Origin: an uncultured Eubacteriales bacterium
Lineage (GTDB): Bacteria; Bacillota; Clostridia; Oscillospirales; Acutalibacteraceae
Assembly (NCBI GenBank): GCA_900315715.1
Contig: ONAH01000019.1
Span: forward strand, 1 to 36,402
Direction of reading: 5' to 3'
DNA length: 36,402 bases
The position numbers and the translations under genes are program-made. The notes beneath the pieces were generated by a model, which saw only the letters and a list, made by a program, of their open reading frames with translations, did not search any database and was not told the origin of the DNA. This document shows, piece by piece, positions 1 through 36,402 of the stretch. The first letter of the stretch is position 1; every line of letters starts with the position of its first letter.

Positions 1-222
1 ATTTTATTCGCCGTATTAATAATTTATTCATTTCTGCATATTAGCGCTTTAATACGTTTACTGCTTACGGCTTACATATTTATAAATTTTAATAGCAAAT
101 TCAAATTATAATTCTTTGATTTTTCGTTTCCGTTTCTATTTTGAACTTCTCCCTGCAACATGATTCTACATCAGATTTTGAAACAAATTCAAACTCTAAC
201 CACACAAAAAAATAACATAATA
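1..222. other. AT-rich stretch without a supported gene
   Basis: I found no reading frame with a convincing ribosome binding site here. A short open frame runs off the left edge on the minus strand from an ATG near position 34, but it has no Shine-Dalgarno sequence and only ten codons are visible. The T-rich minus-strand end of the guaB terminator falls at about 200-222. Confidence 0.4.
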
Positions 223-262
223 AACGTCATAAGAAAACATTTTCACATTTCCTTATGACGTT
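223..262 (-). terminator. Terminator of guaB
   Basis: An 11-bp perfect inverted repeat (arms AACGTCATAAG / CTTATGACGTT at 223-233 and 252-262) lies just past the guaB stop codon. On the minus strand it is followed by a T-rich run, as expected for an intrinsic terminator, although the loop is long (18 nt) and the T run is interrupted. Confidence 0.65.
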
Positions 263-280
263 GTTTCGTTTCTTATAATA

Positions 281-1783
281 TCAGTTATTAATAACGCTGT
301 TCTTTACAATTACGTCGTGGCTGCCGCCCTCTACGATACTTGTTGAAGAAACAAGAGTTAATCTTGCTTTCTGCTGGAACTCCGGAATTGACAACGCACC
401 GCAGTTGCACATCGTTGACTTTATCTTGTATGTTGTAATAGCAACACCGTCCTTGAGTGCGCCTGCATAAGGAACATAGCTGTCAACACCCTCTTCAAAC
501 GAAAGCTTCTTATCGCCGCCAAGATCGTATCTCTGCCAGTTTCTTGCTCTGTTTGAACCTTCGCCCCAATACTCCTTAACAAAGTTGCCGCCAATCTTAA
601 GCTTTTCTGTCGGGCTTTCGTCAAAACGTGAGAAATATCTTCCAAGCATTACGAAATCCGCACCCATTGCAAGGGCAAGAGTAATATGATAATCATGTAC
701 GATACCGCCGTCTGAGCATACCGGAATATATACACCTGTTTCCTCAAAATACTCGTCACGTGCCTTACATACATCAATAAGAGCAGTTGCCTGTCCTCTG
801 CCTATACCCTTTGTTTCTCTTGTGATACATATAGAACCGCCGCCTATACCAACTTTTATAAAGTCTGCACCACACTCCGCAAGGAATCTGAAACCGTCTC
901 TGTCAACTACGTTACCGGCACCAACCTTTACTCCGTCTCCGTAGTTCTTTCTGATCCACTCAATAGTGAGCTTCTGCCATTCGGAAAATCCTTCCGATGA
1001 ATCTATGCAAAGAACATCTGCACCTGCATTGAGAAGTGCCGGAACTCTCTCTGCATAGTCACGTGTGTTGATACCTGCGCCTACAATATAGCTTTTATGA
1101 GAATCAAGAAGTTCGTTTACATTTTCTTTATGTGAATCATAGTCTTTTCTGAACACCAGATAAGCAAGATTTCCATCTTCATCTACCAGCGGCAGGCTGT
1201 TCAGCTTATGCTCCCAAATAATATCGTTTGCTTCTTTAAGCGTTGTCGTAGCCGGTGCCGTAACAAGCTTATCAAGCGGTGTCATAAACTCTTTTACCTT
1301 TATTGCGGGATCCATTCTGCTTATTCTGTAATCTCTGCTGCTTACTATTCCCAACAGCTTTCCGTGAGCGGTACCGTCGTCTGTTACAGCAACAGTGGAG
1401 TGTCCTGTAATTTCTTTAAGTACAATAACATCTGCAAGAGTGTTCTCTGGTGTAATATTCGATGTTGATGTAATAAAGCCCTTCTTGTAATTCTTTACTC
1501 GTGCGACCATTGCAGCTTCTTCTTCTACCGTCTGCGAACCATAGATAAACGACACGCCGCCCTCTTTTGCAAGAGCGATAGCCATTGTATCGTTTGATAC
1601 TGACTGCATGATAGCACTTACCATAGGTATATTCATTTCAATAGCGGACTTTTCACCCTTCTTATACTTTACAAGCGGAGTTTTCAGACTAACCGAAGTT
1701 GGAATACACTTACTCGAAGAATAGCCCGGTACAAGTAAATACTCGCCAAAAGTACGTGAAGGTTCATCAAAATAAAATGCCAT
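281..1783 (-). CDS. guaB: IMP dehydrogenase
   Basis: Catalyses the NAD-dependent oxidation of IMP to XMP, the committed step of GMP synthesis, in the cytoplasm. The protein is about 500 residues, the normal length for the form with two CBS domains: a TIM-barrel start, a CBS pair at roughly residues 95-215, then the rest of the barrel. The catalytic-loop cysteine is visible in [12 protein letters not shown] (about residue 317), the phosphate-binding SDGGI segment follows, and the mobile flap carries ARNWQRYD with the conserved Arg-Tyr pair. An upstream in-frame GTG at 1792 overlaps the ribosome binding site AAAGAGGAG, so the ATG at 1783, 8 nt after GGAG, is the better start. Single gene with its own promoter and terminator. 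Confidence 0.95.
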
Positions 1784-1841
1784 AAAAAACACTCCTCTTT
1801 TACATAAAATTGCTTTTGTTTTCTTTTCTGTAATTCTTTAT

Positions 1842-1870
1842 ATGTTAGCATATCAATTTAATTTTGTCAA
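1842..1870 (-). promoter_or_regulatory. Promoter of guaB
   Basis: A sigma-A-type promoter on the minus strand: TTGACA at 1865-1870, a 17-bp spacer and TAACAT at 1842-1847, preceded by TGC, which makes an extended -10. It predicts a leader of about 50 nt. No riboswitch-like structure was recognised in that leader. Confidence 0.7.
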
Positions 1871-1905
1871 GATAATTCAAATAATTATTTTGTTAATTTA
1901 TCCTA

Positions 1906-2892
1906 TCAGTTCAGGGCTGTTTCAAGCGTCTGTTTATTTCTTGTCATCAGCTCAAGATATGTTGCACCGCCTATATAATCCTCCATTGAAATATTATGGC
2001 ACGAATAGAACACAGCTGTTTTTTTACCCGTACCGTCGGTGATTTTCTGAGCGATACTTCCCTGTGTCATTTCATCATAAAACACCACAGGAATATAATC
2101 ATTACGCATCTTTTCTTCCAGATACTTTACAGCCTCAGGATAATCTCCGTAGGGCTTGGTGCAATCAGGATATGCGGTATATACTTTGAGTCCGAATTCC
2201 TCCGCGAAGTACCTCATTGAATATCTTCCCGCCATTATTATTGTTTTTCGTTCGGCAGTTGACACTATTCTCTTAATATCTCTTTTCAGCGATGACAGCT
2301 GTGATAAATATACCTCGCAGTTACTCCTGTAATAGGAACTGTTTTTTTCATCTATCTCGCAAAGCGTATCCGCTATCTCCTGACATATCACCTCTGCATT
2401 GTCAATCGAAGTCCAGACGTGTTCATCGTACTTTGTATGACGGATTGCGGTATCGTCGGTTTCAAACGACTCCTCCATCTCCTCCGGTATCTTTACTTCA
2501 AGATTTGGCACAAGCGACGACACGTTAATTATCTTTCTGTTCGGGTTATCACCTGTTTCAATCGCTTTGTTTATTCTGTTTTCTGTTCCGGTATATATAA
2601 ATATATCGGCTGACTTTATCTTCTCTAAATCCTTGTTACTCGGAGTATAGCTGTGGCTGTCCTCACCAGGTCCTATTAGTATTTCCACATCTGCCATGTC
2701 CCCTGCTATCTGACGGCAAAAATCGTATGGTGCAAAGGCTGTTGCAGTTATATGTAAAACTTGCGCTTGCGGTGTATCGGGAGTTTCCTCTATTACTATA
2801 TTATTTCTGCACCCCGACAAAACCGTAAGTACAGACAGTATTATCATCAGATATATCGAAAGAAGTCGTTTTGAAGCTTTACTTTCAAACAT
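1906..2892 (-). CDS. ZnuA-like metal ABC transporter substrate-binding lipoprotein
   Basis: A 328-residue exported lipoprotein of the cluster A-I (ZnuA/TroA) metal-binding family, expected to sit on the outer face of the membrane and hand Zn2+ or Mn2+ to an ABC permease. The N-terminus has a hydrophobic helix followed by the lipobox-like LSGC (Cys about residue 28). Family landmarks are DSHSYTPS (first His ligand), DEHVWTS (second His ligand) and the late FYDEMTQGS segment. The third His ligand, normally before FGYFAKEYGL-type sequence, is not visible: the matching segment reads GRYSMRYFAEEFGL. No permease or ATPase gene is adjacent, so it is an orphan binding protein in this window. A well-formed promoter lies directly upstream. 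Metal specificity cannot be told from sequence. Confidence 0.85.
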   Translation of the reverse strand: MFESKASKRLLSIYLMIILSVLTVLSGCRNNIVIEETPDTPQAQVLHITATAFAPYDFCRQIAGDMADVEILIGPGEDSHSYTPSNKDLEKIKSADIFIYTGTENRINKAIETGDNPNRKIINVSSLVPNLEVKIPEEMEESFETDDTAIRHTKYDEHVWTSIDNAEVICQEIADTLCEIDEKNSSYYRSNCEVYLSQLSSLKRDIKRIVSTAERKTIIMAGRYSMRYFAEEFGLKVYTAYPDCTKPYGDYPEAVKYLEEKMRNDYIPVVFYDEMTQGSIAQKITDGTGKKTAVFYSCHNISMEDYIGGATYLELMTRNKQTLETALN

Positions 2893-2930
2893 AATCCATC
2901 TAACCTTTCTTTTAATTAAGCATTTGTTTT

Positions 2931-2959
2931 ATTATACTACAACTCTGTAAACTTTGCAA
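2931..2959 (-). promoter_or_regulatory. Promoter of the ZnuA-like gene
   Basis: TTGCAA at 2954-2959 and TATAAT at 2931-2936 on the minus strand with a 17-bp spacer, about 40 bp upstream of the start codon. No clear Zur- or MntR-type palindrome was recognised around it. Confidence 0.7.
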
Positions 2960-2986
2960 CATCAGGATTTATTTACTCACACAAAA

Positions 2987-3014
2987 ACAGCCCGATATTT
3001 CCATACCGGACTGT
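2987..3014 (-). terminator. Terminator of the Ca2+ ATPase gene
   Basis: A 12-bp stem with two G-U pairs (arms 2987-2998 and 3003-3014) and a 4-nt loop, followed on the minus strand by TTTTTG. It lies just after the ATPase stop codon, so it ends that transcript ahead of the next gene's promoter. Confidence 0.8.
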
Positions 3015-3035
3015 AATATTGTTACTAATTAGAAA

Positions 3036-5822
3036 TTACTCTGCATCTTCTGTTTTTTCTTCGGTGGTTGTTTTTTCTTTGCCTGCACCGATAACTGCTT
3101 TTCTGATAAGGTCAACAGGTATCATTGTGAGGGCAAGAACAATAACTACGCACCAACCGCTTAATCCGAACGGAACACAGCTGAACATGTTACCGATGAA
3201 CTTGAACGGTGCAAGAGGAATAAGTGCACAGTTTACGATAAGTGCCTGGATAAGAATGATTGTTACCATTACCTTGATGAAGTTTTTGTTTTCGCCGAGG
3301 CCCTTGAATATTCCGAAGCCGTTGTCACGAACGTTAAATCCGTTTGCAAGAGCCGCAAGAATAAACAGTACGAAATAGCCGGTCAGCATAATGTCGTTTG
3401 GCATATCTTTTAGGTCGGCACTGAGATTAAGCGCAGAAATCTCTGCACTTGTATATTTTGCCATTGTTCCTGTAAAGAACTGTGTAAAGAACGGAAGCTT
3501 GAGGAACAGGAAGCTTATAGCTGTCAACCATGCACCCATTGTAATTATCTGTGCCATCATTGCCTTGCTGATAATGCTTTCGTCACGTCTTCTCGGCTTC
3601 TCACTCATATACTTCTTAAGTGCAGGCTCGTTACCAAGCATAATTGCACCAAGACTATCCATTACAAGGTTTACAAACAGAAGGTGTGTTACCTTCAGAG
3701 GTTCTTCAACTCCGAAGAACGGTGCAATAGCACTTACTACTACTGCTGCTACGTTAATTACAAGCTGGAACTTACAGAATTTAAGAATATTATGATAAAT
3801 AGTTCTACCGTACCAGATAGCGTCCTTGATTGACTTAAAGTTATCGTCAAGAATTACTATCTTACCTGCTTCCTTAGCAGCCTCTGTACCGCTGCCCATT
3901 GCAAATCCTACGTCTGCACGCTTAAGTGCCGGAGTATCGTTTACGCCGTCGCCTGTCATACCTACAACAAGGTTCATTTCCTGACAAAGGCGAACCATTC
4001 TTGACTTATCCGTCGGAAGTGCTCTTGCGATAACTCTGATATTCGGGATTACCTTCTTAACCTCGTCATCGCTCATCTGATTAAGCTGTGCCGAAGAAAG
4101 TGCTACGTCTGTATCCGCTTTAAGAAGTCCTGCGTCCTTTGCAATAGCTACTGCTGTTTCAAGGCGGTCACCCGTAATCATTACTACCTGGATACCTGCA
4201 TGCTGTACTTCTGCAATTGCGTCCTTAGCCTCCGGGCGAACCTCGTCACGGATACCTACAAGACCTACTATTACTACATCTTCGTTTATCTTATTCTCAG
4301 TGAGCTTCTTCTCGGAATATCCAAACGCAAGCACACGCATAGCACGTTCTGCAAGCTCATCTATCTTCTTGTCAAGAACCTTCTTGTCAAGCTTCTTCAC
4401 TGTACCGTCCTTATCAAGATAGGACTTTGCCGATGCAAGAAGTCTTTCAGGAGCACCCTTATAGAATGTCTTGCCTGTGCTTTCAATTCTTGCCTGACTA
4501 AACTTATTCGTTGAGTTAAAGCCCTGGCTCTCGGAAACTGCATAATCTTTATTCTGTGCAAGTGCGTTGAATGTTTCCTCACCGATGAACTTCATCAATG
4601 CCTGATCTGTTGCGTTACCGCCGATAACTCTGTGCTGATCGTCAAACAATGACTGTGTATTCTTACCTATTGCAAGGTCAACCAGTCCCTTTACCTTGCT
4701 TGATTTACTCAGATCTGCAATCGGAATTGTCTTTCCGTCTGCTGTGAAGAACTCTACTACTTCAAGCTTACCCTTTGTTATAGTACCTGTCTTATCGCTG
4801 AACAGAATATTAAGCGAACCTGCTGTTTCAATACCCTCTGCCTTACGAACAAGTACGTTATGATCCAGCATTTTGCTTGTGTTCTGCATAAGAACAAGCG
4901 AAATCATTAGCGGGAGTCCCTCTGGAACCGCACATACTATGATAACTACTGCAAGTGATACTGCATCAACAAACTTCTGAATTATTATTCCTATATCCTG
5001 ACCAAAGAATGCTGCCGGGCCTGTTGTACCTGCTGCCGTTGGCTGGAAGAATATAAAGTATGCAATATATAGTAATGTAATAACTCCCGCACCGATGTAA
5101 CCGAATGTGGATATCTGACCTGCAAGCTTTGCAAGCTTAACTTTAAGCGGAGAATCAGGCTCATCTTCCTGCATTTCCTCAGCCATTTTACCCATCATAG
5201 TTTTAAGGCCGACTTTTCTTACATCAAGAACACCTTCGCCGTCAAATACTACCGCACCTCTGAATAGTGAATGTTTATCTACAAATGTGTCACCGGTAAT
5301 ATCCTCAGGGAATTCTACCTCTCCCTCAGCGGCTGTCTTTTTACACTCCTCAGCCTCACCGTTAAGCGCAGAGTTATCTACCTTGAGTTTACCGTCAATA
5401 AGAACACCGTCTGCCGGTATCTTATCGCCCGACTGCAAAAGCACCTTGTCGCCAACAACAACATCGTCCATATCGATAACGGTTACAAGACCGTTACGAT
5501 ACACCTTACATTTGTCCTTCTCCGTGCTGTCTTTAAGCTCTCTGTACTTAGTGTCGCTTGCAACTCCGGTTTTTGCGGATACCGTTGCAACAACCAATAT
5601 CGCTACTATTGTACCTATTGGCTCATAAATCTTAGCTTTTCCGAAGAAGAACATTACTATCATTATAGCTGCTATTACAAGCAGTATCTTGATCATTGGA
5701 TCTCCGAATGTTTCCTTAAATTCCGCCCAGAATGTCGTGGGTTCGGAATCAGGAATCACGTTCGAACCGTGTTGTTCCCTTGACTTTTCGACTTCTTTGT
5801 CGGTTAGTCCGTTGTATTTCAC
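3036..5822 (-). CDS. P-type Ca2+-transporting ATPase
   Basis: A 928-residue P2-type ATPase, the expected length for bacterial homologues of SERCA/PMCA pumps, which export Ca2+ from the cytoplasm using ATP. The phosphorylation motif SDKTGT is near residue 344, the hinge TGDGVNDTPAL near residue 624, and VPEGLPL, the M4 Ca2+-site signature, near residue 300. Hydrophobic segments are arranged as two before the actuator domain, two before DKTGT and about six at the C-terminus. The actuator motif normally read as TGES appears as NGEA, keeping the catalytic Gly-Glu. The start is GTG at 5822, 8 nt after a GGGGG ribosome binding site. It lies immediately downstream of the TerD genes but is separated from them by a hairpin. 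Na+ or Mn2+ transport is a less likely alternative. Confidence 0.9.
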   Translation of the reverse strand: MKYNGLTDKEVEKSREQHGSNVIPDSEPTTFWAEFKETFGDPMIKILLVIAAIMIVMFFFGKAKIYEPIGTIVAILVVATVSAKTGVASDTKYRELKDSTEKDKCKVYRNGLVTVIDMDDVVVGDKVLLQSGDKIPADGVLIDGKLKVDNSALNGEAEECKKTAAEGEVEFPEDITGDTFVDKHSLFRGAVVFDGEGVLDVRKVGLKTMMGKMAEEMQEDEPDSPLKVKLAKLAGQISTFGYIGAGVITLLYIAYFIFFQPTAAGTTGPAAFFGQDIGIIIQKFVDAVSLAVVIIVCAVPEGLPLMISLVLMQNTSKMLDHNVLVRKAEGIETAGSLNILFSDKTGTITKGKLEVVEFFTADGKTIPIADLSKSSKVKGLVDLAIGKNTQSLFDDQHRVIGGNATDQALMKFIGEETFNALAQNKDYAVSESQGFNSTNKFSQARIESTGKTFYKGAPERLLASAKSYLDKDGTVKKLDKKVLDKKIDELAERAMRVLAFGYSEKKLTENKINEDVVIVGLVGIRDEVRPEAKDAIAEVQHAGIQVVMITGDRLETAVAIAKDAGLLKADTDVALSSAQLNQMSDDEVKKVIPNIRVIARALPTDKSRMVRLCQEMNLVVGMTGDGVNDTPALKRADVGFAMGSGTEAAKEAGKIVILDDNFKSIKDAIWYGRTIYHNILKFCKFQLVINVAAVVVSAIAPFFGVEEPLKVTHLLFVNLVMDSLGAIMLGNEPALKKYMSEKPRRRDESIISKAMMAQIITMGAWLTAISFLFLKLPFFTQFFTGTMAKYTSAEISALNLSADLKDMPNDIMLTGYFVLFILAALANGFNVRDNGFGIFKGLGENKNFIKVMVTIILIQALIVNCALIPLAPFKFIGNMFSCVPFGLSGWCVVIVLALTMIPVDLIRKAVIGAGKEKTTTEEKTEDAE

Positions 5823-5874
5823 TAAAAATACCCCCTGTTATTAATTAATAATTTATTTATCAAAACGCACATCA

Positions 5875-5901
5875 AGGAGAAACGCATATAACGCTTCTCC
5901 T
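5875..5901 (-). terminator. Hairpin after the last TerD gene
   Basis: A 10-bp stem (arms 5875-5884 and 5892-5901, one G-U pair) with a 7-nt loop lies between the last TerD gene and the ATPase. The tract after it on the minus strand is only moderately T-rich, so it may be a partial terminator that lets some transcription reach the ATPase gene. Confidence 0.55.
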
Positions 5902-5920
5902 GTGTACGATAATGATTATT

Positions 5921-6538
5921 TTAAGCATATCTTTGTGCAAGATCACCTATGGAACCGTCTTTTGTTCCCGAACCTACCGCATTAAACTTCCACTCTCCGG
6001 CATGTCTGTATATCTCTCCGAAAATCATCGCTGTCATTCCGCCGTAATTTTCAGTGAGGTTATATCTTAACATTTCCTGACCGTTAGCCATATTTACAAG
6101 TCTGATAAAAGCGTTGTTTATCATGCCGAAATGCTGGTTGCGGGTATATGCCTGATATATATTTACAACAATAACAACTCTGTCATACTCCGGCGGTAAT
6201 CTGTTAAGGTCGATCACGATCTGTTCGTCATCTCCGTCGCCGCCTCCTGTAAGATTATCTCCCATGTGCTTTACTGCACCTGTGAAATGTGTTAGATTGT
6301 TAAAATACACTACATCACTTTTATTTACAAGTCTGCCGTTTCTCAAAAGAATTGCAGATGCGTCACAGTCAAAATCCTGCTGACGTCCGAAAAATCCTCC
6401 GAAAAGTCCGCCGCCTGCCTGTTTTGCCTCGTCCCAGCCAAGTCCTACTACTATGCTTGACAGTCCGCCGCCTATACCGGCTGTAAGTCCAACCTTAGAA
6501 AGGCTTACTTTCTGTCCTTTTTGCAAATTTACTGACAT
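5921..6538 (-). CDS. TerD-family protein, copy 1
   Basis: A 205-residue cytoplasmic TerD-domain protein. TerD domains bind Ca2+ and belong to stress systems first seen as tellurite resistance; the biochemical role is unsettled. It begins with the family start NLQKGQKVSLSK and contains [30 protein letters not shown] (the acidic Ca2+-site segment) and the C-terminal GEIYRHAGEWKFNAVGSG. It has an extra Gly-rich segment at about residues 27-52 (GGGLFGGFFGRQQ) that the two sister copies lack. Ribosome binding site GGGAG lies 8 nt before ATG. It is the last of three TerD genes in one minus-strand operon, 16 bp after copy 2. Confidence 0.93.
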   Translation of the reverse strand: MSVNLQKGQKVSLSKVGLTAGIGGGLSSIVVGLGWDEAKQAGGGLFGGFFGRQQDFDCDASAILLRNGRLVNKSDVVYFNNLTHFTGAVKHMGDNLTGGGDGDDEQIVIDLNRLPPEYDRVVIVVNIYQAYTRNQHFGMINNAFIRLVNMANGQEMLRYNLTENYGGMTAMIFGEIYRHAGEWKFNAVGSGTKDGSIGDLAQRYA

Positions 6539-6554
6539 TTATCTCACTCCCATA

Positions 6555-7130
6555 TTATCCGACTTCTACACCGTAGCGGTCACAAAGTGCCGCAAGATTA
6601 CCCTGGTAGCCGTTTCCAATAGAATTGAATTTCCACTCGCTGTTATTCTTATACATCTCTCCGAAAACAACCGCCGTTTCTTCGGAAAAACTCTCCGCAA
6701 GATCATATCTCATTAATTCGGTATTTGTCTGTTCGTCAATAATTCGTATATATGCATTGCTTACCTGTCCAAACCCTTGTCCTCTGTCCTCTGCGTCATA
6801 TATTGTCGCTGTAAATGCTATCCTAAGAACATTTTCGGGCATAAGCATCAGGTCAACTATGATCTGTGCGTCATCACCGCTGTTTGTGGGTATATTACTC
6901 CTGTGTACTACCGCTCCCGATGTATGTGCAAGGTTTCCGTAAAATACAAAATCTCTTGAATCTGCTACTTTTCCGTTTGCACCAAGCATAAACGCCGATG
7001 CATCTATATCAAATACCTCTCTTGTATCATACGCATTTACGTCCCAGCCCATACACACGACCAGTCTTTTTATCTCGGGGCTGTCCTTTGTAAGACTTAC
7101 CTTCTGACCTTTAGCCAAATTGACCGTCAT
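6555..7130 (-). CDS. TerD-family protein, copy 2 (diverged acidic loop)
   Basis: TerD-domain protein of about 191 residues. The reading frame opens further upstream, but the start at 7130 (MTVNLAKGQKVSL) matches the family N-terminus and follows GGGAGG at the right distance. It keeps DIDASAFMLG and GEMYKNNSEWKFNSIG. The segment that in its neighbours reads [15 protein letters not shown] is changed to RSNIPTNSGDDAQI, losing several acidic or Gly positions of the presumed Ca2+ site. It is the middle gene of the TerD trio, 81 bp after copy 3. It probably forms part of the same sensing or scaffolding machinery but may have altered Ca2+ affinity. Confidence 0.92.
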   Translation of the reverse strand: MTVNLAKGQKVSLTKDSPEIKRLVVCMGWDVNAYDTREVFDIDASAFMLGANGKVADSRDFVFYGNLAHTSGAVVHRSNIPTNSGDDAQIIVDLMLMPENVLRIAFTATIYDAEDRGQGFGQVSNAYIRIIDEQTNTELMRYDLAESFSEETAVVFGEMYKNNSEWKFNSIGNGYQGNLAALCDRYGVEVG

Positions 7131-7211
7131 TATAAAAGCCTCCCAAATATATATTAACTGCACCGTCTGCACTCCCGTACAGACAGTGCTTCTTCTTTCT
7201 ATCTATATTAA

Positions 7212-7793
7212 TCAGGCTACTTCTATTCCGTAATGACCGCAAAGTGCTGCAAGTCCTCCCTGGAAACCACTGCCTATTGCGTTGAACTTCCAGTTGCCGT
7301 CACGCTTATAAATCTCACCTACTACGATAGCTGTTTCTATTGAGAAATCCTCTCCCAGATCGTAATGAATGATCTCCTGTCCTGTTACCATATCAACTAT
7401 ACGGATATAAGCGTTGGAAACCTGACCAAAGTTCTGACGTCTTAACTCTGCATCATAAATAGTAACCGTGAATGCAATTCTCTCAATATTAGCCGGAATC
7501 TTTGAGAGATCAACCATGATCTGCTCATCGTCGCCGTCGCCCGCACCTGTGAGGTTATCGCCCATATGCTCAACTGCACCGCTTGCGTGCTTGAGGTTGC
7601 CGTAGAAGATAAAGTCCTTATCTGTCGGGCAAAGTCCGTTTGCACCAAGTACAAATGCCGAAGCATCAAGGTCAAAGTCATATCCGCCGTCAAATGCGTT
7701 TACGTCCCAGCCAAGGCCTACCATAAGATTCTTTAAGCTTGGATTACCTTTTGTCAGATCTACTTTTTGTCCTTTTGAAAGATTAATTGCCAT
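7212..7793 (-). CDS. TerD-family protein, copy 3
   Basis: A 193-residue TerD-domain protein with the most canonical sequence of the three: [15 protein letters not shown] at the start, [37 protein letters not shown] and [23 protein letters not shown]. Closest in style to Bacillus YceC/YceD/YceE and to TerD/TerE. The start ATG follows GGGAGGAA. It is the first TerD gene after the TelA-family gene (33-bp gap), so the three copies and TelA are probably made from one transcript. It is expected to be cytoplasmic and Ca2+-binding. Confidence 0.94.
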
Positions 7794-7826
7794 AATAAAT
7801 TCCTCCCATTTTAATGTTTTTTGATG

Positions 7827-8975
7827 TTAGTTTGGTATATGGTAATTCTTGTAAAAATCATTCTTGATTTGTTCAAGTCTTACCTTTGCATCGGCACGCT
7901 GCTTCTTTGCATCTGCCTGTATTGCCTGTGTTTCCTGAATTCCGTCCATGATTGTTTTCCATGTGGTCTCCAGTGTTTCTACCTTGATTGAACTTCCTGT
8001 TGAAAGCTGTGTTATCAGTTTTGACTGTTCAACTGCATTCTGTGCATTCTTTATCAGCATTTCGTTAGTCTTTTCGTCAAGAGCAGCTATTGCATCTGCC
8101 TGTATTTTCTGACGTTTGAGCATTATTGCCTGTGCAAGCGTCTGTTTAAATATCGGCAGAGTGATTATAAATGCAGAATCTATCTTCCTTATCAAATTAA
8201 GGTTGCTGTATTCCATTGTCTTTATCAGCGGTATTGACTGCATTGCAACACTCTCTGCTGTTCTGAGGTCATGTGTTCTTTGCTCCAGCATAGCCAAAGC
8301 CTGCTCACATGACTGTATCTCAAACTGAATTGCTGTATCGCCGGTATCAGAAAGATCCTGCTTACGCTTGCCGATATACGACTCTATCTCCTGACAACCC
8401 TGCTCTGCTGCAAGAATGTACTTTACCAGCTGATGATAGTATTCGACATTTGCGTTGAACATATCCTCAAGGTTCTTATTTGACTGATTTATCTCGGATT
8501 CATACGTTTTCAGCTGTACATAGATCTTATCGACCTGTTCGCCCATATTATTGTATTTTCCAAGAATTTTCTCTATCCTCTTTTTCTGACCGCCAAACAG
8601 CTTGTCAAAAAATCCGGGATTTTCCTTTATCTCGTCTATATCGAACACACTCATTATTTTTGCAAGTGTTCCAAGCATCTCGCTTGCGTCATCAAGCTGA
8701 GATAAATTCACATTACGAAGTACAACGTCGGACGCTTTTGCAATTTCATTTGCTGCGTCTGCTCCGAATGTAACAATACTGTTTACGTTACTCAGGTCAA
8801 TTCTGCTTACAAGAGTATCTACCTCCTTAGAACCGACAAGCTGAGTGTTCCAAGTTTCTCTCTGTGCAACAATATTATACTCCTGTTTCTCCTCTGCAGG
8901 AGTAATATCGATCACAGGCTGACTTTGTACAGGCTGCTGAGGCTGTACCGGTGTTTTGTTGAAATCAATTCCCAT
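7827..8975 (-). CDS. TelA-family (toxic anion resistance) protein
   Basis: A 382-residue protein of the TelA/KlaA family (Bacillus YceH), repeatedly found beside TerD genes. It is soluble and mostly helical with long coiled-coil-like stretches; the typical arrangement is visible in DKLFGGQKKRIEKILGKY (about residues 122-140), followed by helices rich in Gln and Glu, and the C-terminal SSIKVETLETTWKTIMDGI. The first 30 residues are Pro/Gln-rich. The molecular activity is unknown; the name comes from plasmid tellurite-resistance loci. It lies 9 bp after the YceG-like gene and 33 bp before TerD copy 3, within one leftward operon. Confidence 0.92.
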   Translation of the reverse strand: MGIDFNKTPVQPQQPVQSQPVIDITPAEEKQEYNIVAQRETWNTQLVGSKEVDTLVSRIDLSNVNSIVTFGADAANEIAKASDVVLRNVNLSQLDDASEMLGTLAKIMSVFDIDEIKENPGFFDKLFGGQKKRIEKILGKYNNMGEQVDKIYVQLKTYESEINQSNKNLEDMFNANVEYYHQLVKYILAAEQGCQEIESYIGKRKQDLSDTGDTAIQFEIQSCEQALAMLEQRTHDLRTAESVAMQSIPLIKTMEYSNLNLIRKIDSAFIITLPIFKQTLAQAIMLKRQKIQADAIAALDEKTNEMLIKNAQNAVEQSKLITQLSTGSSIKVETLETTWKTIMDGIQETQAIQADAKKQRADAKVRLEQIKNDFYKNYHIPN

Positions 8976-8984
8976 AAATCTTCC

Positions 8985-11270
8985 CTACTTCCCTTTCTTA
9001 AAGATTTTTTGTATCCATGACTGTTTTGCAGGCTTTCCCGTTGCACCCGAAGGCACGCCGAAGTTTGGAATCTGCAAGTCATACATATATTCACCGATCT
9101 GATGTTCATCTACCACAGGTCTTGTGTAAAATCTTTCTATCGTCTGATATCCTGTTGGTACAAAGAACAGCACATCGAATCCCACAACATTTAAAAATGC
9201 CATTAACGTGGCATCCGCAGGCGATATTGGTCTTTCCGAAGTATTTATATATATTACCTTTGGATTGCGTTTTGTGAAGTCAAACTTCTGTATCAGCCTT
9301 ACTATCTCTGTCGGCATATTCAGTATCTGAGAAACAATATTATACTCTGTTCCGTCTGCAAAAGTTCCTGCAATTATGCGTGAATCTATAAGTATCTGCA
9401 GTTTGTCAAGTATATACTCCTGCGTTTCAGGCCTTAGCATACTGTACTGATAGTAACGGCTGTTATATATTGTGTTTTTCTGAACCCTTCCGTTCTTAAA
9501 ACACTCCGTTGTATTTATTCCCAGTGCATTTCGCACGCTGTAATCTATATATGGTGCGGACGTTATTACAAGTGTATCCTCATTTATAAGCTGCTTTATA
9601 CCCTGCCAGTATTTTGTAATATCTCCGTCCTTCACACCTGATACCTTTGCAAAAATTACAGGCATATTAACTATGTTGTCAACCGTACTGAAATTCGGGC
9701 GAAACCTCATCTCCTGCTCCCATAATATTGCTATTTCCTCATACATGGTACGCAGCGTTACAGCATTCGCCTTTGAATACTGGAAATTCCTGTACATTCC
9801 CGAATTGCTGTACATTATCTCGTCTAACTCTCTTTCGGCATGATACGCAACCGTTGCCATGCGAATACCGCTGCTTTCCGTCGGATAATTCTCTATATTT
9901 ATCGACTGCTGATTATTCTGCTCAAACAACACCTTATCATCAAGTGCGCAGCGTTTGTTCAGATTTGGCACAAGTATCAGCACATCACACGGAAGTCTTG
10001 CAAGAAACCTTAGAAAATAAGCTTCGTTATCGTTCCTGCAGCCTCCTAAATATACAAACAGTGAAACAAAAGGCATATGCCAGTTGTTAAACAAAACATC
10101 AAAATATCTCAAAAACCAGCACAGAACATATACGGCTTTACTTGTAAGCTTATTTATATTCATATTCTGAGCTTCCGACATCTCTGTTACTATATCCACA
10201 AAGGCTGTTCTGATAATTCTCTCAAGCTGAACATCAAACGGACATTTCACCTTGCTTATCAAATCTCTAATCATTTCCTCTTTTGTGGTATAGTTTCGCT
10301 TATTCAGTCTTGCTACTTCTTCGGCAGTTGGAACAGGAATCTCCTTTTCCACTATGCAGAACGTTCTTCCTCCGTTCTTTATCTCAAGATAAAACTGATA
10401 AAGCTCATTCTCATACATAACCTTGTCCTCCGCTCCGTTTATCCTGCAAAAAGCATTGTAAAACAAATGCGGATCTTTTCCTCGTGTTACGGGCGGTTTC
10501 TTTATATCCTCAAATATATTGCCCTCAAGCCATGCGTTAGTGCAGTTTCTTACTGTGGGAGGTTCGCCGTAGAGTCTTCTGAGTGCGTCGGCTTTCTTCT
10601 GTTTTTCTCTTATATACGCTACTCCATAGCCTTCCGGAAACGGTTTCATATCAGGAACTTCAAGCTTGCTTGACAGCACTCCTCTTGTATCTATCGAACG
10701 ATATTCTTCCTCACCGTGGTTTAGAAGCAGTACGACATCGCACCCTGCACAGCACAGTATCGATATTAGCAAGAGCTCATACCTTCCGATACTGCCCTCA
10801 TAAAGGATTTTAGGAACATCGTTATCGCCTAGCCTGTTTACTACGCTCTCAAAACGATAATATAGCCAACACATAAACTTAATGTAGGCGTTCTTCACGA
10901 CATTGTCGTTTTTTCCCATATTCTTGAGCGACGACAACGCACGGTAAAGTGCCCCCGACATATCGCCTCTTGCCATTACCTTCATTCTTGGCAGCCACCT
11001 TGACATAGCTCTCTCTATAAAATCCTTATCCAGAAAGAACTGATGGCCCATCATATCCGAAAAGAACGATAAATTCTCTCCCGTAGGGTTTGGTATGCCG
11101 TTTTCAATCACCGTACCGTTTTTCAGAGCAGTATTATAGTATTTAAGTATAAAATCATCAATATTCTTATTATAACCCGATATTCTGTAAAAGAACACCG
11201 ATCTTTCTTGTCTTTTATCAAGCGGCAGAAAAAAATCATCTAACCGCCGAATACTCTTATGTTCAAACAT
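8985..11270 (-). CDS. YceG-like Ter-system protein
   Basis: A 761-residue protein resembling Bacillus YceG, a family found with TerD and TelA and described as a putative component of the Ter biosynthetic module. No enzyme motif or membrane segment is evident. Two similar halves may exist, because SIGRYELLLISILCCAGCDVVLLLNHGEE (first 20 residues decide the match) resembles late segments such as ATLMAFLNVVGFDVLFFVPTG. That pattern, a helix followed by a hydrophobic strand ending in a polar turn, recurs with RNDNEAYFLRFLARLPCDVLIL. It is longer than I recall for YceG. It lies 25 bp after the rhomboid gene and 9 bp before telA. Function unknown. Confidence 0.85.
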   Translation of the reverse strand: MFEHKSIRRLDDFFLPLDKRQERSVFFYRISGYNKNIDDFILKYYNTALKNGTVIENGIPNPTGENLSFFSDMMGHQFFLDKDFIERAMSRWLPRMKVMARGDMSGALYRALSSLKNMGKNDNVVKNAYIKFMCWLYYRFESVVNRLGDNDVPKILYEGSIGRYELLLISILCCAGCDVVLLLNHGEEEYRSIDTRGVLSSKLEVPDMKPFPEGYGVAYIREKQKKADALRRLYGEPPTVRNCTNAWLEGNIFEDIKKPPVTRGKDPHLFYNAFCRINGAEDKVMYENELYQFYLEIKNGGRTFCIVEKEIPVPTAEEVARLNKRNYTTKEEMIRDLISKVKCPFDVQLERIIRTAFVDIVTEMSEAQNMNINKLTSKAVYVLCWFLRYFDVLFNNWHMPFVSLFVYLGGCRNDNEAYFLRFLARLPCDVLILVPNLNKRCALDDKVLFEQNNQQSINIENYPTESSGIRMATVAYHAERELDEIMYSNSGMYRNFQYSKANAVTLRTMYEEIAILWEQEMRFRPNFSTVDNIVNMPVIFAKVSGVKDGDITKYWQGIKQLINEDTLVITSAPYIDYSVRNALGINTTECFKNGRVQKNTIYNSRYYQYSMLRPETQEYILDKLQILIDSRIIAGTFADGTEYNIVSQILNMPTEIVRLIQKFDFTKRNPKVIYINTSERPISPADATLMAFLNVVGFDVLFFVPTGYQTIERFYTRPVVDEHQIGEYMYDLQIPNFGVPSGATGKPAKQSWIQKIFKKGK

Positions 11271-11295
11271 AATACAACTTCACCCTGCAGCTATA

Positions 11296-12249
11296 TTAGT
11301 AGTATGTACCATTATTTCCCGCGTTCTGAAAGTTCCCCGAAACAGATGACGTACCCGACGCTGTCTGAGGTTTTTTCTTTTTCTTATTCAACTGATATCC
11401 GAATACCGCACCGCAAATGCCTCCGAGGATATGAGTGAAGTTTGAAATATTATCCTCAAGAAACAATCCGTCATAAACCTGCTCACCGATGTAAAGTATC
11501 GCAACCAGAATAAACGTAAGCGGAATTTCTCCCTCTCCTATACTTGTAAATGACGACAACAGTATCAATGCAAATACTATACCGCTTGCGCCAAGAAGCT
11601 GTATATCAGGGAAAAGTATGAAACTTGCAACGCCGGTTACAAACGCAGTAGTCACCATAATAAACAGTATAGTCTTTGAACCATACTTTTCTTCAAGAAG
11701 CGGCCCCAATATCAGAATAAACATCATATTGCCCAACAGGTGCGACCAGTCTGCATGACCTATCGCATGTCCGAAAAACCTGACTAACGTAAACGGGTTG
11801 AGAAGGGACGAACGATACACGCTGAAAAGCAAATCGTTTGTAAAACCGCTTGTAAGATCGCTTAGTATAAGCGCAACAAAGCACACTATAACAAAAGTAA
11901 GCGTAACGGGAGCATTAAACGTTACCTTTGTTTTTTTCTTTGGAAGTCTGTTGCCCACACCGTTATATACAGGACGGTATGCGTTATTATTTGAAGGATA
12001 CATATTTATGCCCGCATTATTATTCTGTGGATACATATTTATGCCCGCATTATTATTCTGTGGATACATATTTACGCCCACATTATTTTGCGGATACGCA
12101 TTTCCGCCCACATTATTTTGTGGATACACACTTCCACCCACATTGCTATTATTCTGAGAATACATATTTCCGCCAACAAAATTATTGTTCTGTGGATACA
12201 TATTTGCATTCGCAGGAGCATTTGTGGAGTTAAACATATTGTTATTCAT
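11296..12249 (-). CDS. Rhomboid-family intramembrane serine protease with Asn-rich repeat N-terminus
   Basis: A polytopic membrane protease of about 317 residues. Residues 1-95 are low-complexity and built from about seven copies of a Met/Val/Ala-Tyr-Pro-Gln-Asn-Asn unit. The rhomboid domain follows, starting near residue 108: a first membrane helix, DWSHLLGNMMF, the catalytic serine in LLGASGIVFAL (about residue 220) and the catalytic histidine in NFTHILGG (about residue 271), then a Lys-rich C-terminus. The dyad is intact, so activity is likely. ATG at 12249 is preferred over ATG at 12258 because the latter overlaps the AAGGAG ribosome binding site. It has its own strong promoter and is probably first in the rhomboid-YceG-TelA-TerD transcript. 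Its substrate is unknown. Confidence 0.92.
   Translation of the reverse strand: MNNNMFNSTNAPANANMYPQNNNFVGGNMYSQNNSNVGGSVYPQNNVGGNAYPQNNVGVNMYPQNNNAGINMYPQNNNAGINMYPSNNNAYRPVYNGVGNRLPKKKTKVTFNAPVTLTFVIVCFVALILSDLTSGFTNDLLFSVYRSSLLNPFTLVRFFGHAIGHADWSHLLGNMMFILILGPLLEEKYGSKTILFIMVTTAFVTGVASFILFPDIQLLGASGIVFALILLSSFTSIGEGEIPLTFILVAILYIGEQVYDGLFLEDNISNFTHILGGICGAVFGYQLNKKKKKPQTASGTSSVSGNFQNAGNNGTYY
11985..12192 (-). repeat. Coding tandem repeats in the rhomboid N-terminus
   Basis: About seven tandem units of 24-33 bp, each coding for a Tyr-Pro-Gln/Ser-Asn-Asn core followed by Val-Gly-Gly or Ala-Gly-Ile. Two adjacent 33-bp units around 12010-12076 are practically identical, which suggests recent slippage. 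The frame stays open throughout. Confidence 0.85.
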
Positions 12250-12284
12250 AATTTTCATCTCCTTAGTTATACCTTCACACAGTG

Positions 12285-12313
12285 ATTATACCATATTCAA
12301 ACAGCTTTAACAA
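12285..12313 (-). promoter_or_regulatory. Promoter of the rhomboid-YceG-TelA-TerD operon
   Basis: TTGTTA at 12308-12313 and TATAAT at 12285-12290 with a 17-bp spacer and TGG just before the -10. It lies in the 115-bp gap after the serine protease gene, so the rhomboid and Ter genes can be transcribed independently of the protease. Confidence 0.72.
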
Positions 12314-12364
12314 TATATTTTTTTAGAATTTATTTTTTTATTCATAAATTTATTGTTATCAGCG

Positions 12365-14089
12365 TCACATAAAGTTACCGCAAAACATATTTATAGCGTC
12401 ATACGGTACTGCAAGATTAATATTCTGACCGTATTTCAAGCCTGCTGTACTTATTCCTATTACCTCTCCATACATATTAAGAACTGCTCCGCCGGAACTT
12501 CCCGGAGATATCGGAGCGGTGAACTGTATCATATTTACACCGTCTATTTCACGAAATCCCGAAATTATACCGTCAGAAACCGTATTAAACAGTCCCATAG
12601 GACTTCCGATAGCTACAACCCTCTGTCCTCTTGAAAGTCCGCCTTGCCCCTTAAAAACGGGAAGCGGATTAAGACGTCTTTCTATTCTCAGCACAGCAAG
12701 GTCAAGATCTCTATGATACTTTATCATTTTGTTCGTGTAGTAGATATTGTTGTCATTCTCAACACGAACTCCGTACAGTTTGCCGCATTCCGCAACATGG
12801 CAGTTAGTAAGAATATATCCCTGAGCCCCTATCATGATACCCGAACCGACCGTATCGGGCTGACGGTTGAAGTTTGCACTTCCCTTGAATACAAGTATCT
12901 GCACTATCGACACTGCAAGTCCTGCAAGCTGTTCGTATGATAATTCACGTCTTGCACCACCAAACGAACCCATTATCGGCTGTACCTGCGGAGGAATTAT
13001 TCCCCTGACTGTCTGGGACGGCTGCGGCAGATTTGACGTATATGTATTTCTCATTGTCTGAGACGGCTGCGGTACTCGCGGCGTACTGTTCGTAAGATTT
13101 GACGTATATGTATTTCTCATCGGCTGAGACGGCTGATGAGAAGTTGTATTTCTTTTTCTATCCGGTCTTGGAGGCAGTGTCACCTTAATGTTTCTTGATG
13201 TCTGCTGCGTCTGCGGTGCTGTTCTTGTTGAAGATATTGTTTGAGGTGTACTTCTTACAGGCGGCGTATGCGGTGTGTTTTGTACGGGCATATTCTTAGA
13301 CGGTCTTGGAGGTATGTTCACTCTTACCGTCGGGTTTGAAGTTGAAGTTTCGGGGGCACGTCTTACCGATACTTCGGGCTGTGACCTCCGCCGTTCATAG
13401 GGAGTTTCCTCCCTTAACGCAAGCGGTTCTCTGTACTCGGGAATAATACTGCTTCCTAAATGCCCGGTTACCGTACATGCAGATATTTTAAGCTGTTTCT
13501 GATATATATCTATATCACTTCTGTTCTGAATCAGCAGTACATTTATGCCCATCAGCGACAACATGTAAAAAAACAGATAATCCTGCTCCTTTGTTACGTT
13601 ATCCGCTGCAATCTTTGCACTTTGATAAAAGCCTTTTTGATCCGAAAACCCCTTCATCAACTCATCAAAACGATACAAAATCTTTATGACAGCATTTTTC
13701 TCCATTGAATCCGTTAGTTTTGGTCTTAGTATTCTCAGTTGCCTTGCAACCTCATTTATCGCAGAAGAAAGCTTTTCGTCTGCTTTGTCTATACTTAACA
13801 TTCGTTTTGAAAGTATTCTTCTTCTGCCGTTCCTTATCCAGTCGTTGTAGCACTCCGTATAGAATTCTACATCTTTTGGTTCGGATACATTCGGGAGTGC
13901 CTGTATTCGCTTGTATGATAGCTTCCCTGATACGGCAAGAAGCGATAACTCAGTATCCATTTTTGTTATTTCGGACAATAAATTGCTGTCCTCTCCGACA
14001 ATTCTTACAAACGTACCGTTATTAGAGCCGTAATTCATAAAATCGGTTATTGTCCTGATTTGCTCCGATTTTGCAATAATGTTTTCCAT
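12365..14089 (-). CDS. Trypsin-like serine protease with novel N-terminal domain and repetitive linker
   Basis: A 574-residue protein in three parts. Residues 1-215 are a predicted helical domain I do not recognise. Residues about 220-375 form a Pro/Thr/Ser/Arg-rich linker with repeats such as PSQTMRNTYTSNL. Residues about 385-574 are an S1C (DegP/HtrA-like, Trypsin_2) protease domain with the complete triad: His in TNCHVAECG (about 430), Asp in DLDLAVLRI (about 463) and Ser in SPGSSGGAV (about 530). No signal peptide, membrane segment or PDZ domain is visible, so unlike DegP it is probably cytoplasmic. It is divergently transcribed from the C-C lyase operon. It may process or regulate Ter-system proteins; that is inference from position only. 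The ribosome binding site is weak. Confidence 0.88.
   Translation of the reverse strand: MENIIAKSEQIRTITDFMNYGSNNGTFVRIVGEDSNLLSEITKMDTELSLLAVSGKLSYKRIQALPNVSEPKDVEFYTECYNDWIRNGRRRILSKRMLSIDKADEKLSSAINEVARQLRILRPKLTDSMEKNAVIKILYRFDELMKGFSDQKGFYQSAKIAADNVTKEQDYLFFYMLSLMGINVLLIQNRSDIDIYQKQLKISACTVTGHLGSSIIPEYREPLALREETPYERRRSQPEVSVRRAPETSTSNPTVRVNIPPRPSKNMPVQNTPHTPPVRSTPQTISSTRTAPQTQQTSRNIKVTLPPRPDRKRNTTSHQPSQPMRNTYTSNLTNSTPRVPQPSQTMRNTYTSNLPQPSQTVRGIIPPQVQPIMGSFGGARRELSYEQLAGLAVSIVQILVFKGSANFNRQPDTVGSGIMIGAQGYILTNCHVAECGKLYGVRVENDNNIYYTNKMIKYHRDLDLAVLRIERRLNPLPVFKGQGGLSRGQRVVAIGSPMGLFNTVSDGIISGFREIDGVNMIQFTAPISPGSSGGAVLNMYGEVIGISTAGLKYGQNINLAVPYDAINMFCGNFM
13029..13135 (-). repeat. Coding repeat in the protease linker
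   Basis: A 41-bp direct repeat occurs at 13029-13069 and 13095-13135, with few differences, coding for the QPSQ-MRNTYTSNL unit in the linker; a further partial copy follows at about 13013-13028. It expands the disordered linker without breaking the frame. Confidence 0.8.
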
Positions 14090-14148
14090 GATATTATGCT
14101 CACTTCCTCACGTTTTCACGAATTTGTATAATAAATTCAACTTTTTCG

Positions 14149-14154
14149 ATTATA
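14149..14154 (-). promoter_or_regulatory. Candidate -10 box of the serine protease gene
   Basis: TATAAT on the minus strand, about 60 bp upstream of the start codon. The best -35 match (TTGTGG) would leave a 19-bp spacer, and a second possible -10 (TAGAAT) lies inside that spacer. The exact promoter is therefore uncertain. Confidence 0.45.
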
Positions 14155-14214
14155 TCTTTACACAACAATTCTACCACAAAACACAAAAAATATCTACCAT
14201 TTTATTCTGATTTA

Positions 14215-14223
14215 TGATATAAT
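14215..14223 (+). promoter_or_regulatory. Extended -10 promoter of the Ter biosynthetic operon
   Basis: TGATATAAT is a perfect extended -10 element (TGnTATAAT) about 75 bp upstream of the lyase start. There is no good -35 box at 17 bp, which is common for extended -10 promoters. The intergenic region of about 200 bp is shared with the divergent protease gene. Confidence 0.6.
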
Positions 14224-14296
14224 TTACTTTGAAACATTTTTTGGAGAGTTTCATTGTTTTTTGAGAAAATTCTTAATTGACAGGAGTTATATATAT

Positions 14297-15259
14297 ATGA
14301 AGAATAAAAAGATTTATTACAGCGTAGGTGCTTTGCTTTACTGCCCTGCAAATAACGAAACGATCTCTCGTTCAATAATTACTGAAAGGTTCTGCAAACC
14401 TTATTCACTTGCCCTTTGTCTTGAAGATACAATTAACGATGATTTTGTTTCCGAAGCAGAACAAATTATGATTAAATCCTTATGTAAAATTTATGAAAGC
14501 AGTAAAGAGAAAAGCTTTTTTATTCCTAAAATCTTTATCCGTGTTCGTCAAAGCGAACAGATAGAAAGACTTATGTCCGAACTTGGCGACTCACAAAAGC
14601 TTATTACAGGTTTTATTATTCCAAAATTTATTCCCGATACAGCAGACGAATACATAAATAAGATTCTTGCAATTAACGAAAAATACAACAGAACTATCTA
14701 TATGATGCCTATTCTTGAAAGTCCGTCTATGATTGATATCAGAAACCGCTATGATATTCTTTATGCTATCAAGGATAAACTCAAAAGAATTGAACCGCTT
14801 GTGCTTAATATTCGTGTCGGCGGTAATGACCTGTGCAAGCTTTTTGGTTTCAGACGTCACTGTGATGAAAGTATCCACGACATTAAACCTGTATCTTCCA
14901 TATTCAGCGATATTGTAACAGTGTTTGGTCTTGATTATGTTATCTCAGGTCCGGTGTGGGAGTATTTCCACGGCTACAACTGGGAAGAAGGAATGGAAAA
15001 CGAAATCGTGGGCGATCAGCTTTGCGGTTTTATCGGCAAGACCGTCATTCACCCAAAACAAATCGAAGTAGTAAACAAAGCTTACAAAGTAAACAAGAAA
15101 GATATTGAGGACGCTCATTCCATTCTCAACTGGAGTATGAACTCAGCATCTCTTGTCGCCGGAAGTCAGGGCAACGAACGCATGAATGAGTATAAAACCC
15201 ACTGTATCTGGGCTGAAAAAGTTAAGCTCCTTGCCGATGTCTATGGCATTAACTACTGA
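14297..15259 (+). CDS. Ter-associated C-C bond lyase (HpcH/HpaI, CitE-like TIM barrel)
   Basis: A protein of about 320 residues in the TIM-barrel C-C bond lyase family found in Ter loci, related to HpcH/HpaI aldolases and citrate lyase beta subunit. Expected to make or break a carbon-carbon bond, probably with a divalent metal. Landmarks are YSVGALLYCPANN at the start, the barrel-strand Glu in PILESPSM (about residue 139), LNIRVGGNDL (about 172-180) and the late GFIGKTVIHPKQI, typical of CitE-like enzymes. The frame opens earlier at a TTG, but the ATG at 14297 follows AGGAG by 10 nt and fits the family N-terminus. First gene of a four-gene operon; the next start is 15 bp away. Substrate unknown. 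Confidence 0.88.
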   Translation: MKNKKIYYSVGALLYCPANNETISRSIITERFCKPYSLALCLEDTINDDFVSEAEQIMIKSLCKIYESSKEKSFFIPKIFIRVRQSEQIERLMSELGDSQKLITGFIIPKFIPDTADEYINKILAINEKYNRTIYMMPILESPSMIDIRNRYDILYAIKDKLKRIEPLVLNIRVGGNDLCKLFGFRRHCDESIHDIKPVSSIFSDIVTVFGLDYVISGPVWEYFHGYNWEEGMENEIVGDQLCGFIGKTVIHPKQIEVVNKAYKVNKKDIEDAHSILNWSMNSASLVAGSQGNERMNEYKTHCIWAEKVKLLADVYGINY

Positions 15260-15274
15260 TATGAGGTGTATGAT

Positions 15275-16396
15275 ATGAGAAACTATACACAAGAAGATAT
15301 GGTTCGCATCGCAAAGCGTGAAAACAACACTAAACGCAGTTACCTTGTTGTAAACAGGCTTCAGGGTAAGCATATTCCCGTAAAAGGCTCAGACGCTCTT
15401 GATGTTTTCGATACGCTTGCAGAAAAACTGATAACCGCATACAAAAACGAAACTATTCTTATTGCAGGCTTTGCCGAAACTGCTACCGCTATCGGTGCAA
15501 GACTTGCCGTTACTCTTGGTTCGTATTATATACAAACAACAAGAGAACCGATAGACGGTGTGGATTATCTTTATTTTACAGAATCTCACAGCCACGCAAC
15601 AGAACAAAAGCTTGTTAAAAACGACATTGATTATATCATAAACAACATCGACAGAATAGTGTTTGCGGAAGATGAGGTCACAACGGGCAATACTATTATG
15701 AAAATAATTGAGATTATCGAAAAAACATACACCAAAAAGGTGAAGTTTTCCGTTGCCTCTCTCTTAAACGGTATGGACGAAGAACATCTTGCCAAGTATA
15801 AGGCAAAGGATATCGACGTACATTACCTTGTCAAAACTCAGCATGATACTTTTACCGACATTGCAGACAGCTTCAAAGGTGACGGAAAGTTTATCACAAA
15901 AGACGTATCCCTTACCGACTATACAGAAACTGCCGTTCCAAAACCTTACTTGAACACTAGACGTATCTGCGAAAGCAAAGCGTATGACAAAGCGTGCAAA
16001 GGTCTTGCAGACTATATATACAGCAGTGCAGGCATTAACACATCAGACAGTGTCCTTGTTATTGGCACTGAGGAGTTTATGTATCCCGCACTTTATACCG
16101 CAATGACACTCAACACTCAGGGCATTAATGCAGTTACACACTCAACAACCAGAAGCCCTATCGCCGTTAGCACTGAGGATATATATCCCGTACACACAAG
16201 GTTTGAGCTTGCAAGCTTTTATGATGATAACCGCACAACGTTTATTTATGACCTGAAAAAATACGACAAGGTTATTATCATAACCGACAGCATTAACAAT
16301 TCGCCCGTCGGATGCTATACTCTTATTAATGCACTTAAATCCGTCGGAAACGATAATATTACAATATACAGGTGGTGTCAAGATGAACAAAGATAA
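15275..16396 (+). CDS. Ter-associated phosphoribosyltransferase with TRSP domain
   Basis: A 373-residue protein. The N-terminal half is a type I phosphoribosyltransferase domain: the PRPP-binding loop is IVFAEDEVTTGNTI (about residues 128-141), with the conserved acidic pair and Thr-Thr-Gly. The C-terminal half is the TRSP domain named after its signature, seen here as STTRSPIAV (about residues 289-297). In the proposed Ter pathway such enzymes attach ribose phosphate to a base-like precursor. The start at ATG 15275 follows GAGGTG by 6 nt; a GTG at 15266 lies inside that ribosome binding site. The 3' end overlaps the next gene by 14 bp, which points to translational coupling. Confidence 0.88.
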   Translation: MRNYTQEDMVRIAKRENNTKRSYLVVNRLQGKHIPVKGSDALDVFDTLAEKLITAYKNETILIAGFAETATAIGARLAVTLGSYYIQTTREPIDGVDYLYFTESHSHATEQKLVKNDIDYIINNIDRIVFAEDEVTTGNTIMKIIEIIEKTYTKKVKFSVASLLNGMDEEHLAKYKAKDIDVHYLVKTQHDTFTDIADSFKGDGKFITKDVSLTDYTETAVPKPYLNTRRICESKAYDKACKGLADYIYSSAGINTSDSVLVIGTEEFMYPALYTAMTLNTQGINAVTHSTTRSPIAVSTEDIYPVHTRFELASFYDDNRTTFIYDLKKYDKVIIITDSINNSPVGCYTLINALKSVGNDNITIYRWCQDEQR

Positions 16397-17450
16397 TCTT
16401 GTAAAAACATCATATTCAAAAGATGACGTTATACTTTTGCTAAAAGACGTAACTGGTCTTGTACAGCCTCAGCCCACAGAAGAACGTGAGCGACTCATAC
16501 AGTCAGGCAAACACTACTGCGAAATGCTTCCCATTGAGTATGTTCCCACACAAAAGTATATGCAGGTATATAAAGAGGCTCTCAAAACTTACGCAAAGCC
16601 TACCGCACTTGCAACAGGTAAACTCTCCGATAAAATAATTGAACAAAAAGGAAATAACGTTGTACTTGTTTCTCTTGCAAGGGCCGGAATACCGATAGGC
16701 ATACTCATAAAAAGATATATCGCAAAAAAATACAATATCAACGTTCCGCACTACTCTATCTCAATAATCAGAGGACGTGGTATTGACAAAAACGCACTTA
16801 ACTTTCTCATTGAAAAATACGGTGCTGAAAATCTGCTCTTTGTAGATGGCTGGATAGGAAAAGGGGCTATCTTAGGAGAACTCAAAAAGGAATTATCGCA
16901 GTTTCCTGATGTATCGTGCGATATCGCCGTACTTGCAGATCCCGCAAACGTTACCGAACTGTGCGGTACACACGACGACATACTTATCCCAAGTTCATGC
17001 CTTAACAGCACTGTATCCGGACTTGTAAGCAGAACATTTCTGCGTGACGATATAATCGGAAAAGATGATTTTCACGGTGCGGTTTATTACGGTGAGCTTA
17101 CCGACAGCGATTTGTCTTATGAATTTATTAATGCAATAGAGAACGAATTTGAGCTTAACTCCGACATTCCCGACAGAATTTTGCAAGGTCAGGGTCTTGA
17201 TGAGGTAAAAGCGATTGCACAGCACTTCTCCATAGACGACATTAACCTTGTAAAACCGGGTATTGGCGAAACAACAAGAGTACTGCTAAGACGTGTGCCA
17301 TGGATAGTTCTTATTGACGAAAAGTATAAAGGTGCCGACGAATTGGCTCATATTGTAAGACTTGCAGAAGAAAAACATGTTCCGATAGAATATTATCCGC
17401 TTACTCATTACAAGACCTGCGGAATTATTAAGAAACTTGCAGACGCTTAA
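16383..17450 (+). CDS. Ter-associated StiP-type phosphoribosyltransferase with PELOTA-like domain
   Basis: A 355-residue protein. The PRPP loop is recognisable as LLFVDGWIGKGAI (about residues 151-163), preceded by the strand-loop VSLARAGIPIG. A segment GIGETTRVLLRRVPWIVLID leads into a C-terminal domain of about 80 residues ending HYKTCGIIKKLADA, which fits the PELOTA-type RNA-binding-like domain described for this family. Databases often call it 'cysteine protease StiP', but the visible motif is that of a phosphoribosyltransferase. The ATG at 16383 lies inside the previous gene and follows AGGTGG by 7 nt. Third step or partner enzyme of the Ter biosynthetic module; substrate unknown. Confidence 0.87.
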   Translation: MNKDNLVKTSYSKDDVILLLKDVTGLVQPQPTEERERLIQSGKHYCEMLPIEYVPTQKYMQVYKEALKTYAKPTALATGKLSDKIIEQKGNNVVLVSLARAGIPIGILIKRYIAKKYNINVPHYSISIIRGRGIDKNALNFLIEKYGAENLLFVDGWIGKGAILGELKKELSQFPDVSCDIAVLADPANVTELCGTHDDILIPSSCLNSTVSGLVSRTFLRDDIIGKDDFHGAVYYGELTDSDLSYEFINAIENEFELNSDIPDRILQGQGLDEVKAIAQHFSIDDINLVKPGIGETTRVLLRRVPWIVLIDEKYKGADELAHIVRLAEEKHVPIEYYPLTHYKTCGIIKKLADA

Positions 17451-17467
17451 TCAGGAGGAAGATGTAT

Positions 17468-18475
17468 ATGATACGAGTTTGGTTCAATCACTGGTTCAGT
17501 ACAGCGTACAGGCTTATAGAGCTTATGAAAGATGACGCAGAAGAAGAAATACACATTATTGGCACAAACCTCCAGCTTGACAGCGTTATACAGAAAGTTT
17601 GTGACGAGTGGTACGAAGATTCTCCGCTCAAGGGCGACGAATACATAAGGTTTTGCCTTGATTTTTGTAAAAAACACGATGTTGACGTATTTGTGCCGAG
17701 AAGATGCATGACGGACGTCAGCAGATGTAAGGATAAATTTGAGGAAATAGGCGTTAAGGTGCTTGTAGATGATTACAAAACGGTAAGCCTGCTTGAAAAC
17801 AAAGCCTCAACTTACGAATTCTTCAAGAATTACGAAAACGTTCGCATACCCGACTATTACAGCGTAACCAACGCACAGCAGTTTGCAGAAGCTTATACTG
17901 CACTTCGGAAAAACTACGAGCAGATTTGTATAAAATTTGTGCGTGACGAAGGCGGAATGAGTTTTCGCAAAATTGCAGAAAAAGTAAACGAGTTCGACAG
18001 ACTCAGAGTATATCAAGGAACATCTATAAGCTATGATGATTTATACGCAGCCCTCTCAACAAGAGAAAGCTTTGACGAACTTATGGTAATGCCGTACTTG
18101 GAAGGAAACGAAGTAAGCGTTGACTGTCTGAGAACGGACTCCGGCACAATTGCCGTTCCAAGAATAAAAAGCCCAGTACGTCACGAACGTGTTGTTTATG
18201 ACACTGAGATAATCAGCACAACTGCTAACGTGCTCAACAGGCTGAATCTCCAGTACCCCTGCAACGTGCAGTTCCGCTATAAAGACGGTCAGCTTTATCT
18301 GCTGGAAGTCAATACAAGAATGTCGGGCGGTCTGCAAATGAGCTGTCTTGCTTCAAATGTTAATATCCCCAACATCGCATTAAATAAGCTGTTGGGCAAA
18401 GAGGTTAACTGGAATATCGACGATGAAACGGACAAAATTGTTTCGTATATTGAGATACCAAAACTTATCAGATAA
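17468..18475 (+). CDS. Ter-associated ATP-grasp ligase
   Basis: A 335-residue ATP-grasp enzyme of the type found in Ter operons, expected to use ATP to join a carboxylate to an amine or other nucleophile via an acyl-phosphate. Features are the N-terminal VWFNHWFSTAYRLIEL typical of this subgroup, ENKASTYEFFKN before the ATP-binding region, the Gly-rich turn VRDEGGMSFRKI, EGNEVSVDCL, and the metal-binding YLLEVNTRMSGG (Glu about 278). The ATG at 17468 is 9 nt after AGGAGG; an ATG at 17462 is too close to it. Last gene of the plus-strand operon, 17 bp after the StiP-type gene and followed by a strong terminator. Confidence 0.88.
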   Translation: MIRVWFNHWFSTAYRLIELMKDDAEEEIHIIGTNLQLDSVIQKVCDEWYEDSPLKGDEYIRFCLDFCKKHDVDVFVPRRCMTDVSRCKDKFEEIGVKVLVDDYKTVSLLENKASTYEFFKNYENVRIPDYYSVTNAQQFAEAYTALRKNYEQICIKFVRDEGGMSFRKIAEKVNEFDRLRVYQGTSISYDDLYAALSTRESFDELMVMPYLEGNEVSVDCLRTDSGTIAVPRIKSPVRHERVVYDTEIISTTANVLNRLNLQYPCNVQFRYKDGQLYLLEVNTRMSGGLQMSCLASNVNIPNIALNKLLGKEVNWNIDDETDKIVSYIEIPKLIR

Positions 18476-18478
18476 TTT

Positions 18479-18512
18479 AAAGCCATGACATGAGTATTTC
18501 TGTCATGGCTTT
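18479..18512 (+). terminator. Terminator of the Ter biosynthetic operon
   Basis: A perfect 12-bp stem (AAAGCCATGACA at 18479-18490 pairing with 18501-18512), a 10-nt loop and a TTTTTT run. It begins 4 bp after the ATP-grasp stop codon. Confidence 0.95.
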
Positions 18513-18618
18513 TTTGCCATTCGTTTCGGCGTCCGCTGTATTTATATATATTATTTGCTTCCTCAAATTCGTTGTAAAAAACCGTTTAGCTCCGATTTCA
18601 CCTTACATTATTATTAAA

Positions 18619-18652
18619 TAAGGGAGAACACATTAAACCTTGTTCTCCCTTA
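18619..18652 (-). terminator. Terminator of the dockerin peptidase gene
   Basis: A perfect 12-bp stem (18619-18630 and 18641-18652, core AGGGAGAACA) with a 10-nt loop, followed on the minus strand by an A/T-rich tract. It lies 64 bp past the stop codon of the S41 peptidase. The remaining sequence between here and the plus-strand terminator holds nothing I recognise. Confidence 0.75.
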
Positions 18653-18715
18653 AGTATTATATTATGGTGTTTTTATCAGTTTTTAGAAGTTCAGCTAATA
18701 TGCATCTATTCATCT

Positions 18716-20662
18716 TTAACTTAACGGCTGATTTACCTTGCTGTCTGCACTGCGATAACCAATACTGTAACGCAGTATTTCAAGAGCGTCTTTAGCTGTT
18801 ATCTTTCCGTCACCGTTTACATCTGCGGCTTTTTGCTGAGTTTCGTCAAACTGTACTGATTTGATTACATAACGCTGAATAAGTAAGCTGTCTTTTGCAG
18901 ATACCTTTTCGTCACCGTCGATATCTCCGTATACTCCTATCTTCTGCTGTATAGGATCGCCGTAAAACTCTGCTATACCTTTGTTAATAGCGTCTATATC
19001 AAAGAAGTTTTTGTAATCCTTGTCAAGACCGGGCAAAATAACATCGGGTTCTGCACCTGCATCAGCGTCCTTGCCGTCCTCACGAAGATACATCATATAT
19101 CCGGAAGTGTTAATTCCCGTTCCGTTTGCAAGCAGTCTTGGTACTACCGCACATGATCCACCCGCTGTCTTTTCGCCTATAATGCATACGCCTTTATCTT
19201 GAGCCATACACGGGAATATATTTGCACATGAGTATGATCCTATTGTTCCTAAAACTGCAAATCTGAAATCATACTTAACCTGATCGTCTTTTTCGTCAAT
19301 TACGCCGTCCAGGTTTTTGTCAAAACGTGCCTTAAACTTCACTATGTTTTTTGAAGCTACATATTGCTCTCTGAAGTCGTAATTATCACACATGAGTGAT
19401 AACATGTACGCTGCGATTACATCATCACCGCCGCCGTTGAATGACATATCTATTATGAAATTCTTTGCACCGTGTTCCTGTGCATAATCCAAAGCCTCTT
19501 TGAAAGGTGCTACCGCACTGTAACTAAACGAATCAAAATTAAAGAAATATGTATCGCCTGCTTTGCTCAGCACAGCACCCTGCCACTGCTTTATTGTTTC
19601 AAAGCTTTTGTAAGCTTTTGACTTCTCATCAGTAAGATACGGAGCTTTTTCTTGGAATGATTTTTCACCATCTTCAATGGAAAGTATCTCTTTTATATCC
19701 TCATTCTCTTCATCACCGAATACTTTCTTCACAGCACTCTTAAGATCTGTTACGCCATAGTATGCAAGTCTGTCACTCAGGCTATACACAATGTTCGTGT
19801 GACCGCCGTCATAAAGATAACTCTGTAAGAACACAAGGCCCATACAATATTCCTCAATGTTTTCAGACAAGAGCAATTCCTTTACACGTGGAGTTATACT
19901 GTTGTATGAATCTAACGCTTTATCAAGTCCGTTGTCTTTAATGCTGTTTGTAAGCAGTGCATTTGAAGGCCTTCCGCAAAAATTATCTATTGTAAAGCAC
20001 AACTCATCATATGAAAACTGTGCGTACTCTTTGCTGCGGTTATCGTCAAAGCGTCCCTTCGCACCCATAATATTCATTGTTCCCGTCATGCTAAGCTTAT
20101 CGTTTCTGTACCTCATTATTGTGCCTGCTTCTTCAAACATATCATTTAAGGTACAATACGGGAAGTAAACCTTGCCGTCCTTCTCTACTATATCCAGATC
20201 ATATTTTGAAAGATCAAAATGTGATTCCTGTGCATCTCCGACATATTCATACGGTGATCCTTGCTCAATAAAATCGTATGAGGGCATAACTCCATTTTTG
20301 ATATTGCTGCCTAAAAATCCCTCAAACAAATCAAACGATACCGTATCCTTGTCGGCGTCAATCGTCATCGAATAATCTCCGTTTTCAAGCTTGTAAACTC
20401 CGCTGCCAAGAGATGTTGATTCTTTCTCCAAGACAAACACCTGTCCTAAATAATCCTCCACATTTACAAACGGAATCTCCGGAAGATCGCTTCGAAACAG
20501 GCAGGTGAATTCCATATTATCTCCGCTGCCCGGTACAGGCGACACTGATACTTGCTTCTCTTCGTAATTTACCGATACTTCGTTTTCTTCCGCAGCGGCA
20601 CTAATTACGGCATACGACATAATCATTGCAGCCGATAGAATAATTGACAATGTTTTCTTCAT
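18716..20662 (-). CDS. Secreted S41-family peptidase with C-terminal type I dockerin
   Basis: A 648-residue exported protein. A Sec signal peptide covers about residues 1-23 (hydrophobic core ending AAAE). A long N-terminal region without a recognised fold precedes a C-terminal-processing-type (S41) domain: NFIIDMSFNGGGDDV (about 405-420), the probable catalytic serine in GSYSCAN (about residue 477) and GEKTAGGS. The last 65 residues form a dockerin with two Ca2+-binding repeats, DIDGDEKVSAKDSLLIQRY and DVNGDGKITAKDALEILRY. Dockerins bind cohesins on scaffoldin proteins, so the enzyme probably docks to a cellulosome-like or cell-surface complex. No carbohydrate-active domain is seen. Monocistronic with AAGGAG before ATG and its own terminator. 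Confidence 0.88.
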   Translation of the reverse strand: MKKTLSIILSAAMIMSYAVISAAAEENEVSVNYEEKQVSVSPVPGSGDNMEFTCLFRSDLPEIPFVNVEDYLGQVFVLEKESTSLGSGVYKLENGDYSMTIDADKDTVSFDLFEGFLGSNIKNGVMPSYDFIEQGSPYEYVGDAQESHFDLSKYDLDIVEKDGKVYFPYCTLNDMFEEAGTIMRYRNDKLSMTGTMNIMGAKGRFDDNRSKEYAQFSYDELCFTIDNFCGRPSNALLTNSIKDNGLDKALDSYNSITPRVKELLLSENIEEYCMGLVFLQSYLYDGGHTNIVYSLSDRLAYYGVTDLKSAVKKVFGDEENEDIKEILSIEDGEKSFQEKAPYLTDEKSKAYKSFETIKQWQGAVLSKAGDTYFFNFDSFSYSAVAPFKEALDYAQEHGAKNFIIDMSFNGGGDDVIAAYMLSLMCDNYDFREQYVASKNIVKFKARFDKNLDGVIDEKDDQVKYDFRFAVLGTIGSYSCANIFPCMAQDKGVCIIGEKTAGGSCAVVPRLLANGTGINTSGYMMYLREDGKDADAGAEPDVILPGLDKDYKNFFDIDAINKGIAEFYGDPIQQKIGVYGDIDGDEKVSAKDSLLIQRYVIKSVQFDETQQKAADVNGDGKITAKDALEILRYSIGYRSADSKVNQPLS

Positions 20663-20861
20663 AAACAGTACACTCCTTATAATATTTTTACCGTTAATGT
20701 TAAACCACTTTATTTTATCTCTTTATTCTTTTTCTATATTAATAATATCACTTGAATCTAAAGTTTATCTGAAGAATTCGAATATATTATGATTTTTATT
20801 ACAACTTTTTTCTACGCTATAAGCTTTACCACAAATATTTTTCGATCGTCCATATTATTAT

Positions 20862-20900
20862 AACAGCCACAGCAAAATATACTCTCCTGCTGCAGCTGTT
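20862..20900 (-). terminator. Terminator of thrS
   Basis: A 13-bp stem with two G-U pairs (20862-20874 and 20888-20900) just past the thrS stop codon, followed on the minus strand by an A/T-rich sequence rather than a pure T run. Confidence 0.65.
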
Positions 20901-20911
20901 GTCATCTAATA

Positions 20912-22852
20912 TTAAAGTGCTTTTGTTTCTATCTCTTCCATAATCATATCAAGATACTGCTCAACCGTCATAGCACCCATGTCGCCCTTCTTCCTTGAAC
21001 GAACAGATACAACCTGTGCTTCAATATCCTTATCGCCGCAAAGAAGCATATACGGTACTTTTTCAAGCTGTGCCTCTCTTATCTTGTAGCCGATCTTTTC
21101 GCTTCTGTCATCTACTTCGCAGCGGATACCCTTTGCCTCCAGCTTTGCCTTAACCTCATAGATATAATCAAGGTGTCTGTCTGCAATCGGCAGAAGTTTT
21201 ACCTGAGTTGGTGCAAGCCACATCGGGAACGCACCTGCATACTTCTCTATCAGGAGTGCAAGCGTTCTCTCATAGCAGCCGATAGACGTTCTGTGGATAA
21301 TGTACGGGTTCTTCTTCGTACCGTCCTTATCAACATACTCCATTCCAAACTTCTCTGCAAGCATCTGATCTATCTGTATTGTGATGAGCGTATCCTCCTT
21401 GCCGAATACGTTCTTGATCTGAATATCAAGCTTCGGGCCGTAGAATGCAGCTTCGCCAACACCTATCTTGTATGGAATTTCAAGCTTGTCAAGTATTCTC
21501 TTCATTACGCCCTGAGCCTCATCCCACTGTTCGGGCGTTCCGATGTATTTTTCTCTGTCATCGGGATCCCACTGTGAGAAACGGTATGATACATCTTCAT
21601 AAAGTCCAAGCGTTTTAAGCATAAATGTCGTAAGCTCCAGACAATTTTTAAACTCATCTTCAAGCTGATCGGGACGGCACATGAGATGTCCTTCGGAGAT
21701 CGTAAACTGTCTTACACGAATTAGTCCGTGCATTTCGCCGCTTGCTTCGTTTCTGAAAAGCGTTGATGTTTCGTTGTATCTGAGCGGAAGATCTCTGTAC
21801 GAACGCTGTCTGTTAAGATATGCCTGATACTGGAACGGACACGTCATCGGGCGAAGTGCAAACACTTCTTTATCCTTCTCCTCATCGCCCAATACAAACA
21901 TACCGTCCTTATAGTGGTCCCAGTGACCTGAGATCCTATATAGATCGCTCTTTGCCATAAACGGTGTTTTTGTAAGCAGCCAGCCTCTCTTCTGCTCCTC
22001 ATCTTCAACAAACCTCTGCAAAAGCTGTATTATTCTTGCGCCCTTTGGAAGCAATATCGGCAAGCCCTGTCCGATAACATCTGTCGTTGTAAACAGCTCC
22101 AACTCACGGCCTAATTTGTTGTGATCTCTCTTGCGTGCTTCTTCAAGCTGTGCAAGGTGTTCTTCAAGCTGTGACGCTTTCGGGAATGCCGTACCATATA
22201 CTCTGCAAAGCTGTGCCTTTGTCGAATCGCCTCTCCAGTATGCACCTGTACAAGCCGTAAGTTTTACTGCCTTTATCGGTGCAACACTCATAAGGTGTGG
22301 GCCTGCACAAAGATCTGTAAAATCTCCCTGCTTATAAAACGTAATATGCTCTCCCTTGTCTGCGTGCTCCTTCGCAAGCTCCACCTTGTACGGTTCGTTC
22401 ATGCTCTCAAGAAGTTCCATTGCTTCTTTCGGCGGAAGCTCAAACCTCTCTACCTCAAGTCCGCTCTTTACTATCGCTTTCATCTCTTTTGTGATAGCTT
22501 CAAGGTCATCGGGAGAGAATGCCTTCTCTACATCAAAATCATAGTAAAAACCGTTGTCTATTGCGGGGCCTATCGCAAAATGTGCATTTGGGTACAGATG
22601 TTTTACAGCCTGTGCAAGAACGTGTGACGCTGTATGCCAGAATGCCTTTTTGCCTTCCTCATCATCAAAAGTGAGTATTTCAAGCTTACAATCTTTTGTA
22701 AGCGGAGTTCTCAAATCCGACACCACTGAGTCTATTTTGCATACACAAGCAGACTTGTACAGTCCCATGCTAATAGATTTTGCTATTTCGGCAGCCGTTA
22801 TATTTTCTTCATACTGATTTACAACGCCGCCTTTAAGTTCAACATTAATCAT
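20912..22852 (-). CDS. thrS: Threonyl-tRNA synthetase
   Basis: Class II synthetase that charges tRNA-Thr, about 646 residues, the standard bacterial length. The order is an N-terminal TGS domain, the editing domain with HTASHVLAQAVKHL and the Zn-type DLCAGPH segment, the catalytic core (class II motif 2 in YNETSTLFRNEASGEMHGLIRVR, here its first 20 residues matter; motif 3 in HRTSIGCYERTLALLIE) and the C-terminal anticodon-binding domain. The ATG at 22852 follows GGAGG by 9 nt; the upstream in-frame ATG at 22867 overlaps that site. Expression is controlled by the T-box leader upstream, so it rises when uncharged tRNA-Thr accumulates. Confidence 0.97.
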   Translation of the reverse strand: MINVELKGGVVNQYEENITAAEIAKSISMGLYKSACVCKIDSVVSDLRTPLTKDCKLEILTFDDEEGKKAFWHTASHVLAQAVKHLYPNAHFAIGPAIDNGFYYDFDVEKAFSPDDLEAITKEMKAIVKSGLEVERFELPPKEAMELLESMNEPYKVELAKEHADKGEHITFYKQGDFTDLCAGPHLMSVAPIKAVKLTACTGAYWRGDSTKAQLCRVYGTAFPKASQLEEHLAQLEEARKRDHNKLGRELELFTTTDVIGQGLPILLPKGARIIQLLQRFVEDEEQKRGWLLTKTPFMAKSDLYRISGHWDHYKDGMFVLGDEEKDKEVFALRPMTCPFQYQAYLNRQRSYRDLPLRYNETSTLFRNEASGEMHGLIRVRQFTISEGHLMCRPDQLEDEFKNCLELTTFMLKTLGLYEDVSYRFSQWDPDDREKYIGTPEQWDEAQGVMKRILDKLEIPYKIGVGEAAFYGPKLDIQIKNVFGKEDTLITIQIDQMLAEKFGMEYVDKDGTKKNPYIIHRTSIGCYERTLALLIEKYAGAFPMWLAPTQVKLLPIADRHLDYIYEVKAKLEAKGIRCEVDDRSEKIGYKIREAQLEKVPYMLLCGDKDIEAQVVSVRSRKKGDMGAMTVEQYLDMIMEEIETKAL

Positions 22853-22885
22853 TTTTCTTTCCTCCATTCTTATTAAAAAACAAAA

Positions 22886-23123
22886 CTGCGCCCCTAAAAA
22901 GGGACGCAGATACTTTCAGCGTGGTTCCACCCAATTTCAGCAGAAAATCAATTTCTGCCCTCATTGTGACTTTATAACGGTGTCAACCGTTTTGCCTTAT
23001 TTCGGCAAACTCTCAGGGGTGGTGTGCGTTGATACCTCTGTTATACCCGATTTCAGCCCATGTCGGATACTCTCTGAAACAGCACTTACATCAAGCCGTC
23101 CCCGTCAGCGATTTATTTTATTC
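22886..23123 (-). promoter_or_regulatory. T-box riboswitch of thrS
   Basis: On the minus strand the leader shows Stem I with the conserved CAGAGAG and GGCTGAAA segments (about 23050-23080), a candidate threonine specifier ACC at 23021-23023 followed by A, and the highly conserved T-box core GGGTGGAACCACGC at 22919-22932. A terminator follows directly: arms 22886-22894 and 22901-22909, one G-U pair, then a T-rich tract. Binding of uncharged tRNA-Thr favours the antiterminator and lets thrS be read. The specifier assignment is by eye. Confidence 0.93.
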
Positions 23124-23129
23124 TGTGAC

Positions 23130-23161
23130 ATTATACTATCACAAAGTTTCTGATTTGTCAA
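23130..23161 (-). promoter_or_regulatory. Candidate promoter of thrS
   Basis: TATAAT at 23130-23135 and TTGACA at 23156-23161 on the minus strand, both perfect, but the spacer is 20 bp, longer than the optimal 17. Position fits transcription starting just before the T-box. Confidence 0.55.
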
Positions 23162-23208
23162 CGGTAAAATTTCATTTTATACTTATTTTTATTCGATTTA
23201 CAAAAACA

Positions 23209-23721
23209 TTAAGCCATTGTGTAACTATATTTACAGATTTCCGCTTCGTCGCCCTGATACGGTCCCACTCCGTCAAATTCCAGAACAAATCCGCATTTTT
23301 CCATTACTTTTCTTGAAGCTGCATTTTCGGAAAGACAAATTCCAGTTATCTTTTGGATATCAAGCTTCTTCATAATTATCGGCAAGAACGCTTTTACCGC
23401 CTCTGAGGCATAGCCGTTCTTCGTATATTTATAACCGATATGGTAACCTATCTCCCACTCACCGTCATCAAGCGGTACTGCCTGTACATAGCCTACATTT
23501 GTACCGTCCTTGAGGATAACAGGATATACAAGCGGCCCATCGCAACCGCCATACTGTGACATCAAAAAATCTATCGTGTCTTTTGCGTCCTCTACTGTTT
23601 CAAATACTTCGTCAGGCACAAAACGGCGTGTATCTTCATCAAGTGAATTTTCGTGAACTGCCTGTGCCATATCGGGAGTGAACTCAGTTATTGTTAATCT
23701 TTCTGTTTCCAAATTAAACAT
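23209..23721 (-). CDS. GNAT N-acetyltransferase, RimJ/RimL-like
   Basis: A 170-residue GNAT enzyme that would transfer acetyl from acetyl-CoA to an amine. It begins LETERLTITEF, typical of the RimJ/RimL-like group, and has the CoA-binding region around GYKYTKNGYASEAVKAFL (about residues 96-113) and the C-terminal NAASRKVMEKCGFVLE motif. The substrate cannot be deduced. It lies 20 bp after the second GNAT gene and is probably co-transcribed with it. Ribosome binding site AGAAGGA precedes the ATG. Confidence 0.9.
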   Translation of the reverse strand: MFNLETERLTITEFTPDMAQAVHENSLDEDTRRFVPDEVFETVEDAKDTIDFLMSQYGGCDGPLVYPVILKDGTNVGYVQAVPLDDGEWEIGYHIGYKYTKNGYASEAVKAFLPIIMKKLDIQKITGICLSENAASRKVMEKCGFVLEFDGVGPYQGDEAEICKYSYTMA

Positions 23722-23741
23722 ATTTATTCCTTCTTTATTGT

Positions 23742-24191
23742 TTATTTGTGAATATACATTCTTGTCATCTCAGGATCGCTGCCCAGTACCATACATAAAA
23801 ATTCCCAGCCGTATTTCTCATAAAATCCAACATGATCGCTTATCAGGTAAATCGGACTTATTCCCTTTGCCCTCATATCTTCAACAACCATATTCAAAAG
23901 CTTCCCTGCAATCCCCTTACAGCGATACTCTTTCTCTGTATATACGGCACATACGTTTGGTGCAAGATCTTTTCTTTCGTGAAAATCATTCTCTATTACA
24001 CCCATTCCTGCAACTATTCTCTCACCGTCTAAGCAAAGATACCAACCGTATTCGGTTTTTTTACTCAAATAATCGTTCATACAATCAAGATATGCCTGTT
24101 CAGGCACACCCCATTTTTCATGAAACCACAACGCTGCGGCTTCTTTTAACTGCGGCTGTTCACGCAAGGTAATATAATTTAGCTGTCCCAT
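23742..24191 (-). CDS. GNAT N-acetyltransferase
   Basis: A 149-residue GNAT-fold protein. The acetyl-CoA loop is seen in VYTEKEYRCKGIAGKLLNMV (Arg-Cys-Lys-Gly-Ile-Ala, matching the Q/R-x-x-G-x-G/A motif) at about residues 83-102, followed by HVGFYEKYGWEFL. The active-site WYLCLDGERIVAGMGVI strand lies earlier. Substrate unknown. It is the first gene of a two-gene GNAT unit; AAAGGAGAA precedes ATG. The two GNATs are of different subfamilies, so this is not a tandem duplication. Confidence 0.88.
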   Translation of the reverse strand: MGQLNYITLREQPQLKEAAALWFHEKWGVPEQAYLDCMNDYLSKKTEYGWYLCLDGERIVAGMGVIENDFHERKDLAPNVCAVYTEKEYRCKGIAGKLLNMVVEDMRAKGISPIYLISDHVGFYEKYGWEFLCMVLGSDPEMTRMYIHK

Positions 24192-24279
24192 ATCAATTCT
24201 CCTTTCAATAAATCATCTTACAGCTTTATTATATCATATCATTTCCCTGATTTCTACCTCACAATCAATTATAATAAAG

Positions 24280-24306
24280 AATGAGCCTGCATTACACAGA
24301 CTCATT
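24280..24306 (-). terminator. Hairpin overlapping the end of the CD3324-like gene
   Basis: A 10-bp stem with one G-U pair (24280-24289 and 24297-24306) with a 7-nt loop, followed on the minus strand by CTTTATTATA. The loop contains the stop codon of the broken small gene, so the terminator is embedded in its 3' end. Confidence 0.65.
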
Positions 24307-24572
24307 TATTTTCATACTGCGGATAATCCGCTGAATACTTTTCTCCGAAAGAAAATACTTCTCAGCCAAGGCTCCCGTCTTTATCCCGCTTAAATACTCT
24401 TTATATATCAAGACATTTCTGCGGTACATTTCTTCTCTTGCACCCGACTTCTCTCCCACCCAATATGGTCATCTTCCTTCTTGGGTATGTATATGTTTTC
24501 TCCGTCGATGTATTGTTGTATTAACTCTATAATGTTTTGCGGCAAAACATCTACCGCCTTAATATAGCTCAT
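24292..24572 (-). pseudogene. CD3324-family small protein gene, frameshifted
   Basis: The minus strand from ATG 24572 (strong AGGAGG site) reads MSYIKAVDVLPQNIIELIQQ and on to GENIYIPKKEDDHIGW, then leaves the expected frame. In another frame it continues as EKSGAREEMYRRNVLIYKEY, then LSGIKTGALAEKYFLSEKSI and ends after MKINESV at 24292. The whole matches a clostridial protein of about 90 residues (CD3324-like) with a helix-turn-helix-like C-terminus. The break falls in a run of three G (24455-24457, minus strand), where a fourth G would restore the frame, so a one-base deletion or sequencing error is the simplest explanation. As written, the first frame stops about 20 codons later. Confidence 0.8.
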
Positions 24573-24721
24573 ATTTGCCTCCTAATTATTTTTTTATCTT
24601 AGGAAAAGCTATGGCTATAATTAATATTCATACAATACCAAATAGCCAAAGCTTATTTGGCAATAACATATCTTTTCAAAAAATCAACCCTCCTTCTTGC
24701 AACATTGTTTCTTATATCTCA

Positions 24722-25864
24722 TTATTGCTTATTTGCATCGTCAGACAACTCCATAATAAGCTGATCTATCTTATCAAGAGTTGACATAGGCTCTTCATCG
24801 TCCTCATCGTCATCGTCCGTACTTGTTGTACCGGGAATTTTTCCTGTACGCTCCTGTGCTTTCTTTGTTGCCTTCTCAAGTCTGATTTTCTCAAACTCTG
24901 CTGTAACGTACTTTGTACTTCCTACTCCGAATGCTGCCTCTGGCTCATTGCTTTCTTCTTCGTCATCGTCATTTTTCTTTGATGATTTTTTTACTGACTT
25001 TTGCTCCTCAGACAAAGAACCATACAGTTCGTCGGCTTTCTTTTTTGTTATCATCTTTGAAGAAAGACTAACAAGTGAAAACAACGCATACAGTCCCAGT
25101 GAAGCTATCAGAAGCTGAGGAATAAGTCTTGTTATTTCTAAATAGCCTAATTCATCAAAGCTTCCCTTTATTTCTGAAATAGTATATATTCCTGAGAAAA
25201 ATACAAACATAAGTCCGTATGTGAATGATGATTTAACAGGATTTTTTATTTCGATTCCGCAAAGTACCATTGAGTTCTGGAACAGGAACACCGTAAGGAA
25301 TACCCATACAAAAACGTCAAAGAACGAAAACGACGGTGCTTGTTCTCTGTGTGACACAAATGATTTTATCATTTGAATTGACGCCCAGATCGTTGGAACA
25401 AGCATACATGCACGCATTCTTTTTGCAATATTAAAGCCTACCAGCAAGCCCATTCCCGCTATTGCAAATACAAGCGATGTGCCTATACCAAGTATATTTA
25501 TCGCAAAATCCGACGTTAAGGTCTTACTGTCCGGAGATACTGTCACAAGAGATACTGCACTCTCTACGCCAAGCAGTAAGCCCGATAATACAAAAAACAA
25601 TCCGCCTAACCCGTCACGCTTAATATCACAATACGCCGATGTCTTTCTGTCAATTACCTTAAACAGTAACAAAAACGCTAACATTACACCTGCCAGTATT
25701 ACTATCAGCTCAGGTTCGGTAGTTTTATTTATCAAAAGAGAATAACCGCCAAAAAGCTGCTGCGTTATCTCATCTCCTCCTAAAAAGAAAAGGTGATATA
25801 TATGCAGTACAACCGCTCCCACCGTAAACGGAACAAATGCAGCCCAGCTTGCTTTAACTTTCAT
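24722..25864 (-). CDS. Polytopic membrane protein with acidic C-terminal tail
   Basis: A 380-residue protein I cannot assign. About eight hydrophobic segments lie between residues 8 and 270 (for instance FVPFTVGAVVLHIYHLFFL, LIVILAGVMLAFLLLF, IPQLLIASLGLYALFSLVSL). The last 110 residues are hydrophilic and strongly charged, with runs such as KKNDDDEEESNEPE and DDDDEDDEEP, and probably lie in the cytoplasm. No transporter signature or catalytic motif is evident. AAAGGA lies upstream of the ATG. A possible promoter is at 25972-25998. Neighbours give no functional hint. Confidence 0.85.
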   Translation of the reverse strand: MKVKASWAAFVPFTVGAVVLHIYHLFFLGGDEITQQLFGGYSLLINKTTEPELIVILAGVMLAFLLLFKVIDRKTSAYCDIKRDGLGGLFFVLSGLLLGVESAVSLVTVSPDSKTLTSDFAINILGIGTSLVFAIAGMGLLVGFNIAKRMRACMLVPTIWASIQMIKSFVSHREQAPSFSFFDVFVWVFLTVFLFQNSMVLCGIEIKNPVKSSFTYGLMFVFFSGIYTISEIKGSFDELGYLEITRLIPQLLIASLGLYALFSLVSLSSKMITKKKADELYGSLSEEQKSVKKSSKKNDDDEEESNEPEAAFGVGSTKYVTAEFEKIRLEKATKKAQERTGKIPGTTSTDDDDEDDEEPMSTLDKIDQLIMELSDDANKQ

Positions 25865-25971
25865 ATATTGGATCGTCCTTTCAGAATGTTGAAGTTATAA
25901 TCATAAATTTTCGTTCTTATGTATATAAATAGCGTACAAGACGCTGAAAAACACACATTCACAAATACAAT

Positions 25972-25998
25972 ATTATAACAATTCACAAAATATGTCAA
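25972..25998 (-). promoter_or_regulatory. Possible promoter of the membrane protein gene
   Basis: TTGACA (25993-25998) and TATAAT (25972-25977) on the minus strand, both perfect but only 15 bp apart, which is shorter than optimal. It would give a leader of about 100 nt that includes a small inverted repeat at about 25931-25945. Confidence 0.4.
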
Positions 25999-26029
25999 TA
26001 GAAATTTTTAACAGAAAGGAAGAATTAAT

Positions 26030-26686
26030 ATGAAAAAATATCTCCCCGTCCTCTTTCTCATCATTACTGCTATGGCTTTTATCCCCGTACTTGCAAACCA
26101 CGACATTTTTTCTGCGTACACGCTCTCTGCGGCAACTCCCGTTTCGGCAGCCATATCCTCTGACAGCTATCCTATTCCCGACACGCTTACCTTTACGGAC
26201 CTTTCTGACGGTAAAACCGTTTCACGCTCTGCAAAATCCGTTCTATACTCACTTGTCGGAGCAGCCTGCGATAATGATTTTACCGCAGATCAGGTCAAAT
26301 CCCTCTGTATCGCCTTCCACACTCAGCTTTGTATAGAAAACGAAAACGGCACACTTGCAATCAACACAAAAGATAAGAGCGTTTACCTTAGCGAAAGCGA
26401 ACTTAAGAATAAATTCTCAAGCGATTATACCGCCCTTTGCTCTTACTGCGACAACGTCTATACCGCACTTCTTACATCGGCAGACGGCTCCCTCTCTCCT
26501 GCAAACACACTCTCTTTCTGTTCAAAACCCAACAATACAAAAACGCTTGTCGCCGATCCTTACGATACGCTTTATTCACCCGATTTTGCGGGCGAAACAG
26601 CCGGCATTACTCCAGTTCTTGCAAAGCTGATGTCACAGCAAGGTCTTACATATACTGAGATACTCAATTATTGCTATAATATTTAG
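26030..26686 (+). CDS. Small exported SpoIID-like protein, divergent
   Basis: A 218-residue protein with an N-terminal hydrophobic helix (about residues 4-22; signal peptide or anchor). The rest follows the order of a SpoIID/LytB domain in reduced form: a Leu/Val-rich segment with an ADQVKSLCIAFHTQL stretch in place of the usual ALKAQAVAARTY, VYLSESELKNKFSSDY, then SPANTLSFCS, VADPYDTLYSPDF and a final LMSQQGLTYTEILNYCYN, like the end of SpoIID proteins. SpoIID cleaves peptidoglycan glycan strands during spore engulfment; here the usual Ala-Arg-Thr core is lost, so activity is doubtful. Ribosome binding site AGAAAGGAAG. Its 3' end overlaps the convergent HAD gene by 23 bp. Confidence 0.7.
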   Translation: MKKYLPVLFLIITAMAFIPVLANHDIFSAYTLSAATPVSAAISSDSYPIPDTLTFTDLSDGKTVSRSAKSVLYSLVGAACDNDFTADQVKSLCIAFHTQLCIENENGTLAINTKDKSVYLSESELKNKFSSDYTALCSYCDNVYTALLTSADGSLSPANTLSFCSKPNNTKTLVADPYDTLYSPDFAGETAGITPVLAKLMSQQGLTYTEILNYCYNI

Positions 26687-27431
26687 CTGTTTGAAGCACT
26701 CTTTCAAGTACCTTTTCAGAAAATATACCCTCATCTACTACAATTGTTTTTTCCGGCAGATTCGCTGTATCTGCAAGGTCTTTCGGTGCTATCGGCACAT
26801 CACTGCTGTTTAGCATTGTTATATCAAATTCACTGTCGCCCGCAGATATTATCAACTCAGGATTAAGCTTTTCCCTTAGTCTGTCTATCGCCTTGCCTTT
26901 GCTGAGCATTTTTGGTACAACATACACCTTTACACCGTTATTAAATACATCTACTTTATCTGTATCAAGTTGTTCTTTTAGATTTTCTACCGACTCTTCG
27001 GGTTTTTCGCTTTTCGTAAACACAAACAGTTCTCTTATATTTCGTATCTCAAAAGATCTGTTCTCATCGTTCTCAAGTATCTTTTCTGTAAGCAGTAACT
27101 GATCGTGTGCACTTTCAGTAAGTCTTAATGATTCGTTATACCACTCAGCGTTTTCAACTCCGTTTTCAAGCAACACTCCGCCGTTGCATACAAGTGCAAG
27201 TTTTGGTATTCCTATTCCAAGATCTATCCTGTTGTACTGTTCAAGCGTTCTTGTTGTTGTTGGTACAAGCAGGACGGTTTCGTTTACTTCTTTAATTAGC
27301 TGTGCTGTTTTACTTGTTACAAAAGAAATTTCTCTGCCCTGATAGATTTCGGCACATATCTTATCATCGCCTATGTCATGCTTATATGAATATATCATTG
27401 TATTGTCCAGATCTGTATTGAATATTAACAT
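26664..27431 (-). CDS. HAD-superfamily phosphatase, Ter-module type
   Basis: A 255-residue HAD hydrolase with a Cof-like architecture. The nucleophile motif is NTDLDNT (residues 5-11), motif II is in LLVPTTTRTLEQYNRI (about 55-70), the Lys is in KGKAIDRL and motif IV is GDSEFDITML. The YQGREISFVT segment and VPTTTRTLEQY are what I recall from the HAD proteins encoded in Ter biosynthetic operons. It probably removes phosphate from an intermediate of that pathway, but it lies 8 kb from the other module genes, so the link is inference. GGGGG precedes ATG. It has its own promoter and a structured leader. An alternative is a generic sugar-phosphate phosphatase. Confidence 0.85.
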   Translation of the reverse strand: MLIFNTDLDNTMIYSYKHDIGDDKICAEIYQGREISFVTSKTAQLIKEVNETVLLVPTTTRTLEQYNRIDLGIGIPKLALVCNGGVLLENGVENAEWYNESLRLTESAHDQLLLTEKILENDENRSFEIRNIRELFVFTKSEKPEESVENLKEQLDTDKVDVFNNGVKVYVVPKMLSKGKAIDRLREKLNPELIISAGDSEFDITMLNSSDVPIAPKDLADTANLPEKTIVVDEGIFSEKVLERVLQTAKYYSNN

Positions 27432-27455
27432 AATTTCCCCCTATACAAAGCAAAA

Positions 27456-27479
27456 AGCGTAAGCCGTGCGACCTACGCT
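27456..27479 (-). promoter_or_regulatory. Attenuator-like hairpin in the HAD gene leader
   Basis: On the minus strand an 8-bp stem with one G-U pair (27456-27463 and 27472-27479), an 8-nt loop and TTTTTGC lies about 25 nt before the HAD start codon, inside a leader of about 110 nt. Two smaller hairpins precede it: GCGG-GTTTA-CCGC near 27520-27530 and ATCT...AGAT near 27482-27498. The layout is that of a transcription attenuator, but it matches no riboswitch class I know. Confidence 0.6.
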
Positions 27480-27547
27480 AAATCTGCTGAGTAAGATGTG
27501 ATATTGACAGAACAAATGCGGTAAACCCGCTTCGATTAACTATTGTT

Positions 27548-27576
27548 ATTTTATCATAAAACGATTATTATGTCAA
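27548..27576 (-). promoter_or_regulatory. Promoter of the HAD gene
   Basis: TTGACA at 27571-27576 and TAAAAT at 27548-27553 on the minus strand with a 17-bp spacer. Transcription from here would produce the leader of about 110 nt described above. The stretch from 27580 to 27655, before the divergent CarD promoter, is very A/T-rich and holds nothing else I recognise. Confidence 0.75.
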
Positions 27577-27654
27577 GATTTATAAATGGAATAAATTTTA
27601 AAATTTTAAATCTCAAATTTGTAAAATTTAACTATGACGTTAAATTTTTATTTT

Positions 27655-27686
27655 TGATATAATATTATTGTGATAATTACACAATA
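27655..27686 (+). promoter_or_regulatory. Extended -10 promoter and palindrome upstream of the CarD-family gene
   Basis: TGATATAAT (27655-27663) is an extended -10 element. Immediately downstream, at 27666-27686, is a perfect inverted repeat TATTGTG-ATAATTA-CACAATA with 7-bp arms covering the expected transcription start, the place where a repressor would act. The leader continues for about 80 nt to the start codon. Confidence 0.55.
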
Positions 27687-27750
27687 GTTGGTTAACCCAT
27701 TAGTCCAATATCACTAAATTATCTTTTTTAGAAATATGAGGGTGAAAACA

Positions 27751-28254
27751 ATGTACGAAAAAAACGAAATACTGGTTTACGGGAACAACGGAGTATGCAG
27801 ACTGACAGATATTCGCCGTGAGAGTTTCACAGATCAGCCTGAAATGTACTACATACTCTCCCCCGTGTTTGACGAACGCTCCACTATTTATGTACCGACA
27901 GAAAGCATTTCAGCCGTAAAAAAGCTCCGTCCGATAATGTCTAAAGACGTTCTTGACGAAATGCTCACAAACGCTAAAAACTCCGACACACAGTGGGAGA
28001 GCAACGACAGAATTAGAGGAGAACAGTTCAAGAGCGTTACAGCCAAAGGATTATCTCCTGCGCTGTTAGAGGTAATGAAAAGCCTCACCATAAAAAAGGA
28101 CGAACTGAAAAAAAGCGTAAAAAAGCTTCATGCTTCTGACGAAAGAACCCTTGCGGCTTGTGAAAAAATTATCGGAGAAGAATATGCCTATGCCTTCGGA
28201 GTTGACGTAAACGACGCTTTATCCCACATCAAGAATGAGTTCCTCAGCGCCTGA
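27751..28254 (+). CDS. CarD-family transcriptional regulator
   Basis: A 167-residue protein with an N-terminal RNA-polymerase-interaction (CarD/TRCF-RID) domain, seen as NEILVYGNNGVCRLTDIRRE, followed by YYILSPVFDERSTIYVPTES. The C-terminal half is helical and ends LSHIKNEFLSA, as in other clostridial CarD proteins. These proteins bind the RNA polymerase beta subunit and modulate open-complex formation. Upstream ATG at 27736 overlaps the GAGGG ribosome binding site; the ATG at 27751 fits the family start. Transcribed divergently from the HAD gene and convergently with aspS. Confidence 0.88.
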   Translation: MYEKNEILVYGNNGVCRLTDIRRESFTDQPEMYYILSPVFDERSTIYVPTESISAVKKLRPIMSKDVLDEMLTNAKNSDTQWESNDRIRGEQFKSVTAKGLSPALLEVMKSLTIKKDELKKSVKKLHASDERTLAACEKIIGEEYAYAFGVDVNDALSHIKNEFLSA

Positions 28255-28312
28255 TGTTATTCACATATTGTTATTCTGTTGTGGATAACTCAATTTTTTC
28301 AGATTAGTAAAC

Positions 28313-28348
28313 AAAAGTGTGTAAGCCGCTTTGAACTTACACACTTTT
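28313..28348. terminator. Bidirectional terminator between carD-like gene and aspS
   Basis: A perfect 13-bp stem (28313-28325 and 28336-28348, core GTGTGTAAG) with a 10-nt loop, flanked by A and T runs so that it can act on both converging transcripts. Confidence 0.93.
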
Positions 28349-28366
28349 TTATTTATATAATTATCC

Positions 28367-30154
28367 TCAGTTCTGTTCGCCCGTAACTACACCAATTCCA
28401 AGCTCTGCAAGCTGTACATTATCAACAGGTGAGGGAGCATTTGTCATCGGCTCACTTGCGTTCTGTACCTTCGGGAATGCAACAACATCACGCAATGTCG
28501 AAGCTTTTATCATCTGCATTACAAGTCTGTCCAGACCAATTCCCATTCCACCGTGAGGCGGCGCACCGTATTTGAATGCGTCTGTGAGGAAACCAAACTT
28601 CTTGTATGCTTCCTCATCGCTAAGTCCAAGCATACTGAACATACGCTTCTGTAAATCAGGGTTTGTAATTCTTATCGAACCAGAAGAAAGCTCTATTCCG
28701 TTGAGAACCATATCATATGCCTTTGCATAAACCTTACTCTTATCGCCCTCAAGGTGCTGTAAAGCCTCATCTGTCGGTGATGTGAACGGGTGGTGCATTG
28801 CTACCCATTCGCCCGACTCCTTATCAAACTCAAAGAACGGGAACTCAACTACCCACAAGAAGTTAAATCCGTCTCCGATAATATCAAGCTTTCTTGCAGC
28901 CTCAAGTCTGAGCGCGCCAAGTATCGACATTACGTTTGTATCATTAGTATCAGCTATAATGAATACCACGTCGCCCTTTTCGGCACCTGCGCGTTCGATC
29001 ACTGCGTTCATCTGCTCCGGTGTCATAAACTTAGCAAATGATGATGCTACTCCGTCATCTGTCATTCTTATCCAAGCCATACCTTTTGCACCGATACCCT
29101 TTGCAGTTTCGGTAAGCTTGTCTATCTCTTTTCTTGAGTATGTTTTGAGCGCACCCTTTGCGGTAATTCCTCTTACGCTTCCGCCGCCCTCTATCGCCGA
29201 CTTGAATACAACAAAATCAGTATCCTTTACAACATCTGTAAGGTCAAACAGCTCCATGCCAAAACGTGTATCCGGCTTATCGGAACCGTACTTCTCCATT
29301 ACTTCGTTATATGTATATCTTGGGAACGGAGTTGGAATATCTATATCAAGTGCCTTTTTGAATACATACTTGATAAAACCTTCGCCAAGCTCCAGTATAT
29401 CCTCCATATCAACAAACGACATCTCAATATCTATCTGAGTAAACTCAGGCTGTCTGTCCGCACGCAAATCTTCGTCACGGAAACATCTTGCTATCTGCAT
29501 ATACTTGTCAAACCCTGCAACCATACAAAGCTGTTTGTATATCTGAGGTGACTGCGGCAGCGCATAAAAACTTCCCTTATGTATTCTTGACGGTACAAGA
29601 AAATCTCTTGCTCCCTCCGGAGTGGATTTTATCAGCATAGGTGTTTCTATCTCTATAAATCCTCTATCGTCAAAGTAATCTCTTGTTGCCTTTGCTATCT
29701 TGTGTCGGAGGATTATATTCTGCTGCAAATCAGGACGTCTTAAATCAAGATAACGATACTGCAAACGTGTAGCTTCGCCTGTCTTACAGTTATCTACTAT
29801 CTCAAACGGCGGTGTTTCGCTCTCTCCCAGTATCCTAAGCTCTGTAACCTTTACTTCTATATCGCCCGTAGCTATTTTGTTGCTTTTCGCACTTCTCTCC
29901 ATTACAGTGCCTTTTACTCCAAGTACATACTCACTGCGGCACTGTGCGGCTTTCTCAAATACTGCCTTCTCTGTACTGTCGTCAAACGATAACTGAGTAA
30001 TTCCTGTTCTGTCACGCAAATCAATAAAGATAAGCTGACCTAAATCTCTCTGCTTCGCTACCCAGCCGAAAAGAGTTACTTCTTTTCCGACATCTTCAAT
30101 ACGCAGGTCACCGCAATAGTGAGTGCGTTTCATTCCTGTCATAAATTCTGCCAT
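28367..30154 (-). CDS. aspS: Aspartyl-tRNA synthetase
   Basis: Class II synthetase of 595 residues, the usual length of the bacterial type with the GAD insertion. The N-terminal OB-fold anticodon domain (VTLFGWVAKQRDLGQLIF) is followed by the catalytic core with motif 2 (IARCFRDEDLRADRQPEFTQ) and motif 3 (GMGIGLDRLVM), with the GAD insert between about residues 290 and 410. It attaches Asp to tRNA-Asp; whether it also charges tRNA-Asn depends on genes outside the window. ATG follows GGAGG. In many Firmicutes aspS directly follows hisS; here two small unknown genes lie between them. Confidence 0.97.
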   Translation of the reverse strand: MAEFMTGMKRTHYCGDLRIEDVGKEVTLFGWVAKQRDLGQLIFIDLRDRTGITQLSFDDSTEKAVFEKAAQCRSEYVLGVKGTVMERSAKSNKIATGDIEVKVTELRILGESETPPFEIVDNCKTGEATRLQYRYLDLRRPDLQQNIILRHKIAKATRDYFDDRGFIEIETPMLIKSTPEGARDFLVPSRIHKGSFYALPQSPQIYKQLCMVAGFDKYMQIARCFRDEDLRADRQPEFTQIDIEMSFVDMEDILELGEGFIKYVFKKALDIDIPTPFPRYTYNEVMEKYGSDKPDTRFGMELFDLTDVVKDTDFVVFKSAIEGGGSVRGITAKGALKTYSRKEIDKLTETAKGIGAKGMAWIRMTDDGVASSFAKFMTPEQMNAVIERAGAEKGDVVFIIADTNDTNVMSILGALRLEAARKLDIIGDGFNFLWVVEFPFFEFDKESGEWVAMHHPFTSPTDEALQHLEGDKSKVYAKAYDMVLNGIELSSGSIRITNPDLQKRMFSMLGLSDEEAYKKFGFLTDAFKYGAPPHGGMGIGLDRLVMQMIKASTLRDVVAFPKVQNASEPMTNAPSPVDNVQLAELGIGVVTGEQN

Positions 30155-30187
30155 AATTTTATGCCTCCATTTATTATCATCTATATT

Positions 30188-30216
30188 ATGATAAAACGAA
30201 ATCGAAGAAATTACAA
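30188..30216 (-). promoter_or_regulatory. Possible promoter of aspS
   Basis: TTGTAA at 30211-30216 and TATCAT at 30188-30193 on the minus strand with a 17-bp spacer. It suggests aspS can be made independently of the hisS cluster. No T-box was found here. Confidence 0.45.
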
Positions 30217-30261
30217 GAGGTATTTTTAAATTATTATATCTCCCGACTTCGATTTTTGTTT

Positions 30262-30492
30262 TTATTTCTTGCTGTCCTCAGTAATCATCGTTACAACCGG
30301 CTTTCCGTCTGCGTCTAAAAGCGTAGTTATATGACCATCAAACACAAGATAATTTACACCTGTTTTTGTATCGACTATAATTGAAATCTCATTCCAATCA
30401 TACTGGCTATATACTTTTTTAAATCTTGGCTCCGGCTTTTTTGGTTTTTTTGTTTCTTTAGTATCCTTCTTCTTATCGTTTATAAAACCCAT
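30262..30492 (-). CDS. Small DUF6440-like protein
   Basis: A 76-residue protein. Residues 1-22 are Lys-rich (KKKDTKETKKPKKPEP); the rest, RFKKVYSQYDWNEISIIVDT followed by KTGVNYLVFDGHITTLLDADGKPVV, resembles the DUF6440 family, a small beta-rich domain of unknown role often found in clostridial mobile and accessory regions. The start ATG follows GGAGAA. It lies 22 bp after the membrane protein gene and is probably co-transcribed with it. Confidence 0.78.
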   Translation of the reverse strand: MGFINDKKKDTKETKKPKKPEPRFKKVYSQYDWNEISIIVDTKTGVNYLVFDGHITTLLDADGKPVVTMITEDSKK

Positions 30493-30514
30493 ATGTATTC
30501 TCCTTCAATACTTC

Positions 30515-31411
30515 TTATAACGTCCGACTTAACACAATTATCGAAATAATCACTATTATCAATGATACAAACACCTTTTCAGCGTTAATACTTCCCGGAT
30601 TTGAACGGTCATAAACCTCAAACGGACAACGTGGATTTATTCTCAGCCCATACTGTGCGCCTTTTACCGGTATTTTACTTACCTGTTCCTGTGCGGCTGT
30701 TCTGTATCTGATATTATTGTACTCATATGTATAAATAGGCAAATAGGTATAAAATACTATCATTTCATCACCCTGGCTTTGCGTATGCTTAATGGAATTG
30801 TAATCCGATATTACGGGGCCAACAATTTCTGTACACACAATCTTTCTTGTCAGGCTTTCTATCGGTTTAGCAACAAGCTGATAAAAACACCAAATCAATG
30901 CGCACATCGCAATAAATATTGGAACCCCATTCTCAGCCGATGTTCCCCTGTCGTAAGCAATCTTTTCCAACACAACATATATCACGCCCATAATTACTAA
31001 GTAATGCTCAAAAACACGGTTTCCCATCTTGTGTCTTATCTCCATTACCAAACCCGTTATCATAAGGGCTATACCCACACTCATTGGAAGCATCGGCATA
31101 TTCAGCACCGCCACTCCGGAGACCGCTATCCCTGATATAATTCCCATTGTGATAAGTGTTCCATATGGGATTTTCTTTTCTCCCGCATACAAAGGTGCAT
31201 ACGGTTTTTCTTCTTTTGGGCTGTTTTCTGCACTTTCCTCTGTCTGCTGCTCTGCTGTCTTTTCCGGATTATTCTGTGCAATCCTTGCCTGTCGTCGTTG
31301 CATTCTTTGTCTGGCTTTTTCCTTTTTCATCTGCTCAAGTTCCCAGGGTGTATATAACCGTTCTTTGTTTATTTCAGGGTTGAAAGTAGGTTTCTTTTCG
31401 TCTAAATGCAT
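30515..31411 (-). CDS. Membrane protein of unknown function
   Basis: A protein of about 298 residues I do not recognise. The N-terminal third is charged and coiled-coil-like (LEQMKKEKARQRMQRRQARI, then a Glu-rich stretch). Three or four hydrophobic segments follow (LITMGIISGIAVSGVAVL, MLPMSVGIALMITGLVM, YLVIMGVIYVVLEKI, IFIAMCALIWCFYQLVA), then a soluble beta-rich segment containing YTYEYNNIRYRTA, which recalls DUF3592-type domains, and a final helix at the C-terminus. ATG 31411 is chosen because GGAAG lies 8 nt before it, whereas the upstream frame opening lacks such a site. Positioned between hisS and the DUF6440-like gene. Confidence 0.75.
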   Translation of the reverse strand: MHLDEKKPTFNPEINKERLYTPWELEQMKKEKARQRMQRRQARIAQNNPEKTAEQQTEESAENSPKEEKPYAPLYAGEKKIPYGTLITMGIISGIAVSGVAVLNMPMLPMSVGIALMITGLVMEIRHKMGNRVFEHYLVIMGVIYVVLEKIAYDRGTSAENGVPIFIAMCALIWCFYQLVAKPIESLTRKIVCTEIVGPVISDYNSIKHTQSQGDEMIVFYTYLPIYTYEYNNIRYRTAAQEQVSKIPVKGAQYGLRINPRCPFEVYDRSNPGSINAEKVFVSLIIVIISIIVLSRTL

Positions 31412-31464
31412 ATCGTTACTTCCTTTTTTACCTTGACAATAACATAAAATGCCTATAAACACGT

Positions 31465-31492
31465 TGTACAGCAGTTTTAAAACCGCTGTACA
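31465..31492. repeat. 28-bp near-perfect palindrome downstream of hisS
   Basis: TGTACAGC-GTTTTAAAAC-GCTGTACA type sequence: 14-bp arms with a single mismatch (which would be a G-U pair in RNA) and no spacer. It lies between the hisS stop codon and the next gene. There is no T run after it on the minus strand, so it is either a weak terminator, a processing site or a protein-binding site. Confidence 0.7.
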
Positions 31493-31506
31493 GTATAAAG
31501 ATATTA

Positions 31507-32820
31507 TTATTCTCCCGCAAACGAATCTGCCACATTTTTGTGGTTCTGGGCTATATAAATCTCTAAAAACTTATCCAAAAACTCCTCATTTAGCGGCACT
31601 TCAAACTGCTCATGAGTATCCATCTTCTTAACAACAGCCTTATTCGCCTCAAGGTCATCGCCGCCTATTACCATACTGTATTTTGCATCTATCTTGTTTG
31701 CGTACTTCATCTGCGGCTTTAACGCTCTGCCTATAATATCTGTCTGAGCTATAAGCGATGCTTCTCTAAGCGACTTTACAAGCACAAACGCTTTCTTTGC
31801 CGCTTCTTCTCCAAGCGGTGCTATATACAAATCGCAGGTTTTCGGCTTTGGTATCTCTATCCCCTGCGCCTCCATTACCATAAGCAGTCGCTCAAGTCCC
31901 ATTGCAAACCCCAACGACGGTGTCGGCTGTCCGCCCAGTTCCTCTATCAGACCATCATAACGGCCTCCTCCGCATACAGTACCCTGTGCGCCGATTGCGT
32001 CCGTTATAAACTCAAAAACTGTTCGTGTATAGTAATCAAGTCCTCTTACAATTTTAGGATTTACCGTATATTTTATATCTGCTACATCTAAGTATGATTT
32101 TACTTTTTCAAAATGCTCCGAACAATCCGAACATATATACTCAAGTACAGTCGGTGCATTTTTTGCAATACCGCTGCAAATCTCACTCTTGCAGTCAAGA
32201 ATTCTCATTGGATTTCTGTCAAGCCTGGAAAGACACGTTTCACAAAGCTGGTCTTTATATCCTTCAAAGTATGTTTTTAGAGCCGCAGTATAATTCTTAC
32301 GGCAACTCTTACAGCCTATTGAATTAAGTTCCAGTTTTATATTATCTATACCAAGTCTGTCAAACACGGAATTTGCCGCACATATCATTTCGGCATCAGC
32401 TCTGGGATCGGCAGCACCGTATGTTTCCATACCGAACTGGTGAAACTCCCTCTGACGTCCTGCCTGTGCTTTCTCATAGCGATAGCAGGTCAACAGGTAA
32501 TATGCCTTTATCGGAAGCCCGTCATTATGGAGAGCGTGTTCAAGATATGCTCTTGCAGCACCCGCTGTACCCTCAGGTCGAAGTGTTATACTCTCTCCGC
32601 CTTTTGTATCAAACGTGTACATCTCTTTCTGAACAACATCTGTTGTTTCTCCAACGCCTCTGTTAAATAGCATTGTATGCTCAAATACAGGTGTTCTTAT
32701 CTCCTTAAACCCGAAGCACTCCGCCTCTTTCCTCATAACATCTTCTACAAACTGCCATTTGTAGCTGTCATTGGGCAGAATATCCTCTGTACCCTTAACC
32801 TTTTTTGTAATTACCGCCAT
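31507..32820 (-). CDS. hisS: Histidyl-tRNA synthetase
   Basis: Class II synthetase of about 437 residues that charges tRNA-His. It begins VKGTEDILPNDSYKW, the usual HisRS start. Motif 1 lies near FEHTMLFNRGVGETTD, the ATP/His pocket in LRPEGTAGAARAYLEH, motif 2 in YRYEKAQAGRQREFHQ, and the His-specific loop in RGLDYYTRTVFEF, which marks it as a true HisRS rather than the HisZ paralogue. Motif 3 is GLERLLMVM. ATG 32820 follows GGAGG by 10 nt. It comes 32 bp after mgsA in the minD-mgsA-hisS run. Confidence 0.97.
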   Translation of the reverse strand: MAVITKKVKGTEDILPNDSYKWQFVEDVMRKEAECFGFKEIRTPVFEHTMLFNRGVGETTDVVQKEMYTFDTKGGESITLRPEGTAGAARAYLEHALHNDGLPIKAYYLLTCYRYEKAQAGRQREFHQFGMETYGAADPRADAEMICAANSVFDRLGIDNIKLELNSIGCKSCRKNYTAALKTYFEGYKDQLCETCLSRLDRNPMRILDCKSEICSGIAKNAPTVLEYICSDCSEHFEKVKSYLDVADIKYTVNPKIVRGLDYYTRTVFEFITDAIGAQGTVCGGGRYDGLIEELGGQPTPSLGFAMGLERLLMVMEAQGIEIPKPKTCDLYIAPLGEEAAKKAFVLVKSLREASLIAQTDIIGRALKPQMKYANKIDAKYSMVIGGDDLEANKAVVKKMDTHEQFEVPLNEEFLDKFLEIYIAQNHKNVADSFAGE

Positions 32821-32852
32821 ACTTTTCTTTCCTCCAAAAACTTTACTATATA

Positions 32853-33251
32853 TCAACGGCGCATTACGTCACGCCAATCAAGATCTCCTCTCTCCAATCC
32901 ATGTATCAGCACCTCTGCGGTTGCTATGTTTGTGGCAACCGGAATATTGTGCATATCGCATATTCTGAGAAGGTTCATATCGTTAGGCTCATGCGGTTTC
33001 GGATTGAGCGGATCTCTGAAAAACAGAAGCATATCCACCTCATCACAGCCTATCTTTGCACTGATCTGCTGACCGCCGCCCTGTGCGCCGCTTAGAAACT
33101 TTACAATTTTCAGTCCTGTTGTTTCGGATACTATTTTGCCGGTAGTACCCGTAGCACAAAGATTATGTCTGCTAAGTATTCCGCAGTATGCTATGCAGAA
33201 CTGCACCATTAATTCTTTCTTTGCATCATGTGCTATTAATGCGATATTCAT
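32853..33251 (-). CDS. mgsA: Methylglyoxal synthase
   Basis: Converts dihydroxyacetone phosphate to methylglyoxal and phosphate, an overflow branch of glycolysis. The 132-residue protein has the conserved features IALIAHDAKK, CATGTTG, FFRDPLNPKPHEPND (with the second catalytic Asp) and NIPVATNIATAE. In the SGPxGGDQQ motif, where E. coli MgsA has its catalytic base Asp71, the sequence reads SGAQGGGQQI with Gly in place of Asp. Related clostridial proteins may share this, so inactivity should not be assumed. Ribosome binding site GGGAGG, ATG 8 nt later. Placed 40 bp after minD, an order known from clostridial min-rodA-mgsA clusters. Confidence 0.9.
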   Translation of the reverse strand: MNIALIAHDAKKELMVQFCIAYCGILSRHNLCATGTTGKIVSETTGLKIVKFLSGAQGGGQQISAKIGCDEVDMLLFFRDPLNPKPHEPNDMNLLRICDMHNIPVATNIATAEVLIHGLERGDLDWRDVMRR

Positions 33252-33291
33252 AATTAAATCCTCCCGAAATATAATTTTGATGTCCAGATGT

Positions 33292-34029
33292 TTATTTTAT
33301 AAGCAGGGGTTCTCGTATTCCCTGTATTCTTCGGGCAATTTTCGTCAAGCATTTCATTCCTATTGTGTTTTCGCTGCCGCTTTTGCCCGATTGTATTGCG
33401 GCGGCAAGCTGATAATCTTCGGGTATTATCCCGATAAGCTGCAAAGATGTAATGTCTATAATTTCGTCTAAGTCCTCGTATAACCCCATTTTACGGAACG
33501 TCTGCTTGTTAAACCTGTTTATCACAAGACGAATATCCTCTATTCCAAGAGAACGCAGCTTGCCTGCAACGGTCTGACCTCCTCTTACGCTTGTAGGTTC
33601 GGTATTGACTACAACCAGTCCCCTTGTCGCAGGGAACGCCGCCGCATCAAACCCGCTTCCCACTCCTGCGGGAGAATCTATTATTACATAGTCAAAAATA
33701 TCTGCAACTCCCTCTACCAGCTGATAAAGCACCTGAGGTGCTATTTCGTCATATGCGTTGAGGGGGGCAGGCATCAAAAACAGACCTTGCTTTCCGGGAC
33801 ATGGATAAACGGTATTCTCAACTGTACAGCTTCCACTGACGGCATCGGCTATATCAAACACAAGCGTCTGCGTTATTCCCAGCATTATGTCAAGTCCACG
33901 CATTCCGCTGTCACAGTCGATCAGCAGCACCCTGCTTCCGGACATCGCAAGCGATGTTCCAAGTCCTACTGCTACGGTTGATTTACCGGTTCCGCCCTTT
34001 CCCGATGCGATAACAATAATGTCCTTCAT
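33292..34029 (-). CDS. minD: MinD-like septum-site ATPase
   Basis: A 245-residue ParA/MinD-family ATPase. The deviant Walker A motif is SGKGGTGKST (about residues 9-18), followed by switch I LLIDCDSGMRGLDIMLG and Walker B-like YVIIDSPAGVG. MinD binds the membrane via a C-terminal amphipathic helix and recruits MinC to block division at the poles. Here the tail ends IARRIQGIREPLLIK, shorter and less typical than the Phe/Leu-rich helix of model MinDs. minC and minE are not in the window, and minE and rodA, which normally lie between minD and mgsA, are missing. The neighbouring mgsA still supports MinD over a plasmid ParA. AAAGGA precedes ATG. Confidence 0.85.
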   Translation of the reverse strand: MKDIIVIASGKGGTGKSTVAVGLGTSLAMSGSRVLLIDCDSGMRGLDIMLGITQTLVFDIADAVSGSCTVENTVYPCPGKQGLFLMPAPLNAYDEIAPQVLYQLVEGVADIFDYVIIDSPAGVGSGFDAAAFPATRGLVVVNTEPTSVRGGQTVAGKLRSLGIEDIRLVINRFNKQTFRKMGLYEDLDEIIDITSLQLIGIIPEDYQLAAAIQSGKSGSENTIGMKCLTKIARRIQGIREPLLIK

Positions 34030-34063
34030 ACTTATCCTTTCACAGCTTTGACAATCGCAAAGG

Positions 34064-34079
34064 TTTTACAAATGTAAAA
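34064..34079. promoter_or_regulatory. 16-bp palindrome in the minD leader
   Basis: TTTTACA-AA-TGTAAAA, perfect 7-bp arms, lies between the promoter and the ribosome binding site of minD. It could be an operator or a short RNA hairpin. Confidence 0.4.
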
Positions 34080-34100
34080 TCTGCTAAATTCCCAATTATT

Positions 34101-34129
34101 ATTTTAACACATTTTCTACAAAACGTCAA
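34101..34129 (-). promoter_or_regulatory. Promoter of minD-mgsA-hisS
   Basis: TTGACG at 34124-34129 and TAAAAT at 34101-34106 on the minus strand, 17 bp apart, giving a leader of about 65 nt. It is probably the main promoter of the minD-mgsA-hisS run. The A/T-rich sequence from 34130 to 34253 holds nothing else I recognise. Confidence 0.75.
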
Positions 34130-34253
34130 AGAAAATCAAGAAATTTATATACAAATTTAATCGTTAAATAATAGGCAATTTGAATAATAAACACGCTATT
34201 TTTCAATTTTAGCATTATAGCAAACCTATTTTCTATAATTATATATAACTTTA

Positions 34254-34706
34254 TTATTCCATATCATCTGTTTTCAGAAGTTCCAATACCTTATATAACA
34301 GAACATACAAGCTTTTCGCCTCATCAGCACTCAGTTTTATGCACGAACCGACTGTCATCGGTATATCCACAGCGGCTTGCTGTAATTCCTGTCCTTTATC
34401 TGTAAGGGAAATATTCAATATTCTTTCGTCGTTAAAGCTTCTTTTTCTCTCAATATAACCTTTTGACTCAAGCTTTTTCAGCAACGGCGTAAGCGTACCC
34501 GAATTAAGGTACAGCATTTCGCCGAGTTCTTTTACGTTGCATGATTTCTTTTCCCACAGCACCATCATTGCTATATACTGAGTATATGTTAAGTCAAGTT
34601 TATCAAGATACGGTTTGTATGCGTGCACAACCTCCTTCGCACAAGCATACAGCGGAAAACAAAGCTGATTTTCAAGCCTAAGCCCGTCATAGCTTTCGTC
34701 ACTCAT
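34254..34706 (-). CDS. MarR-family regulator, OhrR type
   Basis: A 150-residue winged-helix regulator. The N-terminus LRLENQLCFPLYACAKEV closely matches OhrR proteins; the Cys in NQLCF (about residue 16) sits where OhrR has its peroxide-sensing cysteine, and the Tyr-rich LTYTQYIAMMVLWE that hydrogen-bonds it follows. The DNA-binding region is LGEMLYLNSGTLTPLLKKLESKGYI, with the wing at RKRSFNDERILNISLT. OhrR proteins repress peroxide-defence genes until oxidised by organic hydroperoxides. There is no ohr gene nearby; instead the gene lies 13 bp after a cation efflux gene and probably shares its transcript. A second Cys (about residue 22) could form a disulfide in a 2-Cys mechanism. Confidence 0.88.
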   Translation of the reverse strand: MSDESYDGLRLENQLCFPLYACAKEVVHAYKPYLDKLDLTYTQYIAMMVLWEKKSCNVKELGEMLYLNSGTLTPLLKKLESKGYIERKRSFNDERILNISLTDKGQELQQAAVDIPMTVGSCIKLSADEAKSLYVLLYKVLELLKTDDME

Positions 34707-34719
34707 TTCAAATCACTCC

Positions 34720-35823
34720 TTAATCACTGTAATCCGAGTCAAGTACAATATCCAAATTATATTCAGAAAACTTCTCTGATACCTCTTTCTTTATACTGTC
34801 ACGAACGTCATCTGCGTCTGCGTCAAAATCAACTATTATATCAAAAGAAACGCTCTTTGTATCATCGTCCGCATAAAAGCCATGCATTTGAAGCACCTCT
34901 TTATGAGCAGTCACAATCTGTTGAACAGTCTTTTTTATCTCAGCAAACCGTCCTGTATCGTTTGAGGCATATATTCCCAAAGTAAGCACTATTCCGAATT
35001 CCACAAAAACTTCGGTAGAAATTCTCCTTGTAAGCCTATGTATTTCTTTAGCAGACATACTGTCCGCAACCTCCACATGAGCCGTACCCATAATTTTAGA
35101 CGGACCGTAATTATGCAGAGTAAGGTCAAATGTACCCTTTACGCCATCAAACGAATTAATTTTCTCTTTCAGATTATCGGTAAGCTCCTTATCCGCACGA
35201 ACTCCAATAATACTGTTAAGCGTATCAGTAAGAATTTCCACACCTGATTTTATAATTATTATTGATATAAGCACGCCCATTATACCTTCAAGCGATATTC
35301 CCCATAACATGCTTACTACTGCCGTAACAAGTGTTCCGCCCGACAGTATAGCGTCGAACAATGCGTCCGCACCCGAAGCAGTAAGCGACTGAGAGTTGAG
35401 TTTTTCGCCCTGAGATTTAAAGTATTTTCCTATAATTATCTTAGCAACTATCGCCGCCGCAATAACTACAACTGACGGTACGGAATAATCTGTCTGCTGA
35501 GGTTCAAAGATTTTTACAGCAGACTCCCTAAGCGACGTTACGCCTGCAAGCAGAACAATCACAGCTATAACGACAGACGTAATATACTCTATTCTGCCGT
35601 AACCGTAGGGGTGTTTTTTGTCGGGAGCTTTAGACGAAAGCTTAGTTCCGACTATGGTTATTACTGACGAAAGTGCGTCGCTGAGATTATTCACAGCGTC
35701 AAGGATTATCGCTATTGAGTTTGCAAAAATTCCCACAACCGCCTTAAACGCCACAAGCACAACATTTGCAATAACTCCTATTATACTGGTTCTGATAATA
35801 CTTTTTTCTCTGTCGTAATTCAT
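34720..35823 (-). CDS. Cation diffusion facilitator family transporter, possibly Mn2+ type
   Basis: A 367-residue CDF exporter that would expel a divalent metal in exchange for protons. Six membrane helices fill about residues 12-200, with a cytoplasmic metal-binding domain after them. By comparison with E. coli YiiP, the transport site reads Asp-x3-Asn in helix 2 (LDAVNNLSD) and Asp-x3-Asp in helix 5 (ADALFDAIL). The His of zinc-type CDFs is replaced by Asp, as in manganese-type exporters such as MntE. HPYGYGRIEY follows helix 2 as usual. The ATG at 35823 is 8 nt after GGAG; a GTG at 35832 overlaps that site. First gene of a pair with the OhrR-like regulator, under a promoter carrying an OhrR box. 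Confidence 0.9.
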   Translation of the reverse strand: MNYDREKSIIRTSIIGVIANVVLVAFKAVVGIFANSIAIILDAVNNLSDALSSVITIVGTKLSSKAPDKKHPYGYGRIEYITSVVIAVIVLLAGVTSLRESAVKIFEPQQTDYSVPSVVVIAAAIVAKIIIGKYFKSQGEKLNSQSLTASGADALFDAILSGGTLVTAVVSMLWGISLEGIMGVLISIIIIKSGVEILTDTLNSIIGVRADKELTDNLKEKINSFDGVKGTFDLTLHNYGPSKIMGTAHVEVADSMSAKEIHRLTRRISTEVFVEFGIVLTLGIYASNDTGRFAEIKKTVQQIVTAHKEVLQMHGFYADDDTKSVSFDIIVDFDADADDVRDSIKKEVSEKFSEYNLDIVLDSDYSD

Positions 35824-35852
35824 CTTTTTCACTCCTCAACACACTATAACAC

Positions 35853-35867
35853 TACAATTAAATTGTA
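35853..35867. promoter_or_regulatory. OhrR-box-like operator
   Basis: TACAATT-A-AATTGTA, a perfect 7-bp inverted repeat with one central base, matches the operator consensus I know for Bacillus OhrR. It covers the -10 box of the CDF promoter. An overlapping second dyad (AATTGT-GT-ACAATT on the minus strand) extends it upstream. Confidence 0.75.
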
Positions 35868-35890
35868 CACAATTTCTAAAAATTTGTCAA
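35862..35890 (-). promoter_or_regulatory. Promoter of the CDF-OhrR operon
   Basis: TTGACA at 35885-35890 and TACAAT at 35862-35867 on the minus strand with a 17-bp spacer. The -10 lies inside the OhrR-like box, so a bound regulator would block RNA polymerase. Confidence 0.8.
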
Positions 35891-35912
35891 GAGTAAAAGT
35901 TTTTAGCAATAA

Positions 35913-35941
35913 AAAGACGACCGCACGCAGCAGCCGCCTTT
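35913..35941 (-). terminator. Terminator upstream of the CDF promoter
   Basis: A 9-bp stem with some G-U pairs (35913-35921 and 35933-35941) and an 11-nt loop, followed on the minus strand by TTATT after the A-T closing pairs. It would end transcripts arriving from the right before the CDF promoter. Confidence 0.6.
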
Positions 35942-36234
35942 GTTTTGGGTATTGTAAATCCACTGTCTACAACTTAAGAAAATAGCCTTATTATGTTAAA
36001 AAGCAAGATTTAGAAAAGCAAAGCAAAAGTTTTTTATCAAGCTTTTTTCAAAAAATTTAGATAATGTTTGAGGCAAGCAGCCCCAAATATAATCCACTCA
36101 GCGGAGAGGGGAACGCTCAAACTATTAAATATCAACAAACTCAAAAAGGTGAGATCCTGCCGACAGTGGTTCTCCCCCAACGTAATCAGTCGGATTTTTA
36201 ATCATTAACTTAATTTGTGGACAGTGATTATAGA
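35942..36234. other. Noncoding stretch with inverted repeats
   Basis: No gene is supported here. A 7-bp perfect inverted repeat, GTTTGAG (36066-36072) and CTCAAAC (36116-36122), encloses a GC-richer segment with CCCC and GGGG blocks that could extend the stem. A second imperfect repeat, GAGATCC / GGTTCTC, lies at about 36151-36174. The sequence between is unlike the A/T-rich spacers elsewhere and could be a structured RNA or a decayed repeat element; I recognise no known family. Confidence 0.35.
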
Positions 36235-36402
36235 TTAGTTTGTACTCGTATTCTCGTTTAACCGTCTTTTTATCTCATTTGAACGGTTCTGAGCCATATG
36301 AATATATTGTCTGTAATCGCTGCCGTAAATAATAAACTTATCGTACTCCGGATTTTTCAGTTCTTCATTTGTATTAAATCCATACTCAAAATCACCAAGC
36401 CA
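36235..36402 (-). CDS. Partial gene, C-terminal 55 residues, unknown
   Basis: An open frame enters from the right edge and ends with TAA at 36235. The last residues include YGFNTNEELKNPEYDKFIIY, then GSDYRQYIHMAQNRSNEI and KRRLNENTSTN. No family is recognised. The composition (polar, ending in a helix rich in Arg/Asn/Lys) looks like a genuine protein C-terminus. The start and most of the gene lie outside the window. Confidence 0.5.
   Translation of the reverse strand, partial: WLGDFEYGFNTNEELKNPEYDKFIIYGSDYRQYIHMAQNRSNEIKRRLNENTSTN

Follow-up and report, generated by a model that had tools for sequence, protein, structure and literature searches.

Organization of the locus

The window, meaning the whole analysed stretch of 36,402 nucleotides, comes from the genome (G000) of an uncultured Eubacteriales bacterium, a gut (rumen-type) anaerobe. 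Near one end its minus strand carries a stem-loop, TTGACA, 17 bp, TACAAT with an overlapping dyad, a Shine–Dalgarno sequence (GAGGAG), a CDF exporter gene (cdf) and, in the same direction and 13 bp 3' of cdf, a MarR-family gene (ohrR):

35913..35941, minus strand: terminator-like stem-loop 5' of the promoter, a pattern match only, probably the end of the preceding transcript
35885..35890, minus strand: -35 hexamer TTGACA, 17-bp spacer to the -10 (promoter 11/12 consensus match)
35862-35867, minus strand: -10 hexamer TACAAT, the first six bases of the box
35853..35867, minus strand: OhrR box TACAATT-T-AATTGTA, from pattern, Markov and matrix scans (consensus from PMC6034001)
34720..35823, minus strand: CDF cation exporter, 367 aa from ATG 35823 or 370 aa from GTG 35832
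34254..34706, minus strand: OhrR-type MarR regulator, 150 aa, with Cys16 as peroxidatic and Cys122 as possible resolving Cys

ATG 35823 is the likelier cdf start because the Shine–Dalgarno sequence overlaps the GTG. At 5921-7793 of the window, inspection by eye suggests three TerD-like proteins in tandem and, behind them, possibly a gene cluster of the tellurite-resistance type.

An OhrR operator over the cdf promoter

The first-pass annotation had described a perfect TACAATT-N-AATTGTA dyad over the -10 box of the cdf promoter and had likened it to the Bacillus OhrR operator, and both statements held. The dyad, TACAATTTAATTGTA at 35853-35867, was recovered by pattern search with 0 mismatches, is identical to the published B. 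subtilis OhrR operator consensus TACAATTNAATTGTA (PMC6034001), and covers the -10 of TTGACA-17 bp-TACAAT, which fits the promoter consensus better than any other site in the region (11/12). TTGACA at identical spacing was present in 13 of the 17 boxed promoters listed.

TACAAT is a common -10 variant and provides part of the dyad, so a palindrome arising by chance at an A/T-rich -10 box had to be weighed, but we consider this extremely improbable. A first-order Markov model of the window predicts only 0.0007 perfect dyads in its 36 kb and about 0.00001 within the 400-bp intergenic stretch, and the cdf–ohrR dyad is the single perfect site that a pattern search found in the 2.25-Mb assembly. Allowing up to one mismatch, the host genome holds five boxes versus none for the reversed pattern; across 80 loci there were 13 boxes versus one site for five permuted palindromes pooled, and counts in congeners likewise far exceeded the reversed-pattern control. 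When the window was scored with a weight matrix built from boxes elsewhere, nearly all from gpx-type loci, the cdf–ohrR box came first at 23.4 bits (runner-up, 12.6), and the highest score over 40 simulated windows was 18.2 bits. The box is also kept at the orthologous promoter of a congener (G012) despite diverged flanks. Chance was rejected on the Markov expectation, the permuted controls and the matrix rank.

The regulator is of the OhrR type

Pfam and NCBIfam both place the regulator in the MarR family, and its best specific NCBIfam model is NF052638 (OhrR), at 174.8 bits against a curated cut-off of 200. Among PDB structures it is closest to B. subtilis OhrR (1z91, E 1e-41), with Cys16 at the position of Cys15, bearing out the earlier identification of the second gene as an OhrR-like MarR regulator with the sensing Cys in place. 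We aligned 120 sequences, the window protein and its relatives, with B. subtilis OhrR (121 in all); the B. subtilis sequence used matches the 1z91 chain save for the Cys-to-Ser change of the crystallised form. Cys16, Tyr20, Tyr30 and Tyr41 (B. subtilis Cys15, Tyr19, Tyr29 and Tyr40) were invariant in all 121, so that the regulator keeps every OhrR sensing residue tested, though the relatives were chosen by similarity and invariance supports the function without proving it. A further residue, Cys122, is present in 112 of the 121 and lies, in an ungapped alignment, one residue from the column of Xanthomonas Cys127, the resolving Cys of a 2-Cys OhrR (PMC5201249). The conserved Cys122 may point to 2-Cys sensing.

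A MarR protein adjoining a metal exporter could instead be an AdcR/ZitR-type metal sensor, making this an ordinary metal-induced exporter, and the AdcR-family model does match weakly. That match, however, stops at 28 bits, well short of its 175-bit cut-off, while the OhrR model scores 175 bits; the operator, which matches the OhrR consensus, recurs at gpx-trx promoters. AdcR zinc sites are His-rich, and the single histidine of this regulator is too few for such sites. We regard metal sensing by the regulator as very unlikely and set it aside on the low AdcR score and the lone histidine. The host genome also encodes two members of the Fur family and one protein of the DtxR/MntR type.

The transporter may export manganese and/or iron

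The OhrR-type regulator is paired with a protein that has Cation_efflux and ZT_dimer domains, six TM helices and the CDF fold, and whose Foldseek matches include YiiP, ZnT3, ZnT4, ZnT8 and the Mn exporter SLC30A10. The predicted structure (mean pLDDT 80, pTM 0.54) contains a second C-terminal domain, alpha-beta-beta-alpha-beta, at about residues 290-368. This extra domain (window 34720-34960, minus strand) resembles a second copy of the dimerisation domain and is kept across the clade.

The transport site comprises N48, D52, D156 and D160 (ND-DD), which is, with DD-DD, one of the two site types of MntE/MneS-type Mn exporters; NDDD occurs in 39 of 40 clade members, and the second CDF that these genomes encode has HDHD. 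The protein scores 93.6 bits against the MntE equivalog cut-off of 500 and hence is not filed as MntE. The first-pass annotation had read manganese from these residues. The residues themselves are as described, but Asn-Asp-Asp-Asp cannot separate Mn from Fe(II), and manganese is too narrow a label because B. subtilis MneS, which has an ND-DD site, exports both Mn and Fe (PMC9993123). The predicted cargo may be Mn and/or Fe(II).

A shared box over gpx-trxA-trxB and no Ohr detected

We detected a one-mismatch box, TACAATCTAATTGTA, elsewhere in the host genome (G000:C137:10980-10994), over the promoter of an operon for glutathione peroxidase, thioredoxin and thioredoxin reductase (gpx-trxA-trxB) that shares the TTGACA-17-TACAAT layout with cdf–ohrR. 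Because the genome has just one close OhrR-type gene, the cdf-linked one (the next MarR match is at E 3e-7), that OhrR likely regulates both operons. Other one-mismatch boxes, on C9 (L002), C35 and C39, were unsupported as regulon members; the C9 box is kept in G012 but lacks a good -35.

A search of the host genome and 21 congeners for OsmC/Ohr genes (PF02566) gave no hit; a linked ohr/OsmC gene is the common setting of OhrR but does not define the protein. Among 80 regulator relatives from other genomes, counted by hand from a locus listing, the flanks held gpx in 41, often behind the same promoter and dyad, thioredoxin and/or thioredoxin reductase without gpx in a further 8, and a CDF gene in 7, and the box sits over the gpx and ohrR operons of many. 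With no Ohr found and gpx a common neighbour, this OhrR branch is tied to Gpx and not to Ohr, and its wider regulon would be Gpx/thioredoxin instead of the ohr genes that OhrR normally controls. TSCPD genes or Gpx-TSCPD fusions are also frequent near the relatives; the fusions adjoin OhrR at L087:3130-3954 and at L083, L088 and L091, and elsewhere the two are separate adjacent genes.

Distribution of the cdf–ohrR pairing

Within the genus, cdf–ohrR with gpx-trx-trxB elsewhere occurs in G000, G012 and G021; gpx-TSCPD-cdf-ohrR in G015; TSCPD-cdf-ohrR in G002 and G008; and in G019, G017, G006, G003 and G009 the order is gpx-trx-trxB-ohrR and cdf is not linked. Nearly all of these operons have the box in front. 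Exporter and peroxidase are united in single operons at L033 (gpx-TSCPD-cdf-ohrR) and L087 (gpx-(gpx-TSCPD)-ohrR-cdf). Inspection of orthologous cdf–ohrR pairs for the dyad, proposed in the first-pass annotation, found it in two congeneric operons, giving 0, 0 and 2 mismatches with the host included. When cdf is internal, the box lies ahead of gpx or TSCPD with 2-3 mismatches, and weak boxes with 3 mismatches occur in the cdf operons of G002 (the weakest) and L037. Upstream of gpx, a box with at most 3 mismatches was present at 11 of 12 congeneric loci. By raw counts that ignore shared ancestry, 13 of 16 genus genomes with OhrR have gpx and 11 of 16 have the NDDD CDF, versus 0 of 6 for each among genomes without OhrR.

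Several further boxes were seen in congeners. In G012, the promoter TTGACA-17-TACAATCTAATTGTA is repeated near contig ends L232, L233 and L240 (C22, C74 and C37), and an OhrR-like box alone lies near the contig ends of C86, C88 and C89; this repeated element carries the box, and the gene downstream is unassembled. In G007 (83% complete), a perfect box over a TTGACA-17-TACAAT promoter precedes trx-trxB (L236:903-917, on C257), and OhrR was not detected in that genome. In G021, a perfect box (L234:960-974; C79:8759-8773) lies just 5' of a small ORF with a good Shine–Dalgarno sequence.

Among 245 genomes of the class, 27 have the clade CDF, 42 a close OhrR and 21 both, so that OhrR is present in 21 of 27 CDF genomes versus 21 of 218 others (odds ratio 33, shared ancestry ignored). 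The two genes lie close together in only 2 of the 27, the host and G233, the latter with a 621-bp gap. The scan for boxes upstream of CDF genes that had been suggested was positive at congeneric cdf–ohrR operons and negative at the unlinked CDF relatives examined, even one of 61% identity. The rarity of linkage and the boxless unlinked genes point to local regulatory recruitment of the exporter and not to a property of the CDF clade, and OhrR control of the whole clade was rejected on the unlinked relatives examined.

This narrow pairing and these boxless relatives also fit a reading in which OhrR represses the operon while the exporter is a passenger, left from a gpx-TSCPD-cdf-ohrR operon and without a role in peroxide defence. 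In other bacteria ohrR regulates itself (PMC10294975), so that a box at the head of its operon is to be expected. We judge the passenger reading possible but rather doubtful. In G000 and G012, whose gpx is at another site, cdf has stayed with ohrR and the box is perfect, and CDF and OhrR co-occur even when unlinked. The CDF tree needs three linkage changes, of which at least two are forced by well-supported branches, and both cdf-ohrR and ohrR-cdf orders occur; the forced changes and differing order imply that the pairing arose, or was retained, on more than one occasion.

Proposed mechanism

We favour a functional role for the exporter and estimate at roughly 0.8 the probability that OhrR keeps a Mn/Fe exporter repressed until peroxide induces it alongside gpx-trxA-trxB. 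Gene order, the box and its overlap with the promoter, the conserved sensor and transport-site residues and the box shared with gpx are observed; from them we infer binding, derepression, the inducer, the metal and the physiological benefit. In this model cdf and ohrR would form one autoregulated operon, with a reduced OhrR dimer on the dyad over the -10 blocking RNA polymerase. A peroxide, probably organic, would oxidise Cys16, and a disulfide, either mixed or with Cys122 in the partner subunit, would release the repressor and allow transcription. The same OhrR would act in trans on the distant gpx-trxA-trxB operon, so that peroxide would induce both its own removal, by a thioredoxin-fed glutathione peroxidase, and a CDF exporter that would bring down Fe(II) and/or Mn(II) in the cytosol. 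Less Fe(II) would limit Fenton chemistry; alternatively, the benefit may be Fe/Mn rebalancing. We rest the benefit on Fe or Fe/Mn balance because Mn-only export under peroxide stress is hard to justify. The hydroperoxide-induced metal exporter first proposed for this locus is thus strengthened by the perfect box, the sensor residues and the box shared with gpx-trxA-trxB, with the metal widened to include Fe(II) and with binding and induction kept as predictions.

Relation to known systems

The host system shares its repressor family, Cys/Tyr sensing residues and operator TACAATTNAATTGTA with B. subtilis OhrR-ohrA, but its targets would be a CDF exporter and gpx-trx-trxB, without an ohr gene; a further difference is the second Cys of its regulator, which is conserved and lies close to where Xanthomonas OhrR has Cys127. 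P. aeruginosa OspR, a two-Cys OhrR homologue controlling a glutathione peroxidase gene (PMC4999210), is a precedent for a non-ohr target, gpx, as in the host, though OspR-gpx is a proteobacterial system with another operator and no metal exporter. Peroxide-inducible metal export is itself already known: B. subtilis PfeT is an Fe exporter derepressed by peroxide through PerR/Fur (PMC9993123), the same physiological idea, although that system uses a Fur-family metal-dependent sensor and a P1B4 ATPase in place of a thiol-based OhrR and a CDF. MntE, MneS and MneP have the CDF fold in common with the host exporter, and MneS its ND-DD site and export of Mn and Fe, but they are under MntR and respond to Mn (PMC9993123, PMC6391924), and the host CDF has the additional C-terminal alpha-beta domain.

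No relevant account of OhrR together with CDF, MntE or Ruminococcus came up in the literature searched, most of it open-access papers. An OhrR-type thiol sensor apparently placed over a CDF exporter, without ohr, is new as far as that literature goes. A review (PMC10294975) cites one genome-wide OhrR regulon, which is small and ohr-centred.

At about even odds, we suggest more broadly that in Ohr-less strict anaerobes a 2-Cys OhrR runs Gpx/thioredoxin together with CDF-mediated Fe(II)/Mn(II) export, as a thiol-based counterpart of PerR-PfeT assembled more than once. The numerous clostridial genes annotated as MarR next to gpx would gain a concrete role and an operator. A metal exporter in the OhrR regulon, if true, would directly couple organic-peroxide sensing to Fe/Mn balance in anaerobes, which presumably contain much free Fe(II) and meet oxygen suddenly.
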